From contig JAJKHS010000023.1 of assembly GCA_021154885.1 (NCBI GenBank), positions 1-64,000 of the forward strand: a stretch of DNA of 64,000 nt, written 5' to 3'. Below are positions 1-64,000 of the stretch, in pieces. Numbering within the stretch: the stretch's first letter is position 1; each line of letters starts with the position of its first letter. The notes beneath the pieces were generated by a model. The model made no database searches and was not told the DNA's origin. It worked only from the letters and a program-made list of their open reading frames with translations. This DNA is from Thermoanaerobaculum sp. GTDB lineage: Bacteria; Acidobacteriota; Thermoanaerobaculia; Multivoradales; UBA5704. Made by a program: the position numbers and the translations under genes.

Positions 1-410
1 CCCACCGGCTCCAGAGTGAACGAGCCCCTCCAGGCGTGGCTCTCGGCCCGCAGCAGGACCTGGCCTCCGGCGAGCAGCGCCTGCGCCTCCTCGGGCAGCC
101 GTAGCGCTCCCCTCGGTCCCACGGCGGCCATGCGCTGGCGCAACAACTCTTCGACGTAGGGCCAGGGGTGGGAGAACCCCTCCTTGGCGCTCCACACTCT
201 CTCGGCATAGCTCAGGAATCGGCAGGAGCCAGCCGGGTCCGGCCCGGGCGAGACGGCCAGCAGGTCCCCCTCGTTAAGGGAGAACGCCCAGAGGACGAAG
301 CCGGGAAGCACGGGCGAGCCATCCTCGGCGGTGATGACCGGCAGCGTCGCGCGCAGCCGGTTGACCGGGTTGCGGGCCGGCGAGAAACGGGGAGGAGGAT
401 CCAGCAGCAT
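1..410 (-). CDS. Hypothetical protein, 3' end cut by window edge
   Basis: A reading frame on the minus strand starts at ATG 408-410 and runs off the left edge without a stop, giving about 136 visible residues. The protein begins MLLDPPPRFSPARNPV. It holds two short beta-rich segments of similar shape, around VITAEDGSPVLPGFVLWAF and GALRLPEEAQALL, each followed by a stretch like those seen in double AbrB/MraZ-type folds. That resemblance is only in pattern, so I assign no function. The start lies 9 bases after the stop of the upstream gene ending at 420, which suggests co-transcription. The frame has no competing start with a better ribosome site. The gene is real by its length, lack of stops and operon position; its product is unknown. 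Confidence 0.5.
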   Translation of the reverse strand, partial: MLLDPPPRFSPARNPVNRLRATLPVITAEDGSPVLPGFVLWAFSLNEGDLLAVSPGPDPAGSCRFLSYAERVWSAKEGFSHPWPYVEELLRQRMAAVGPRGALRLPEEAQALLAGGQVLLRAESHAWRGSFTLEPV

Positions 411-419
411 GGCGTGGGC

Positions 420-707
420 TCAATCCTCATCCTCGCGACGGAGGTCGAGGTCCGCGATGGACCGCGGGTCGTCCTCCTCCACGCTCCCGCTCTCCGGCTG
501 ATAGTCGGCCGCCGCGAGAAGGTCGTCGATCAGGGGGTCCAGGCAGTTTCGAATGCCGTTGGCGATGACGGTGCGGATCTCCGTTTCCACGTCCGGCTCG
601 CCTTCGAGGTCTCCCTGCGAGGTCTCTTGCGCCGACGGCGGAACACTCATCTGCACGCCCAAGAGCCGGTAACGGATCGACGTCAGATCTCCTGCGACAG
701 CCCACAT
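420..707 (-). CDS. Small acidic hypothetical protein
   Basis: This frame encodes 95 residues from ATG 705-707, which has the purine-rich ribosome site AAGGAAGG directly upstream. An in-frame ATG at 750-752 would add 15 residues but has a weaker site. The protein begins MWAVAGDLTSIRYRLLGV. A central helical segment (ETEIRTVIANGIRNCLDPLI) follows, and the tail is strongly acidic, ending LDLRREDED. There is no signal peptide, membrane segment or recognisable motif. It sits just upstream of the truncated hypothetical gene on the same strand and is probably in one transcript with it. I do not recognise the family. Confidence 0.5.
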   Translation of the reverse strand: MWAVAGDLTSIRYRLLGVQMSVPPSAQETSQGDLEGEPDVETEIRTVIANGIRNCLDPLIDDLLAAADYQPESGSVEEDDPRSIADLDLRREDED

Positions 708-990
708 TTCCTTCCTTGCGCCTTCGATCACCGTATGGCCTCCAGTCGTCATCTCGGGAGTCCCGCTCGCGAGCCGCTCACACGGCGACTCTGCCGGGCT
801 TCAAGCCTCTGCTTCCGAACTTGGGGAAAGTTCCCGGGCCGGGCACCTGCTATCTTGGACCGCGAAATTTCGCTGGAAGGCGGATGTCTCGCCGCAGTGG
901 GGACCGGCAACTTATCTTATGGGTGCCACGTTTTCCCCTTTCACAGCACCCAGATGTATGGAAGCCGTTGACAGTCCGGGAGGAGATTTC

Positions 991-2463
991 ATGGACCGTT
1001 CGTTCCGACCGCTGATCGTGTCGATCCTGGCACTCTGGAAGGGCTTGTCTCAAAAGGAGATCGGCGCGCGAGCCGGCGTCCGGCAAAAGCGGGTCTCCTC
1101 CAACCTCAAGAAGACGGCCCTGGAGGACGAGCTCTATGAGCAGCTCCTGCGGGGCGTGGAAGGCCGGCCGGCGGAGGTCGCGATCGTGACGGCCTGTCTC
1201 GAAGCCCTGGCCGCCCTGGAGGCGGACGGGGAGCTGACGGCCGAGGAGCAGGACGAGATCGAGACGGGAGTCCTGGAGGGGTCGCGCCACTTCCGGTCCG
1301 ATCTCACCGCGAGGGTCCGGCGCTCACGGGCGGCGCCGGCGTGGGACGACTACCCTCGGGCCGCCGAGCTCGAGACCGCCCGCTGGCACGCCGGCGAGCA
1401 GTGGTCGCTCCTCGAGAGTCTGCCGGAGGAGCAGCAGGTGACGGTGGTGAGGGTGACCCGCGACTTTCAAAACTGGGCGTTGATGGAGCTCGTCTGCGGG
1501 AAGTCTGCGGTGCAGGCGTCCCGCGACGTCGAGCGTGCGGCGGGGCTGGCCCGGCTCGCCATGGAGATCGCGGCGCGCGTCCGTGGACCGGAAGGCTGGC
1601 AGAGGCGGGTCCGCGGCTACGCTGCGGCCCACGGTTCCAACGTCCTGCGCGTGACCGGCAAGCTGAAGGCGTCGGACGCGGCCTTCGAGGAGGCCAAGCG
1701 CCTCTGGCTCTCGGGTTCCGACCCTGACGAGGTGCTCGATCCCGGCCGGCTGCTCGACCTGGAGGCCTCCCTGCGCCGGGACCAGCGCCGGTTCGGCGAG
1801 GCCTTGGATCGTCTGGAGGAGGCCCTGAGCGTGGGGCGTTGTCCGGAGCGCTACCTGATCAACAAGGGGATCAACTTCTTAGCGATGGGAGAGTATGAAA
1901 AGGCTGTGGAGGCTTTCCGCCAGGCTCAACCCCTGGTCGAGGAAGGGGGCGACACTCGCCTCGCCAACATCCTCAGCCACAACCTCGCCTCGGCGTTCAC
2001 GCACCTGGGCCGCTATGGCGAGGCTGCCGAGGTGGGACGGCGGGTGAGGGCCGTGGCCGTGGAGATGGGGGACGAGATCGGGGTGCTGCGCGGGGTCTGG
2101 CTGGAGGGGCGGATCGCCGCCGGGCTGGGCCGGCGCGAAGAGGCCTTGCGGCTGCTGGAGCAGGCGCGGCGGGAGTTTGCCGCCCGCACGATGTGGTACG
2201 ACGTGGCCCTTGCCCTGCTGGAGTCGGCGGCCCTGTGGCTGGACGAAGGGCGGACGGCGAAGGTCAAGGCGCTGGCCAGGGACTTGGAGAAAGTCTTCGA
2301 GTCCGAGGAGGTGCACCGGGAGGCCCTGGCCGCACTGCGGCTCTTCCAGGAAGCGGCCGAGCGCGAAGCCGCCACCGCCGGGCTGGCCCGCCGGGTCCTG
2401 GGCTACTTGTTCCGCGCCCGCCACGACCAGGGCCTCCGGTTCACGGCCTCAGGAGCCCTTTAG
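991..2463 (+). CDS. HTH-TPR regulator, paralog 1
   Basis: A 490-residue protein. The start at ATG 991 is chosen because AGGAG lies at 981-985; the frame is open further upstream but with no better site. Residues about 5-45 form a helix-turn-helix of sigma/Xre shape (LSQKEIGARAGVRQKRVSS). A linker follows, then a long alpha-helical TPR array to the end, with clear TPR helices such as YLINKGINFLAMGEYEKAVE and LSHNLASAFTHLGRYGEAAE. No membrane segment is present, so it should act in the cytoplasm, probably as a DNA-binding regulator with a ligand- or peptide-binding TPR domain (inference). The core is nearly identical to that of the next TPR gene, but the N-terminal domain differs. Its stop overlaps the stop of a convergent secreted-peptide gene. 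The layout recalls RRNPP receptors of Firmicutes, without evidence of common descent. Confidence 0.85.
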   Translation: MDRSFRPLIVSILALWKGLSQKEIGARAGVRQKRVSSNLKKTALEDELYEQLLRGVEGRPAEVAIVTACLEALAALEADGELTAEEQDEIETGVLEGSRHFRSDLTARVRRSRAAPAWDDYPRAAELETARWHAGEQWSLLESLPEEQQVTVVRVTRDFQNWALMELVCGKSAVQASRDVERAAGLARLAMEIAARVRGPEGWQRRVRGYAAAHGSNVLRVTGKLKASDAAFEEAKRLWLSGSDPDEVLDPGRLLDLEASLRRDQRRFGEALDRLEEALSVGRCPERYLINKGINFLAMGEYEKAVEAFRQAQPLVEEGGDTRLANILSHNLASAFTHLGRYGEAAEVGRRVRAVAVEMGDEIGVLRGVWLEGRIAAGLGRREEALRLLEQARREFAARTMWYDVALALLESAALWLDEGRTAKVKALARDLEKVFESEEVHREALAALRLFQEAAEREAATAGLARRVLGYLFRARHDQGLRFTASGAL

Positions 2464-2720
2464 CCGTTGGGGTCCCATTCGGCGCCTGCGTCCGACCGGG
2501 TCAGGCCATCGGGGTCCCATTCTGCGCCTGCATCGGTCCGCGCCGACGGTGTGGAGTTGTGGGTCAGGCCGCTCGGGTCCCACCCGGCGCCCGCGTCGGC
2601 GGTCGAAGGCACGAAAAGGGAAGAGAGAAGGCTCCAGAGCGGAGCGAACAGGTTGGTCTGGCCGGCTGTGGAGGTCAGGAGGGACGAGGTGAGAGCTACG
2701 GCGACGAGGGTTCGGCGCAT
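2460..2720 (-). CDS. Secreted small protein with threefold DAGAxWDPxG repeat
   Basis: An 86-residue protein from ATG 2718-2720, preceded by GGGGAG at good spacing; an upstream in-frame start adds nine residues but lacks a better site. Residues 1-20 (MRRTLVAVALTSSLLTSTAG) are a typical signal peptide. A Trp-containing amphipathic stretch follows (LFAPLWSLLSSLF). The C-terminal half carries three copies of a ten-residue motif: DAGAGWDPSG at 42-51, DAGAEWDPDG at 63-72 and DAGAEWDPNG at 77-86, the last ending the protein. The stop codon overlaps the stop of the convergent TPR gene. A near-identical gene at 4271-4531 has the same build with a different repeat. Secretion and a repeated short C-terminal motif suggest a peptide precursor whose receptor may be the adjacent TPR protein; this is inference. 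No known family was recognised. Confidence 0.75.
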   Translation of the reverse strand: MRRTLVAVALTSSLLTSTAGQTNLFAPLWSLLSSLFVPSTADAGAGWDPSGLTHNSTPSARTDAGAEWDPDGLTRSDAGAEWDPNG

Positions 2721-2846
2721 CGGCGGATCTCCCCGCGGCGCCGGCATCGAGCCTTCAGGGTCCGCGCGGGCCGCGTCCGCACATCATGGTGCTTCCGGCG
2801 CGGCGCGTGAAGGAAATTTCCTGTCTTCGTGCTAGTGGAGGAGCGG

Positions 2847-4274
2847 ATGAGGCAAAAAAATCGGCTGGTACGTCTGTTCCGGGCGCTCTCCGCAGAGACG
2901 CAGAGGAGCTTTGGCGAAAAGATCGGTATCCATCCCGTCCTGTTGGCCAAGTATGAGCTGGATGAGATTGAGCCCGGCTCGGAGCACCTGGAACGCGCGG
3001 CCCGCGGCGCCGGCTTGACGGTGCCGGCCGGGGAACGGCTCCTGCGGCAGGCCGCCACCCTGGCCAAGCCGCGGCAGCGGAGCGGTTCAGGACCTGAGGA
3101 CCTCTCAGGGCGGCTCGCGGAAGTGGCTTCCGAGGTCTATCAGCGCCTGCTGCGGCTGCCGCTTCCCGGCGTCACTCCCAAGCCTGAGGATCGGCAGGGA
3201 GCGGCCGAGCAGTGGGCGCTCCTCCGGGACCTGCCGGAGACGCACCAGTTGGCCGTGGTGCGGGTGGCCCGGGAGCTTCAGACCTGGCCGCTGGTGGAGC
3301 TCGCCTGTGAAGAGTCGGCGGTTCAGGCGTCCCGTGACGTCGACCGTGCGGCGGGGTTGGCGCAGCTCGCCCAGGAGATCGCGGACCGCGTCCGTGGGCC
3401 GGAGGGGTGGCAAAGGCGGCTCCGCGGCTACGCGGCGGCCCACGGTCCCAACGCGCTCCGGGTGAGAGGCGAGCTGAAAGCGGCGGACGCGGCCTTCGAG
3501 GAGGCCAAGCGTCTCTGGCTCTCCGGCTCTGACCCTGACGATCTGCTGGACCCCGGCCGGCTGCTCGACCTGGAGGCTTCCCTGCGCCGAGACCAGCGCC
3601 GGTTCGGCGAGGCGCTGGCCCGGCTGGAGGAGGCCATGATTGTGGGGCGTTGCCCGGAGCGCTATCTGGTCAAGAAGGGGACCAACCTATTGGCGATGCG
3701 AGAGTACGAGAAGGCTGTGGAGGCTCTTCTTCAGGCTCAACCCCTGGTCGAGGAACGGGGCGATGCGCGCCTTGCCAACATCCTCAGCCACAACCTCGCC
3801 TCGGCATTTACGCACCTTGGCCGTTTTGGCGAGGCCGCCGAGGTGGGACGGCGGGTGAGGGCCGTGGCCGCCGAGATGGGGGACGAGATCGGAGCGCTCC
3901 GTGGAACTTGGCTGGAGGGGCGCATCGCCGCCGGGCTGGGCCGCACCGCGGATGCGCTGGAGCTGCTGGCGCAGGCGCGGCGGGAGTTTGCAGCCCGAGA
4001 GATGGGCTACGACGTGGCCTTGGCGCTGCTGGAGGAGGCGGTGCTGCTGCTGGAGGAGGGCCGGACGGCCGAGGTCAAGGTGCTGGCCGGGGAGCTGACC
4101 CAGGTCTTCGAGTCGAAAGGGGTGCACCGGGAGGCTCTGGCCGCCCTGCGGCTCTTCCAGGAGGCGGCCGAGCGCGAAGCCGCCACCGCCGATTTGGCCC
4201 GCCGGGTTCTGGGCTTCCTGTTCCGCGCCCGGCACGACCAGGGCCTCCGGTTCACGGCGGCAGGAACGCTCTAG
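2847..4274 (+). CDS. Xre-like HTH-TPR regulator, paralog 2
   Basis: A 475-residue protein from ATG 2847, chosen because GGAGGAG lies just upstream; an in-frame GTG at 2829 has no such site. Residues about 8-55 look like an Xre-type helix-turn-helix (QRSFGEKIGIHPVLLAKYEL). This differs from the N-terminal domain of the preceding paralog, while the TPR core from about residue 120 on is nearly the same (for example AAFEEAKRLWLSGSDPD in both). It therefore looks like a tandem duplicate with an exchanged or diverged DNA-binding domain. It is divergent from the secreted-peptide gene at 2460-2720, sharing a 126-bp upstream region, and convergent with its own peptide gene at 4271-4531, with overlapping stops. 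Probable role: cytoplasmic transcription factor or sensor controlled through the TPR domain. Confidence 0.85.
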   Translation: MRQKNRLVRLFRALSAETQRSFGEKIGIHPVLLAKYELDEIEPGSEHLERAARGAGLTVPAGERLLRQAATLAKPRQRSGSGPEDLSGRLAEVASEVYQRLLRLPLPGVTPKPEDRQGAAEQWALLRDLPETHQLAVVRVARELQTWPLVELACEESAVQASRDVDRAAGLAQLAQEIADRVRGPEGWQRRLRGYAAAHGPNALRVRGELKAADAAFEEAKRLWLSGSDPDDLLDPGRLLDLEASLRRDQRRFGEALARLEEAMIVGRCPERYLVKKGTNLLAMREYEKAVEALLQAQPLVEERGDARLANILSHNLASAFTHLGRFGEAAEVGRRVRAVAAEMGDEIGALRGTWLEGRIAAGLGRTADALELLAQARREFAAREMGYDVALALLEEAVLLLEEGRTAEVKVLAGELTQVFESKGVHREALAALRLFQEAAEREAATADLARRVLGFLFRARHDQGLRFTAAGTL

Positions 4275-4531
4275 CCGTTGGGGTCCCAGCCGGGGCCTTC
4301 GTCCGACCGGGTCAGGCCACTCGGGTCCCATCCGGGCCCCTCGTCGGTCCGCGCCGGCGGTGTGGAGTTGTGAGTCAGGCCGTCGGGGTCCCACCCGGCG
4401 CCCTCGTTGGCGGTCGTTGGCGTGAAAAAGGAGGAGAGGAGGCTCCAGAGCGGAGCGAGCAGGTGGGTCTGGCCGACCGTGGGGGTCAGGAGGGACGAGG
4501 TGAGAGCTACGGCGACGAGGGTTCGGCGCAT
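4271..4531 (-). CDS. Secreted small protein with threefold DEGPGWDPxG repeat
   Basis: An 86-residue paralog of the protein at 2460-2720, starting at ATG 4529-4531 behind GGGGAG. The signal peptide (MRRTLVAVALTSSLLTPTVG) is almost unchanged and the Trp-containing stretch is LLAPLWSLLSSFF. Its three motif copies are NEGAGWDPDG (42-51), DEGPGWDPSG (63-72) and DEGPGWDPNG (77-86). Compared with the other paralog, the variable positions inside the motif have changed together in the second and third copies (DAGAE to DEGPG), while the spacers (LTHNSTP, LTRS) are conserved. That is what specificity divergence of a processed signal peptide would look like (inference). Only the last copy ends in DPNG, as in the first paralog. 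The stop codon overlaps the stop of the convergent TPR gene. Confidence 0.75.
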   Translation of the reverse strand: MRRTLVAVALTSSLLTPTVGQTHLLAPLWSLLSSFFTPTTANEGAGWDPDGLTHNSTPPARTDEGPGWDPSGLTRSDEGPGWDPNG

Positions 4532-4869
4532 CGGCGGATCTCCCCGCGGCACCGGCATCGAGCCTTCAGAGTTCGCGCGGGCCGCGTCTGCACATCATGG
4601 TGCTAGGAAGGAGGGGCCAGGGGGCATAGGCGCTAACCTTGCTGAGAGGGTGTCTCGACAGGGGCGATTACTTTCCTTCGGCAATCACCCTCGGGCCTGG
4701 AAATCTCCTGAGAGGCGTGGGCAGGCAGTCTGTCTACGGGGATCTACTACAACCTCCGGGCGTGCTTCTCTGGCAGGGGAGCGTTCTGAGTCTCCAAAGA
4801 GTCGCCTCCTGATTCCCATATTTATATGCGCCCACGGACGGTGATTCGCGCGCGCGGGTCGGGTGTGGG

Positions 4870-5110
4870 AGCCTCACACAGGCTTCGCGAAGCGCGACGC
4901 GCGCCTGGCGAGGCGCATCATGGGCTTCGCCGGGCGCCTCACAGGCCTCGCGGATTGCGACACAGGCTCGCCGAGCCAATGATGGGCCTCGCGGAGCCCA
5001 TGATGCGCCTCGCCAGGCCTGTGACGCAATCGCCGAGGCCCATGATGCGCTTCGCCGTTCTCGTGTGGCGCCTCGCGAAGCCCGGCAGAGGGATCGCAGT
5101 CGCCGTCGCG
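4870..5110. repeat. Degenerate 21-bp periodic array with palindromic cores
   Basis: Within the 756-bp gap between the peptide gene start (4531) and the kinase stop (5288), about eleven units follow each other at a 21-bp step. Core words such as GGCTTCGCGAAGC (4881), GGCTCGCCGAGCC (4965) and GCGCCTCGCGAAGCC (5068) recur at that step. Each core is close to a small inverted repeat, usually preceded by CATGATG or CTCACA. The spacing is stricter than the sequence. Open frames crossing the array give heptad-like peptides on both strands, which follows from the 21-bp period and need not be coding. The rest of the gap (4532-4869 and 5111-5287) holds no gene that I can support. Confidence 0.7.
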
Positions 5111-5287
5111 CAGACCGGGATCGGCGGGAGAGAAGCTCGGCCGGCGTCGCCCAGTTCCGGGGTCTTGTCATGCAGACCCGCGTCGTGTCGCACGCCCCGC
5201 CGGGCTCGTGTCGCAAGCGACGCGGGGCATGGGCCGCGCGGGTATTCTCCACGTCTTGCCCCGGTGATTTCCTGGCGGCGGGCCTTT

Positions 5288-7924
5288 CTAGAGGCTCTGC
5301 CGCACCGTCTCCAGCCGCCGCCTCAGGTCGTGGGCCGTGGCCGGCCGGCGCGAGGGCGTGCGGTGCAGGGCGTCGCGGAAGAAGTCGGCCAGGGCCGGGG
5401 CGCGCCCGGGGCAGACCTGCGCGAAGTCCGGCACCCGGCCCGAGCGGATGCGCTCGACGATCTGCGCATTGGTGCCGCTGAAAACCTTCCGTCCCAGCAG
5501 GCATTCGTAGAGAACCACGCACAGGCCCCAGAGGTCGAACGAGGCGTCCGCCGGCTCGCCCCGCACCGCTTCGGGGGAGAGGTAGGAGAGGGTGCCCACG
5601 AACCGCTGTCGGGGATCGGCGCCCGGCTCGCCCCCCGCCGGCCACACCGCCACCTCCGTGTCGTCCTCGTCCCAATCCTCCAGCCCCTCCTCGTCGCGCA
5701 GCTCGAAGATCACCCGGGCGATGCCGAAGTCCATCAGCTTTGGCACGCCGTCCCGGGTGTAGCCGATGTTGCTCGGCTTGAGGTCCCGGTGGAGGATGTC
5801 GGCCGCGTGGAGCTGGCCCAGGGCGTCGGCCATGGCGATCCCCAGCTCCACCGTCTCCACTTCGGGCAGCCCCTCGCGAAAGACGCGCTGGGCGAGGGTG
5901 CCGCCCTCCAGCAGCTCCATCACCAGCATCGGCGTCCCCTGCCAGGTCTCCATGCCGAAGACCGGCGCTAGATGGGGGTGGGAGACCGCCGCCGCCGTGC
6001 GCGCTTCGCGGCGCAGCCGCATGGCATCCTCCGGCGAGACCCGACGCAGGGTCTTGATGGCCACGGGGCGGCCCAGGGCCAGGTCGGATCCCTGGTAGAC
6101 GATCCCCATCCCCCCCTCGCCGATGCGGTGCTCGAAGCGGAACTTGCCGGGCAGCACATAGGGCACCCGCGAGGGCTCGAGGCGGCGGCTGCACGAGCTG
6201 CAGAAGACGGTGTACGAGGGGTGGAGCGCGCCGCAGTTGGGGCACTCCCGGGCGAGCTCGGCTATCGCCGGCATCGTCGGCATCGTCGGCGAGGCCGGCG
6301 CCGGCTCGGGCGGGGGGCCCGGAGGGACCTGCCAGAAGGGGGGCAGCGGACGCTCGTGCTCCAGCTCCAGCACCCAGGCGCCGCTGCTGGCGATGGCATG
6401 GAGGAGCTCCCGGTCCTCGCGCAGGAAGGGCAGACCGCTCTTCTTCTCCCCCAAGCCCATCAGGCCGAGCAGCGAGCCGTCCCGGGCCAGGATGGGGACG
6501 ATGAGCCGGAAGCCGCTGTCCACCAGCCAGTGGCGGTCGCGCTCCGGCAGCTTGAGGAGGGGTGACTGGGGATTCTCGAGATCCACCTCCAGCGGGTCGC
6601 TGGTGTTGGAGGCGATCAAGGCCAGGGAGCTCGAGGCGTCCAGCTTGCGCGCCCGGTTGCGCGGGTCGGCGAGCATGCCGGAGCGGGGATCGAGCACCAG
6701 CAGCGCGATCCCCTCCAGATGGAGCGCCAGGTCGATCTCCCGCGTGATGAGGTTGGCCAGGCTGGCGGAGTCCTTGATCGAGCGGATGCGGTCCACCAGG
6801 AGGGTCAGGATCTGGCGGGCGTCATACTGCTCGCGGAAGAAGCGCCGGTCGATGACGTCGAGCAGCGTGCGGCGGTAGCGCAGGCCGGCGGCGCCGATGG
6901 CGGTCACCGAGAGGAGGAACAGCACCCCCGGCCCTGAGAAGAGGGTGGCCAGGGAGTCGCTGCGCCGGCCGTAGAAGTAGGCGATGAGCGCCCCCAGGGG
7001 GACCGCCACCACGGCGAGCACCGAGTAGCGGGCCAGGAGGTACTGGAGCGCCCGCCGGGCGATGAGCCGGACGTCGAGGACGCGGTGGACGAGGACGGCG
7101 TAGGGCACCGTCAACGGCAGGCTGAGCGCCGGCAGCATGGTGAGGACGACGGTGGCGAGGTGCTCCTGCGGACGCGAGACCAGGTGGGCCTCGTAGCCGG
7201 GCACGAACAGCTCCATCACCACCTCGGCCACCATGGGGCCCATGGCGATGGCGAGGAGCTCCAGGAAGACCCGGACGCGGCGCTGGTCGTCGCCGCGGGC
7301 GGCGCGGGCCTTCCACAGCAGCAGGCCGAAGGCCGCCGCGGTCAACCCGAGCGTCACGGTGTAGAAAGAACCCTCTCCCCGCTTGGGGGTGAACCAGGTC
7401 AGCAGCCGCAGCGCATCCTCCGGCATCCCCGAGACGTTGCGGAGGGTGAACAGCAGGAGATTGAGAAAGAAGAGGATCAGGCCGGCCGCCGCGCTCACCC
7501 GCACCGCCGTCTGGATGCGGCGGCGGACGGGCAGCGACACCGAGGGCTGGGGGAAGTCGCGGACGAAGCGCCAGAGGAACCAGGGCATGAAGGCGTTGAC
7601 TTCCAGAGCGTTCGCCACCGAGAAGAGGCTCGCGTCCCGGTGCGCCTTCAGGAAGAGACTCAGCGGCCCGTTGCTCCAGGCCGTGGCGGTGACCAGGAAG
7701 AAGCCGCCGAGGGCCAGGGACCGCCGGTCTTTCCCGCCGCCCAGCAGCAGCAGGGCGGCCGTGGCACCGAAGGCGGCGGAGAACAGGCCGTAGAAGACGT
7801 AGGGGAAGGTCGGGTCGCGGCCGGCGGCGCCGTCATAGGTGACGACGAACGCGGCCAGCCCCATCGCCAGCTTGAAGGCAGCCAGCGGCGGGACCAGCCG
7901 CGCCAGGAGAGACCCTCTCAGCAC
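5288..7924 (-). CDS. Membrane Ser/Thr protein kinase with GAF-like domain and zinc ribbon, paralog 1
   Basis: An 878-residue protein starting at GTG 7922-7924. Residues 1-350 form about eight hydrophobic segments. Residues about 370-520 look like a GAF-type sensor. A zinc ribbon follows with C561, C564, C575 and C578. A Hanks-type kinase domain fills about 596-878, with glycine loop GEGGMG near 602, lysine K624, HRD at 712-714 and DFG at 732-734, so all catalytic residues are present. It should sit in the inner membrane with the kinase in the cytoplasm, phosphorylating unknown targets in response to a membrane or small-molecule signal. It lies 19 bases after the stop of a small conserved protein gene. 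The same two-gene cassette is repeated directly upstream at 8463-11450. Confidence 0.92.
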   Translation of the reverse strand: MLRGSLLARLVPPLAAFKLAMGLAAFVVTYDGAAGRDPTFPYVFYGLFSAAFGATAALLLLGGGKDRRSLALGGFFLVTATAWSNGPLSLFLKAHRDASLFSVANALEVNAFMPWFLWRFVRDFPQPSVSLPVRRRIQTAVRVSAAAGLILFFLNLLLFTLRNVSGMPEDALRLLTWFTPKRGEGSFYTVTLGLTAAAFGLLLWKARAARGDDQRRVRVFLELLAIAMGPMVAEVVMELFVPGYEAHLVSRPQEHLATVVLTMLPALSLPLTVPYAVLVHRVLDVRLIARRALQYLLARYSVLAVVAVPLGALIAYFYGRRSDSLATLFSGPGVLFLLSVTAIGAAGLRYRRTLLDVIDRRFFREQYDARQILTLLVDRIRSIKDSASLANLITREIDLALHLEGIALLVLDPRSGMLADPRNRARKLDASSSLALIASNTSDPLEVDLENPQSPLLKLPERDRHWLVDSGFRLIVPILARDGSLLGLMGLGEKKSGLPFLREDRELLHAIASSGAWVLELEHERPLPPFWQVPPGPPPEPAPASPTMPTMPAIAELARECPNCGALHPSYTVFCSSCSRRLEPSRVPYVLPGKFRFEHRIGEGGMGIVYQGSDLALGRPVAIKTLRRVSPEDAMRLRREARTAAAVSHPHLAPVFGMETWQGTPMLVMELLEGGTLAQRVFREGLPEVETVELGIAMADALGQLHAADILHRDLKPSNIGYTRDGVPKLMDFGIARVIFELRDEEGLEDWDEDDTEVAVWPAGGEPGADPRQRFVGTLSYLSPEAVRGEPADASFDLWGLCVVLYECLLGRKVFSGTNAQIVERIRSGRVPDFAQVCPGRAPALADFFRDALHRTPSRRPATAHDLRRRLETVRQSL

Positions 7925-7943
7925 GCCGCTTTTCCGCGGTGGG

Positions 7944-8273
7944 TCATGAGAGGACCGGGGGTTTGGGCGGGCAGAGCTGGGTGTCCGAGAGGTCCTGTAC
8001 CGTCGAGGCCGAGACGTAGACGTCCTGGGAAGAGATCGCCGTGGCCCCGGCGATCGTCGCCTTCAACGCCGCCAGGCTGCCGATGGCGCGGATGCGGTCC
8101 AGCACCTGCACCGCCTGGATCTCCCACTGCTGGTCGATGATCTGAGGCGTGATCGCGTCGAAGTACCAGCGGCGCAGCTCCAGCGCCGCCTCCTGCGATA
8201 CTCGGATCGCCCCGGCGCCCTGGCCGAACGCGACCCAGATCTGAGCCATGATGCCCTCTTGCGTGTACGCCAT
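7944..8273 (-). CDS. Small conserved partner of kinase, paralog 1
   Basis: A 109-residue protein from ATG 8271-8273 with AAGGAGAG upstream. It starts MAYTQEGIMAQIWVAFGQG and is mostly alpha-helical by composition, without signal peptide or membrane segment. Its N-terminal half aligns with the small protein at 11139-11450 over about 36 residues (pattern E-x4-Q-x3-A-F-x-Q-G-x-G-x2-R-[IV]-x3-A-A), and both end in a Cys-Pro/Lys-Pro segment (CPPKP here, CPDKP there). It precedes a membrane kinase gene by 19 bases, as its paralog does by 33 bases. The repeated linkage suggests a dedicated regulator, scaffold or substrate of the kinase, but no known family was recognised. Confidence 0.75.
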   Translation of the reverse strand: MAYTQEGIMAQIWVAFGQGAGAIRVSQEAALELRRWYFDAITPQIIDQQWEIQAVQVLDRIRAIGSLAALKATIAGATAISSQDVYVSASTVQDLSDTQLCPPKPPVLS

Positions 8274-8462
8274 GGTTTCTCTCCTTGGGCGCAAGTGTCG
8301 CCCGGTGGTTGGGACCGCCGTCACCGAACGGGGCGCCGGACAATCGCAACAGAGAACGACAAACGACAATGTTTCAGATAGAGACGATCATACGCCTGGA
8401 TTTCTCGCCTCGTCAAGCTTCAGCAAGAAAGGAAACGAGATCGACCGGTTGTGTTTAGGGCT

Positions 8463-11105
8463 TCAGGCGAGTCCCAGGCGCACGACGGCGAGGCGCTCCC
8501 TGAATTCACGGGCGCTCGCCGGGCGACGGCCGATGGCGCGGTGGAGGGCCGAGCGGAAAAAGTCGCCCAGCAGCTCGTCATGCTCCGGCAGGACCTGGGC
8601 GAACTCGGGGACGCGGCCATGCCGGATGCGGTTCATGAGCTGGTGGATGTCGCCGCCGCTGAAGATCTTCCGCCCCAGCAGGCACTCGTAGAGGACGATC
8701 GCCAGGCTCCAGAGGTCGAAGGAGGTATCCGCCGGCTGGCCGTTCAGCGCCTCGGGAGAGAGATAGGAGAGGGTGCCCACGAGCTGCTTGGAGACCGTGG
8801 CCGAGGTCGGCGTGTGGTGCCAGAGCGAGGTGGGAGGCAGCGCGGAGTCATCCTCCGGATCGTCGGGCGAAGGGACCTCGGTGTCACGGCGCAGGTCGAA
8901 CATGACCCGGGCAATGCCGAAGTCCATCAGCTTGGGGACGCCGTCCCGGGTGTAGCCGATGTTGCTCGGCTTGATGTCGCGGTGCAGGATGTCCGAGGCG
9001 TGGAGGTGCTCCAGGGCCTCGGCCATGGCGATCCCCAGCGCCACGGTCTCGACGGCCTCGAGCCGCCTCTTCTCGAGGCGTTGGGTGAGGGTGCCCCCCT
9101 CGAGCAGCTCCATGACCAGGATGGGCGTGCCCTGCCAGGTCTCCATGCCGTACACGGGAGCGAGGTGGGGGTGGGAGACCGCCGCCGCCGTGCGCGCCTC
9201 CCGCCGCAGCCGCATGGCATCCTCGGGCGAGACCCGGCGCAGGGTCTTCGCCGCCACCGCCCGGCCCAGCGACAGGTCGGTGCCGCGGTAGACGACGCCC
9301 ATGCCGCCGATGCCGATGCGCCGCTCGAAGCGGAACTTCCCGGGCAGCACGTAAGGCACGTGGGAGGGTTCCAGACGGCGGCTGCACTGGCTGCAGAAGA
9401 CCGTGTAGGAGGCGTACAGCCGGCCGCAGTTGGGGCACTCCTTGGCGAGCTCGGCGGCGGTCGCCGCCGGCTCCGGGAAGGGGAGGGCGGCCTCGCGGTC
9501 CACCGGCTCCTGCCAACTCTTGTGCGAGGAGCCCAGCGAGCGGCTCTGCTCCAGCTCCAGCACCCAGGCGGCGCTGCTGGCGATGGCCCGCAGGAGCTGG
9601 CGGTCCTCCTTGAAGAAGGGGAGCCCGCTCTTCTTCTCCCCCAGGCCGATCAGGCCCAGGAGCGAGCCGTCGCGGGCGAGGATGGGCGCCACCAGGCGGA
9701 AGCCGCTGTCCACCAGCCAGTGGCGGTCCTTCTCCGGCAGCTTGGCGAGCGGCGAGCGGGAGTCCGCGAGGTCCACCGTCAGCGGCTCGCTGGCGCTGGC
9801 GACGAGCGAGGCCAGCGCCGAGGAGGCGTCCAGCCGCCGTCCCCGCACCTTGGGATCGGCCAGCAGACCGGAGCGAGGCTCGAAAGCCATCAGCGACACG
9901 CTCTCGGGATGCAGGGCGAGGTCGGCCTCCCGGCACAGCAGGTTGGCGAGATCCAGCACGCCGTGAGTGGCGCGGATGCGCTCCACCAGCAAGGTCAGGG
10001 TCTGGCGGGCGTCGTACTGTTCGCGAAAAAAGTGCCGGTCGATGGAGTCGAGGAGAGTCTTCCGGTAGCGCAGCGCCGCCAGGCCCACAGCGGCGGAGGA
10101 GCCGAGCAGCGGCAGGTGCGGGCCGGAGAAGATCTCCCTGAGCGGCTGCGTCTGATTCTCGTAGAGATAGTACGCAATGGCGATGAGGGGTATCACCGCG
10201 AGGCCGATCGCCGAGTAGCGGGCCAGGGCATATTGCAAGGCCTTGCGGGCGATGAGGCGGACGTTGAGCAGATGCCCCACCACTACGGCGTAGGTGGTGG
10301 TGAAGAGGACGGAGAGCAGGCACGGGAAGAGCACCACCTTCGCGAACGTGAATCGGCGGTCGTCCACGTTCATGACCGCCTTGTACGGCGGAATCAGCGC
10401 CTCGACGACAATCTGCAGGAAAAGCGGCGCGATCCCCACCACCAGAGCGGCTACGAACAGGCGGGCACGCCGGCCCTCCTCGCCCGCGGCACCCCGGGTG
10501 CGCCACACCAGCATCACGAAAGCCGGGATGGTGACGAGCAGCAGCGGGCCGTAGAACTCGTAGCTGGGCTTCGGCGGTAGCAGAGCGGCCGGCGTGGCCG
10601 CCCCGCCGAGCCTCACCAGCAGCCGGCCGATCTGCCAGGCAAAGCCGGCGACGCCCGCCACGAGCGCCACCCGGCGCCCCCAGAGCAGGAGCCGCTGCAC
10701 GCGAAACGACGAGACGCTGTGGGGGAACTTCTGGGTGAATGACCAGAGAAACCACGCCAGGAAGGCGTCCGGCGAAGCGACGTAGAGAGCAAAGGCCGGC
10801 CAGGCCCAGACCGGCTGAGCTCCCTCCACGACGGCTTGCAAGGGCCGATTGGCGAAAGGAGTGGCCAGGATGAGAAAGAAGGCGCCCAGGTCCAGGGCGC
10901 GATCGTCGCCGCGGCCTGAAGTGATGAGGAAGAGCCCTACCGCGGCGAACGCCAGCATGATGAGACAGAGCAACCCCGGCGAGAGCACGGTGGATTCACC
11001 GGCCTCCGGGATGAGGCCACGGGTCCATGCAAACCCCGCTGCGGCCCCCAGGATCTTGAGGGCGGTCAACGCCAGGAGGAGACGCGTCCAGAGACTGCTC
11101 TTCAA
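8463..11105 (-). CDS. Membrane Ser/Thr protein kinase with GAF-like domain and zinc ribbon, paralog 2
   Basis: An 880-residue protein with the same order of parts as the kinase at 5288-7924: multiple membrane segments up to about residue 345, a GAF-like region, a zinc ribbon (CPNCGRLYASYTVFCSQC) and a complete kinase domain (GIGGMG, VAAKTL, HRDIKPSN, DFG). The GAF region and kinase domain are highly similar between the two, including the shared RDRHWLVDSGFRL-type motif (KDRHWLVDSGFRL here), while the membrane part has drifted. The start at ATG 11103-11105 follows the upstream small gene by 33 bases. It probably autophosphorylates and signals to cytoplasmic targets; the membrane region may sense a different cue from its paralog. 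The activation-loop insert after DFG differs in length and acidity from the first kinase. Confidence 0.92.
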   Translation of the reverse strand: MKSSLWTRLLLALTALKILGAAAGFAWTRGLIPEAGESTVLSPGLLCLIMLAFAAVGLFLITSGRGDDRALDLGAFFLILATPFANRPLQAVVEGAQPVWAWPAFALYVASPDAFLAWFLWSFTQKFPHSVSSFRVQRLLLWGRRVALVAGVAGFAWQIGRLLVRLGGAATPAALLPPKPSYEFYGPLLLVTIPAFVMLVWRTRGAAGEEGRRARLFVAALVVGIAPLFLQIVVEALIPPYKAVMNVDDRRFTFAKVVLFPCLLSVLFTTTYAVVVGHLLNVRLIARKALQYALARYSAIGLAVIPLIAIAYYLYENQTQPLREIFSGPHLPLLGSSAAVGLAALRYRKTLLDSIDRHFFREQYDARQTLTLLVERIRATHGVLDLANLLCREADLALHPESVSLMAFEPRSGLLADPKVRGRRLDASSALASLVASASEPLTVDLADSRSPLAKLPEKDRHWLVDSGFRLVAPILARDGSLLGLIGLGEKKSGLPFFKEDRQLLRAIASSAAWVLELEQSRSLGSSHKSWQEPVDREAALPFPEPAATAAELAKECPNCGRLYASYTVFCSQCSRRLEPSHVPYVLPGKFRFERRIGIGGMGVVYRGTDLSLGRAVAAKTLRRVSPEDAMRLRREARTAAAVSHPHLAPVYGMETWQGTPILVMELLEGGTLTQRLEKRRLEAVETVALGIAMAEALEHLHASDILHRDIKPSNIGYTRDGVPKLMDFGIARVMFDLRRDTEVPSPDDPEDDSALPPTSLWHHTPTSATVSKQLVGTLSYLSPEALNGQPADTSFDLWSLAIVLYECLLGRKIFSGGDIHQLMNRIRHGRVPEFAQVLPEHDELLGDFFRSALHRAIGRRPASAREFRERLAVVRLGLA

Positions 11106-11138
11106 GACATCGACCGCCCGTGACTCAAGTGCTCCGGT

Positions 11139-11450
11139 TCAAGGTTTGTCGGGACAGTAAGGGCACGCGGACTGCAGCTCGACAGCCAGGGCGGCCTTCG
11201 TCAGCCCGTCCCTGCTGACGGCACCTTCCTCGGCGGCCTGGCGCCCGATCTCTTTGAATTTGCCGAGGAATCCCCTCCCTTCCTCGTCCCAGGCATCCTG
11301 CGGGCTCTTCCCGTGCTGCTTCTTCTCGTCGATCCACGGATAGTAGCGTACGTGGAACCATTCGGCCGCGTCCTCTGCGATGCGGGCGTCGCCGCAGCCC
11401 TGCGCAAAGGCGAAGACGGCCTGCACAATGAGAGCTTCTTTGTTCGGCAT
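11139..11450 (-). CDS. Small conserved partner of kinase, paralog 2
   Basis: A 103-residue protein from ATG 11448-11450 behind GGGAGGG. It begins MPNKEALIVQAVFAFAQGCG and aligns at its N-terminus with the small protein at 7944-8273. The C-terminus has a paired-cysteine segment (CPYCPDKP), compared with a single cysteine in CPPKP in the paralog. There is no signal peptide or membrane helix. It is the first gene of a two-gene unit with the kinase. The function is unknown; the repeated synteny points to a role in control of, or as target of, the kinase. Confidence 0.75.
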   Translation of the reverse strand: MPNKEALIVQAVFAFAQGCGDARIAEDAAEWFHVRYYPWIDEKKQHGKSPQDAWDEEGRGFLGKFKEIGRQAAEEGAVSRDGLTKAALAVELQSACPYCPDKP

Positions 11451-11601
11451 CGGATCCCTCCCGGATAATCAACAAGTGAGTCCCTGGATCGTTCGCGCCA
11501 CGGCATGCAGATCGATTCCAGACTTCAAGCATCGAAATGTTGTGCGAACACGAGGGATTCTAAGTCAGGGAGAAACAGAGCGTCAAGGCGCGACGAGGCG
11601 C

Positions 11602-11632
11602 AAAAAGGCCCGGAAGGCGACGCTTCCGGGCC
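11602..11632 (-). terminator. Rho-independent terminator of the DsbD-like/redoxin operon
   Basis: On the minus strand, the stem GGCCCGGAAG/CTTCCGGGCC has a six-base loop and is followed by five U residues. It lies 25 bases after the redoxin stop. Confidence 0.85.
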
Positions 11633-11656
11633 TCGTGGCGTGCCATTTCGCGTGGA

Positions 11657-12244
11657 TCAGTACTTGACGCTGCACCCGTAGGGGTGCGTCGAGGCGGGAT
11701 CGGGGCTCTTGCCCGCCTTCTCGGCGTCGAGCCCGTGGCCGACGTAGCTCACGCGCTCGGCCTTGGCCTTGCGGCCGGGAGGATCGTCGTCGATGGCGCC
11801 GTTGTAGGCGATCTTGCCGTCCTTGTCGATGATGAACATGTGCGGCGTGGTGCGGGCGCCGTAGGCGTGGCCGGTGGCTCCCGTCGGATCGGCCAGCACA
11901 GGATAGTTGATGCCGTTCTTCTGGTTCCACGCCAGCTCCTCGGCCGGCTTCAGGTAGTCGCCGCTGTTCGGGTTGGTGCTGTTGACCCCCAGCCACACCA
12001 CCTCGCCGTACTGCTTGGACAGCTCGATCATCGTCTTCTCGCGGGTGTGGCGGGACGAGACGGGGCAATTCGGATTCGCCCATTCGAGCACCACCGTCTT
12101 GCCTTTGAGATCAGCAAGATTGTAGGCCTTGCCGTCCATCGAAGTCAGCTTGAAGGTGGGGGCGGTGTCGCCCACCGCGCTGCCGGCGAAGGCCGGGACG
12201 GCGGCGAGGCTCAGGACGGCCAGGGTGAGAAGTGTCCGACGCAT
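11657..12244 (-). CDS. Secreted redoxin (thioredoxin-fold, AhpC/TlpA-like)
   Basis: A 195-residue protein. ATG 12242-12244 is used because AGGAGG lies seven bases upstream; an in-frame TTG at 12250 would overlap the previous gene. Residues 1-21 are a signal peptide (MRRTLLTLAVLSLAAVPAFA). The thioredoxin fold shows in GDTAPTFKLTSMDGK, the active-site loop WANPNCPVSSRH with a single cysteine, and the cis-proline region TTPHMFIIDKDGK. The usual CxxC is missing, so it looks more like a one-cysteine peroxiredoxin-type redoxin than a disulfide oxidoreductase. A second cysteine sits near the C-terminus (YGCSVKY). It is the second gene of an operon with a DsbD-like protein and may act with it in envelope redox chemistry. 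Confidence 0.88.
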   Translation of the reverse strand: MRRTLLTLAVLSLAAVPAFAGSAVGDTAPTFKLTSMDGKAYNLADLKGKTVVLEWANPNCPVSSRHTREKTMIELSKQYGEVVWLGVNSTNPNSGDYLKPAEELAWNQKNGINYPVLADPTGATGHAYGARTTPHMFIIDKDGKIAYNGAIDDDPPGRKAKAERVSYVGHGLDAEKAGKSPDPASTHPYGCSVKY

Positions 12245-12246
12245 GG

Positions 12247-14097
12247 TCAACCTCCTAAGTCAGGGTTGGTCGTTGTCGTTTGAGTCCTTTGAGTTCTCAG
12301 GACGGTGGCGGCCGGCCGCGGTGCCAACCGGTTTTCTTCGGCCAGCCAGAGGGCCCCCGCGGCGCAGGCCAGCAGGCCCACGGCGAGGACGGCGCGGAAT
12401 GCCCGGCCGCTCCCCTCGCGGTGCCGGAGCCAGGCGAGCAGGGCCATGGCGAGCAGGGCGAGCTCGATGCCGGCGAGCCCCTCCGGGCTCACCTGGTGGG
12501 AGAGGGCGTAGAGCACCCAGAAGGCCCCGGCGCCGGCGAGGAAGCCGAGCCCCTCCCGCAGCCGCGGCAACCATCCTCCGGGGAGCCTCGGCGCCGGCAC
12601 GAAGCGCACGAGGGCGGGCGCGGCGGCGAGGAGCAGGTACGGCAGGGCGAGGCCGAAGCCCACCACGGCGAAGACGGCGGCCACCGTCGCCGGCCCGCGG
12701 CCGAGCGCGTAGCCCAGAGGCTCCTGCAGCAGGGGCACGGGCCAGGCGAGGGCCAGGGGTGTCGCGAACAGGCCGGCCAGCAGGTGGCGGCCCGTGCCGG
12801 AGGACCCCGCCGCCCCGGCTGGAGCCAGCGGCGCCAGCGGTACCTCGGCCACCCCCCAGAGATTGAGGGTCAGCAGCGCCGCAACCACGGCGAGGAGGGT
12901 GGCCAGCACCGGCTCCTGGAGCTGCGCGCCCCAGCCGGCCGGCAGCCCCGCGCGGTGGGCGAGGAGGGCGAGGGCCGCCACGACCCAGGCGGCGCCCACG
13001 ATGCCGGTGGTCGCCGCCGCCGCACCCTCCCGCACCCGGCCGCTCCCCTCGCCGGCGCGCAGGACGAGCAGCTCGGCCAAGAGGAGGGCGAGGACCGGGG
13101 GCATGAGGTTGAGCAGCGCGCCCCCCAGGAAGGCCGCGAGCAGCAGCCGGGCGAGGCGGCCGGGGGTCGCCGCCGGCTGAGGGGCTCCGGAAGGCGGTCC
13201 GCCGGCGCGGGTCCACACCTCGACGTCGCGCCGGGCCTCGAGGCTGAAGCTCCGGCCGTCCTTCGCCACCAGGTTGGACACCGTCCAGGCGATGGGGGCG
13301 CGGGCAGGCAGGGCCTTGTTCGTCTGCCGCGGCTTCATGGGGACGTGGAAGACCACGCCGTCGGCGGCCACCTTCATCCGCGGCCGGCCGGCGTCCAGCG
13401 CGTCATTCGTCTCCAGGAACACGTCGGTCCTCCCCGCTTCGGCCCGGGCGCCAAGGACGCGGATCTCCAGGTCCGGCCCGTCCGGGCGGCTGGCGTCCAG
13501 CACCGCGCCCGTGGTCACCCCGGCCACCTCCGCCGTCGTCCGTGGCAGGTGGTCCAGCGCGGCCTGGAGGAGCGGGGTGCTATCCGGGTCCGACTCGGGC
13601 GCCTCGCCCAGGGGCTGGTCCAGGGTGAGGGTGTAGCGGAAGGGGACGCAGTCCACCTGGCAGACGAGATAGTCGAGATTGGCCGTGATCTTCAAGGTCT
13701 CCGGGGCGGCGCTCGCGGCCTGGATCTGCGCGTGCACCGGATAGATCGCCTCGCCCTCGTAGCCGAAGGCGACCAGGCCGCCCGGCAGGTCGAAACGCCG
13801 GGGCGTGGGCCAGAGCAGCTCGGGCCTGCCCAGGACGTCCGCCGGCTGGAAGGTGACGGACGGCGGGAAGCCGGCGTCGCCGCTGTTCTTCCAGTAGACG
13901 TGCCAGCCGGGACTGAGGCGGAACTGGAGGCCCATCCACAGCTCGCCCTGGCGCGGCGCCACCTTCCAGGCCGTGATCAGCCGCACCTGCGACTGGCTGT
14001 TGACCGACCACGCGCTGGCGGCGCCGCTCGCCGGGCGGGATGGCAGCAGCATCAGCAGGACGGCGGCGGAAAACAACGCGATTCTGGACGTGGCCAT
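12247..14097 (-). CDS. DsbD/ScsB-like protein without the usual membrane cysteines
   Basis: A 616-residue protein with an N-terminal signal peptide, a periplasmic DsbD-alpha-like domain and about eight membrane segments from residue 310. The periplasmic domain keeps a cysteine pair (LVCQVDCVP, C146 and C150). In the DsbD family the membrane domain normally has a catalytic cysteine in each of two Pro-Cys motifs (LMPC and TPC). Here the matching places read NLMPPVLALL and FATPLALAWP, so both cysteines are absent. There is also no C-terminal thioredoxin domain. It may therefore have lost electron transfer or serve another role. The stop overlaps the ribosome site of the redoxin gene, indicating translational coupling. 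The upstream region is shared with the divergent mtaB. Confidence 0.85.
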   Translation of the reverse strand: MATSRIALFSAAVLLMLLPSRPASGAASAWSVNSQSQVRLITAWKVAPRQGELWMGLQFRLSPGWHVYWKNSGDAGFPPSVTFQPADVLGRPELLWPTPRRFDLPGGLVAFGYEGEAIYPVHAQIQAASAAPETLKITANLDYLVCQVDCVPFRYTLTLDQPLGEAPESDPDSTPLLQAALDHLPRTTAEVAGVTTGAVLDASRPDGPDLEIRVLGARAEAGRTDVFLETNDALDAGRPRMKVAADGVVFHVPMKPRQTNKALPARAPIAWTVSNLVAKDGRSFSLEARRDVEVWTRAGGPPSGAPQPAATPGRLARLLLAAFLGGALLNLMPPVLALLLAELLVLRAGEGSGRVREGAAAATTGIVGAAWVVAALALLAHRAGLPAGWGAQLQEPVLATLLAVVAALLTLNLWGVAEVPLAPLAPAGAAGSSGTGRHLLAGLFATPLALAWPVPLLQEPLGYALGRGPATVAAVFAVVGFGLALPYLLLAAAPALVRFVPAPRLPGGWLPRLREGLGFLAGAGAFWVLYALSHQVSPEGLAGIELALLAMALLAWLRHREGSGRAFRAVLAVGLLACAAGALWLAEENRLAPRPAATVLRTQRTQTTTTNPDLGG

Positions 14098-14201
14098 GGC
14101 TCGGATGACTCGAAATGCTCAGCGTTCAACCCAACTTCGGGCGGCGCGGCTAGAATTCCTCCAGCGGCCGACCTTTACAGCAAATTTACGGCCTGACGTC
14201 C

Positions 14202-15467
14202 ATGCGTGTCCACTTCACCAATCTCGGCTGCAAGTTGAACCAGGCGGAGATCGATCGCCTGGCCCGCGAGTTCGCCGCCGCCGGCCACGAGGTGGTGGGC
14301 TCCCTCGCCGAGGCGGACCTCCACGTCGTCAACTCCTGCACGGTGACCGGGACCGCGGCCCGGGGCTCCCGCAAGGCGGCGGGCCGTGGCAGGGGCCGGG
14401 TCCGCACCGTGCTCACCGGCTGCTGGGCCACGGAGCAGCCGGAGGAGGCGGCGCGTCTCGCCGGGGTGGACCTGGTGGTGCCCAACGCCGAGAAGGACCA
14501 CCTCCTCGCCCGTGTCCAACAGACTTTCCCCGAGGCCGCCGCCGCGGAGCCGGTCCCCTGCGCCCCGTCACCAGGTGGATGCTCGGGCCATACCCGGGCG
14601 TTGGTTAAGGTGGAGGATGGCTGCAACATGCGCTGCGCCTTCTGCATCATTCCCTTCACCCGCGGAGCGCAGCGCAGCCGTCCCCTCGCCGAGGTGGTCG
14701 AGGAGGTGGGCGCCCGGGTCCATGAGGGCTATCAGGAAGTGGTGATCACAGGAGTCCAGATCTCCGCCTGGCGCTGGGAGGCGAACCGCCTGGCGGATCT
14801 CGTCCAGGCGATCCTGGCCGGCACGGACGTCCCCCGCCTGCGCCTGACCTCGATCGCCCCCTGGGACCTGGACGACCGCCTTCTCGATCTGTGGTCCGAC
14901 CGCCGCCTCTGCCGTCATCTCCACCTCTCCCTTCAGAGCGGCGCGACGGCCACGCTGCACCGCATGCGCCGGCCTTACACGGCGGAGAGCTACCTCGATC
15001 TCCTCGCCGCGGTGCGGACCGCTGTCCCCGGCGTGGCGATCACGACGGACGTCATCGCCGGCTTCCCCGGCGAGACCGAGGCGGAATTCGCCGCGAGCCT
15101 CGCCACCGTGGAGGCCGCCGGCTTCGCCAAGGTTCATGCCTTCCCTTTCTCGACCCGTCCGGGGACCGAGGCCGAGATCATGCCCGGCCAGGTCTCCCCC
15201 GAAAAGAAGAAGGAGAGGATGGACCGCCTGCTCGCCGCCGCCGCCCGCGCCGAGCAGGATTTCCACCGCGCCCACCTGGGCACCCGGGCCACGGTCCTCT
15301 GGGAGAGGCCCCGGGACGGCATGGGGCACGGCCTGACGGACAACTACCTCCGCGTGCAATGCCCCGCCGGGGCCGGGTTGTGGAACCGGTTCAGCGAGGT
15401 CGAGCTGGTGGGGCTGGCGGCGGACGGGGTGCGGGGGGAGATCGTGGCCCGCGACCCTGAGGAATGA
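14202..15467 (+). CDS. mtaB: tRNA t6A37 methylthiotransferase MtaB
   Basis: A 421-residue MiaB-family radical SAM enzyme. The N-terminal UPF0004 domain has the three expected cluster cysteines (C10 in LGCKLNQ, C46 in NSCTVT, C74 in LTGCWA). The radical SAM motif is DGCNMRCAFC with C141, C145 and C148. A TRAM-like C-terminal domain follows from about residue 355. The family adds a methylthio group to N6-threonylcarbamoyladenosine at position 37 of ANN-decoding tRNAs. The length and LGCKLNQ motif fit MtaB better than MiaB or RimO. The stop at 15467 is four bases before the methyltransferase start, so the two are likely co-transcribed. Confidence 0.92.
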   Translation: MRVHFTNLGCKLNQAEIDRLAREFAAAGHEVVGSLAEADLHVVNSCTVTGTAARGSRKAAGRGRGRVRTVLTGCWATEQPEEAARLAGVDLVVPNAEKDHLLARVQQTFPEAAAAEPVPCAPSPGGCSGHTRALVKVEDGCNMRCAFCIIPFTRGAQRSRPLAEVVEEVGARVHEGYQEVVITGVQISAWRWEANRLADLVQAILAGTDVPRLRLTSIAPWDLDDRLLDLWSDRRLCRHLHLSLQSGATATLHRMRRPYTAESYLDLLAAVRTAVPGVAITTDVIAGFPGETEAEFAASLATVEAAGFAKVHAFPFSTRPGTEAEIMPGQVSPEKKKERMDRLLAAAARAEQDFHRAHLGTRATVLWERPRDGMGHGLTDNYLRVQCPAGAGLWNRFSEVELVGLAADGVRGEIVARDPEE

Positions 15468-15470
15468 AAG

Positions 15471-16247
15471 ATGCCGGTCGACAACCAGCTCTACGACACG
15501 ATGGCGGATTCATGGTGGGACGAGGCGGGGTTCCTGCACGTCCTGCGGGGGCTCAACCCGGCCCGCTTCGGCTACATGCGGCGGGTGCTGGTGGAGGAGC
15601 TGGGAATCGATCCGCGCGGCAGGAAGACGCTGGACGTCGGCTGCGGCGGCGGTATCCTGGCCGAGGAGCTCGCCCGGCTGGGATGCGAGGTCACGGGGGT
15701 CGATCCCTCGGAGCAGTCCCTGGAGGCCGCGCGGGCCCATGCGCGCCAGGAGGGGCTCGCCATCGACTACCGCCGGGCGACGGGCGAGGCCCTGCCCTTC
15801 CCGGATGCCACCTTCGAGCTGGCCTACTGTTGCGACGTCCTGGAGCACGTGACCGACCTGCGCCGCGTCGTCGCCGAGATCGCCCGCGTCCTCCGCCCCG
15901 GCGGCCTCTTCTTCTACGACACGATCAACCGCACCTTGCGGAGCAAGCTGGTGATGATCAAGCTCTTCCAGGAATGGGACTGGACGAGCCTCATGCCCCC
16001 CAATCTCCACGACTGGCGCATGTTCATCAAGCCCGAGGAGCTGACCGCCACCCTCGCCGGCAGCGGCCTTCAGAACCAGGGGCTCACCGGCTTCAAACCG
16101 ACGGCCAGCCCGCTGCAGATCTTCCGCCTCCTGCGCGCCCGCAAACGGGGGAAGATCTCCTACCTGGAAGCCATCCGGCGGATCGATCTCCGGGAGAGCT
16201 CCGACAAGAGCATCCTCTTCATGGGCTGGGCCCGCAGGATTGCTTGA
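15471..16247 (+). CDS. UbiG-like class I SAM methyltransferase
   Basis: A 258-residue protein with a Rossmann methyltransferase fold: motif I LDVGCGGGILAEELA, post-I VTGVDPSEQSLEAA, motif II AYCCDVLEHV and motif III VLRPGGLFFYDTINRT. These match the UbiG O-methyltransferase family closely (NxxLYDTMADSWWDE near the N-terminus, TINRT). UbiG makes ubiquinone, yet most Acidobacteriota are thought to use menaquinone, so the substrate here is open and I leave out the gene symbol. It follows mtaB by three bases and overlaps the open frame leading into the serine hydrolase gene. Confidence 0.85.
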   Translation: MPVDNQLYDTMADSWWDEAGFLHVLRGLNPARFGYMRRVLVEELGIDPRGRKTLDVGCGGGILAEELARLGCEVTGVDPSEQSLEAARAHARQEGLAIDYRRATGEALPFPDATFELAYCCDVLEHVTDLRRVVAEIARVLRPGGLFFYDTINRTLRSKLVMIKLFQEWDWTSLMPPNLHDWRMFIKPEELTATLAGSGLQNQGLTGFKPTASPLQIFRLLRARKRGKISYLEAIRRIDLRESSDKSILFMGWARRIA

Positions 16248-16290
16248 GAGCAGGGCGTTCCAACTACCGGCCTCGTTGTACCATCGCCGC

Positions 16291-17712
16291 ATGCGAATCC
16301 GCGGCTTGAAGTCCCTGCTGTCCGTACTTGTCCTTTTCGTCGCGCTGCCCGCCGCCGGTCAGTCCAAGGACGTCGCTCAGAGGGTCGACGAATACCTCTC
16401 TCTGCGGACCGACCTGGGGCGCTTCAGCGGCGCCGTGCTGATCGCCAGGGATGGCAAGGTCCTCCTGCGGAAGGGCTACGGCTTCGCCGACGTGGAAAAG
16501 AAGACGCCCTACACGCCGGAAACCCGGCAGGACGTCGCCTCGATCTCCAAGATGTTCACCGCCATGGCGGCGCTCAAGCTGCGGGACCAGGGGAAACTGC
16601 GGCTCGAAGACCCCGTCTGCAAGTACCTGGAAGACTGCCCGGAGACGTGGAAGCCGATCACGATCCAGCAGCTCATGCGCCACACTTCGGGTATCCCCGA
16701 CTATGAGGAGGCCCTGGAGATCGGCTCCGGCAAGTACATGGCCTTCATGAATCAGCCAGGCGCTTCCGCGAAGATCGTGGAGAACGCCAGGAAGCTGCCG
16801 CTCGATTTCAAGCCCGGGGAGAAGTTCCACTACAGCAATACGGGATACATCGTCCTAAGCTACGCGGTCCAGAAGGCTGCCGGCCAGCCGTTCGGGGACT
16901 TCGTCACCCGGACGCTCCTCGCGCCCGCGGGCATGACGCGCTCGGGAATCTTCGGCGTCGGCGATGGGCCGAAAAGCTTGGCAACGGGTTATACGCACAG
17001 CGACCTGGGTTGGGACAAGATGCTGGCCGGAGTCTCGCTGACGGCCGGTCATCTCAGGAAGGTTCCACAGCTCCCCCTCACGCCGCCGGAGGGGGACGCG
17101 GGAATCTACAGCACGGTGGACGACCTCTATCGCTGGAGCCAGGTCATGGACGGCGGCCCGCTCGTCTCCGCCCCAGAAGCGGCCGAGGTCTTCACTCCGG
17201 GTCTGGAAAACTACGGCTACGGCTGGTTCATCGACACCGGCTTCGATCGCCAGCGGATGCGCCACACCGGCCTCCTGCCGGGCTACGTGTCGGACTTCAT
17301 CAAATTTCCCGGCGACAAGGTCACGATCATCCTGTTCTCGAACCTCGACCGCACGCGGCTCGATCGCATCGCCCGGGACGTCACGGCGATCGTACTCGGC
17401 AAGCCGTACGACCTTCCCGTACACGGCAAGGTGGTCCAACTCACCGCCGAACAGTTTGCAAAGCTCGAAGGCGATTACAAGATGACGGATGGCAAGCTGC
17501 TGACTGTCCGCAAGCAGCCCGACCTCTTGACGGCGGAAATCAAGGGCCGCTACATGGCGGGCCTGATCCCCCTTTCCCCCACCGAGCTCTACTTCCCGCT
17601 CGGTGACGGCAAGGCCGTATTCACCTTGGATGAGAGCGGCAAGGCCGTGAAGGTCAACATGCGGTACGGCGGCGAGGATCACGTGGGAGAGCGAGTGGCT
17701 CCGCAGCCTTAG
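16291..17712 (+). CDS. Secreted serine hydrolase of the beta-lactamase/class C PBP family
   Basis: A 473-residue protein from ATG 16291, where the signal peptide MRIRGLKSLLSVLVLFVALP begins; the open frame extends upstream into the methyltransferase gene. The beta-lactamase-type core shows SxxK as SISK (in QDVASISKMFTA), the YxN motif as YSNTGY, and HTG (MRHTGLLPG) in place of KTG, a common change in esterase-like members. A smaller C-terminal beta domain follows from about residue 385 (LEGDYKMTDGK), as in D-aminopeptidase and esterase EstB-type proteins. It is probably a periplasmic or extracellular peptidase or esterase. The substrate cannot be told from sequence. Confidence 0.88.
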   Translation: MRIRGLKSLLSVLVLFVALPAAGQSKDVAQRVDEYLSLRTDLGRFSGAVLIARDGKVLLRKGYGFADVEKKTPYTPETRQDVASISKMFTAMAALKLRDQGKLRLEDPVCKYLEDCPETWKPITIQQLMRHTSGIPDYEEALEIGSGKYMAFMNQPGASAKIVENARKLPLDFKPGEKFHYSNTGYIVLSYAVQKAAGQPFGDFVTRTLLAPAGMTRSGIFGVGDGPKSLATGYTHSDLGWDKMLAGVSLTAGHLRKVPQLPLTPPEGDAGIYSTVDDLYRWSQVMDGGPLVSAPEAAEVFTPGLENYGYGWFIDTGFDRQRMRHTGLLPGYVSDFIKFPGDKVTIILFSNLDRTRLDRIARDVTAIVLGKPYDLPVHGKVVQLTAEQFAKLEGDYKMTDGKLLTVRKQPDLLTAEIKGRYMAGLIPLSPTELYFPLGDGKAVFTLDESGKAVKVNMRYGGEDHVGERVAPQP

Positions 17713-17724
17713 TCAGAGACTACC

Positions 17725-18220
17725 TGAGCGATCCTCTCGACCTCGGCTTTCAACCTTGCGGCGCCGCACGTCAAGCTTCAGGAGAGATGCTCCAAGCTTT
17801 TCTGAGCGGCTACCTGGCTTGCTCAGTCGCGTCTCAAACCGGAAGTCTCGTTCCGCGAGTTTGCTACACAGCAACACAAGCCCGTAGCGAACTGATTCAA
17901 GCTCAGCGGGTTTCGCCGCCAGCCTGGGACGGTTCGTCATGAGCTTGATCGAATCGGCGCGAACTTCAGACGTGCCGGCTCAAGCTTGGGAAGAGGCGAT
18001 TCAGGCCGTGGAGGCGTGGCGGCAAGCTTGACGCGTCTCGTCTCAAGCTTGGAACAAGGCGTGCGGAGCTAGGGCCGGGAGGTGCCAGGCTTGCCGCCGA
18101 CCGGCTCAAGTCTGGCGGGGAGCGTCGCAAGGTCGCGCCGGGCCGGCGCAAGCCTGGCCGGCCCGTCGCAAGCTCGTGACGAGGCGTCTCAAGCTCGTTT
18201 TGCGGCGTTCCGAGCCCAAT
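17725..18220. repeat. Degenerate 21-bp periodic array with CAAGCTT cores
   Basis: The gap between the convergent stops of the serine hydrolase and the toxin gene is filled by about 22 units at a 21-bp step. The core CAAGCTT or a near variant is found at 17772, 17793, 17877, 17898, 17981, 18023 and 18044, all on the same 21-bp register. Between them are weaker cores such as CAAACC (17834). Later units read CAAGTCT, CAAGGTC, CAAGCCT and CAAGCTC, with one unit a base short. The bases between cores vary. No gene is evident; short frames across it give heptad-like peptides only because of the period. Confidence 0.75.
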
Positions 18221-18221
18221 T

Positions 18222-18521
18222 TTAGTGGTGCTTGGGGCGCTTTCCGTACTGCGAGAGGTTGTCGTGCTTCACCACGTCGACGAAGAAGATCTTTCCCGCT
18301 TCGATGCGGAAGACGATCCTGTCGCCACTGTTGATTCGAGCTTCCAGATAGTATTTTGCCGGCTGGATCGGTTTGACTCTGAGGCCCGAGGAAAGATTCT
18401 GCTTGATGAGGGTGACCATGGCCACATCACAGGCAGATTGATGCTCGGCACTCAGTTTGGCATAACTCTCCTTCCACGATTCCGACCACCCGGCGGCGAG
18501 GAAAGTCTGCTTGCGGGCCAT
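18222..18521 (-). CDS. RelE/ParE-superfamily toxin
   Basis: A 99-residue basic protein from ATG 18519-18521. It begins MARKQTFLAAGWSESWKESY. The fold pattern of the RelE/HigB toxins is visible: N-terminal helices, then beta strands with YYLEARINSGDRIVFRIEAG and the terminal FVDVVKHDNLSQYGKR. Members of this family cleave mRNA on the ribosome or act on gyrase. It starts 15 bases after the stop of an AbrB-type antitoxin gene, the normal antitoxin-first order. A reading as a HigB-like toxin with AbrB-type antitoxin is likely. Confidence 0.82.
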   Translation of the reverse strand: MARKQTFLAAGWSESWKESYAKLSAEHQSACDVAMVTLIKQNLSSGLRVKPIQPAKYYLEARINSGDRIVFRIEAGKIFFVDVVKHDNLSQYGKRPKHH

Positions 18522-18536
18522 TCAGGATCAGCGCCG

Positions 18537-18836
18537 CTACTTCTTCTTGAGGCTGTCCAGGAAAGCTTGAGCCTGCTCCGGGGTTTCCGTCCAGGTGGCA
18601 CGTCCAGCGGCGAAGTCTTCCTCGGACTTTGCGATCCTGGCACGCATCTCCGGATGATAGAACCAGAGCTGATCTGTGGGCACGAGGGTCGCTGGAACGA
18701 GTTCGAAGGTCCCCCGTTCTGTCCTCTCCAAGAGGATGAAGTCGCCGGCCCCGACGCCGAGCGCTTCGCGAACCTCCTCCGGCAGAGTGGTGCGTCCCTT
18801 CTTGTCGAGGGTCAGGAATGTGGTTGCTGCGGGCAT
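18537..18836 (-). CDS. AbrB/SpoVT-type antitoxin
   Basis: A 99-residue protein from ATG 18834-18836. Residues about 7-50 form a swapped-hairpin AbrB DNA-binding domain (TLDKKGRTTLPEEVREALGV, followed by GDFILLERTERGTFEL). The C-terminal half is helical (EEDFAAGRATWTETPEQAQA), as is usual for the toxin-binding tail. It likely represses its own promoter, which should lie in the 280-bp gap between it and the PAP2 stop at 19117. It pairs with the RelE-like gene 15 bases downstream. No other gene is visible in the gap upstream. Confidence 0.85.
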   Translation of the reverse strand: MPAATTFLTLDKKGRTTLPEEVREALGVGAGDFILLERTERGTFELVPATLVPTDQLWFYHPEMRARIAKSEEDFAAGRATWTETPEQAQAFLDSLKKK

Positions 18837-19116
18837 GGTGAGAACTCCTCAGAGGGAAAGTACCACTTTCCCTCTGGCCCTGCAAGTCGCCCTAATCTCG
18901 CCGCGAGGCCCCGTCACCCGCTCCAGGATCTGCCAACTCGCGAAGCACAAGCCGGGGTTTGTTACGAAGCCTTAAATTCACCTTGTACATACAGATGCCG
19001 CTCGTCAACGTGCAAACCGCGGCAAAGATTCCGCCTACAAGTAGGGCCTACTCTAAGCGGTCTGACTATGTAGAAATCTCTATCCTGGCGAAGATTTCGG
19101 GATGTCGGGAGCAGCG

Positions 19117-19692
19117 TCAGGAAATCGCGGCAAGCATCGCGTAGCCCACGAGCTTGAGGAGAGGGTACTGACCCACGAGCATCCGGGCGGCCGTGCCCGC
19201 GACGCTCCCCAGGAGGACGCCGGCGGCGACGTCGAGCGGATAATGGGCGCCGAGATAGACGCGGGAGACGGCGATGCCGATCGCCACGACGAGGACGAGC
19301 GCGCCGAGGGCGCTCCCCGGGCTGGCGAAGGCGAAGGCCACCGCGAAGGCCACGGCGGTGTGTCCCGACGGGAAAGAGAAGGCGTCCGGATTGTCCGCCA
19401 GCGCCGCGAAGCCGCCGATACCGCGGTCCGGCCGCTGGCGGCGGCAGACCCGCTTCAGGGGCTCGGAGAGGGCGAGGGCCAGCGCCGCCGCCGAGCCCAG
19501 GAGCGCGCAGCGGTGCGGCCCATCGCCGCCGCTCAACGCCAGCACCAGCCCCACCAGCACCCAGGTCGAGGGGTTGCCCAGCCGGGTGAAGCCACGCATC
19601 AGGCGGGTCATGGCCCGCGACTCCAGCCGGCGGACAGTCAGCAGCAGCCAGCGGTCGAGGGAGATGGTCGCGGCGAGCGCGGCGCGGATCAT
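19117..19692 (-). CDS. PAP2-family phosphatase
   Basis: A 191-residue membrane protein with five to six hydrophobic segments. The three PAP2 motifs are complete: KRVCRRQRP (KxxxxxxRP), FPSGHT (PSGH) and [12 protein letters not shown] (SRxxxxxHxxxD). The family removes phosphate from lipid phosphates such as undecaprenyl pyrophosphate or phosphatidic acid at the outer face of the inner membrane. Its ATG overlaps the TGA of the upstream glycosyltransferase gene by four bases, so the two are translationally coupled and may act in the same lipid pathway. Confidence 0.9.
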
Positions 19693-20882
19693 GCGACCTC
19701 CTGCAACGCCGGCGCGGGAGAGACGGCGACCGCCATCGGCGAGAGGACGCTGCCGGGGCCCACCCGCAGCCGGTGGCCGCGCCAGCAGATCGTCCGTTTG
19801 AAGACGGCCACGGCCCAGATCCCCAGGATCAGCGCGTCCTTGAGCGGCGCGCCCAGGGCCAGGAAGACGAGGGAGGGCGTCTCGCCCAGCAACCGCCGGG
19901 CGAGAAGCGCGTCGGCCGCCAGCTTGGCGGCGACTCCAGCCAGGGCCGCCCCCGCCAGGAGGACGCGGCCCGCACCGCCGGTCACCGCGGCCATCGCGGC
20001 GAGACCGAGGAGGAAGGGCACGGGGTTGAGCAGCGGCTCGGCGAAGTAGGCGGGGGAGATGCGGCGGCGCATCTGCGACCAGCGCAGGTGACGCTCGGCG
20101 AACTCGGCCACCGTCCGCCGCTGGTGGAGGGCGGGCAGGGGGTGCGGCGAGAGGGCCACCCGGAAGCCGGCGCGGAGGAAAGCCTGGCCGAGCACGTAGT
20201 CTTCGGCGAGGACGTCCTTGACCACCTCCCAGCCGCCCAGAGCCGCGAGGTCGCCGCGGCGCAGGAGCATGGACTTGCCCACCACGACGGGGTGGCCCAC
20301 GAGCTGGGCGGCGCAGACCGAGGCGGCCACGAAGGAGTTGAAGTGCAGGTTGTCCAGCAGGGCGCCCACCGTCTCCTCGCCGCTGCCGGCGAGCGTGCTC
20401 GCCACCAGCCCCACGCCGGGCACGGCCATCTCGGCGGCCATGGCCCGCAGATAGCCGGGCCGGGCGCGGACGTTGGAGTCGGAGACCAGCAGGAGCTCAT
20501 GGCGGGCGTGGCGGCTGAGCGAGGCGAGGTTCTGGACCTTGGGGTTGTAGCCCAGGGGCGGGGCACCGCGGACGATGGTGATGGCCAGGCCGGGGAAATT
20601 GCGCCGCAGGCGCTCGGCCGCGGCCAGGGCCGGATCGTGCGGGTCCTCGGCGCCCAGGATGAGCTCGAAGTCCGGATAATCCTGGCGGGCGATCGAGACA
20701 AGGTTCTCATAGAGCCCGTCGTCCAGTCCGCGCAGCGGTTTGAGGACGGAGATGGGGGGGAGGTCCCGCGGTGCAGACCGGCGGGAGCGGGCGAGGAATC
20801 GCAACGCGAGGCCCGCGACCCCCAGGGTGGTGGCGAGCGAGACGGCGGCCATCGCGGCGAGTACGGCGGTGATCGTCTGCAC
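19689..20882 (-). CDS. GT21 ceramide glucosyltransferase-like enzyme (HpnI-like)
   Basis: A 397-residue membrane glycosyltransferase. The start GTG 20880-20882 is chosen because GGGAGGAAAGG lies just upstream; the frame is open 54 bases further. An N-terminal membrane anchor is followed by a GT-A domain with [11 protein letters not shown], the donor-binding region [14 protein letters not shown], an acceptor region with [10 protein letters not shown], and the (Q/R)xxRW motif as RHLRW. Membrane segments close the protein. GT21 enzymes attach sugars to ceramide; the bacterial relative HpnI acts in hopanoid lipid synthesis. It is coupled to a PAP2 phosphatase. No other hopanoid gene is in the window, so the acceptor lipid is open. 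Confidence 0.87.
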
Positions 20883-20969
20883 GGAGTCCTTTCCTCCCAG
20901 TGGCAGGATGGCAATTCCGGATGACGACGGCGTCACGGGCGGGTCAGGAGTGTGCTACAAGAAAGTGCT

Positions 20970-21776
20970 ATGTTCCTCGCCGCCGCCATCCAGCTTACCT
21001 CCACCTCGGATGAAGATGCCAATTGGGAGAGCGCCAGGTCGCTGATCGAGCGCGCGGCTGGCCACGGCGCCCGCTTCGTGGCGACTCCGGAGAACACCAA
21101 CTACCTCGGTCCGCACGCGGAGAAGGTGCGCCGAGCCGAGCCCCTCGACGGGCGGACGGGCACGCGCTTCGCCGAGCTCGCCCGCCGGCTGGGCATCCAT
21201 CTCCTGCTGGGCTCCTTCAACGAGCAGAGCGATGAGGCGGAGCGCTGCTACAACACCAGCGTCTTCTATGGGCCCGACGGCTCCGTGCTGGCCACCTACC
21301 GCAAGATCCACCTGTTCGACGTCGACGTCCCGAACGGTCCACGCTTCCTCGAGTCCGCCACCTGCAAGCCGGGCGGGGCGACGGCCGTGGTGGCGACGCC
21401 TCTCGCCCGTTTCGGCCTGTCGATCTGCTATGACCTGCGCTTCGGCGAGTTGTATCGCAAGCTGGCCGAGCAGGGGGCAGAGGTGCTGATGATCCCCTCG
21501 GCCTTCACCCTCGTGACCGGCAAGGACCATTGGGAGCCCCTGATCCGCGCCCGCGCCATCGAAAACCAGTGCTGGGTCATTGCTCCGGCCCAGCACGGCA
21601 GGCACGACGACGGCGGCCTCGCCCACACCTGGGGGCACGCCATGATCGTGGACCCCTGGGGCATCCCCGTCGCCACCGCCGCGGACGGCCCCGGCCTCGC
21701 CCTCGCCGAAATCGACCTCGAGCGGCTGGCGAAGGTGCGCGAGGCCATCCCCGTGGCCCGCCACCGGCGGCTGTAG
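20970..21776 (+). CDS. Carbon-nitrogen hydrolase of the nitrilase superfamily (Nit1-like)
   Basis: A 268-residue protein from ATG 20970, the point where family homology begins (MFLAAAIQLTSTSDEDANW). The catalytic triad is visible as glutamate in ATPENTNYLG, lysine in YRKIHLFDVDVP and cysteine in SICYDLRFGELYR. The motif set fits the Nit1 branch, which hydrolyses deaminated glutathione and related omega-amides, though bacterial members have mixed substrates. It is cytoplasmic. It stands alone, divergent from the glycosyltransferase gene with an 87-bp gap that must hold both promoters. Confidence 0.9.
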   Translation: MFLAAAIQLTSTSDEDANWESARSLIERAAGHGARFVATPENTNYLGPHAEKVRRAEPLDGRTGTRFAELARRLGIHLLLGSFNEQSDEAERCYNTSVFYGPDGSVLATYRKIHLFDVDVPNGPRFLESATCKPGGATAVVATPLARFGLSICYDLRFGELYRKLAEQGAEVLMIPSAFTLVTGKDHWEPLIRARAIENQCWVIAPAQHGRHDDGGLAHTWGHAMIVDPWGIPVATAADGPGLALAEIDLERLAKVREAIPVARHRRL

Positions 21777-21941
21777 AGCTCCGGCTCCTCCGGCGCAGTC
21801 ACCCCGCGCCCCTCCTTTGTCGGCTGGACAGGAAAAGGCACGAACGGAGACAACTGGGGGCAAACTAGGAGTGCCTGAGGGCGATCTCCGTGGAAGCCCG
21901 GTGCCATGTCGGCGCCTTGCGATCCCGGAAAGGAGGAGGGT

Positions 21942-22247
21942 ATGTTTCGTATGAACATGAATCGTAGGGTGGCGGCTCTGGCGGTCGTGGCGGCGCTCTC
22001 CCTGGGGGGACCGCTCGCCGCCGCGGGCTGGGAGAGGCCGGCGAGAGAGGTGGGCTCGGGAGATTTCCTGAGCGGCGAAATCTTCACGCGTTTCCTCGCC
22101 TGGCTCGGCTTCAGGCCGGCCCTGGAGGGGGTGCCGAAGCGCAAGAGCGGATCGAGCAACGACCCGAAGAGCCGTCCCCACACGGCCGCCGCGGACAGCG
22201 CAAGCTCCGACGCGGGGATGGGCATCGATCCCAACGGCGGGCACTGA
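21942..22247 (+). CDS. Secreted small protein ending in GIDPNGGH
   Basis: A 101-residue protein from ATG 21942 with AGGAGG directly upstream; an earlier in-frame ATG at 21906 lacks such a site. Residues 1-28 are a signal peptide (MNRRVAALAVVAALSLGG core). A Trp-containing amphipathic stretch follows (FTRFLAWLGF), then a hydrophilic spacer and the tail SSDAGMGIDPNGGH with DPNG at 96-99. The tail shares DAG-x3-DP-N-G with the repeat of the small protein at 2460-2720. It is followed by a terminator hairpin, then by a TPR protein gene 122 bases on. Inferred role: exported peptide precursor paired with that TPR protein. No known family was recognised. Confidence 0.72.
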   Translation: MFRMNMNRRVAALAVVAALSLGGPLAAAGWERPAREVGSGDFLSGEIFTRFLAWLGFRPALEGVPKRKSGSSNDPKSRPHTAAADSASSDAGMGIDPNGGH

Positions 22248-22265
22248 GCCGGGAGGTGGGGCGCG

Positions 22266-22304
22266 CGGGAGCGGCCGGCTCGGGTCGCTCCCGTATTTTC
22301 TCTT
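22266..22304 (+). terminator. Hairpin between secreted-peptide gene and TPR gene
   Basis: The stem CGGGAGCG/CGCTCCCG (22266-22273 and 22286-22293) is followed by TATTTTCTCTT. It could separate the two genes or let more transcript be made from the peptide gene than from the TPR gene. Confidence 0.65.
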
Positions 22305-22369
22305 GACGGGGCCGGTGTGCGACAATCATGCAGTGCTGGAGGGACTTGGTTTCGTCGGGAGGTGTTGAG

Positions 22370-23731
22370 ATGATGCATTTGGGAAAGGGAGAGATCGAGG
22401 CGTTCCTGGCCGGCCTGTCCTCGCGGGAGGACCGCGACCGCCTGCTGAAGCATCTCCTGACTCGATGCGAAGGGTGTCTGCGGCGGTTCACGAGCCTGGC
22501 CGTGCCGCTGCTGGAAGAGGAGCCCTGGGCTCACGTCGAGACGGCGCCGGAGGAGGACTACGACGCGGCCCTCGCCCGGGCCGGCGCAGCGGCGCAGCGA
22601 TTCACCACGCGGTGGCGCAAAGAGTCCGAGCGATTGGATCGAGCCCTGGCTCTCGTCGAGCAGGCCGGGGGGCTCGGCGAAGGATTCCCACTGCGCCAGG
22701 TACAGACGCTCCATGGCTGGCCGCTGTGTGAGGCCCTTCTGCGCAAGAGCTTCGAGGAACGCTACCGGGATCCGAAGAAGATGCTGCAACTCGCCTATGA
22801 TGCTGCGCGAGTCGCCGAGACCACCCCGCCGGAGAAGTACCCACCCACCCCCGGCTTCGTCATGGACCTCCGGGCCCGCGCCTTCGCCGAGTTGGGAAAC
22901 GCCCATCGCATCAACCACCAGTTCCCTGAAGCCGAGCGAGCCCTCTCGCAAGCCCGGGAGTTCCTGGTGGAAGGGACTGGCGACTTCCTGCTGGAGGCCC
23001 GGGTGCTGGATCTCGAAGCTTCCCTGCTCAGCGACCGGGGGCGTTTTGCAGACGCGATCTCGCTTCTCGGCAAGGTCCACGACCTCTACCAGGAGGCCGG
23101 TGACACCCACCTCGCGGGCCGGGCATTGATCAGCCAGGGCTTCAATTTCCGCCGGGCCGGGCGACCCCGCGAGGCGATCGGGATCATGGAGCAGGGCATC
23201 GGGCTCGTCGAAGCCGAGCGCGAGCCGGAGCTCCCCGTCATCGGCCTGAAGGGCCTTCTCGATGCTTTGGTGGATGCCGGAGAGCTCGGGCGCGCCAGCC
23301 GCATGCTCCTGGCGAGCGGCCTGCGGGAGGCGTTTGCCGCGGAGCCGCTCAACCTTCTGAAGCTCCGATGGGTGGAGGGCAAGGTTCACTCCGGCCTGGG
23401 TCATTTCCAACGGGCAGAGAGCATCTACTGCTCGGTGCGAGAGGAGCTCCTGCGCCTTGAAAGGACCTACGACGCCGCGCTGCTGGGTCTGGAGTTGGCC
23501 GCCCTCTGGCTGCGGCAGGGCCGGGCGGCCGAAGTCCACGCCTTGGCCGAAGAGATGTACGAGACTTTCAGGATGCTGGAAGTCCACCGCGAGGCCCAGC
23601 GCGCCCTGTACTTCCTGCGTGAGGCGTGCCGGTGGCAGCGAGCGACGGTACCCCTGGTCCAGCGCGTGCGTTCGTTCATGGAGCAGCTCACCTGGAATCC
23701 CGAGCTGCGCTTCGCGGACTACGCTGGCTAG
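22370..23731 (+). CDS. TPR protein with N-terminal H-x4-C-x2-C box
   Basis: A 453-residue protein from ATG 22370, with GGGAGG eight bases upstream. The N-terminus has a possible zinc-binding box (KHLLTRCEGCLRRF; H28, C33, C36), similar to but one residue longer than the HxxxCxxC box of anti-sigma factors. A coiled region follows, then TPR helices to the end (for example ALISQGFNFRRAGRPREAIG). It shares core landmarks with the HTH-TPR proteins at 991-4274: W-x-L-x-E, a Lys or Glu-Ser pair, an Asp and LA-rich helices at the same place (HGWPLCEALLRKSFEERYRD here, NWALMELVCGKSAVQASRD there). Its neighbour upstream encodes a secreted DPNG protein. It is probably a cytoplasmic sensor or anti-sigma-like protein. 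The partner is unknown. Confidence 0.82.
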   Translation: MMHLGKGEIEAFLAGLSSREDRDRLLKHLLTRCEGCLRRFTSLAVPLLEEEPWAHVETAPEEDYDAALARAGAAAQRFTTRWRKESERLDRALALVEQAGGLGEGFPLRQVQTLHGWPLCEALLRKSFEERYRDPKKMLQLAYDAARVAETTPPEKYPPTPGFVMDLRARAFAELGNAHRINHQFPEAERALSQAREFLVEGTGDFLLEARVLDLEASLLSDRGRFADAISLLGKVHDLYQEAGDTHLAGRALISQGFNFRRAGRPREAIGIMEQGIGLVEAEREPELPVIGLKGLLDALVDAGELGRASRMLLASGLREAFAAEPLNLLKLRWVEGKVHSGLGHFQRAESIYCSVREELLRLERTYDAALLGLELAALWLRQGRAAEVHALAEEMYETFRMLEVHREAQRALYFLREACRWQRATVPLVQRVRSFMEQLTWNPELRFADYAG

Positions 23732-23827
23732 CGGCCAGCACCCATACCGCCTCTGGCGAGCCCCCCGCCGTTCGCGTTTTCAGGGTGGTGACCGCCACCC
23801 GGCCTTGCGATAGGCTGGCGGCGAGCC

Positions 23828-24124
23828 ATGAAATCCTGGTATCAGCTCTTCAAGCTCTGGTGCCTCGCCATCCTGCCGCTGACGAAGGACGCCATCCACG
23901 TCTATATCGGCTTCGTCTGCCTGCTGGGGGCGGTGATGGTGCTCCGCCGGCGCCTCGGCTCCTATCAGGCGCTCATCCCCGGGCTGGTGCTCTCGGTCGC
24001 GATGGAGGTCCTGGACCTGCGGGACGGCTATCCCTGGTCCTCCAGCGTCCACGACCTCGTCAATACCAATCTGCTGCCGTTCGTGCTGGTCACCCTGGCC
24101 CGCCTGCGGACGTTCGAGCTCTAA
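23828..24124 (+). CDS. Small integral membrane protein
   Basis: A 98-residue protein from ATG 23828. It has three hydrophobic segments, around CLAILPLTKD, HVYIGFVCLLGAVMVL and LIPGLVLSVAMEVLD, and a final one at LLPFVLVTLARL. Conserved-looking polar spots within the membrane part (KDAIHVYIG, HDLVNTN) hint at a defined family, but I cannot name it. It is convergent with the hybrid histidine kinase gene whose stop lies 33 bases away. Its function is unknown. Confidence 0.65.
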   Translation: MKSWYQLFKLWCLAILPLTKDAIHVYIGFVCLLGAVMVLRRRLGSYQALIPGLVLSVAMEVLDLRDGYPWSSSVHDLVNTNLLPFVLVTLARLRTFEL

Positions 24125-24156
24125 CTGATCCCGGTCCCGGGATCCTCGTCCTCCTC

Positions 24157-25750
<1,594 letters not shown>

Positions 25751-25758
<8 letters not shown>

Positions 25759-27274
25759 TGGCGGCCTCCCCCGCTCCTCCCTCGAGCCCACCCAGCAGCG
25801 GCTCGCTCTCGCCCCGGTACTCCAACCGTCCCGTGAGGACGCCCTGGAACTCCCGCAGCTCCCGGCCGACCTTCACGCCGTCGTGAGCGGTGCGCAGCTC
25901 CCGCACGTTGCGCTCGTGGTCGCCGGTGCGCCGCTTGACCACCGACACGGCCTTGCGCACCTCGCCGAAGGCCTCGAAGTAGCGCAGCAGCACCACCGTG
26001 TCGGCCAGGTAGGAGAGGTCCACGGGCGACTCCAGAGTCTCGCCCAGGATGCCCGCCTGGGCCATCACCAGCAGCGTCAGTACCCCCTGCTGATTGAGGT
26101 AGGAGAACAGCTCGTGCAGGTGCAGCACGAGGAAGCGCTCCTCCGGCATGGCGTGCTGGTAGCCGTTGAGGCTGTCGATGACCACCAGCCGCGCGCCCGC
26201 CTCGACGCCACGCCGCACCTGCTGGGCGAACTCGCCGGGGGCCAGCTCGGCGGGGTCCACTTGGCGGATGGACATCCGCTCCTCCGCCAGGGGCTGCCGC
26301 AGGCCGAGGCCCAGCCGCTCCGCGCGGCTGAGCCAACTCTCGGGGCTCTCGTCGAAGGTATAGACGGCGGCCCGCTCGCCCTGGTGCATGGCGGCCGCGA
26401 CGTACTGCGCCGCCAGCGTCGACTTGCCGACCCCTGACGGGCCGAGGAGCATCACGCTGGTGCCGTGTTCCAGGCCGCCGCCCATCAGCGCGTCGAGCTC
26501 AGGAAGGCCGCTTTCCAGTGTCTCCGTCACGACGCCCCGAGGGTGGTCCGCTGCCACCAGCCGGGGGAAGACCTGGAGACCGCCGGTGCGGATGGCGTAG
26601 TCGTGATAGCCGTCGCGGAAGGGGATGCCGCGGACCTTCTGCACCCGCAGGCGCCGCCGCTGGGCGCCGTAGCCGGGCGCGAGCTGCTCGAACCCCACCA
26701 CGCCGTGGGTGAGGCTCTGGAGCTGGAAGTCGCCGGTGGTGGCACCGGTGTAGTCGAGCAACAGGACGGTGCAGCTCTGGCCCGTGAAGTAGTGCTTGAG
26801 GGCCAGGATCTGCCGGCGGTAGCGCAGCGAGTCGCGGGCCAGCAGCCGCATCTCGGAGAGGGAGTCGAAGACGACCCGCAGCGGCCGCACCCGCTCCACC
26901 GTGTCCAGCACCGCGCGGGTGGTCTCCGACAGCTCCACCTCGGAGGGGTGGAAGAGGGTGTACTGGGAGTCGGCCTTCAGGCTCTCCTCGGCCGTCTGCA
27001 GCTCGCAGATGGTGACCCCGTCCAGCGACCAGCCGTGGGAGGCGGCGACGTCCCGCAGCTCCTCCTCAGTCTCCGAGAGGGTGGCGTAGACCCCCGGCTC
27101 GCCGGCGCGGGCGCCGGCGAGTAGAAACTGCAAGGCCAGCGTCGTCTTGCCTGCGCCGGGATCCCCTTCCACCAGATACATCCGGTTGATGGGAAAGCCG
27201 CCGCCCAGGATGTCGTCAAGACCCTGCACCCCGGTGGAGGCCCGGGGAAAGTCTTTGTAGGCATGCGTGGCCAT
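25751..27274 (-). CDS. KaiC-like double-domain RecA ATPase
   Basis: A 507-residue protein with two KaiC/RecA-type domains. The first has Walker A GDPGAGKTTLA (residues 37-47) and Walker B-like LRVVFDSLSEM; the second has Walker A GPSGVGKSTLA near 280 and LVVIDSLNGYQ. Members outside cyanobacteria lack a clock and act as phospho-signalling ATPases, often next to histidine kinases. The two catalytic glutamates typical of KaiC are partly kept (LSETEEEL; FDESPESW). The downstream hybrid histidine kinase overlaps its 3' end, a linkage known for such proteins in other bacteria. Confidence 0.9.
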
Positions 27275-27417
27275 GCGTGGAGTCGGCTCCTTTGGCTACA
27301 AAATGTCGAACCGGGGCCGGCCCCCGGATCGGGCCATGGAAATGCAAAAAGAATACCGAGGCGGGAAGGAAGGCGCGGAGCGGGAGTGGGTCCTCCCGCC
27401 TGCGTGGAAAGCGGAGC

Positions 27418-28251
27418 CTAGTGTTCAGGGGACTCTTTGGTGACTGCAGCGCCGGCCAGGGGACCGTAGCCGCTGCGCCCCGGATGGTCCGGGATGGTGA
27501 TCAGGATTTCGCCGACGTTATTCGTATAGTCGGACTCCGCGAAGTTGTGGCACAGCCCGGTGGCGGAGTCGAGCGCCCGGCAGGGATTGTTGTGGTCCCC
27601 CTTGAACGGTGGATTGGCGGTGATGCGGAGGATGTAATCCCCCGGCGGGACCACCGGCTGGTTGTCGCCGCCGTCGAGCACGAAATACTGGCCGCCGAGG
27701 TAGAACTTGTAGGTGTCCGACCAGCCATGGCTGATCCCCTGGTTGCCGGGGAGGGTCAGGGTGCCGCAGGCCTTGTACTGCGCGGAGCGTGGCGCGGTGC
27801 CGTCGACCGAGGCCGGGACGGGGTCCGTGTCGAGCATGCAGAAGCCGCGCTTCGCCGCCTTCCAGACCTGCCCCGTCCGCGGGTCGATCAGCTCGTACTT
27901 GGCATAGTTGCGGAAGTGGTAGTGCTGGTGGCAGGTGGCGAACTCGAACAGGCCGTCGTTGGCCGCGATGTGGTCGGCGGGATTGCCGACCTTGATGTCG
28001 GCGGTGCCGACGTTGGGCGTGGTCACCGTGAAGCGGATGATGCGGCGGACGCCCGGCGTGACCCCGCCTTCGAGAACGCTGCAGGCGTCGGCGGGCAGGT
28101 TCTCGTCGCGCACCAGCCAATTGTGCTGCAGGGTCACGGTGTCGACGATCATGTCCGGCAGGCCCTGGGCCCGGACCGGCGCGCCGGCGCCAAGAGCGGC
28201 CAAGGTACCCAGGGCGAGACAGCTCGCCGCAAGAAATCTCCGTGTCTCCAT
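27418..28251 (-). CDS. Secreted lysyl oxidase-family protein
   Basis: A 277-residue protein with a signal peptide (cleavage near APVRAQG). The lysyl oxidase catalytic region is clear: copper-ligand histidines in CHQHYHFRNYAKYEL, then GFCMLDTDP, and ISHGWSDTYKFYL with a Tyr that may form the quinone cofactor with a Lys. Cysteines along the chain could pair as in the animal enzymes. The family oxidises lysine side chains to aldehydes for cross-linking and is found scattered among bacteria. It would act outside the cell, perhaps on matrix or surface proteins such as the large surface protein encoded divergently. RBS GGAGG lies eight bases before ATG 28249-28251. Confidence 0.88.
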   Translation of the reverse strand: METRRFLAASCLALGTLAALGAGAPVRAQGLPDMIVDTVTLQHNWLVRDENLPADACSVLEGGVTPGVRRIIRFTVTTPNVGTADIKVGNPADHIAANDGLFEFATCHQHYHFRNYAKYELIDPRTGQVWKAAKRGFCMLDTDPVPASVDGTAPRSAQYKACGTLTLPGNQGISHGWSDTYKFYLGGQYFVLDGGDNQPVVPPGDYILRITANPPFKGDHNNPCRALDSATGLCHNFAESDYTNNVGEILITIPDHPGRSGYGPLAGAAVTKESPEH

Positions 28252-28498
28252 GCGTCAGTCCTCCAGGAGAGAGTCTCCGCGTCCGTTCTTGGACGGGAGA
28301 TGGAATGCCGCCTTGCAGGGGAATCCACCCCTTAGAGTGCGCGCCAGAGGCCGATGCGAGACGACCGCGACGAGCTCGTCACGAATTCGACGCCCATTTC
28401 GCCCCAGTTCCGGTTAAACTACCCTGTCAGCTAAAGCGTCCCGATCCGCCCGCTCGCCTGAGCCGGCCGAAGTACTCGATTCTCCGGAGGGTTTCTGC

Positions 28499-31400
28499 AT
28501 GCGCTTCGCCTCTCGTCTCTCGCTCGTCCTCCTGGCTGCGCTGGTGCTCTGCCTGCCGGCAGCACCCGCCGCTGCCCAGTGCGTCAGCCTCACGACCCTC
28601 GGGTCGGCCTCCACCCAGAACTTCGACACGCTCTCCAACACGGCTGGAAGCACGACCAACAGCCTGACGATCCCGGGATGGTTCCTGACCGAATCGGGAG
28701 GCGGTGCGCGGGACAACGAGCAATACGCCGTCGACACCGGCGGCAGCACGACGGGCGACATGTACAGCTATGGCGCCGCCGGCAGCACGGAGCGGGCCCT
28801 GGGCCAGTTGCGCAGCGGCACGCTGATCCCCCTCTTCGGCGCCTGCTTCACCAACAACACCGGCTCGACGATCACCAGCCTGGCGGTCGCCTACACCGGC
28901 GAGGAGTGGCGTCTGGGGACGGCGGCCCGGACCGACCAGATGAATTTCGAGTACAGCCTCAATGCCACGGACTTGGTGACCGGCACCTGGACGGGCGTCG
29001 CAGCCCTCAACTTCGTCACGCCGGACACCGCCACGACCGGGGCCAAGAACGGCAACGCGGCAGCCGACCGCACGGCGCTCTCCTCGACGATCACGTCGCT
29101 CAGCATCGCCAACGGGGCGACTTTCTGGATCCGCTGGAACGATACCGACGCCACCGGCGCCGACGACGGCTTGGCGGTCGACGACTTCTCCATCACCCCC
29201 CAGGCCGTGGTGCCGCCCAACCTGAGCATCAACGACGTCTCCCTGAACGAGGGCAACGCCGGCACGACCAGCTTCACCTTCACGGTGAGCCTCTCCACCC
29301 CGGCCGGGCCCGGCGGAGTGACCTTCGACATCGCCACCGCCGACGGCACGGCCACGGCGCCGAGCGACTACACAGCGAAGTCGCTCACCGGGCAGACGAT
29401 CCCGGCCGGCAGCTCGACTTACAGCTTCACCGTCCTGGTCAACGGCGACACCACCCCCGAGACCAACGAGACGTTTTTCGTCAATGTCACCAACGTCACC
29501 GGTGCCGTGGTCACCGATGGCCAGGGGCAGGGGACGATCGTCAACGACGACGCGGCGCCCAACCTGACGATCAACGACGTCACCCTGAACGAGGGCAACG
29601 CCGGCACCACCACCTTCACCTTCACCGTCAGCCTCTCGGCTCCGGCAGGGGCGGGCGGGGTGACGTTCGATATCGCCACCGCCAACGGCACAGCCACGGC
29701 GGGGAGCGATTACACGGCCAAGTCGCTGACCGGTCAGATGATCCCTGCCGGCAGCTCAACCTATACCTTCGACGTCCTGGTCAACGGCGACACCACTCCT
29801 GAGACGGACGAGACGTTCTTCGTCAACGTGACCAACATCACCAACGCCATCGGGGTCGACACGCAGGGCCTGGGTACGATCGTCAACGACGACATCACGT
29901 TCATCCACGACGTCCAGGGCAACGGCGCGGCGACTCCCATTCCGGGCGCCACGGTCACGGTCGAGGGGATCGTCACCGCCAACTTCCAGGGCGCCAACAA
30001 GCTGAAGGGCTTCTTCCTCCAGGAGGAGGATACCGACGCCGATGCCGACCCGAACACCTCGGAAGGCATCTTCATCTTCTGCAACACGTGCCCGACAGCC
30101 GTCGCGGAGGGGCAGCGGGTGAAGGCGACCGGCACCGTGAGCGAGTTCACCGACGCTCCGGGCACGATGACCGAGATCAGCGCCACCACGGCCGGCTCGG
30201 TCGTGGTCACCGACGCCGGCAACCATCTCGCCGAGGTGACCCCCGCGGTGATCAACCTGCCGGTCGTGGGCGACCTCAACGCCTTCTACGAGGCGCGGGA
30301 GGGGATGCTCGTCACCTTCGCGGACACGCTCACCGTCTCGGAGTACTTCCAGCTCGGCCGCTTCGGCCAGATCGTATTGACGCAGGGCGGCCGCTCCTTC
30401 CAGTTCACCGAGACGTCGCCCCCGAGCGTGGCGGGAAACACCGCCCACCTCGACGCCGTCGCCCGGCGGGAGGTCATCCTTGACGACAATAACAACGCGC
30501 AGGAATGGTATCTGACGTCGTCCACGCCGCCCGGTCCGCCCGACGGCCAGCAGTTCGTCTTCTACCCGCAGGCCAACGGCGGCTTCTCCGTCGGCACTCA
30601 AGGTGTCGACTTCTTCCGTGGCGGCGACCTGGTCAACGGCCTCACCGGCGTCCTGCACTGGTCCTTCCCGGGCTTCGGCCCCGCGACCTGGCGCATCCGC
30701 CCCGCCGCCGCGCACCCGGTGACGTTCACCGTCGCCAACCCGCGGCCGGTGACGGCGCCGGCAGTCGGCGGCGCCATCAAGGCGGTGGGCATGAACCTCC
30801 TCAACTACTTCACGACGATCGATACCAGCGCCAACTCCAACACCGGGCCCTGCGGCCCGACTGGGGGGCAGAACTGCCGCGGCGCCGACAGCGTGGCCGA
30901 GCTCAACCGCCAGCGCGAGCGGGCCTCGATCGTGGTGTGCACGCTCAACGCCGACGTCTACGCCTTCATGGAGTTGGAGAACACCACGCCGAGCGACACC
31001 ATCACCGACCTGCTCGGCGCCATCAACGCCCGCTGCGGCGGCGCCCATCCATACGCCTTCGTGAACACCGGCGGCACCCTGGGCACCGACGCGATCCGGG
31101 TGCAGCTCATCTACCGGACGGGCATCGTGTCGCCGGTGGGCTCGCCGCTGGTCGACCTCGACCCGGTCCACAACCGGCCGCCCACAGCGCAGACGTTCGA
31201 CGTGGTCGACGCGACGAACCCGGCGTTCGGCAAGCGTTTCACGGTGATCGCCAACCACTTCAAGTCGAAGGGGAGCTGCCCCGGCTCCGGCCCGGACACG
31301 GACCAGAACGACGGCCAGAGCTGCTGGAACGCGACGCGCACGCAGCAGGCGACGCGGCTGCTGACCTGGATCAACGGGACGGTAATTCCGGCCGCGGGGG

Positions 31401-34240
31401 ACCCCGACGTCCTCCTCCTGGGCGACTTCAACTCCTACGCCAAGGAGGACCCGGTGACGACGCTGGAGAGCGGCGGGTTCACCGATCTCGAGACCACGTT
31501 CGACGCGAGCACCTACTCCTACCTCTTCAACGCCGAGCTCGGCCATCTCGACTACGGCTTCGCCAGCGCCAGCCTGCTGCCGCAGGTGACCGGCGCCGCG
31601 CCCTGGCACATCAACGCGGACGAGGTGGACCTCTTCGACTACAACGACGAGATCCGGGACGTCCCGGGTGAGGCCACCTTCGAGGAGAAGCCCGACGGCT
31701 CGGCGCTGACGCCGCCGCGCGTCGTCTTCGCGCCCGGCACGCCGTACCGGGCCTCGGACCACGATCCCGTGCTCGTCGGCCTCTTCCCGGTCGCCGACCT
31801 CGCGATCACCAAGACGGACGGCGTCACGACGGCGACTCCGGGCGGCTCGGCGACCTATACCATCACGGCCTCCAACGCCGGCCCGAGCAACGACTCCAGC
31901 GCGACCGTGGCCGACACCTTCCCGGCCGCCCTCACCTGCACCTGGACATGCGTGGGCGCCGGCGGCGGCACCTGCACGGCCTCCGGCTCGGGCAACGTCA
32001 ACGACACCGTCAACCTGCCTTCGGGCGGCAGCGTCACCTATACGGCGACGTGCGCGATCAGCGCCTCGGCGACCGGCTCGCTCTCCAACACCGCAACGGT
32101 CTCGAACGGCATGACGAGCGACTCCAACGCGGCCAACAACAGCGCCACCGACACTGACACTTTGACGCCTCAGGCGGACCTGGCAATCACCAAGACCGAC
32201 GGGGTGACGACGGCCACGCCGGGCGGCTCGGTAACCTACACGATCACGGCGAGCAACGCCGGCCCGAGCAATGCCCCGGGCAGCACGGTGGCGGACACCT
32301 TCCCGACCTCCCTGACCTGCACCTGGACCTGCGTGGGCGCCGGCGGCGGCACCTGCACGGCCTCCGGCTCGGGCAACGTCAACGACACGGTCAACCTGCC
32401 GGCCGGCGGCAGCGTCACCTACACGGCGAGCTGCACGATCTCCGCCGCGGCCACCGGCACCCTCTCCAACACGGCGACCGTGGCGGCCCCCGGCGGCGTG
32501 ACCGATCCCACTCCGGGCAACAACTCGGCGACCGACAGCGACACGCTCTCTCCCCAGGCCGACCTCTCGATCACCAAGACGGATGGCGTGACCAGCGCCA
32601 CGCCGGGCGGCTCGACGACCTACACGATCACGGCCTCGAACGCCGGCCCGAGCAACGCCACGGGAGCCACGGTGGCGGACACCTTCCCGGCCTCCCTGAC
32701 CTGCACCTGGACCTGCGTGGGCGCGGGCGGCGGCACCTGCACGGCCTCCGGCTCGGGCAACCTCGGCGACACGGTCAACCTGCCGGCGGGCGGCAGCGTC
32801 ACCTACACCGCGAGTTGCACGATCTCGGCTTCGGCGACGGGCACGCTCTCCAATACGGCGACCGTGACGGCTCCCGGCGGGGTGACCGACCCGACGCCCG
32901 GCAACAACTCGGCGACGGACAGCGACACGCTCGCCGCGCAGGCGGACCTTGCGATCACCAAGAAGGACGGGGTGACGTCGGCCACGCCGGTCGGCTCGGT
33001 GACCTACACCATCACGGCCTCCAACTCCGGCCCGAGCGACGCCACTGGAGCGATGGTGACGGACACCTTCCCGGCCTCCTTGACCTGCACCTGGACGTGC
33101 GTGGGCGCCGGCGGCGGCACCTGCACGGCTTCGGGCTCGGGCAACCTCGGCGACACGGTCAACCTGCCGGCGGGCGGCAGCGTCACCTACACCGCGAGCT
33201 GCACGATCTCGGCTGCGGCGACGGGCACGCTCTCCAATACGGCGACCGTGACGGCGCCCGGCGGGGTGACCGACCCGACGCCCGGCAACAACTCGGCGAC
33301 CGACAGCGACACGCTGGCGGCGCAGGCGGACCTGGCGATCACCAAGAGCGACGGGGTGACGACCGCCACGGCGGGCGGCTCGGTGACCTACACGATCACG
33401 GCGAGCAACCCCGGCCCGAGCGATGCCACCGGAGCGACGGTGACGGACACCTTCCCGGCCTCCTTGACCTGCACCTGGACGTGCGTGGGCGCCGGCGGCG
33501 GCACCTGCACCGCGTCGGGCTCGGGCAACCTAGGCGACACCGTCAACCTGCCGGCGGGCGGCAGCGTCACCTACACCGCGAGCTGCACGATCGCGGCTTC
33601 GGCGACTGGCACGCTCTCCAACACGGCGACCGTGACGGCGCCCGGCGGGGTGACCGACCCGACGCCCGGCAACAACTCGGCGACCGACAACGACACGTTG
33701 ACGGCTCCGCCCGGCGCCTCCCTCTCCGGCACGAAGACGGCCGCCGGTTCCTTCACCCCGGGCAGCACGGTGACCTACACCGTGGTGCTGACCAACAACG
33801 GTCCCGGCACTCAGGGCGACAACCCGGGCAACGAATTCACCGACGTGCTGCCGGCGGGGCTCACGCTGGTCAGCGCCACGGCGACCTCGGGCACGGCCCT
33901 CGCCACCGTGGGGACCAACACGGTGACCTGGAACGGCTCGCTCGCCGCCGGGGCCTCGGTGACCATCACCATCACCGCCACCATCGACCCCAACGCGGCC
34001 CCCGGCACGACCCTCACCAACCAGGGCACGATCGCCTTCGACGCCAACGGCGACGGCACCAACGAGGCCTCGGCCCAGACCGACGATCCCAGCCAGGGCG
34101 GCGGTGCCGATCCGACCGCCTTCCAGGTCGCGGCGCCGCCGGCTCCGGATATCCCGACCCTCGATACGGTGGGCCTGACGCTGCTGGCCTTGCTGCTGGC
34201 CCTGGGCGGAGCGGCGCTGCTGCGGCGGCGGCGCGCGTAA
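28499..34240 (+). CDS. Giant surface-anchored nuclease (ExeM/NucH-like) with Calx-beta and DUF11 repeats, IPTL-CTERM
   Basis: A 1913-residue exported protein with RBS GGAGG before ATG 28499. Domains in order: signal peptide (to about residue 26); an unassigned lectin-like region to about 240; two Calx-beta domains at about 240-470 (SINDVSLNEGNAGTTSFTF and a near copy); an OB-fold-like nuclease accessory region (residues 470-600); an endonuclease/exonuclease/phosphatase domain at about 755-1095 with GMNLLNYFTT, VIANHFKSKG, LLLGDFNSYAKED and the metal motif SDHDPV; five DUF11 repeats of 127-128 residues; one further DUF11-like domain; and a tail IPTLDTVGLTLLALLL with RRRRA. The tail is an IPTL-CTERM sorting signal. 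The protein probably degrades extracellular DNA while bound at the surface. The closely matching DUF11 copies suggest recent repeat growth. Confidence 0.92.
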   Translation: MRFASRLSLVLLAALVLCLPAAPAAAQCVSLTTLGSASTQNFDTLSNTAGSTTNSLTIPGWFLTESGGGARDNEQYAVDTGGSTTGDMYSYGAAGSTERALGQLRSGTLIPLFGACFTNNTGSTITSLAVAYTGEEWRLGTAARTDQMNFEYSLNATDLVTGTWTGVAALNFVTPDTATTGAKNGNAAADRTALSSTITSLSIANGATFWIRWNDTDATGADDGLAVDDFSITPQAVVPPNLSINDVSLNEGNAGTTSFTFTVSLSTPAGPGGVTFDIATADGTATAPSDYTAKSLTGQTIPAGSSTYSFTVLVNGDTTPETNETFFVNVTNVTGAVVTDGQGQGTIVNDDAAPNLTINDVTLNEGNAGTTTFTFTVSLSAPAGAGGVTFDIATANGTATAGSDYTAKSLTGQMIPAGSSTYTFDVLVNGDTTPETDETFFVNVTNITNAIGVDTQGLGTIVNDDITFIHDVQGNGAATPIPGATVTVEGIVTANFQGANKLKGFFLQEEDTDADADPNTSEGIFIFCNTCPTAVAEGQRVKATGTVSEFTDAPGTMTEISATTAGSVVVTDAGNHLAEVTPAVINLPVVGDLNAFYEAREGMLVTFADTLTVSEYFQLGRFGQIVLTQGGRSFQFTETSPPSVAGNTAHLDAVARREVILDDNNNAQEWYLTSSTPPGPPDGQQFVFYPQANGGFSVGTQGVDFFRGGDLVNGLTGVLHWSFPGFGPATWRIRPAAAHPVTFTVANPRPVTAPAVGGAIKAVGMNLLNYFTTIDTSANSNTGPCGPTGGQNCRGADSVAELNRQRERASIVVCTLNADVYAFMELENTTPSDTITDLLGAINARCGGAHPYAFVNTGGTLGTDAIRVQLIYRTGIVSPVGSPLVDLDPVHNRPPTAQTFDVVDATNPAFGKRFTVIANHFKSKGSCPGSGPDTDQNDGQSCWNATRTQQATRLLTWINGTVIPAAGDPDVLLLGDFNSYAKEDPVTTLESGGFTDLETTFDASTYSYLFNAELGHLDYGFASASLLPQVTGAAPWHINADEVDLFDYNDEIRDVPGEATFEEKPDGSALTPPRVVFAPGTPYRASDHDPVLVGLFPVADLAITKTDGVTTATPGGSATYTITASNAGPSNDSSATVADTFPAALTCTWTCVGAGGGTCTASGSGNVNDTVNLPSGGSVTYTATCAISASATGSLSNTATVSNGMTSDSNAANNSATDTDTLTPQADLAITKTDGVTTATPGGSVTYTITASNAGPSNAPGSTVADTFPTSLTCTWTCVGAGGGTCTASGSGNVNDTVNLPAGGSVTYTASCTISAAATGTLSNTATVAAPGGVTDPTPGNNSATDSDTLSPQADLSITKTDGVTSATPGGSTTYTITASNAGPSNATGATVADTFPASLTCTWTCVGAGGGTCTASGSGNLGDTVNLPAGGSVTYTASCTISASATGTLSNTATVTAPGGVTDPTPGNNSATDSDTLAAQADLAITKKDGVTSATPVGSVTYTITASNSGPSDATGAMVTDTFPASLTCTWTCVGAGGGTCTASGSGNLGDTVNLPAGGSVTYTASCTISAAATGTLSNTATVTAPGGVTDPTPGNNSATDSDTLAAQADLAITKSDGVTTATAGGSVTYTITASNPGPSDATGATVTDTFPASLTCTWTCVGAGGGTCTASGSGNLGDTVNLPAGGSVTYTASCTIAASATGTLSNTATVTAPGGVTDPTPGNNSATDNDTLTAPPGASLSGTKTAAGSFTPGSTVTYTVVLTNNGPGTQGDNPGNEFTDVLPAGLTLVSATATSGTALATVGTNTVTWNGSLAAGASVTITITATIDPNAAPGTTLTNQGTIAFDANGDGTNEASAQTDDPSQGGGADPTAFQVAAPPAPDIPTLDTVGLTLLALLLALGGAALLRRRRA
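31793..33710 (+). repeat. Five tandem 384-bp repeats encoding DUF11 domains
   Basis: Units begin at about 31793, 32174, 32558, 32942 and 33326, i.e. at steps of 381, 384, 384 and 384 bases. Each codes for one DUF11 domain starting ADLAITK or similar. DNA identity between units is high, more than protein selection alone would need, so the copies look recently duplicated or homogenised. Confidence 0.88.
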
Positions 34241-34254
34241 GACAAGGAGCTCGT

Positions 34255-34282
34255 AGGGGCGGGGATCAAGATCCCCGCCCCT
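34255..34282 (+). terminator. Likely terminator after the surface nuclease gene
   Basis: The stem AGGGGCGGGGAT/ATCCCCGCCCCT encloses a four-base loop, 15 bases after the stop. The T tract behind it is weak (CCATTTCCT). Confidence 0.6.
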
Positions 34283-34320
34283 CCATTTCCTCCTCGCAGT
34301 GAGATCGATTCAAAATCGGC

Positions 34321-34326
34321 TATAAT
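34321..34326 (+). promoter_or_regulatory. Possible -10 element TATAAT before the secreted orphan protein gene
   Basis: A perfect TATAAT occurs 79 bases upstream of ATG 34405. No good -35 match is found at the right distance, so the promoter call is tentative. Confidence 0.35.
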
Positions 34327-34404
34327 CCCTTCGCACCAAGTTGTAAAAGGACAAGCAGGTCCAGCTTTTCCATGGTTTCTGCGAACCGCTTTGGGAGACC
34401 GAGC

Positions 34405-35766
34405 ATGACCCGATCGATCGTCTCTTCCCTGCTCCTCGCAACGCTCGGCGCGGCCGGCGCCGCACACGCGGGCACGGTCTACGTGCCCCTGCCCGGCAAG
34501 GCCGCCGTCGGCACGTCCGCCTACGTGGTCCAGGTCTCCATCGTCAACACTGCAGGCCAGGGAGGCACGGTCAATCAGGTCCTGCTCGCCAGCGAAACCG
34601 ATGGCACCCAGCGTGCCGGCGTGACGGTCATCCCCCTCGCGATGAACAGCGGGCAGACCGGTGTGGTGAATCCCGGAGCGGCCTTCAGCGGCCTGCTCGA
34701 GCTCTCCGGCGCCTCGGACTTCCGCTACTCCGCCCGCATCGTGAACGTGGCTACGGGCGGGCCCGGAATCGACCTGCCGCTCATCTCCTCGTCCACCATG
34801 ACGAAGGCGAATGGCAAGCTCAGCCTCCAGGGTCTGATCTCCGCCGGCTCGCGGACCGCGGACCTGGCGCTGGTCAACCTCGGCAACACGGCCGCGCAGT
34901 GCACGGTCGGTCTGGTGCGAGCCGACGGCTCGGCCATCGGCGCCAACGCCACGGTGTCCCTGAGCCCGCTGTCCCATCGCTACTTCGCCAACGTCCTGGC
35001 CGGTCTGGTGGACGCCAGCGGCGTGACCGATGCCCGGGCGCTGGTGAGCTGCAACCAGGACTTCTATGCCTACGGCGTGCTCGCCAACAGCGCCACGGGC
35101 GAGCTCGCCCTGGTCCAGCCCGCGGCCAGCGGCGATTCGACGCTCGGCACACCCGGCACGCCCGGCTCCCAGTCCGGCTGCGGCAGCCCCGGCGTCGTCT
35201 GCTTCGACGCCAGGGGCGTCGTCCACCAGCCGTCGCCGGCCAACCCGGTGGGCCGGGTGACCTTCGCCCTGCCGCAGGGCTCCTACAGCCGCTTCAAGAT
35301 GTCGATGGACATCACGGTGGGGCCCTGGTATCCGCTGGATCCCCAGGGCAAAGCCTTGATCTACTGGTTCGTGATCGACAAGAACCTCGACATGCCGGGC
35401 ATGTTGTACTTCCGGGGTCCGGGCCCGGGCGGCGGCACGGCGCTGGTGCGCCACGGTATGGGCCTGACCCACCCGCAGAAGGGCAAGATCGAAAAGCCCT
35501 TCCTGGCGACGATCGGCCGCACCTACCACTGTGAGAACGACTACGACATGGGCAACGGCGTCTACACGGTGACCATCACCGACAAGAGCACCGGCGCGGT
35601 GCAGGCCGTGCTGACCGACCGGCCCAACGTACACCTCTACACCTCCCGGCCCGGCCAGCGGTTCATCATCGACATGGGCTTCAAGGAGAACAACGTCCCC
35701 GACGAGGTGCCGTCCTACAACTGGGTGTACCAGAACATCCACATCGAGGCCTACGGCGGCCGGTAA
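34405..35766 (+). CDS. Secreted protein of unknown function, two-part
   Basis: A 453-residue exported protein from ATG 34405; the frame is open from 34372 but the signal peptide starts here (MTRSIVSSLLLATLGAAGAA). The N-terminal half (about 20-245) is rich in beta strands with repeated patterns (VYVPLPGKAAVGTSAYVVQV; ALVNLGNTAAQCTVGLVRAD). A Gly/Ser/Pro linker follows (GTPGTPGSQSG), and the second half resembles a jelly-roll or concanavalin-type fold in its strand pattern, ending YNWVYQNIHIEAYGGR. No catalytic motif is visible. It lies downstream of the surface nuclease but has its own TATAAT-like element and a strong terminator. Function unknown; an exported carbohydrate- or matrix-binding role is possible. 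Confidence 0.8.
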   Translation: MTRSIVSSLLLATLGAAGAAHAGTVYVPLPGKAAVGTSAYVVQVSIVNTAGQGGTVNQVLLASETDGTQRAGVTVIPLAMNSGQTGVVNPGAAFSGLLELSGASDFRYSARIVNVATGGPGIDLPLISSSTMTKANGKLSLQGLISAGSRTADLALVNLGNTAAQCTVGLVRADGSAIGANATVSLSPLSHRYFANVLAGLVDASGVTDARALVSCNQDFYAYGVLANSATGELALVQPAASGDSTLGTPGTPGSQSGCGSPGVVCFDARGVVHQPSPANPVGRVTFALPQGSYSRFKMSMDITVGPWYPLDPQGKALIYWFVIDKNLDMPGMLYFRGPGPGGGTALVRHGMGLTHPQKGKIEKPFLATIGRTYHCENDYDMGNGVYTVTITDKSTGAVQAVLTDRPNVHLYTSRPGQRFIIDMGFKENNVPDEVPSYNWVYQNIHIEAYGGR

Positions 35767-35792
35767 GATCCTGCGGCAGGCCGTGAGTGCGA

Positions 35793-35824
35793 AGGCGCCG
35801 GGGAGACCCGGCGCCTTTCTGTTT
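35793..35824 (+). terminator. Rho-independent terminator
   Basis: The stem AGGCGCCGGG/CCCGGCGCCT (35793-35802 and 35807-35816) has a GAGA loop and is followed by TTCTGTTT. It lies 27 bases after the stop of the secreted orphan gene. Confidence 0.88.
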
Positions 35825-35917
35825 CATGGCTCTGGGCATGGTGGTTGCAACTGAGTAAAGGCCTCACCAAGTGCCGCCGGCATCCACGGGCTCGGCGGAT
35901 CAGCAAGGAGGAAAAAC

Positions 35918-36862
35918 ATGGCTGCATCACTCAAACCTCTGGATCAACAAGTCATCGTCATCACCGGCGCTTCGAGCGGCATCGGTCTTGCCACGGCCGA
36001 GTCCGCCGCCAAGGAGGGCGCCAGGCTGGTCCTGGCTGCACGCAGCGAGCAGACGCTCAATGAATTCGTGCAGCGGATCAACGCCGAGGGCGGCGAAGCG
36101 ATTTCCGTGGTCGCCGACGTCGGCGACCGCCAGCAGGTTGAGCGGATCGCCGACGCCGCCGTCCGCCGGTTCGGCCGCATCGATACCTGGGTCAACGACG
36201 CCGGCGTGTCCATCTACGGGCGGCTGGACGAGGTCAGCGAGAAGGACAGCCGCCGGCTGTTCGACACTAATTTCTGGGGCGTGGTGAACGGCTCGCTCGC
36301 CGCGCTGCCGTACCTGAAGCGGCAGGGCGGCGCGCTGATCAACGTCGGCAGCGAAGTGTCGGACGCGGTGGTCCCGCTGCAGGGCATGTACTCGGCGTCC
36401 AAGCACGCAGTCAAGGGCTTCACCGATGCCCTGCGGGTCGAGATCGAGGAGGTGGACAAGGCGCCGGTTTCGATCACGCTCATCCAGCCGACGGCGGTCA
36501 ACACCCCTTATCCGGAGCACGCCAGGAACTACATGGACCAGGAGCCCAAGCTCCCGACGCCGATGATCGACCCACAGAAGGTGGCCGACGCGATCCTCAA
36601 GGCGGCCACCAAGCCCGAGCGCGACGTCAAGGTGGGCTCGATGTCCAAGCTCAACACGACGGTGTCGAAGGTCGCCCCCGGGCTCGGCGACAAGATGTCC
36701 GCCAAGCAGGTCGACCGCCAGCAGAAGAACGAGCCGCCGCGGGATCCGGAGGGGACGCTCTACAAGCCCGGAGAGGAGGGGCGGATCCACGGCTCCGGCG
36801 AGCGCGAGGAGGTCCTCGAAGAGGCGGGAGCCCGGGGCGGCTCGTCGCGCTCGTCGAGGTGA
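35918..36862 (+). CDS. Short-chain dehydrogenase/reductase
   Basis: A 314-residue protein behind the strong site AAGGAGG. The Rossmann fold has [15 protein letters not shown] (TGxxxGIG), the NAG-like [10 protein letters not shown], a serine in [10 protein letters not shown] and the catalytic YxxxK as YSASK. Family members use NAD(P)H to reduce or oxidise alcohol and ketone groups; the substrate is open. The C-terminal 60 residues are extra to the usual fold, charged and probably disordered ([19 protein letters not shown]). It appears monocistronic, with Lhr in the same direction 100 bases on. Confidence 0.9.
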
Positions 36863-36965
36863 GGTCGTCCGCTGTGCGACCCGGGTCCGGAGACCGCTCC
36901 GGACCTGGAATCCCCCCACCTGTTTCTCTGTTATCCTCATGGGCGTCTTCCGCCCTTCTTGCGCC

Positions 36966-41324
<4,359 letters not shown>

Positions 41325-41335
41325 AGCGACCTTGG

Positions 41336-41536
41336 CTAGCAGAAGCACTTGCAGATCGGCTCCCCGTTGAGGCACCGGAAGAGAACCCCGAAGCAGGGGG
41401 CACACTCGGCGCGGCAGAAGGCGTTGTTACAGTCGGACGCCAGAGCAGGGCGCGCCGCGAACGGCGGCAGTCCCGCCAAGCTGGTCAAGATGAGGACGAT
41501 CAGGAAGAGCAGCTTCAGCCGTCGGTTCTGGAGCAT
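41336..41536 (-). CDS. Secreted cysteine-rich small peptide (eight Cys)
   Basis: A 66-residue protein from ATG 41534-41536 with GGAGG seven bases upstream. Residues 1-34 are a signal peptide (hydrophobic core LLFLIVLILTSLAG, Ala-rich cleavage site ending ALAS). The mature part is about 32 residues with eight cysteines (C36, C41, C45, C48, C55, C62, C64, C66) and ends CKCFC. The pattern suggests disulfide knots or metal binding in the envelope or outside the cell. No modification enzyme gene is next to it. I cannot place it in a named family; it could be a toxin-like peptide, a metal-binding peptide or a structural peptide. Confidence 0.7.
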   Translation of the reverse strand: MLQNRRLKLLFLIVLILTSLAGLPPFAARPALASDCNNAFCRAECAPCFGVLFRCLNGEPICKCFC

Positions 41537-41626
41537 TTCGTGTCCTCCATAGATTCCAGCATTCTATAGCAGCACCCAGGCGGTGACCCTGTCCGAGAGC
41601 TGCGGCCTCCTGATATCGGTCCTGGT

Positions 41627-42607
<981 letters not shown>

Positions 42608-42619
42608 GTTCGGTGTAGC

Positions 42620-43570
42620 TTACCCGACCTTCACCTCCGGTTTCGACACCTCCGGCGCCCGCACCTTGAGGGACTTCGCCTCGATGAAGATGCGGCCGAT
42701 CTCCGGATGCCGCTCCCGGACGTCCCGCTCGAGGCGCTCGATGGCGGCGGTGATCTGGGCTGCGGTGGCGTCCGGGCGGAAATCGATCTCCAGGTTCAGC
42801 AGCACCTCGTCCGGGCCCAGGTGCATGGTGAGGGGGGGCTTGACGTCAACCACGGCCGGTATGCCCTGAGCCAGCTTTCGGATGTCCTCCACGACTTCCG
42901 GATCGGCGCTCTCGCCCAGCAGCAGGCGCTTGCTCTGGTAGACCAGGAACAGGGCCACGGCCGCCAGGACCACGCCGATCACGATGGAGGCGATGCCGTC
43001 GGCATAGGGGGTGCCCAGCCACTGGCCCAGGGCAACGCCGCAGAAGGCGACGATCAGGCCGGCCAGCGCCGCCGAATCTTCGAACAGAACGGTGAGGATC
43101 GACGGGTCCTTGCTCGTGCGGACCGCCTTCCAGAGCCCCTCCTCCCGGATCTCCGGGAGGAGGGGCCGGATGGAAAGGACCCACGAGATCCCCTCGAAGA
43201 CGAAGGCGCTGCCCAGGACGCCGTAGCTCCAGACGAGGTCCTCCAGGGGATGGGGGTGCAGGAGGTGGGTGATCCCCTCGTAGACGGACATTCCGCCGCC
43301 GACCCCGAAGAGGGCCACGGCGACGATCAGACTCCAGAAGTAGAGCTCCTTGCCATGGCCGAAGGGATGCCCGGTGTCCGCCGGCTTGCGGCTCTTCTTG
43401 AGGCCGAGCAGGAGCAGGACCTCATTGCCGGTGTCCACCACGGAATGGATCCCCTCCGACAGCATGGCCGAGCTGCCCGTGAAACCCGCAGCCACGAACT
43501 TGGTGGCGGCGATCAGGAGGTTCGCGCCCATGGCGCCGTAGATGGCGAGGGGCCTCGCTTCGTCAGCCAT
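42620..43570 (-). CDS. Cation diffusion facilitator transporter
   Basis: A 316-residue membrane protein with six hydrophobic segments. Metal-site residues of the CDF family are present: SEGIHSVVDTGNEV (His/Asp in TM2) and LFEDSAALAGLIVA (Asp in TM5). A His-rich loop precedes TM3 (GHPFGHGKELYF). The C-terminal cytoplasmic domain (about 215-316) has the ferredoxin-like fold seen in YiiP. The family exports Zn2+, Co2+, Fe2+ or Mn2+ in exchange for protons. The HxxxD-type pairing alone does not fix the metal. It is followed directly by the dehydratase gene. Confidence 0.9.
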   Translation of the reverse strand: MADEARPLAIYGAMGANLLIAATKFVAAGFTGSSAMLSEGIHSVVDTGNEVLLLLGLKKSRKPADTGHPFGHGKELYFWSLIVAVALFGVGGGMSVYEGITHLLHPHPLEDLVWSYGVLGSAFVFEGISWVLSIRPLLPEIREEGLWKAVRTSKDPSILTVLFEDSAALAGLIVAFCGVALGQWLGTPYADGIASIVIGVVLAAVALFLVYQSKRLLLGESADPEVVEDIRKLAQGIPAVVDVKPPLTMHLGPDEVLLNLEIDFRPDATAAQITAAIERLERDVRERHPEIGRIFIEAKSLKVRAPEVSKPEVKVG

Positions 43571-43602
43571 GGATCACCCAGCCCTCCGCCCCGCCCGGAG
43601 CT

Positions 43603-44445
43603 TCAATCCCGGGCGCCCCGCCCCGGCACCGCCGCCGTCTCCTCTTCCGGCGTCTCCACCGTCCGGTCGAGCCGGTCGAGTTCGCCGGTGATCGGCCGGC
43701 CCTGTCCCCCGGCCGGGGTTGCGCCGCCTGCCTCGAGACCCGCCCCGCGAGCGGTTTCGGCCCGGGTCTGGCTGGTCTGCCGCCGGGGGCCGTAGAAGCG
43801 ATCCTCGTCGAAGAGGGGGCTGGTGTAGGGCTCGCCCCCGGGAGCGTGGCCCGCGCCGCCTCGGTCGAAGGCCTGGCGCACGCGGGCCTCAGCCTCCCGG
43901 TCCAGGTTGCCGGAGTCGTAGGCGGGGAGCTCCGCGATCTGGCCGGCGGTGAACTCCTCCAGGTTCACCCGGTCGTGCGCGGGGTCGAGGCGCGCGCGGC
44001 CGATGGGGATCAGGACGTGGCGGCTGTCAACCCCGAGGTGGTGGTCCCGGGTGAGGGCGTTCTCCGCGTCCGAGAGCGTGCTCCGCACCACGTCCTCGGT
44101 GAACAGGGGAGCCACTCCGGCCATGGCGGAGTGCGCCGTTACCAGGCCGGCGGGCGTGCCGAGGAGCCCGGGGCCGGTCACCACCGCTTCGTTGCCCGGT
44201 CCGGCCGGCGCGTCGAGCAGGTCCGTGTCCACGGCGACGTCGAGGTAGCGCACCCGGCCGGCGTCGGTGTCGACGAGGAGATCGGAGACCTCGCCGACCT
44301 TCCTACCGTCTGCCCCGACCACGGCCCAGCCGCGCACGTCGGGGTCGCCCTCGACGATCTCGTAGGCGTGCAGCCGGCTGAGCGGTTTGAGGGTGTGGCC
44401 CGGCTCGGCCGCGTCAAGGTCTCCCGTGGGAGCTCTGTCGTTCAT
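43603..44445 (-). CDS. PRC-barrel domain protein
   Basis: A 280-residue soluble protein from ATG 44443-44445 behind GAAAGGAGG. Residues about 28-80 form a PRC barrel (GWAVVGADGRKVGEVSDLLV, then VRYLDVAVD). A second half-barrel-like region follows (SRHVLIPIGRARLD near residues 143-156). The C-terminus is a long hydrophilic, probably disordered tail rich in Arg, Glu and Gly. Proteins of this build are found in many bacteria and some relate to the H subunit of photosynthetic reaction centres. A photosynthetic role is not suggested here, and stress-related or structural roles are guesses. Confidence 0.85.
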   Translation of the reverse strand: MNDRAPTGDLDAAEPGHTLKPLSRLHAYEIVEGDPDVRGWAVVGADGRKVGEVSDLLVDTDAGRVRYLDVAVDTDLLDAPAGPGNEAVVTGPGLLGTPAGLVTAHSAMAGVAPLFTEDVVRSTLSDAENALTRDHHLGVDSRHVLIPIGRARLDPAHDRVNLEEFTAGQIAELPAYDSGNLDREAEARVRQAFDRGGAGHAPGGEPYTSPLFDEDRFYGPRRQTSQTRAETARGAGLEAGGATPAGGQGRPITGELDRLDRTVETPEEETAAVPGRGARD

Positions 44446-44525
44446 GGGTCCTCCTTTCGGCGGACGCGGGTCGCGTCTCGCCTTGGGGATGCTCCTGCAA
44501 GGGGCGGGCCGAAAGGGGCAGACGA

Positions 44526-44553
44526 AAGGCCCGGGAGTGGAGACCCGGGCCTT
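44526..44553 (-). terminator. Terminator after the TPR gene at 44578
   Basis: The stem AAGGCCCGGG/CCCGGGCCTT has an eight-base loop. Read on the minus strand, the second arm runs on into TTCGTC. It lies 25 bases after the TPR gene stop. Confidence 0.65.
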
Positions 44554-44577
44554 GGGAGAAAGGAAGAGGAGAAACGC

Positions 44578-45936
44578 TCAGAGCGCGTCGAGCCCTGCTC
44601 GCGTGACCGGCTCGTTCTGCAGCCGCCGGAGGATGCCGCCGACCAGGCGGAGGACCTCCAGGGTGGCCTGATCACGCTCCAGGGCGTCGTGCAGCAGGTG
44701 GAGGGCCGAGAGGGCCTCGCGCTCCACGCCGATGACGCGGAAGCTGGTCAGCATCTCGGAGACCAGGCCCCGCACCTCGGGGGTGCGGCTCTGGCGCATC
44801 CATACGCCGGCAAGGTCGAGGGAGACGAGGGCGGCCTGATAACCCAGGCCGGCGTCGTTGAGGTCCTCGCGGATCTGCTGGAACGTCGCCTCGGCGGTAA
44901 CCAGGTCGCCCAGACCGGCGGCGATCTCGGCCTCGAGGCGATGGAGCTTGACGAGGTCGAGCCAGCCGGCGTGGGCGGCATAGAGAACCCGCATCCGCTG
45001 GAGCTGACGCTGCGCCCGCTGGTACTCGCCGAGCTCGACGCGGAACAGCAGGATGTTGTGCAGGGTGTGGAACACCAGCTTGGCGTCGCGCCCCCGGTCG
45101 ATCATGGAGAGCCCGCGCACCAGGAGCTGGAGCCCCTCTTCGGGCTTGCCGGCGTAGCCGGTGTAGAGGCCCTTCAGGATGACGACACGGCCGACCTCGT
45201 GCGAGTCGCTGTAACGGCGGTGGATCGCATAGGCGAGGTCCAGCATGCGGAACGCCTCCTTGAAGCGCCGCTGGTCGCAGAGCAGCGAGGCGTCGAGGTC
45301 GGCGATGCGGGCGTAGAGGAGAGGCTCGCCCGTCCCCAGGGCGCGCAGCTCCAGGGCGTACGCCATGGCCGCTTCCGCCTGGGCAAAGTCATCGGTGATG
45401 CGATAGGCGTTGGCGAGCTCGGCCCAGGCGCGGGCCTGCATGTCCGTCCGCCGCTCGGCGCCGTAGACTTCCGGGTCGAGCCGGTCGGCGGCGAGCCGGG
45501 CGAGGTCCGCCATGCGCAGCATGCCGGCCCGATCCGAGTGGCGCAATGCGCGGCTCTTCTCCAGCAGGCTCTCGCAGAGGCCCCAGGTGATCGCGCCTTC
45601 GGGCAGCGACAGCACCTCTGTGCGCTCCAGGGAGCGGACGATCTCCTCCGACCTCGCGGCGGCCACTTCGCGCTCGGCGCCCAGGCTCCTCTCGGTCTCC
45701 AGGGCCTTGGCGAAGGCCGCCGAAATCGAATGGTCGTAGGCGGCGTCCTCTTCGGCCGAGAGCTGCGGCTCCGGTCCGGCTCCCGGCCTGAACATGGCCG
45801 TCGCGAGCGGCGACAGGTCTTGCCGGCAGCGGTCACAGCCGCTTAAAAGGTGGGCCACCGTGGCTTTCGCCCCCCGCGCGGGCAGGTGATTGAGCAGGAA
45901 GCCCTCCAGGGTTTCGCTGTGTGGATGCTCGCTCAT
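44578..45936 (-). CDS. TPR protein with N-terminal H-x4-C-x2-C box, second copy
   Basis: A 452-residue protein from ATG 45934-45936 behind GAGGAG. The N-terminus holds the same box as the protein at 22370-23731 (AHLLSGCDRC; H29, C34, C37). The TPR core keeps the shared landmarks (ITWGLCESLLEKSRALRHSD), followed by helices such as ARAWAELANAYRITDDFAQA and ending near LRLVGGILRRLQ. There is no membrane segment. It lies 77 bases downstream of a gene for a secreted DPNG protein on the same strand, the same order as at 21942-23731. The box recalls zinc anti-sigma domains, so one idea is control of a sigma factor, but no sigma factor gene is nearby. Confidence 0.82.
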   Translation of the reverse strand: MSEHPHSETLEGFLLNHLPARGAKATVAHLLSGCDRCRQDLSPLATAMFRPGAGPEPQLSAEEDAAYDHSISAAFAKALETERSLGAEREVAAARSEEIVRSLERTEVLSLPEGAITWGLCESLLEKSRALRHSDRAGMLRMADLARLAADRLDPEVYGAERRTDMQARAWAELANAYRITDDFAQAEAAMAYALELRALGTGEPLLYARIADLDASLLCDQRRFKEAFRMLDLAYAIHRRYSDSHEVGRVVILKGLYTGYAGKPEEGLQLLVRGLSMIDRGRDAKLVFHTLHNILLFRVELGEYQRAQRQLQRMRVLYAAHAGWLDLVKLHRLEAEIAAGLGDLVTAEATFQQIREDLNDAGLGYQAALVSLDLAGVWMRQSRTPEVRGLVSEMLTSFRVIGVEREALSALHLLHDALERDQATLEVLRLVGGILRRLQNEPVTRAGLDAL

Positions 45937-46013
45937 CCGTTTCTCCTCAGATCAGTTCAGCAAAAGTAGAACCTATTCTCGCACATTTGAGGATCAATGT
46001 CTTCTTCCGGGCG

Positions 46014-46331
46014 CTAGTTCTGCGTGCCCGGCGGCACTGGCTCAGCCGGATGAACGACATAGACACCGTTCGGATCGATCCCCCAGCCTCTTTCAGACCC
46101 GGCGGGGTCTGGGGACGACGAAGTCGCATTTTCCGTGAGATGGAACCAGCCGGTCAGCGTGTCCAGCGCGGCATGCGCGCCCGGCACGGTGTCGAGAATG
46201 GCCTCCCAGACGCCGGCGAAGCGTTGCATGGAGCCCCGATTCGCAGCGGCCGCCGGTTGCGCCCCGACGAGCGTCAACAGGAGAACGAGCGTCAGCGCGG
46301 CTATCCCTCTGTGAGCGGTTCTGCGGTACAT
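46014..46331 (-). CDS. Secreted small protein with GWGIDPNG motif
   Basis: A 105-residue protein from ATG 46329-46331 with AGGAGGAGG upstream; the frame is open from 46430 but without a comparable site. Residues 1-30 are a signal peptide (IAALTLVLLLTLVGAQPAAA). A Trp-containing amphipathic region follows (FAGVWEAILDTV), then TGWFHLTENATSSSPDPAG and the motif GWGIDPNG at 82-89. Unlike its relatives, 16 residues follow the motif (VYVVHPAEPVPPGTQN). It is first in a unit with the TPR gene at 44578-45936. The repeated pairing of DPNG proteins with TPR proteins is the only functional hint. Confidence 0.72.
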   Translation of the reverse strand: MYRRTAHRGIAALTLVLLLTLVGAQPAAAANRGSMQRFAGVWEAILDTVPGAHAALDTLTGWFHLTENATSSSPDPAGSERGWGIDPNGVYVVHPAEPVPPGTQN

Positions 46332-46639
46332 CTCCTCCTCCTTTCGCGAGAGCTGCCAGGTCCACCCCGGCCCTCCTTCGCGCAACGGAGCCCTTGCGGG
46401 CTCTTGAGATCTCAATTCCTGCGGCGCCACCGGCCCCCCTCCCTGGGCGGCCCGGTCACGCCTCAGGCCAGGCTATACACGCTTCTATGGTTAACAGTGT
46501 CGCCGGAGAGGAAAAGCGGGCCACTCCCGAAAAACTTCTTCTCCCTCTGCGACCGCCCGTCTCCGGCTCCCCGGGCTGGGGGAGCCGAAAAGTGGGCAGA
46601 ATACTAGCAGTTTTGACGCATCTGAGGAAGTAGAGAGCC
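46332..46639. other. Intergenic region upstream of the secreted-peptide gene
   Basis: These 308 bases separate the stop of the ABC permease-M1 gene from the start of the small secreted protein gene, both on the minus strand. They hold the strong ribosome site of the peptide gene and a locally AT-richer patch near 46475-46500. I see no gene and no convincing promoter boxes. Confidence 0.5.
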
Positions 46640-49600
46640 CTACAGCTTCGCCACGGCCGCCTTGCGCCGGAGCTGGAGCACCTGGACGTCCGGGTCGATC
46701 ACCACCTTCTCGGGCTGGAAGGCGGAGGCGATCTCCACCGTCCGCTCTTCGCCGGCACCCAGGACGACGGTGGCGCGGGCGTCCTGGTAGCCCGGCTTCG
46801 GCTTGCCCTTGTCGGTGAAGCGGTCGCCGCGGACGGTCGCCACCTCGACCGGCATCCGCCCCTTGCCGACGTTCTTCACTCGCACGGTCACCTTCCAGCT
46901 CCCCTCCGGCGTGCGGGCGCCCCGGGCGCCGGAGAGCTGGTACTCGGGCACCACGACCTGGTGGAACCACTGGCGCACGAAGTCGTCGTAGGAGGCCGGG
47001 TCGGGCGCGAAGGGACGCATGGCGGCGGTGAAGTCCTGGAGGACGGGATAGTCGGGGCCATTGCCCCAGTCGGCCATGAACTTGCGCAGGCCGGCGAGCA
47101 TGCGCTCGCGCCCCAGCTTCTGCTCCATCATCCAGAAGACCCAGCCCCCCTTGTCGTAGGTCGCCGTGGTGTCGCCGGTGTGGGAGCCGTCGATCTTCAC
47201 CAGGGGTCGCTCGGCATCGGCGCGGCGGGAGTTGCCGTAGCTCTCCTCGATGCGCTTCATGAACTCCATGCGCGCCTGAGGGCCCTTGACCTGCTCGGTG
47301 AGCAGGGCGGTGGAGAAATGGGACATCCCCTCGGAGAGGAGGTCGCCGCCCGGTCCCTCGCCTGGGGTGAGGAGATTGCCCCACCACTGGTGGGCGCTCT
47401 CGTGGGCGGTGACCAGGAAGACGGCGTCCGTCTTGACGTCGCTCTTGGTGAGGAAGCCGATGTTCTCGGAGAAGGTGATGTCGGTGGGGAAGCCCTGGGC
47501 GTAGCCCGCGAGACCGGGGAACTCCGAGAGCTTGAGCTCGCGCCAGGGGAAGGGACGGAACCACTCGGAGTAGTACCGCCGGGCCGCGTCCAGGGTGCCG
47601 ATCATCTCGCCCAGGTTGTACTCGTGGCCGGGATGGTAGTAGATGGCCGTGCCGTGACCCTGGCGCACGTTCCAGTGCCCGGCCACGACGTTGAAGAAGC
47701 GCACGGGGTAGTCGCTGCGCCAGACCGCAGTGCGCTGCCCCCCCGTCACCCGATCGCTCTCCTTGATCCCCACCGAGTTGAAGGTGTACTCGGCCGGGCC
47801 GGTGATCGCGATGCGGGTCGTGAAGGAGTGGCCGGCGCCGAAGGCGACCTCCGTAATTCCCTTGTAGAAATCGTCGGGGTAGACCTTGGACTCGTAGTCG
47901 GTCTCATCCTTCTTGCCGATGCCTTCCAGGTAGCCCACCACCGGCACGAAGCTGGGGGTGAAGCTCGTCAGCACCACTCCCGAGGGGAGGATGAACTCCA
48001 TGGTCCCGCCGCCGTTCTTGGTAATGCCGCGGGGGAAGCTCCCCTCGAAGTCGAAACCGATCCGCAGCCGGTCTCCGGGTTTGAGCGGCGCCGGCGGCGT
48101 GAAGACGTAGAGCCGCGTGCGATCCTCCGGCTTGTAGGGCTTGCCGTTGAGGGTCCAGTGGACCTTCTGCCAGTGGAAGCCGCCGGTCAGGGCGAAGCGC
48201 GCGAGCTCCTTGTCGTGGTCGTTCAACAGCTCGTAGCTCCCGTGGCTGTGCAACCAGCGGCGGTCGGGGTCCAGCTTGAGGTCGAGATCCACGCCGGCGA
48301 TCGCCGGCCGCGGCGCGTCCTTCCAGGTGGCCAGGTTCTGCTTCCAGTAATCGTGCGCCTTCTTCTCATAGAACCCGCCCTGGAAACCATCCTGCACCGC
48401 CAGGGCCAGGACGGTGCCGGTGACCAGCGGCACCAAGGCGAAGGGGGCCAGGCGCAGCGCGCCCCGCCAGACGGACGCCGGCTGCAGCCGCTGGAGGCGG
48501 CCGATGGCGTCCGCCTGGCGCCGGCCGTAGGCGCGCACGGCCACCGTCACCAGCAGCACCGCCGTGCTCAGCGCCAGGATGCGGTTGAGCAGCAGGGCCT
48601 TGCGGTTGATCTCGAAGAGACCCAGGTCGCTCCACTGCAGCGAGCCCCAGATCCACCAGTTCCACACCCAGTTCATGTGGCCCTTGAACTGGAGGTAGAA
48701 GGTGAGGACGATGGTCCCCAGACCGATCCCATAGGTCAGGTAGCGCTGGCCGCCGATCGCCTGGACGGCGACCATGAAGCAGGTCCAGAGAAAGAGCGTC
48801 GGCACCAGCAGGACGCCCCAGACGATCAGGTAGGGGCTTAAGGAGAGCCCCACCTTCCCCTGGATCAGGATGGCGATGGCGCAGCCGAGGAAGGTCGCCG
48901 CGATCATCACCACGCCCACCAGGCTGTTGGCGACGGCCTTGCCGAACAGGAACGAAGCGGTCCGGGTCGGGGTCGAGAAGGAGATGGGCGACAGCCCGGA
49001 GGACCGCTCCCGCTCCAGCGACTCCACCGTGTAGAACATCAGCAGCAGGCAGAGCAGCAGGGAGAGCGTGTTGAAGCTGCCCACCGCCGTGAGGCCGGGC
49101 GTGAGGAGGATCTCGGTCTGGAACGCCCCCAGGGTGAGCAGGCTCGTGCCCAGGGTCTGGAGCAGGATGAGCGCGCCGAAGAGGTAGAGGCCCGGAGAGG
49201 CCAGCAGGTTCTTGAGCTCCGTGGCGGCCACCAGACCGATCCCCCGGAAGAGGCCGACCTTGCCGCTGCGCGCTCGGAGCTCCGAGAGGGTGCGCGGGAA
49301 GGGGGCCACTGCGGCGTTCGTGGCGGTCGCGGCGTTCGCCACCGCGGTTTCCCGGGACCGGCGGCGGAAGGGCCGCCAGCCGCCCTCGGACACCGCCTCG
49401 CCCTGGAGGTGGGTCGTCATGTGGCGCTGGGCCCGATAGACCCCCAGCAATCCCAGACCCAGGAAGGCCAGGCGGGAGATGACGAACGGCAGGTCGAGGC
49501 CGACGGGGGTCGTATTGTAGAAGGTCGCCCCGCGGTCGGCCTTGAGCCAGGTCTCGTTGAGCCAGCGAAAGCCGGCCGGGTCGACCATCATCAGCGCCTG

Positions 49601-50257
49601 GTTGATCCGCGGATCGAGCCAGGTGGGCGCCCAGTTCCACAGGAAGAAGCCGCAGAGGAGCAGGACCGCCGTGGGGAAGAGGAAGACGGCGATCGGCTTG
49701 CGCCAGCGCTCCCCGAGATAGAACGCCGCGCCGAGGTAGAAGATCAGGGCCGGCAGCGCGAAGACCAGGACCGGGCGCACGTAGTTCATCAGGTGGAAGG
49801 GGCCCTGGATCTCGGCCGACTGCGAGTTGGGCACCAGGTGGTTGAAGAACATGGCCAGCAGCAGGTGGATCCCGAGGGCGGCGACGAACCCGGCGACGAT
49901 GGCCAGGAACTTCCCCCACACGTATTCGCCCGGACGCAGCGAGGTGGAGTGAAGGATCTCGCCCACCCGCGCCTCGTCGTCGGAGATCACCGCCATCCCT
50001 GAGGCGATCGAGCCGAAGAAGGAGTAGAGGATCGCCACCAGCGTCACGAGGAGGAAGGCGAAGTTGAACTCCGAGGTGATCCAGGCCTTGGTGCCGCCCA
50101 CCGAGGCGTCGCCCGAGGAGATCGTCAGGCCCCCTGTGGAGAACAGCCAGGTCGTGAGGACCAGGATGCCGATGAGGAACCAGAAGAGGGGACGCTTCAG
50201 GGTGTGGGCGAGCTCCAGCCCGAAGATGGTCCGGGCGCGGGTGAGGGCGGGGCTCAT
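46640..50257 (-). CDS. ABC-2 permease fused to an M1-type metallopeptidase domain
   Basis: A 1205-residue protein. The first 630 residues or so are two ABC-2-type membrane blocks with about twelve hydrophobic segments (for example VTLVAILYSFFGSIASG). The C-terminal 560 residues form a periplasmic M1 aminopeptidase-like region with the zinc motif HESAHQWWGNLL, a downstream glutamate in DLLSEGMSHFST, and a tyrosine in TYDKGGWVFWMM. The usual GAMEN exopeptidase motif is replaced by FSENIGF. The zinc residues are intact, so it may be an active peptidase joined to an exporter. ATG 50255-50257 overlaps the ATPase stop by four bases, so the two genes are coupled. Such fusions are known but little studied. 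Confidence 0.88.
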   Translation of the reverse strand: MSPALTRARTIFGLELAHTLKRPLFWFLIGILVLTTWLFSTGGLTISSGDASVGGTKAWITSEFNFAFLLVTLVAILYSFFGSIASGMAVISDDEARVGEILHSTSLRPGEYVWGKFLAIVAGFVAALGIHLLLAMFFNHLVPNSQSAEIQGPFHLMNYVRPVLVFALPALIFYLGAAFYLGERWRKPIAVFLFPTAVLLLCGFFLWNWAPTWLDPRINQALMMVDPAGFRWLNETWLKADRGATFYNTTPVGLDLPFVISRLAFLGLGLLGVYRAQRHMTTHLQGEAVSEGGWRPFRRRSRETAVANAATATNAAVAPFPRTLSELRARSGKVGLFRGIGLVAATELKNLLASPGLYLFGALILLQTLGTSLLTLGAFQTEILLTPGLTAVGSFNTLSLLLCLLLMFYTVESLERERSSGLSPISFSTPTRTASFLFGKAVANSLVGVVMIAATFLGCAIAILIQGKVGLSLSPYLIVWGVLLVPTLFLWTCFMVAVQAIGGQRYLTYGIGLGTIVLTFYLQFKGHMNWVWNWWIWGSLQWSDLGLFEINRKALLLNRILALSTAVLLVTVAVRAYGRRQADAIGRLQRLQPASVWRGALRLAPFALVPLVTGTVLALAVQDGFQGGFYEKKAHDYWKQNLATWKDAPRPAIAGVDLDLKLDPDRRWLHSHGSYELLNDHDKELARFALTGGFHWQKVHWTLNGKPYKPEDRTRLYVFTPPAPLKPGDRLRIGFDFEGSFPRGITKNGGGTMEFILPSGVVLTSFTPSFVPVVGYLEGIGKKDETDYESKVYPDDFYKGITEVAFGAGHSFTTRIAITGPAEYTFNSVGIKESDRVTGGQRTAVWRSDYPVRFFNVVAGHWNVRQGHGTAIYYHPGHEYNLGEMIGTLDAARRYYSEWFRPFPWRELKLSEFPGLAGYAQGFPTDITFSENIGFLTKSDVKTDAVFLVTAHESAHQWWGNLLTPGEGPGGDLLSEGMSHFSTALLTEQVKGPQARMEFMKRIEESYGNSRRADAERPLVKIDGSHTGDTTATYDKGGWVFWMMEQKLGRERMLAGLRKFMADWGNGPDYPVLQDFTAAMRPFAPDPASYDDFVRQWFHQVVVPEYQLSGARGARTPEGSWKVTVRVKNVGKGRMPVEVATVRGDRFTDKGKPKPGYQDARATVVLGAGEERTVEIASAFQPEKVVIDPDVQVLQLRRKAAVAKL

Positions 50258-51189
50258 GCGGCCCCCCCGGCCGCCACGACCTCCGGCTCCTGTTGCCGCT
50301 GCTCGTAGGGCTCAGGTTGGGCGACATCCTGCATGAGCAGGAGATAGGCGTCCTCCAGAGTGGCGGGCGTGGCTTCGAAGCCGACGGGCGGTTGGCCGTC
50401 CGGCTGGTAGATCCGTACCCGGTTCTTGCCTTCGACGAGCACGGCCTGGGTGACTCGCAGCCGGCGGCGGACCTCGTCCATCTCCTCGCGTGGCACCCGT
50501 CCCTCGAAGATCTTGCCGTCGATCGCCCCGCGCGCCTCGGAGGGCGAGGTCTGGGCCACCAGCCTCCCCTTGCGGATGACGGCGAAGCGGGGGCAGAGCA
50601 CGGCCACGTCCTCCACGATGTGGGTGGAGAGGAGCACGATGCGGTCCGCGGCCAGCTCGGCCAGCAGGCGGTAGAAGCGCAGCCGCTCCTCCGGGTCGAG
50701 GCCGGCCGTGGGCTCGTCGACGGTGATCAGCCGCGGATCGCCGGCGATGGCCTGGGCGATCCCCAGCCGCTGCCGCATGCCGCCGGAGTAGGTCTTGACC
50801 TTGCGTTTCGCCGCCGGGCCGAGGTTGACCCGGTCGAGCAGCTCGGCCACCAGGGGCTTCAGGCCGCCGGGCGCCTCCACCCCCTTGAGCTGGAGCAGGT
50901 AGGAGAGCATCTTCTCCCCGGTGAGATGGGGGTAGAAGCCGAACTCCTGGGGGAGATAGCCCAGCCGGCGGCGGACCTGCTCCGGGCGGGCCAGCACGTC
51001 CTCGCCGTCCAGCGTCACCTGCCCCGAGGTCGCCTCCAGCAGACCGGCCAGGATCTTCATCAGCGTGGACTTGCCCGCGCCGTTGGGGCCCAGCAGTCCG
51101 AACATGCCCGGCGGGACGTCGAGGTTGATGCCCTGCAGGGCGGTCACGGGACCGGGATAGACCTTCACGAGATCGCGGATCGTCAGCAT
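50254..51189 (-). CDS. ABC transporter ATP-binding protein
   Basis: A 311-residue ATPase from ATG 51187-51189, preceded by GGAG; an upstream in-frame start would add 16 residues. Walker A is GLLGPNGAGKSTLMK, the signature is YSGGMRQRLGIAQA, Walker B is PRLITVDEPTAGLD, and the switch histidine is in LLSTHIVEDV. The C-terminal 90 residues form a regulatory extension as in ABC-2 drug or lipid exporters. It powers the permease-M1 fusion encoded directly downstream with overlapping codons. Its start is divergent from the DUF1684 gene, with 149 bases between. Confidence 0.92.
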   Translation of the reverse strand: MLTIRDLVKVYPGPVTALQGINLDVPPGMFGLLGPNGAGKSTLMKILAGLLEATSGQVTLDGEDVLARPEQVRRRLGYLPQEFGFYPHLTGEKMLSYLLQLKGVEAPGGLKPLVAELLDRVNLGPAAKRKVKTYSGGMRQRLGIAQAIAGDPRLITVDEPTAGLDPEERLRFYRLLAELAADRIVLLSTHIVEDVAVLCPRFAVIRKGRLVAQTSPSEARGAIDGKIFEGRVPREEMDEVRRRLRVTQAVLVEGKNRVRIYQPDGQPPVGFEATPATLEDAYLLLMQDVAQPEPYEQRQQEPEVVAAGGAA

Positions 51190-51338
51190 GGGGAAGTCTC
51201 CTTGTGTCCGAGGCGCGGCTGCGGCCCCGTCCTGCATCCATACGAGAGAGATGGGGAGAAGGTTACGGAATGCCTCCCGCCCCGGGGCAGGTTATGCTGT
51301 TCCGGCCCGAGACCCAAGCGATCCGAGGAGACACACCC

Positions 51339-52283
51339 ATGAATCTGAAGCCCCAGACCTTCGCCTCCATCCTCCTGGCGACCACCCTGGCCGCCGGCAC
51401 CTCCGCCCTGCTCGCCGCCGGCTCTGCGGATACCGCCGCGCCCCAGCCGGACCTCGCGGCCTGGCGCCAGCAGGTGGAGACCTGGAAGAAGGAGCGGACC
51501 GCGAGCCTCAAGAGAGAGGACGGCTGGCTCACCCTCGTGGGCCTCTACTGGCTCAAGCCGGGAGAGAACCGCTTCGGCAGCGATCCGGGCAACCCGGTCA
51601 TCCTGCCGAAGGGCAAATCCCCGGCCGTGGCGGGCGTCCTGATCCGCGAAGGCGACGCCGTCACCGTGCGCGCCGAGCCGGGCTCCAACCTCACCGCCGA
51701 CGGCAAGCCGGTGACCGGGAGCGTGGCCCTGAAAGTGGACGCTCAGGGCAAGCCCACCGTCCTCGGGCTCGGCTCGCTCTCCTTCTACGTCATCAAGCGG
51801 GGCGACCGTGTCGGCGTGCGGATCAAGGACAAGGAGAGCCCCGAGCGCGTCGCCTTCAAGGGAGTCGACACCTTCCCGCCGGATCCCAGGTGGCGTGTGG
51901 TCGCCCGCTTCGAGTCCTACAAGGACAAGAAGATCCCCATCACCAACGTCCTGGGCCAGGTGGCGGACGAGCCCTCGCCGGGCGCCGTGGTGTTCGACTG
52001 GCAGGGCAGGACCTACCGTCTGGACGCTCTGGGCGACCTCAAGGAGGGGCTCTCCCTGATCTTCGGCGACACCACCAACGGCAAGACCACCTATGGCGCC
52101 GGCCGCTTCCTGGACACCGACCCGCCCAAAGACGGCACGGTGGTCGTGGACTTCAACACCGCCTACAACCCGCCCTGCGCCTTCACCGCCTTCGCCACCT
52201 GCCCGCTGCCGCCGGCCCAGAACAAGCTGGCCCTCGCGGTCGAGGCGGGGGAGAAGAAGTTCGCGGGGGGACCGGAGCACTGA
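51339..52283 (+). CDS. DUF1684 family exported protein
   Basis: A 314-residue protein from ATG 51339, with GAGGAG nine bases upstream; longer in-frame starts lack a signal peptide. Residues 1-29 are a signal peptide (TFASILLATTLAAGTSALLA core). The DUF1684 pattern is clear: DGWLTLVGLYWLKPGENRFG near the N-terminus, then PITNVLGQ and the C-terminal VVVDFNTAYNPPCAFTAF followed by CPLPPAQNKL. Function of the family is unknown. It may be periplasmic. It is divergent from the ABC transporter unit. Confidence 0.88.
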   Translation: MNLKPQTFASILLATTLAAGTSALLAAGSADTAAPQPDLAAWRQQVETWKKERTASLKREDGWLTLVGLYWLKPGENRFGSDPGNPVILPKGKSPAVAGVLIREGDAVTVRAEPGSNLTADGKPVTGSVALKVDAQGKPTVLGLGSLSFYVIKRGDRVGVRIKDKESPERVAFKGVDTFPPDPRWRVVARFESYKDKKIPITNVLGQVADEPSPGAVVFDWQGRTYRLDALGDLKEGLSLIFGDTTNGKTTYGAGRFLDTDPPKDGTVVVDFNTAYNPPCAFTAFATCPLPPAQNKLALAVEAGEKKFAGGPEH

Positions 52284-52337
52284 GCCTCAGCACCTCCTCG
52301 GCGGGACCCCCGTGGGTGTTCTGGTAGGATGAGCGCC

Positions 52338-52562
52338 ATGCGATTTATTGAAGCCCGCTTCGAAGAAGGTCTGCTCAAGCCGGAGACGCCCTTGGCCCTT
52401 ACGCCAGGAGAGCGTGTGGCGCTGATCGTGGTCCGCCATCCAGATCCGAGGCGCTGGGACCTCGAGCGATTAAGCAAGGGCGGGGTAGAAGAAGATCAGG
52501 CGCTTGCGGAACAGGGACTCACCGAATGGGCCGACGCGCTTGACGAAGAGGACCATAGTTGA
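52338..52562 (+). CDS. DUF104-like antitoxin
   Basis: A 74-residue protein from ATG 52338, with GGTAGGA upstream; another ATG lies nine bases earlier. The N-terminal part is MRFIEARFEEGLLKPETPLA, as in the DUF104/AF2212 antitoxin family, followed by GERVALIVVRH and an acidic tail (WADALDEEDHS) that may wrap the toxin. Its stop overlaps the TTG start of the MazF-type toxin gene (TTGA). Together they form a type II toxin-antitoxin pair. Confidence 0.8.
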   Translation: MRFIEARFEEGLLKPETPLALTPGERVALIVVRHPDPRRWDLERLSKGGVEEDQALAEQGLTEWADALDEEDHS

Positions 52563-52906
52563 GACGGGGCGAGGTGTGGTGGGCAGACCTTGGCCCCTAC
52601 CACCCGCGAGAGCAGACCGGTCGCCGCCCGGTGATCATTTGGCAGAGCGACGCACTGACAAGGGTTCTCCAGTCAGTTCTTGTCATTCCACTGACCACCA
52701 ACCTGGATAGAGCTAATCTGGCAGGAACGGCGATTGTACAAGCTTCGCCGAAGCAGGGTCTCCCTGAAGACTCGGTGGCTCTCGCGTTTCAGATGCGGGC
52801 TGTGCCCAAGGACGCTCTCGATACCCGAATACGCGCCCTCACGGAGAAGGAGATCGCTGAGCTTGAGTTGGCGACCGACGAGGCCCTCGGACGCGTCGAG
52901 CCCTGA
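52559..52906 (+). CDS. MazF/PemK-type endoribonuclease toxin
   Basis: A 115-residue protein that probably starts at TTG 52559, giving MRRGEVWWADLGP, the normal MazF beginning. Other marks of the family are RPVIIWQSDALT, VLVIPLTTNLDRA and the conserved Gln-Met-Arg region (ALAFQMRAVPKDALD). MazF toxins cut mRNA at short sequence motifs. It is translationally coupled to the antitoxin upstream by overlapping start and stop codons. Below it begins a 625-bp gap with a long palindrome. Confidence 0.88.
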   Translation: MRRGEVWWADLGPYHPREQTGRRPVIIWQSDALTRVLQSVLVIPLTTNLDRANLAGTAIVQASPKQGLPEDSVALAFQMRAVPKDALDTRIRALTEKEIAELELATDEALGRVEP

Positions 52907-52986
52907 TTGGGGACAATTCCGTTTGCAATCACCCGGCCCGCCTCCTCTCCCCGGGGGCATTAGCCGGGCGTGAGTGGCCGTCCCGT

Positions 52987-53220
52987 CCGGCCCAACGGGC
53001 CGGGAGATCCCAGCCCAGGGCTGAGGTCGCAGGCCGATGCCCTGGGTGGAGGGATGGCAACGCGGTGCGGCCTGAAAGGCCGCGAGACCGTCGGGCCGGC
53101 CGGTCCTTCGTCGAAAAGTTCTCGCGGCCTTTCAGGCCGCAAGGATGGGTTGCCCTTTTTCCCAGGGCATCGGCCTGCGGCCACAGCCCTGGGCTAGGGT
53201 CTCCCGGCCCGTTGGGCCGG
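52987..53220. repeat. 234-bp imperfect palindrome, two 100-bp arms
   Basis: The arm 52987-53086 pairs with 53121-53220, with a 34-base centre. By eye the arms agree at roughly 85 of 100 places. Each arm itself starts with a smaller palindrome (CCGGCCCAACGGGCCGG) and ends with another (GCGGCCTGAAAGGCCGC). No transposase or clear target-site duplication is present. In the 625-bp gap (52907-53531), the parts outside this element hold no gene that I can support; open frames across it are mirror copies of one another. Confidence 0.85.
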
Positions 53221-53531
53221 TGGATAGATCGACAGAGAGAGGTATCAGGATGTCCTGAGAAGCAGGCAGGCAACAAGTCGGTCACACCGGAGGTAGCTCT
53301 ACCCATGGACGCAAAGATCACTCCATCGAGCGGGAACGTCTTCAGGGACCTTGGCTTCGATGAGGCTGAAGCCGAGCACCTGCGAATCCGCTCGACTCTC
53401 ATGATCGCCGTGCGCCAGGCCAGCAATAACACCACGGCGACGAGAATCACCTCGCGCACCTTCTGCCTCCTACCTTGACGTCGCTCAACGTTCCTGGAGT
53501 TAGGCGCCTTCCTTTCATGGCTCTTACAGGC

Positions 53532-54185
53532 TCAAAGGGCATGCTCGATCAACTCTCGGGTCCCTGAAATCATTTCTCCTACATCGCGAATATCGAAGGC
53601 ATCCCAGTTTGCGTGGAGAGCTCGGTTCCGCGTGCTGGCGTAAGCCTTTATTCGCTTGGCCTTAACCGGTGTCAGTACGCTCAGTTTCACCAGTTCATCG
53701 ATTAGAGACTCCAGGATTGTCCGTTCGCGTTTAAGCCATGCTTCTTGGCAATTTTTCGTATCGTGTCCTCCAGCACCAACTCCTGCCAATACCGCGGCTT
53801 CTTGCTTCTTGCCAGACCGATGGAAGTCTAGCGCGTGTTCGAGAAAGTTGTCGAAGGAAGCACCGAGAACAATGTACTCGAACTTGTTGAGCAAACCTGC
53901 CCTCAGGTCTGCTGCTAACGATTCGAGAATTCCGAGCATTTTCCGAACCAACCTCACAGGGAGATCATTTTGCAGATCGGGATGCACCAACAGAGGAGCC
54001 ATTTGAGCACGGTGAACGCCATCCGGAGGCGCGATTATGGAAATTATGTTCGCTGCTGAAGTAAACCACCGCTGCCATTCAGTTAGCTGTGCACTTGGAA
54101 TGCGAAAATTGTCCCCAAGCCCATTTAATACTCGGGCCCCCTCACCTGTGAGGGTGTCAACCCGCTCGTATATCGAGTCAAGCAT
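53532..54185 (-). CDS. HEPN-like protein of unknown function in a PRTase/SLOG operon
   Basis: A 217-residue protein from ATG 54183-54185, overlapping the SLOG-like gene by eight bases. GC is visibly lower than in the surroundings. The middle part is alpha-helical (LGASFDNFLEHALDFHRSGK). The C-terminal third holds a possible HEPN motif R-x4-H in STRNRALHANWDAF. HEPN domains are often RNases in defence and toxin systems. That assignment rests on the motif and helical context only. The gene lies last in a three-gene overlapping operon with a ComF-like phosphoribosyltransferase and a SLOG-like protein. Confidence 0.65.
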   Translation of the reverse strand: MLDSIYERVDTLTGEGARVLNGLGDNFRIPSAQLTEWQRWFTSAANIISIIAPPDGVHRAQMAPLLVHPDLQNDLPVRLVRKMLGILESLAADLRAGLLNKFEYIVLGASFDNFLEHALDFHRSGKKQEAAVLAGVGAGGHDTKNCQEAWLKRERTILESLIDELVKLSVLTPVKAKRIKAYASTRNRALHANWDAFDIRDVGEMISGTRELIEHAL

Positions 54186-54795
54186 GGTGCTTATGGCGCC
54201 TAACGCTGTTGCTGCTCCGATTCAGCGGTTGCGCCTCCGCACCTCTCATCACGCCCTCCCCAGAGGGGAAAAGTGTCGCCTGCTCCGAGGTTTCGCCCAC
54301 CTGCCTTGAAAGGTGTGGACGATTCGACCGCGAGCGCTTGCTCAGCAGGTCACTGAGATCGGCTTTCGTCCGTACGGTCCAGCACTCCTGGTCCGGTGAT
54401 AAGTAGACCACGACCGGCTTCCCTGCCTCCACCAGCCTCCGGATGTTAAGGAGGGTACCCCTGCTGTTCGCATCCCAGATCATGAAACCGCAGTCGGCCT
54501 CGCGCGCCATCTCGGCGTCCTTCGTCGAGTAGTAGTCGAAGCCACGCTTCCCGGCCGCCTCGACCACGTGCACAGGCCACCCGCCGACATTGTTCCGGCA
54601 AGCGTTCTCCATACAGTAGACGACGACCTCTTTATAACCCTTTTCAGCAAGGAAGGCCTGTACGGCCCGATCGCCTCCATTCGCGTCGCCGACGATAACG
54701 CGGATGCCACGCTCAACAATATTGTCCAGCCTCGCACGAATGACGCTGTTTAAGCGCCCAACCCGCCGCGAGCCTCCGATGAAAACGGTGCTCAT
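54178..54795 (-). CDS. SLOG/DUF2493-like nucleotide-binding protein
   Basis: A 205-residue protein from ATG 54793-54795, whose ATGA overlaps the frame-corrected stop of the PRTase gene. The Rossmann-like start MSTVFIGGSRRVGRL is followed by VIVGDANGGDRAVQAFLAEK, the glycine-rich GDA/GD pattern typical of SLOG-type domains, and by DCGFMIWDANSRGTLLNI. SLOG domains bind or process nucleotides and nucleotide-derived signals, often in conflict systems. The last 50 residues are polar and likely disordered. Pairing of such a gene with a ComF-like PRTase is common among bacteria; the third gene varies. Confidence 0.78.
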   Translation of the reverse strand: MSTVFIGGSRRVGRLNSVIRARLDNIVERGIRVIVGDANGGDRAVQAFLAEKGYKEVVVYCMENACRNNVGGWPVHVVEAAGKRGFDYYSTKDAEMAREADCGFMIWDANSRGTLLNIRRLVEAGKPVVVYLSPDQECWTVRTKADLSDLLSKRSRSNRPHLSRQVGETSEQATLFPSGEGVMRGAEAQPLNRSSNSVRRHKHHA

Positions 54796-55384
54796 GAGGC
54801 GCTCCGAGTTCTGGTCGGAGCAAACACGTATACGCTTGCCACCTTGCCCTTCGCATAGAGGGCGGCAGTAACAGCGTTGGGGGTTGCGCCGGACCTGTAT
54901 AGAGATCGTCGACAAGAAGAACGGATTTGTCACGAACCGCCGTTCCAGTCACGTCATGGGCATTCTCAAGTAGACTCATACGCTCGTGGTAGTCGAACAC
55001 GTCCTTGAGCTGCTTTGGGCTCTGAGTCCGCTTCACGATATCTCGCAGCGGCAGCTTCAGAGCCTCAGCGAGTCCTCTTGCGAGTTGCATGACCGGCTGG
55101 GTCGCTCTGGTTTTGGAAGCAGGAACGGGTACGACAGCCTGAACCTCGGGGGCCCACTGGCGGATGAAGTCCACCGCTACCGCGACCAGTTCCGCGAGGG
55201 CGTCCTTCCGCCCCCTGTACTTCAGGCGATACAGGAGTTCCCCGACCTCGGTTCGGATGGTTTCGAAACGAGGATGGCCGTACTCGTCGTAGCCGAGAAA
55301 CTCGCTGCTCTTCGTGTGATAGTCGAGGACATAGCCTTCCCTCCACGATCCTGGGACCCGCATCGGATGCATCGCGACTGCCAT
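54792..55384 (-). pseudogene. ComF-like phosphoribosyltransferase with a frameshift in the PRPP loop
   Basis: The frame from ATG 55382-55384 encodes a ComF-type PRTase (VPGSWREGYVLDYHTKSSEF; VVPVPASKTRATQPV; KSVLLVDDLYTG) until about 54898-54906. There the PRPP-binding loop breaks. The reading continues correctly two bases on, as RSGATPNAVTAALYAKGKVA and on to the end VFAPTRTRSAS, stopping at TGA 54792-54794. A two-base duplication (TA in CTCTATACAGG) explains the shift. After removal the loop reads VLLVDDLYRSGAT, typical for the family, and the stop then overlaps the SLOG gene start by ATGA. It could be an assembly error, a recent loss, or a recoding site. The uncorrected frame runs on to 54713 inside the SLOG gene. 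Confidence 0.78.
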
Positions 55385-55526
55385 GATGTCCGCCCCTCCT
55401 GGCTGGCCGACCGCCTAGTTGGGCTTCTCCGCCCCAGGTGCCGGAATCCTTGGCGTCTGGGGCTTCCCTCGTGGACTCTATAGCGAACAGGCGAGGAGCG
55501 GGAGAAGTGGCGCGCTCGGAGCCCGC

Positions 55527-56213
55527 CTACCGTCCCCGCCGCAGAATCGGATACGGATTGATCGCCTCCCCTTGCCACCAGTTCTTCTGGGGAGTCAGCC
55601 GGGTGATGGCGAAGTGGAGGTGGGGGGTGTTGGGGGGGGCGTTGCCCGAGGTTCCCACGTAGCCGATCACCTGGCCGCGGGTGACCGGGCTCCCCTCGGC
55701 GAGGCCCGGGGCGTAGCGTTCCAGGTGGGCGTAGTAATAGCTGTAGGTCTCCGTGGGGTCGAACTGGTAGATCGTCAAGCCTCCTTTGTCGCTGGTGAAG
55801 AGCTTGACGATCCGGCCCCCTTCGGCGGCCAGCACCGGGGTGTTGCGGGGGGAGAGGATGTCGATGGCGTCGTGGACTCGCCCCGCGCTTCGGGCGTCGT
55901 CGAAGGTGTCCTGGAGGGCCTGGGGCTGGACGCCCTGGACCGGGATCAGCAGTTGTCTCGCCGCCAGGTCCGCTGGCGGCGGCACCGCCGGACGCGGTGT
56001 GGCTGCGGGAGCCGACGGAGGGGCCGCGGGGACTGGCGGCGCCGGGCTGGCCGCCACAGGCGGGGGCGGTGAGACGGTTCTGGGCTCCCGGGTCCGGCCG
56101 CTGAAGCGGCCGTATAGAGTTACCACCAGCAGCACGGTGGCGGCTCCGAGAATGAATCCCCCCAGCCCTGCCAGGGGGACCTTCCAACTCCCCGGCTTCT
56201 TCTCCCCGGCCAT
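55527..56213 (-). CDS. Membrane-anchored M23 peptidase (LytM-type)
   Basis: A 228-residue protein from ATG 56211-56213 behind AGGGAG. One N-terminal membrane helix ([20 protein letters not shown]) is followed by a Pro/Ala-rich linker and a C-terminal M23 domain. Zinc ligands are in [10 protein letters not shown] (H-x3-D) and HLHF. Members cut cross-links in peptidoglycan; some with changed residues are regulators. Here the metal motifs look intact. It is in one operon with the L,D-transpeptidase gene 35 bases upstream, consistent with a job in cell-wall remodelling. Confidence 0.9.
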
Positions 56214-56248
56214 GGCGCTCCCTTCCTTATTTATTGGGCGAGAGGACT

Positions 56249-57415
56249 CTACTCCCGGAAGAGGACCGGGGTCCCCGGCTTCACCAGACCCGCCACGGTG
56301 AGGGCGTCCCAGTTGGTGAGCCGGACGCAGCCGTGGGAGAAGCTCTTGCCGATCATCTTCGGCACCGGCGTGCCGTGGATGCCGTAGTGCTCTTTGGAGA
56401 GGTCGATCCAGACCACCCCCACCGGGTTCCTGGGGCCGGGGGGGATCTTCGCCTTGGTTTCCGAGGGCTCGGCGTCCCAGAAGAGGGCGGGGTTGTAGTT
56501 GAAGGTCGGATTGAGGGAGATCCCTTTGACCTTCCAGTCGCCGAGGGGCAGCGGATCGTGCTCGCTGCCGGCGGTGACGGGGGCGAAGAAGAGGACGCCG
56601 CTCGGCCCCTGCACGGTAAGAGTGCGGGCGCTCTTCGAGACCACGATCTGTGTGCCGTCCGGCGGCGTCTGGCCCTTCTGCGGCGGCCCCACCTGCCGCA
56701 CGGCGGGCACGCGGAGCTGCTGTCCGGCGACGTCGAAGCGGGCGCCGGGGTTGAGCCGCTGGAGGAAGTCCTCCGTCGAGTGGAACCTCTCGGCCAGCAT
56801 CTCGAGCGGCGAGCTGTAGCCGAGGGCCGGAAGCTTGGCCTTCTTGTCCATGTCCTCGGGGATTTTGTAGAAGGGCCCCTTCACGTCGTCGGGCGTGATG
56901 GTGTAGGGGACGAGGACCTGGCTGCCGGCCACCAGGAGGGCCTGCCACGTGGCAGGGTCCACCTGGCCGGTGGGCTGCAGGCCGTGGGCGGACTGGAAGG
57001 CCGTCAGGGCCTTGGTGGAGTTCGAGCCCCAGCGGCCGTCCATCACGCCTGGCGAGAAGCCTGCCCGGTCGAGGAGGATCTGGACGTCCCCGGGAGCCTG
57101 TGGCGACGGGGCGCCCTGGATGCCCTGGGCGGGTCCCGGCGGCGCTGCCGGGGCAGGGGCGGGCGTCTGGGGAGGTGCCGGAGCCGGGGTCGCCGTCTGG
57201 GGTGGCGGAGCCGGAGTTTGGGTTGGCACCGGGGCCGGGGTCTTGGCGGGCGCCGGAGTTGGAGTCGGGGCCGGCGCTGGAGGCGTGGGCTGGGGTCGCG
57301 CCTGCGGCGGCCGGGCCGGGGCTGGAGCCGGGGTCGGCTTCTGGGCAGCCGCCACCCCGCTGGGAATGGCGGCAAAAAGGAAAAGGGCAAGAAGCATGGA
57401 CACAGGTTTCAGCAT
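56249..57415 (-). CDS. L,D-transpeptidase with peptidoglycan-binding domain
   Basis: A 388-residue exported protein. ATG 57413-57415 begins the signal peptide ([20 protein letters not shown]); the frame is open further upstream through a repeat element. A long Pro/Ala-rich linker follows (about 25-105), then a PG_binding_1 domain ([19 protein letters not shown]) and a YkuD catalytic domain with [20 protein letters not shown], where the cysteine of SHGCVR is the nucleophile. Such enzymes make 3-3 cross-links or attach proteins to peptidoglycan. It precedes an M23 peptidase gene in the same operon. Confidence 0.92.
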
Positions 57416-57533
57416 GACTCTCTTTCCGGGGCCGGCCTGAATGGCGGCCCGCGCCGTGCCTCGATGCAACAGACGGGCCATGGGGGGAGGGGTCCTTATA
57501 GGGCTCCTTGCTGGTTGAGGCTGCCTGCGCTTC

Positions 57534-57789
57534 GAAGCCTCACCCCCGGCCCCTCTCCCGGAGGGAGAGGGGGGACTTGGCTGGAGGAGTTTGCCTATAG
57601 GAAGGTATGGAGGCGGACGGCGACCTCCAGAATGCGGGTCAGGACGGCTTCGGCCCCGGCGCCAAGAACTCTCTTCTCGCCATATCTTCTCTCTCCAGCC
57701 ACAATTTATCGACAACAGTCCCCGCTCGGCAACACCCTTTCAGCCAAGTCCCCCCTCTCCCTCCGGGAGAGGGGACGGGGTGAGGCTTC
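57534..57789. repeat. Element with near-perfect 50-bp terminal inverted repeats (MITE/REP-like)
   Basis: The arm 57534-57583 is the inverted copy of 57741-57789, nearly base for base, with 157 bases between. Each arm has an inner palindrome around CTCTCCCGGAGGGAGAG. No open frame in it is convincing. The 424-bp gap from 57416 to 57839 holds only this element and short flanks, and a related broken copy lies near 60560. Confidence 0.8.
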
Positions 57790-57839
57790 GGAGGGCATAC
57801 CGCCTCGACTGGCAAGGGCTCGATTGGCAAGGACCTGGA

Positions 57840-59537
57840 TTACTGCATCAAATCCTGCCCCTCCCTCTCCCCCCGCTCCGGATACACCACCACCCTCCGG
57901 TACGGCTCCTGGCCCTTGCTCTCGGAGGTCAATCCGAAGCGCTCCACGAGCTCGTGCTGGAGACGGCGGAGGTGGTTGTTGCGGGGGGAGAGCTCGACGG
58001 GGCGGCCCAGCTCCAGGGCCTCGTCGACCGCCTCCTCGACCTCGCGCACGGCGGCTTCGTCGAGGGCCAGGTGGTCGTCCACGCCGAAGGCGGCGCGGAG
58101 GAAGTTCTCCATCTGGGTGATGGTGTTGCTGCGCACGATGTAGAAAGGAATGCCCCGCGCCAGGGCTTCACGCAACCGGTGGGGCTGGCGCCGCTCCTGG
58201 GCCTTGAGGGTGACTACCATGTCGGCGTCGTCGAGATCCTCCACCATGTAGGCGGGCACCCGGAACTTGCGCAGCGCCCGCTCCAGCTTTGCCTTGCTCA
58301 CGGCGTAGGGGAAGATGCGCACCGTCCGGCCGCGGGCGAGGCGCTGTGGGAAGGTGGCGGTGTCCTCGTCCTCCCCCGGCCTGGCGGGCGCCCCCGGGGG
58401 CTCGGCCGGCGGCGGCATCCACGGAGAGGCTGGGTTGAGCCGCGGCGGTTGCGGGCGGGTTCGCCTGGCGCGGTCAGGGCGGTCGGCGCGGGGGGGCCTC
58501 TGGGGGTGCTCGGGCTCGGTCTTTTCCGGCCGCTCCGCGCGCTGGATCTCGACCCCTCCGCCCTCGACGCGGGTGCGCAGCTCGGGGCGGGCCGGGACGT
58601 CGCGCAGGAAGCGGTCCACGACCTCGGCGACGTCGTGGTGGACGGCCAGGCGATCCTGGTCCTGGATCTCGATCAGGACGTCGAAGGTCGGCGGCGCCTT
58701 CCTCTCCAGGACGGTCTTCTGGGTTCCCCGGCGCCGCGCCTCCTCGTCGGAGAGGGTCACGGCCTGGATGCCCCCGACGAGGTCGGAGAGGGTAGGGTTC
58801 TGCAGCAGGTTTTCGAGCGTGTTGCCGTGGGCGGTGGCGATGAGCTGCACGCCGCGCTCGGCGATGGTGCGGGCGGCCAGGGCCTCGGCCGTGGTGCCGA
58901 TCTCGTCGATGACGATCACCTGCGGCATGTGGTTCTCGACCGCCTCGATCATCACCGCGTGCTGCTCGTCGGGCGAGGGCACCTGCATGCGCCGGGCGCG
59001 GCCGATGCCCGGGTGGGGCACGTCGCCGTCGCCGGCGATCTCGTTCGAGGTGTCGACCACGATCACCCGCTTGCCGAGCTCGTCGGCGAGCACCCGGGCC
59101 GCCTCTCGCAGCAGGGTCGTCTTGCCCACGCCCGGCCGGCCCAGGAGGAGGATGGACTGCCCCTCCTCGATGACGTCGCGCAGGATGTCCACCGTGCCGA
59201 AGACGGCCCGGCCCACCCGGCAGGTGAGTCCGATGACGTCGCCCACCCGGTTGCGGATGGCCGAGATGCGGTGGAGAGTGCGCTCGATGCCCGCCCGGTT
59301 GTCCTTGCCGAAGCGGCCGACGCGGCCCACCACGTAGGCGATGTCCTCGCGGGTGACCGGGGTCTGGGCGAGCAGCTCGCCGCGGTCGGGGTAGCGGGCC
59401 TCGGGGAGCCGGCCCAGGTCGAGCACCAGCTCCATCAGCGATTCCTTCTGCGCCCGCCCCTCCAGGGTCTCCCGGAGCGGCGGCGGCATCACCTCCAGCA
59501 GCAGCTCCAGGTCATCGGTGATGGGTCGTCCCGCCAC
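57840..59537 (-). CDS. AAA ATPase with C-terminal R3H-type domain (SpoIIIAA/Ycf45-like)
   Basis: A 565-residue soluble protein from GTG 59535-59537 with GGAGG upstream. The AAA/RecA-like core shows Walker [17 protein letters not shown] and Walker [16 protein letters not shown]. The N-terminal 90 residues match the SpoIIIAA/Ycf45 pattern ([18 protein letters not shown]). A Pro/Arg-rich linker (about 325-390) leads to the C-terminal part, where [20 protein letters not shown] resembles an R3H nucleic-acid-binding segment. The role is unknown in most bacteria; nucleic-acid handling is likely. It is divergent from the DUF4097 gene. Confidence 0.88.
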
Positions 59538-59705
59538 GTTCGCTCGCCTCCACGGAAAGGCTACACCCTTCCGGCGTCCGCCCTCCAGCGGGCCGGTTCC
59601 GCAAGATCGATGCCGGAGCGTTGTAACATTTCGGCCCGTCCTTTCGTAGGAGAGGGAAGACGGCGCGCAGCGCCGCCCATCAACCTCGTCGACAAGGAGG
59701 GATTC

Positions 59706-60554
59706 ATGCTCAGCTTTTCATTCCGAAGGATCGTCCAGGTCCTCTGCGGTCTTCTCCTCCTGGGGTCGGCCGCCCAGGCGGTGACGCTGAAGGAGCACTT
59801 CGACAAGACCGTGCCGCTCAATCCCGGCTCTCAGGTGACGCTGCGCAACGTCAACGGCAGCGTCAAGCTGGAGGCCTGGAACCGCAACGAGGTGCGGATC
59901 GAGGCCGACAAGCAGGTGAAGGCCGGCTCCGACGCCGACGCCCGCAAGATCATGGACCAGGTGCGGATCGACGTGACTCCCGGTGCGGGCGGCCTGCGCA
60001 TCGAGACTCACGCTCCGAAGCGGGGGGACAGCTTCTGGGACGCGCTCTTCGGCAACAGCGCCAACTACAACGTCACCTACGTGGTCCACGTGCCAAGCCG
60101 GGCCGCGGTGGACGCCGAGAGCGTCAACGGCGGCGTGTCGCTGGCGGGCACGAGCGGCAAGGTGCGGGTGGGGACGACCAACGGCGCCATCGACGTCCAG
60201 GACGTGACGGGCGACGTGGACGCCGAGACCACCAACGGCGGCATCACCGCCCTGCGGGTCGCCGGAGCCGTGAAGGCGGAGACCACCAACGGCGCCGTCG
60301 AGGTCGAGCTCGCCAGCCTGCCGAGCGGCAGCGACCTGAGCTTCGAGTCCACCAACGGCGGCATCCACGTCCGCCTGCCGCACGACGCGCGTCTGACGGT
60401 CGACGCGTCCACCACCAACGGCCGGGTCAAGAGCGACTTCGACGTCCAGGGCGGCACGCCGGGCAAGCGCTCCCTGAAGGGGGACATCAACGGCGGCGGC
60501 GGCCGGCTGAGGGTCCGCACCACGAACGGGGGAATCGAGATCCTCGGCGACTGA
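59706..60554 (+). CDS. DUF4097 beta-helix exported protein
   Basis: A 282-residue protein from ATG 59706 with AAGGAGGG upstream. A signal peptide ([20 protein letters not shown]) is followed by repeated short beta turns of the type TTNGGI, TTNGAV and STNGGI, the hallmark of the DUF4097/DUF4098 (YvlB) right-handed beta-helix family. There are about nine turns, the last ending [11 protein letters not shown]. The family is often found near envelope-stress genes; its job is not known. It is alone, followed by a repeat-rich spacer. Confidence 0.88.
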
Positions 60555-60557
60555 CCT

Positions 60558-60670
60558 CACCCCTGTCCCCTCTCCCACCGCCCTCCCTCCGACCGGGAGA
60601 GGGGGACCCGGCTGAAGGGTCCTTGCTTTTCTCCCTCTTCTCCCGGGGAGGGGGGTTGGGAGGGGGCGGG
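60558..60670. repeat. Degenerate copies of the CCTCACCCC...CTCTCCC repeat
   Basis: The spacer between the DUF4097 and UbiD genes holds words shared with the inverted-repeat element at 57534-57789 (CCTCACCCC, CCCCTCTCCC, GGGAGAGGGGGAC, CGGCTG) in a broken order. It looks like a decayed copy. No gene is seen in the spacer. Confidence 0.5.
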
Positions 60671-60752
60671 AGAAGAGGGCCGGGGTGATGAGGGTCTTGG
60701 GAAGGGGACGCGGAACCGGGGGTGAGGCGGGGCCGCTGTACACTCCCCAGCC

Positions 60753-62582
60753 ATGCCCCCTGCTCCCGCCTTCCCCGATCTCCGCGCCTTTCTCGACCAG
60801 CTCCGCCAGGACCGCGACCTCGTCACCGTCGAGGCCCCGGTGGATGCGCGGCTGGAGGCGGCGGAGATCCACCGGCGGGTGATCGCGGCCGGCGGGCCGG
60901 CCCTGCTGTTCACCCGCGTCCAGGGGGCGGACTTCCCCCTGGCCACCAACCTCTTCGGCACCGCTCGCCGGGCCGAGATGGCGTTCGGCACCCGCCCGCA
61001 GCAGCTCATCCGCCGGCTCGTCCACCTCGCCGAGACCCTGCTGCCGCCCACGCCGGCGAAGCTCTGGGGGGCCCGGGACCTCGCCCGGGAGGCCCTGCGC
61101 ATCGGCTCCTCCCGCCGCCGCTCCGGCCCGGTCATGGAGGTGGTCACCCGGGACGTCCGCCTCGACCGCCTGCCCGTCCTCACCACCTGGCCCGAGGACG
61201 GCGGTCCCTTCATCACCCTGCCTCTGGTCTACACCGAGCACCCGGACGGCAAGGGTCACAACCTGGGGATGTACCGCCTCCAGGTCCTCGACGCCCGCTC
61301 GACCGGCATGCACTGGCAGATCGGCAAGGGAGGCGGCTTCCACTACGCGGTGGCCGAGGCGCGGGGGGAGGCGCTGCCGGTCACCGTCTTCCTGGGCGGC
61401 CCGCCGGCCCTGATCCTGGCCGCCGTCGCGCCGCTGCCCGAGAACGTCCCCGAGCTGATGCTCGCCTCCCTCATCGCGGGCGAGCGCCTGAAGCTCGTCG
61501 ATCGATCCGGGAAGGGCGATCCCGGCGCGCACCCCCTGGTGGCCGCGGCCGAATTCGCGCTGACCGGCAGGGTGCCGCCGCGGGTCCGCCGTCCCGAGGG
61601 TCCCTTCGGCGATCACTACGGCTACTACTCCCTCCGGCACGACTACCCGGTCTTCGAGGTGGAGCGCATCGCCCGCCGCAAAGATGCCATCTACCCGGCC
61701 ACCGTGGTGGGCAAGCCCCGGCAGGAGGACTTCTTCCTCGGCGACCTCCTCCAGGAGCTGCTCTCGCCCCTCTTCCCTCTGGTCATGCCGGCGGTGGAGG
61801 ACCTCTGGTCCTACGGCGAGACGGGCTACCACTCCCTGGCGGCGGCGGTGGTCAAGCAGCGCTACCCGCGGGAAGCCATGGCTTCCGCCTTCCGCATCCT
61901 GGGCGAGGGCCAGCTCTCGCTGACCAAGTTCCTCTTCGTCACCGACCGGCGGGTGGACCTGAAGGACTTCCCGGCGACGCTCACCCACGTCCTGGAGCGC
62001 ACCCATCCGGAGACGGACCTCTACGTCTTCTCCAACCTCTCCATGGATACCCTGGACTATACCGGTCCGCGGGTGAACGAGGGCTCGAAGGGGGTCTGGC
62101 TCGGCCTGGGCGACCCGGTGCGCGACCTCCCACGCGACTTCACCGCTCCCGAAGTCCCCCAGGGGATGACGGACGCCCACGTCTTCGTTCCCGGCTGCCT
62201 GATCGTTGGCGGCCCCATGTATGAGGACGACCCCGGCGCCGCCGCCCGCTTCGCCGCCCACCCCGCCTTCGCCGGCTGGCCCCTGGTGGTCCTCACCGGC
62301 GAGCCGCGCCGCGCCGCCGCCAGCCCCATCAACTTCCTCTGGACCACTTTCACCCGCTTCGAGCCCGCCGCGGACCTCCACGCCGCCGCCACGGAGGTGA
62401 TCCGCCATCATCTGTCTTATACAGGCCCTATCGTGATCGACGCCCGCATGAAGCCCTGGTACCCCGAGGAGCTCTTCGCGGACGAGGAGACGGCGGCGAC
62501 GGTCACCCGGCGCTGGAAGGAGTACTTTCCGTCAGGGAAGGTGGAGATGGGGGACTCGGGTACGGGGCATCTGACGGGGTAG
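60753..62582 (+). CDS. UbiD-family decarboxylase
   Basis: A 609-residue protein with the UbiD fold order. Landmarks include DLRAFLDQLRQDRDLVTVEA at the N-terminus, TLPLVYTEHPDGKGHNLGMY, MHWQIGKGGGFHY, VTVFLGGPPALILAA, the RxxEGPFGDHYGYYS-type motif (RRPEGPFGDHYGYYS) and DARMKPWYPEEL near the end. UbiD enzymes use prenylated FMN to decarboxylate or carboxylate aromatic acids; the cofactor-making UbiX gene is not in the window. The catalytic E-R-E residues lie in the EGPFGDH and neighbouring regions and look kept. Its length is above the usual 480-500, close to the longer UbiD subgroup. It could act in quinone synthesis or in aromatic acid metabolism. Confidence 0.9.
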   Translation: MPPAPAFPDLRAFLDQLRQDRDLVTVEAPVDARLEAAEIHRRVIAAGGPALLFTRVQGADFPLATNLFGTARRAEMAFGTRPQQLIRRLVHLAETLLPPTPAKLWGARDLAREALRIGSSRRRSGPVMEVVTRDVRLDRLPVLTTWPEDGGPFITLPLVYTEHPDGKGHNLGMYRLQVLDARSTGMHWQIGKGGGFHYAVAEARGEALPVTVFLGGPPALILAAVAPLPENVPELMLASLIAGERLKLVDRSGKGDPGAHPLVAAAEFALTGRVPPRVRRPEGPFGDHYGYYSLRHDYPVFEVERIARRKDAIYPATVVGKPRQEDFFLGDLLQELLSPLFPLVMPAVEDLWSYGETGYHSLAAAVVKQRYPREAMASAFRILGEGQLSLTKFLFVTDRRVDLKDFPATLTHVLERTHPETDLYVFSNLSMDTLDYTGPRVNEGSKGVWLGLGDPVRDLPRDFTAPEVPQGMTDAHVFVPGCLIVGGPMYEDDPGAAARFAAHPAFAGWPLVVLTGEPRRAAASPINFLWTTFTRFEPAADLHAAATEVIRHHLSYTGPIVIDARMKPWYPEELFADEETAATVTRRWKEYFPSGKVEMGDSGTGHLTG

Positions 62583-62594
62583 GGATACAAAGCA

Positions 62595-63157
62595 ATGGCA
62601 CTGGCCAACGTAAAAGCTCACCGCTGGACCCGGCAGGAATATGAGCGCCTGCTCAACCGGGGATTGCTACCACCCGGCAAGCGGGTCGAGCTGATCGAGG
62701 GAGTCATCTACGACATGTCACCGCAGAACAGCCTTCATGCCACGGCCGTCCGGCTGGCCAACGAGGCTCTGCGGGTCGTCTTCCCGCCCGCTGCCGGCTT
62801 TGAGATCCGCAGTCAGCTTCCCGTGGCATTGAGCGAGGACTCCGAGCCCGAGCCGGATCTTGCCGTCGTCCACGGCAGTATCCGCGATTTCCGCGACTCC
62901 CACCCCACGACCGCTCTGCTGGTTGTGGAGGTCGCCGACAGCTCCCTGCTCCACGACCGCAAGCGGAAGATACCCCTCTACGCCCGCTCCGGGATTCCAG
63001 AAGCCTGGCTGCTCAATCTCGTCCGCAGAGCGCTCGAGGTCTGTCGCGATCCTGTCGCTGGGGTCTACCAGGCCCGGAGGGTCCTCCGGGCGGGGACACC
63101 GTTTCGCCGCTCAGCCGTCCAGAGGCGGTCATCGACGTCTCGGACCTGCTGCCCTGA
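62595..63157 (+). pseudogene. Uma2-family (DUF820) nuclease-like gene with a late frameshift
   Basis: From ATG 62595 the product matches the Uma2/DUF820 family, a PD-(D/E)xK-like fold: RWTRQEYERLLNRGLLPPGK, VELIEGVIYDMSP, EPEPDLAVVHG, LLVVEVADSSLLHDRKRK. Near 63089-63098, in a GGGCGGGGAC run, the frame goes out of register. One added G would restore the usual C-terminus (DTVSPLSRPEAVIDVSDLLP) and a stop at TGA 63155-63157. As it stands the frame continues with unrelated residues to 63275. The break is in a G run, so a sequencing error is as likely as true damage. The catalytic half is unaffected. Confidence 0.75.
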
Positions 63158-63305
63158 GTTCAGGTGCTCCTTCGTTATCGCCGCACGCGACGGCCAGTCT
63201 TTACGACTTCTTAACCTCTTCGCCCGGTTCTTGCATCTAGAATCCAGCTTGGCGGTTTTTGCCGCCAAGCACTGAACGCATGTCTTTAAGACAGAGGCCC
63301 AAGCA

Positions 63306-64000
63306 ATGATCTCCGAACCCCCCGTCAAGGAAGACGTCAAGCAAGAGAAAAGAGCAGTCCCGGCGACCGCGCGGGAGACGGAGAAACCCGCAGCCCCTCC
63401 TGACACGATGACTCCAGACACCCCGGACACCCCGGACGAGCCGCAGCCCCGGCGCCGCTGGCTGCGCTGGCTGCTGATCTTAGGCGCCGTGGCCGTGGCC
63501 ATCTACCTGTTCGCCCACCGCCCGGGCCAGAACAAGAACCCAGGCCAGGGGCAGGACCAGGCCAGGGGCGCCGCGGGCGGCAAGGGAGGACAGGACCGTC
63601 CCGTGCCGGTGCTGGCGGCGGCCGCGAAGACCAAGGACGTCGGCGTCTACTTGACAGGACTGGGAACCGTGGCCCCCTTGAACACCGTCGGCGTCAAGAG
63701 CCGCGTCGACGGCCAGCTCCTGCGCATCGCCTTCCACGAAGGGCAGATCGTCCACGCCGGCGACCTGCTGGCCGAGCTCGATCCGCGGCCTTTCCAGGTC
63801 CAACTCATGCAGGCCGAGGGGCAGAAGGCGAAGGACGAGGCGGCGCTCCAGAACGCCCGCGTCGACCTCAAGCGTTACCAGGTCCTCATCCAGGAGGACT
63901 CCATCCCCCGCCAGCAGCTCGACACCCAGGCCGCCACCGTCGCCCAGTTCGAGGCCGCCCTGAAGAGCGACCAGGCGCTGATCGAGAGCGCGAAGCTGAA
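63306..64000 (+). CDS. RND efflux periplasmic adaptor (MdtA/AcrA-like), cut by window edge
   Basis: The frame opens at ATG 63306 and runs past the window end with about 231 residues seen. A Pro-rich cytoplasmic tail is followed by one membrane helix ([20 protein letters not shown]), a Gly/Gln-rich linker and a membrane-fusion-protein core: [20 protein letters not shown], the lipoyl half-motif [20 protein letters not shown] and the start of the coiled hairpin. It matches the MdtA branch. The RND pump gene probably follows beyond the edge. Confidence 0.9.

Follow-up and report, generated by a model that had tools for sequence, protein, structure and literature searches.

Four TPR genes in the window, i.e. 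the whole 64,000-nt stretch of DNA analysed here, each lie next to a gene for a small, predicted exported protein, and across the family to which they belong the TPR groove and the motif of its own small protein change together in evolution. Since this is the pattern expected of a receptor and its ligand, it suggests that a large family for peptide communication exists unrecognised outside the Firmicutes. Judging from sequence, namely from linkage, architecture, repeats, covariation and the sigma genes and stubs, each pair probably represents a private peptide channel, composed of a receptor and the precursor of an exported decapeptide and derived from sigma/anti-sigma modules. A search of the open-access journal literature returned no paper on these TPR/peptide pairs.

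Pairing of TPR genes with small proteins predicted to be exported

The preliminary description had placed four TPR ORFs and four small ORFs in the window, and all of them were found where it had located them (Table 1). Each of the four small proteins has a K/R-rich N-terminus, a signal-peptide-type hydrophobic stretch and a DPNG motif; signal peptides were called from composition, without SignalP. The N-terminal HTH of TPR1 matches sigma-70 region 4 weakly, and a search of this protein for a transmembrane stretch found none. The stop codons of TPR1 and pep1 overlap by 4 bp, the pep1 ORF having a possible start at 2747, and pep2 holds three decapeptide copies, NEGAGWDPDG, DEGPGWDPSG and DEGPGWDPNG. 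GGGGAG precedes pep1 and pep2, while the ribosome-binding site AAAGGAGG precedes pep3 (21942) and pep4 (46014). The small acidic protein divergent from TPR1 gave no match in a Pfam search; its homologues adjoin about 15 other TPR loci, mostly of the HTH type, and its gene is a candidate local target.

Table 1. Features of the four TPR/peptide pairs, in positions of the window
Feature	Position	Strand	Description and basis
Small acidic protein	420..752	-	Divergent from TPR1
TPR1	991..2463	+	N-terminal HTH + TPR superhelix; partner pep1
pep1	2460..2720	-	Predicted exported small protein; convergent with TPR1
pep1 decapeptide copy 1	2568..2597	-	DAGAGWDPSG; translation
pep1 decapeptide copy 2	2505..2534	-	DAGAEWDPDG; translation
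pep1 decapeptide copy 3	2463..2492	-	DAGAEWDPNG, C-terminal; translation
TPR2	2847..4274	+	XRE-type HTH (HTH_3) + TPR superhelix; AlphaFold model m380ad4eae923
Part of putative TPR2 peptide groove	3660..3803	+	Codons R272, K276, T279, H315, S319; family-wide covariation with peptide core
pep2	4271..4531	-	Predicted exported small protein; convergent with TPR2, 4-bp overlap
pep3	21942..22247	+	Predicted exported small protein; upstream of TPR3, same direction
pep3 sole decapeptide	22209..22238	+	DAGMGIDPNG, near C-terminus; translation, motif-pattern match
TPR3	22370..23731	+	Zinc-finger (ZAS-like HLLTRCEGC) + TPR superhelix; AlphaFold model m7f485f42173d
TPR4	44578..45936	-	Zinc-finger (ZAS-like HLLSGCDRC) + TPR superhelix
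pep4	46014..46331	-	Predicted exported small protein; upstream of TPR4, same direction
pep4 sole decapeptide	46065..46094	-	ERGWGIDPNG; translation, motif-pattern match

The genome, which belongs to the class Thermoanaerobaculia of the Acidobacteriota, encodes about 60 TPR proteins of the family (64 family matches), most of which adjoin a small signal-peptide protein. The possibility, raised in the preliminary description, that DPNG proteins mostly stand without a neighbouring TPR gene turned out the opposite way: nearly all adjoin TPR genes, and of the 58 GxxPhiDP[N/D]G matches in the whole genome, 54 are no more than 1.6 kb away from one (binomial p ~1e-75). The peptide gene is upstream on the same strand for zinc-finger (ZAS-like) TPR genes, and downstream and convergent for HTH-TPR genes. 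A strict automatic scan covered 203 non-redundant TPR genes whose flanks were complete. A partner lies in the expected arrangement beside 123 of them and in opposite orientations beside 18, and some of these 18 belong to an adjacent TPR gene within a tandem array. The scan leaves about 40% of TPR genes without a partner; some are false misses, intact partners having been recovered by hand at L035, L038, L042 and L059, some have sigma genes instead, and some may be orphans. Sigma and the small divergent protein apart, a search for a third universally conserved neighbour gene found none, and most neighbour clusters were shadow ORFs. Pair geometry, the three copies in pep1 and pep2, genome-wide pairing and the partner counts of the strict scan had been absent from the preliminary description.

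Within the order, genomes with more TPR copies show a higher motif density (Spearman 0.70 over 72 genomes, vs -0.21 with the reversed pattern as control), and in a phylum sample of 297 genomes the family matches are limited to the same class. GxxPhiDPDG is also present in ordinary proteins, so that genomes lacking the family show a background of 0.8 per Mb. Chance occurrence of the motif was considered and rejected, the reversed pattern giving 4 matches in this genome vs 58.

The precursors, mostly 45–180 aa in length, match no family in Pfam or NCBIfam and hold one to five copies of the decapeptide [DEK]xGxx(I/M/L/V)DP[N/D]G at or close to the C-terminus. Its six variable residues are 63% identical among copies inside one precursor vs 27% between precursors (0/500 shuffles). 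Being the last part to exit the cell, a motif so placed would suit a secretion monitor, in which the TPR protein binds the decapeptide while the precursor is still inside the producing cell and reports export capacity or its own expression, with no signal passing between cells. Such a monitor would account for covariation, a cytoplasmic TPR protein and a signal peptide without any import step, but many near-identical copies per precursor better suit the release of many ligands, and dozens of paralogues vary at ligand-facing residues in the manner of channel-specific signalling; on balance we consider it unlikely.

Covariation between TPR groove and peptide core

The preliminary description had left room for a TPR protein having no preference for its own peptide; in silico, putative pocket residues covary with the core of the cognate peptide, and the main rule was recovered in a held-out set. 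In the set of 160 pairs, covariation links the peptide core to residues on the concave TPR helices (residue numbers follow TPR2): Lys276 pairs with DPDG, Ser/Gln/Asn at 276 pairs with DPNG, and residues 319 and 279 couple to core positions -3 and -2. By clade-restricted z-scores for these pairs, A helices hold 11 of the 12 top couplings (p = 1.4e-4); an earlier test had shown no significant enrichment of A helices among the 30 top columns (p = 0.15). Among 117 pairs only four column pairs lie at or past the clade-restricted family-wise threshold, and they involve 319, 276, 272 and 279, all on concave A helices. Couplings above threshold number six for the core and none at the ten flanking peptide positions.

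For 43 held-out pairs, largely drawn from the same genera, the association of K276 with DPDG was recovered (5/5 vs 1/19, p = 1.4e-4), as was that of polar 276 with DPNG (p = 0.0035), while the 319-aromatic rule showed a trend only (p = 0.11) and neither the 272 nor the 279 rule was significant alone. Phylogenetically independent contrasts gave 18.2 for and 0.5 against K276 with Asp (p ~2e-5), and 11.1 for vs 0.3 against aromatic 319 with Gly at -3 (p ~0.001); few evolutionary events lie behind the coupling of 315F to Cys at -3. When only the convergent HTH pairs are considered, the K276 rule becomes borderline (p = 0.05) and the 319-aromatic rule disappears. A monotonic order of contacts along the groove was suggestive only, with rho between -0.25 and -0.76 and not significant. 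When cognate peptides were ranked against decoys by a score from whose training homologues above 60% identity had been excluded, an AUC of 0.61 (se 0.025) was obtained, compared with 0.47 for random columns, so that ligand discrimination by the covariation score is modest. We regard the Lys276 rule as the strongest evidence here, drawn from sequence comparison, that each TPR protein would recognise its own peptide.

A correlation of this kind could also arise by co-inheritance only, if cassettes were duplicated as units without any contact between TPR protein and peptide, and tandem cassettes do occur (window 991–4531; also contig C22 and L064). We consider this highly improbable, since the outcome of clade-restricted permutations and independent contrasts, the confinement of the coupling to core and concave helices and the chemically sensible pairs (Lys/Asp, polar/Asn, aromatic/Gly) are all unexpected under co-inheritance.

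Relation to known peptide sensors and anti-sigma factors

The TPR models match peptide-binding TPR superhelices best among PDB structures (Z ~20–25): LGN, and the quorum sensors Rap and NprR at Z ~20–22, level with or below LGN. A profile search of PDB sequences returned generic TPR only, RapH (3.5e-6) being one among many. LGN/Pins, the top fold match, shares an eight-repeat superhelix wrapping a linear peptide, but comprises functionally unrelated eukaryotic polarity proteins.

In Firmicutes and their phages, cytoplasmic TPR receptors are known to sense peptides; the RRNPP pairs are Rap-Phr, NprR-NprX, PlcR-PapR, Rgg-SHP, PrgX-PrgQ and AimR-AimP. The pairs described here share with them the adjacency of a gene for a predicted cytoplasmic TPR regulator, often HTH-bearing, to that for a small, predicted Sec-exported precursor; receptor lengths mostly fall inside the published 250–500 aa range, and among bacterial regulators the TPR model appears nearest to Rap and NprR. 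In contrast to RRNPP, the host is an acidobacterium of the Thermoanaerobaculia, not a member of the Firmicutes or one of their mobile elements, precursors are mostly longer than the 21–50 aa of RRNPP, a DP[N/D]G core is conserved, and there are up to ~75 copies per genome. The defaults of a published RRNPP detector (receptor 250–500 aa, propeptide 10–100 aa, spacing -60 to 400 bp; PMC10075063) fit many pairs, but many precursors are longer than 100 aa, and at sigma-bearing loci the spacing is above 400 bp. Intragenic duplications are known for RRNPP propeptides too (PMC10075063). RRNPP family models in Pfam and NCBIfam gave no match, only generic TPR and HTH models matching. The receptor/propeptide reading of the preliminary description is thus strongly favoured, but the pairs are not simply RRNPP outside Firmicutes, because most members carry a ZAS-type, anti-sigma-like module and relatives have sigma genes or stubs between the peptide and TPR genes, neither of which that description had anticipated. 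They are not RRNPP members by sequence or taxon, and by analogy may work in the RRNPP manner of quorum sensing.

Soluble ZAS anti-sigma factors are exemplified by the pairs RpoE-ChrR and SigH-RshA; in the groups ECF270 and ECF271, the former from Acidobacteria, the mechanism is unknown. As in these systems, an ECF sigma gene stands directly before the gene of a soluble zinc-finger protein, here ZAS-TPR, at many loci of relatives, and sigma2-like stubs occur at other loci. In this genome such adjacency is also found at contig C4; none of the window's own four pairs has an adjacent ECF sigma gene. The H-x3/4-C-x2-C ZAS-like motif was recognised by eye in most codirectional members, Pfam zf-HC2 matching below threshold only, in one fragment. 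The family differs in using a TPR superhelix, to which a predicted exported peptide is linked, as its putative sensor, and in that most expanded loci have lost the sigma gene or keep a stub. ECF42 also unites an ECF sigma factor and TPR within one regulatory unit (PMC8999054), but there the TPR is fused C-terminally to sigma, whereas here it belongs to a separate ZAS or HTH protein. The family seems to derive from ECF sigma/soluble anti-sigma pairs.

The order small gene, sigma, anti-sigma in relatives also resembles an operon whose product is made under its own sigma factor, and a Trp/Leu-rich segment separates the signal peptide from the motif in the small proteins. Both would fit an exported effector acting extracellularly, in adhesion, competition or matrix, and bound by the TPR protein for feedback or export, as by secretion chaperones. 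This we judge quite improbable: the shortest precursors, at 45–49 aa, consist almost entirely of a signal peptide and one motif and are still paired with TPR genes, and the regulator N-termini (HTH, ZAS) and the sigma genes disfavour a pure chaperone.

Proposed mechanism and its meaning

We propose a model of private peptide channels in which the small gene would yield a Sec-exported precursor that is processed to release its one to five decapeptides ([DEK]xGxxPhiDP[N/D]G). In a two-membrane bacterium these would have to re-enter the cytoplasm, e.g. via an Opp/Dpp-type importer, and the genome holds two Opp/Dpp-type binding-protein genes (SBP_bac_5). The concave groove of the cytoplasmic TPR superhelix, whose residues would in each regulator match the partner peptide, would then bind the decapeptide, and binding would switch the N-terminal output module towards a transcriptional response: HTH forms would bind DNA directly, and ZAS forms would release an ECF sigma factor (or capture it). 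As to origin, an ECF sigma/soluble ZAS-TPR anti-sigma module may have gained an exported small protein, after which the sigma gene would have been largely lost or truncated and the cassette multiplied to ~60–75 copies per genome; in one family, HTH domains would have replaced the ZAS domain and the peptide gene moved to the convergent downstream site. We give about an even chance to a wider claim, namely that a superfamily for peptide signalling evolved independently in this two-membrane phylum, made up of soluble anti-sigma factors gated by peptides (ZAS-TPR) and of HTH proteins descended from them, with up to ~75 channels per genome and a readable code in which 276 would specify N or D of DP[N/D]G, and 319 and 279 core positions -3 and -2.

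A separate acidobacterial origin from sigma/anti-sigma pairs would, if true, show how such a system emerged, with the intermediates still extant. With some 60–75 paralogous channels per genome and a covariation code, receptor–ligand specificity becomes directly testable, and the channels may be a source of many orthogonal parts. If true, this would also give a first indication that members of a dominant but little-cultured phylum communicate by peptides.

TPR genes, small genes and their linkage

The four TPR genes and four small genes that the preliminary description had paired were recovered in the window at exactly its coordinates (see table). TPR1 and TPR2 carry an N-terminal HTH, with weak matches to Sigma70_r4 and HTH_3, respectively, and lie tail to tail with their small genes, the stop codons overlapping by 4 bp. 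TPR3 and TPR4 have a zinc-finger-like N-terminal motif (HLLTRCEGC and HLLSGCDRC), with the small gene upstream on the same strand. No transmembrane stretch was found in the TPR proteins. The small proteins have N-termini of signal-peptide type, and their genes show ribosome-binding sites and high third-position G+C.

Coordinates of the features discussed (L-numbers, TPR-family loci with flanks; all other positions in the window)
Feature	Position	Strand	Remark
TPR1	991-2463	+	HTH
TPR2	2847-4274	+	HTH
TPR3	22370-23731	+	zinc-finger-like
TPR4	44578-45936	-	zinc-finger-like
pep1	2460-2720	-	partner of TPR1
pep2	4271-4531	-	partner of TPR2
pep3	21942-22247	+	partner of TPR3
pep4	46014-46331	-	partner of TPR4
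Small acidic protein gene	420-752	-	divergent from HTH-TPR1
Degenerate 21-bp tandem repeats	4912-5057; L038:6069-6276; L061:5491-5762		near TPR clusters; 13 copies in L061
Sigma region-2 stubs	L076:2835-3044; L067:3830-4072; L036:3809-4138; others		overlap TPR gene start
ECF sigma/ZAS-TPR cluster	L033 (own genome, contig C4:6500-14500)		three ECF sigma genes interleaved with two ZAS-TPR genes; no DPNG gene
ZAS-only mini genes	L060:4934-5188; L052:1995-2273; L064:1440-1841		84-133 aa

Searching the 8.2 Mb of the own genome with TPR1 gave 64 TPR-family matches, in whose flanks the same kind of small gene recurs. A DNA-pattern search for GxxPhiDP[N/D]G, run independently of the TPR genes, returned 58 matches versus 4 for the reversed control. 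Of these 58, all but 4 are no more than 1.6 kb away from a TPR-family match (54 matches, in regions amounting to about 3% of the genome). Since the remaining 4 equal the control count, DPNG proteins lacking a TPR gene are rare or absent in this genome, and the proposed pairing withstands the objection that such proteins might occur mainly without a TPR neighbour. Homologues of the small acidic protein adjoin about 15 further TPR loci, mainly of HTH type, and the protein is a candidate target of the HTH regulators.

Among 297 genomes sampled across the phylum, matches were confined to the same class. Of the 72 genomes of the order, 38 have matches, as do 22 of its 28 genera; the gene family is absent from one genus represented by more than 20 genomes. 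The count of matches rises to 74 in G352, a genome from the same taxonomic family, and is 28 in G238. Motif density per Mb tracks the number of TPR copies (Spearman 0.70, compared with -0.21 for the reversed control).

The peptide core and its covariation with the TPR protein

The consensus over 117 precursors is [D/E/K]-x-G-x-x-[I/M/L/V/W]-D-P-[N/D]-G, with Gly at position -4 (counted back from DPxG) in 89%, D/E/K at -6 in 78% and a hydrophobic residue at -1. Multiple copies, from two to five, are present in half of the precursors. The six residues before DPxG are 63% shared among copies of one precursor versus 27% between copies of different precursors, and 0 of 500 shuffles reached the within-precursor value. 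The last copy is often the protein end, and the short precursors of L139 and L141 (45 and 49 aa) are hardly more than a signal peptide and one motif.

Covariation between TPR columns (TPR2 numbering) and core positions was assessed for 117 pairs, with clade-restricted permutations of the TPR proteins as the baseline. The 95% threshold of the maximum was attained by four column pairs, namely 319 with -3, 276 and 272 with +2 (the N/D), and 279 with -2. By the AlphaFold model of TPR2, all four columns sit on A helices, which line the concave side of the superhelix. The coupled residues (276/+2, 319/-3, 279/-2) make chemical sense: Lys276 accompanies DPDG (22 D, 8 N) and Ser/Gln/Asn/Thr276 DPNG; at 319 an aromatic residue goes with Gly, Leu with Pro or Ala, and Arg/Asp/His with Ser; a large hydrophobic 279 goes with Gly. 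Couplings above threshold number six at core positions and zero at ten flanking peptide positions, and A helices hold 11 of the 12 top couplings (p = 1.4e-4).

With the main rules fixed beforehand, further loci and earlier scan misses gave 43 held-out pairs, in none of which the TPR protein exceeds 75% identity to a TPR of the discovery set. Here K276 with D held (5/5 vs 1/19, p = 1.4e-4), as did polar 276 with N (p = 0.0035), 319L with P/A (p = 0.03) and 315F with Cys at -3 (p = 5e-7); singly not significant in these pairs were 319 aromatic (p = 0.11), 279 (p = 0.43) and 272 (p = 0.33). Phylogenetically independent pairs, counted on a tree whose alignment omitted the tested columns, stand 18.2 for and 0.5 against K276 with D (p about 2e-5), 11.1 to 0.3 for 319 with Gly and 8.0 to 0.3 for 279 with Gly; 315F with Cys has too few events on the tree for this test. 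In a nested score excluding homologues above 60% identity, cognate peptides ranked above decoys with an AUC of 0.61 (se 0.025), random columns giving 0.47. The covariation suggests a preference of a TPR protein for its own peptide; this signal is genuine though of modest size, and the HTH subset shows it less strongly.

Sigma factors and the origin of the family

At many loci an ECF sigma gene, with regions 2 and 4 confirmed by Pfam and NCBIfam, overlaps or abuts the start of a TPR gene bearing the anti-sigma-like zinc-finger module (ZAS), in the operon order small gene, sigma, TPR. Remoter relatives, from other orders of the class, possess sigma and ZAS-TPR genes and lack a DPNG gene, and families with single-copy, sigma-linked TPR genes keep a signal-peptide small gene with another motif, e.g. 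EHGQIV or DNGHIVP. Several expanded loci retain just a stub of 69-114 aa that aligns with the region-2 half of sigma and may still bind the ZAS module. The own genome retains six full sigma genes of the TPR-linked clade, and the C4 TPR cluster accounts for three of these. Along the TPR tree there are at least 16 changes in sigma state, and 3 in peptide geometry; because these counts do not depend on the root, we infer, rather than read from the tree, an origin of the family in sigma/anti-sigma modules, followed by loss of the sigma factor in most copies. ZAS-only mini genes, which adjoin the small acidic gene and are divergent from HTH-TPR genes, resemble the zinc module of ZAS-TPR proteins in detached form.

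Proposed mechanism and relation to known systems

Alongside the observed linkage, repeat structure, covariation and sigma linkage, we envisage a scheme in which the small protein would be exported by Sec and cut into decapeptides, which would return to the cytoplasm and bind in the TPR groove, with output through the HTH or sigma release. Both AlphaFold models, TPR2 (pLDDT 79, its N-terminal module poorly modelled) and TPR3 (pLDDT 83), form a TPR superhelix, with good model confidence beginning near residue 110; their best solved-structure matches are peptide-bound LGN and two quorum sensors, Rap and NprR, a likeness that is no evidence of function, TPR matches being promiscuous. The main rival is a TPR protein that monitors unexported precursor; it has the binding step in common with signalling, the sole difference being the fate of the ligand, which in signalling would be released from the cell. 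Two SBP_bac_5 proteins of Opp/Dpp type in the own genome are compatible with peptide import, as the signalling reading would have it, and do not demonstrate it.

Soluble ZAS anti-sigma factors are already known, including group ECF270 from Acidobacteria, whose mechanism is unknown (PMC8999054). No paper on the present pairs was found in a literature coverage short of many journals and preprints. RRNPP systems, the quorum-sensing systems of Firmicutes, are defined by a small exported precursor and a cytoplasmic TPR receptor (PMC10075063), a combination that the Acidobacteriota pairs would by analogy share. However, these pairs fall outside RRNPP by sequence models and by taxon, and they have a putative anti-sigma module and probably another origin.
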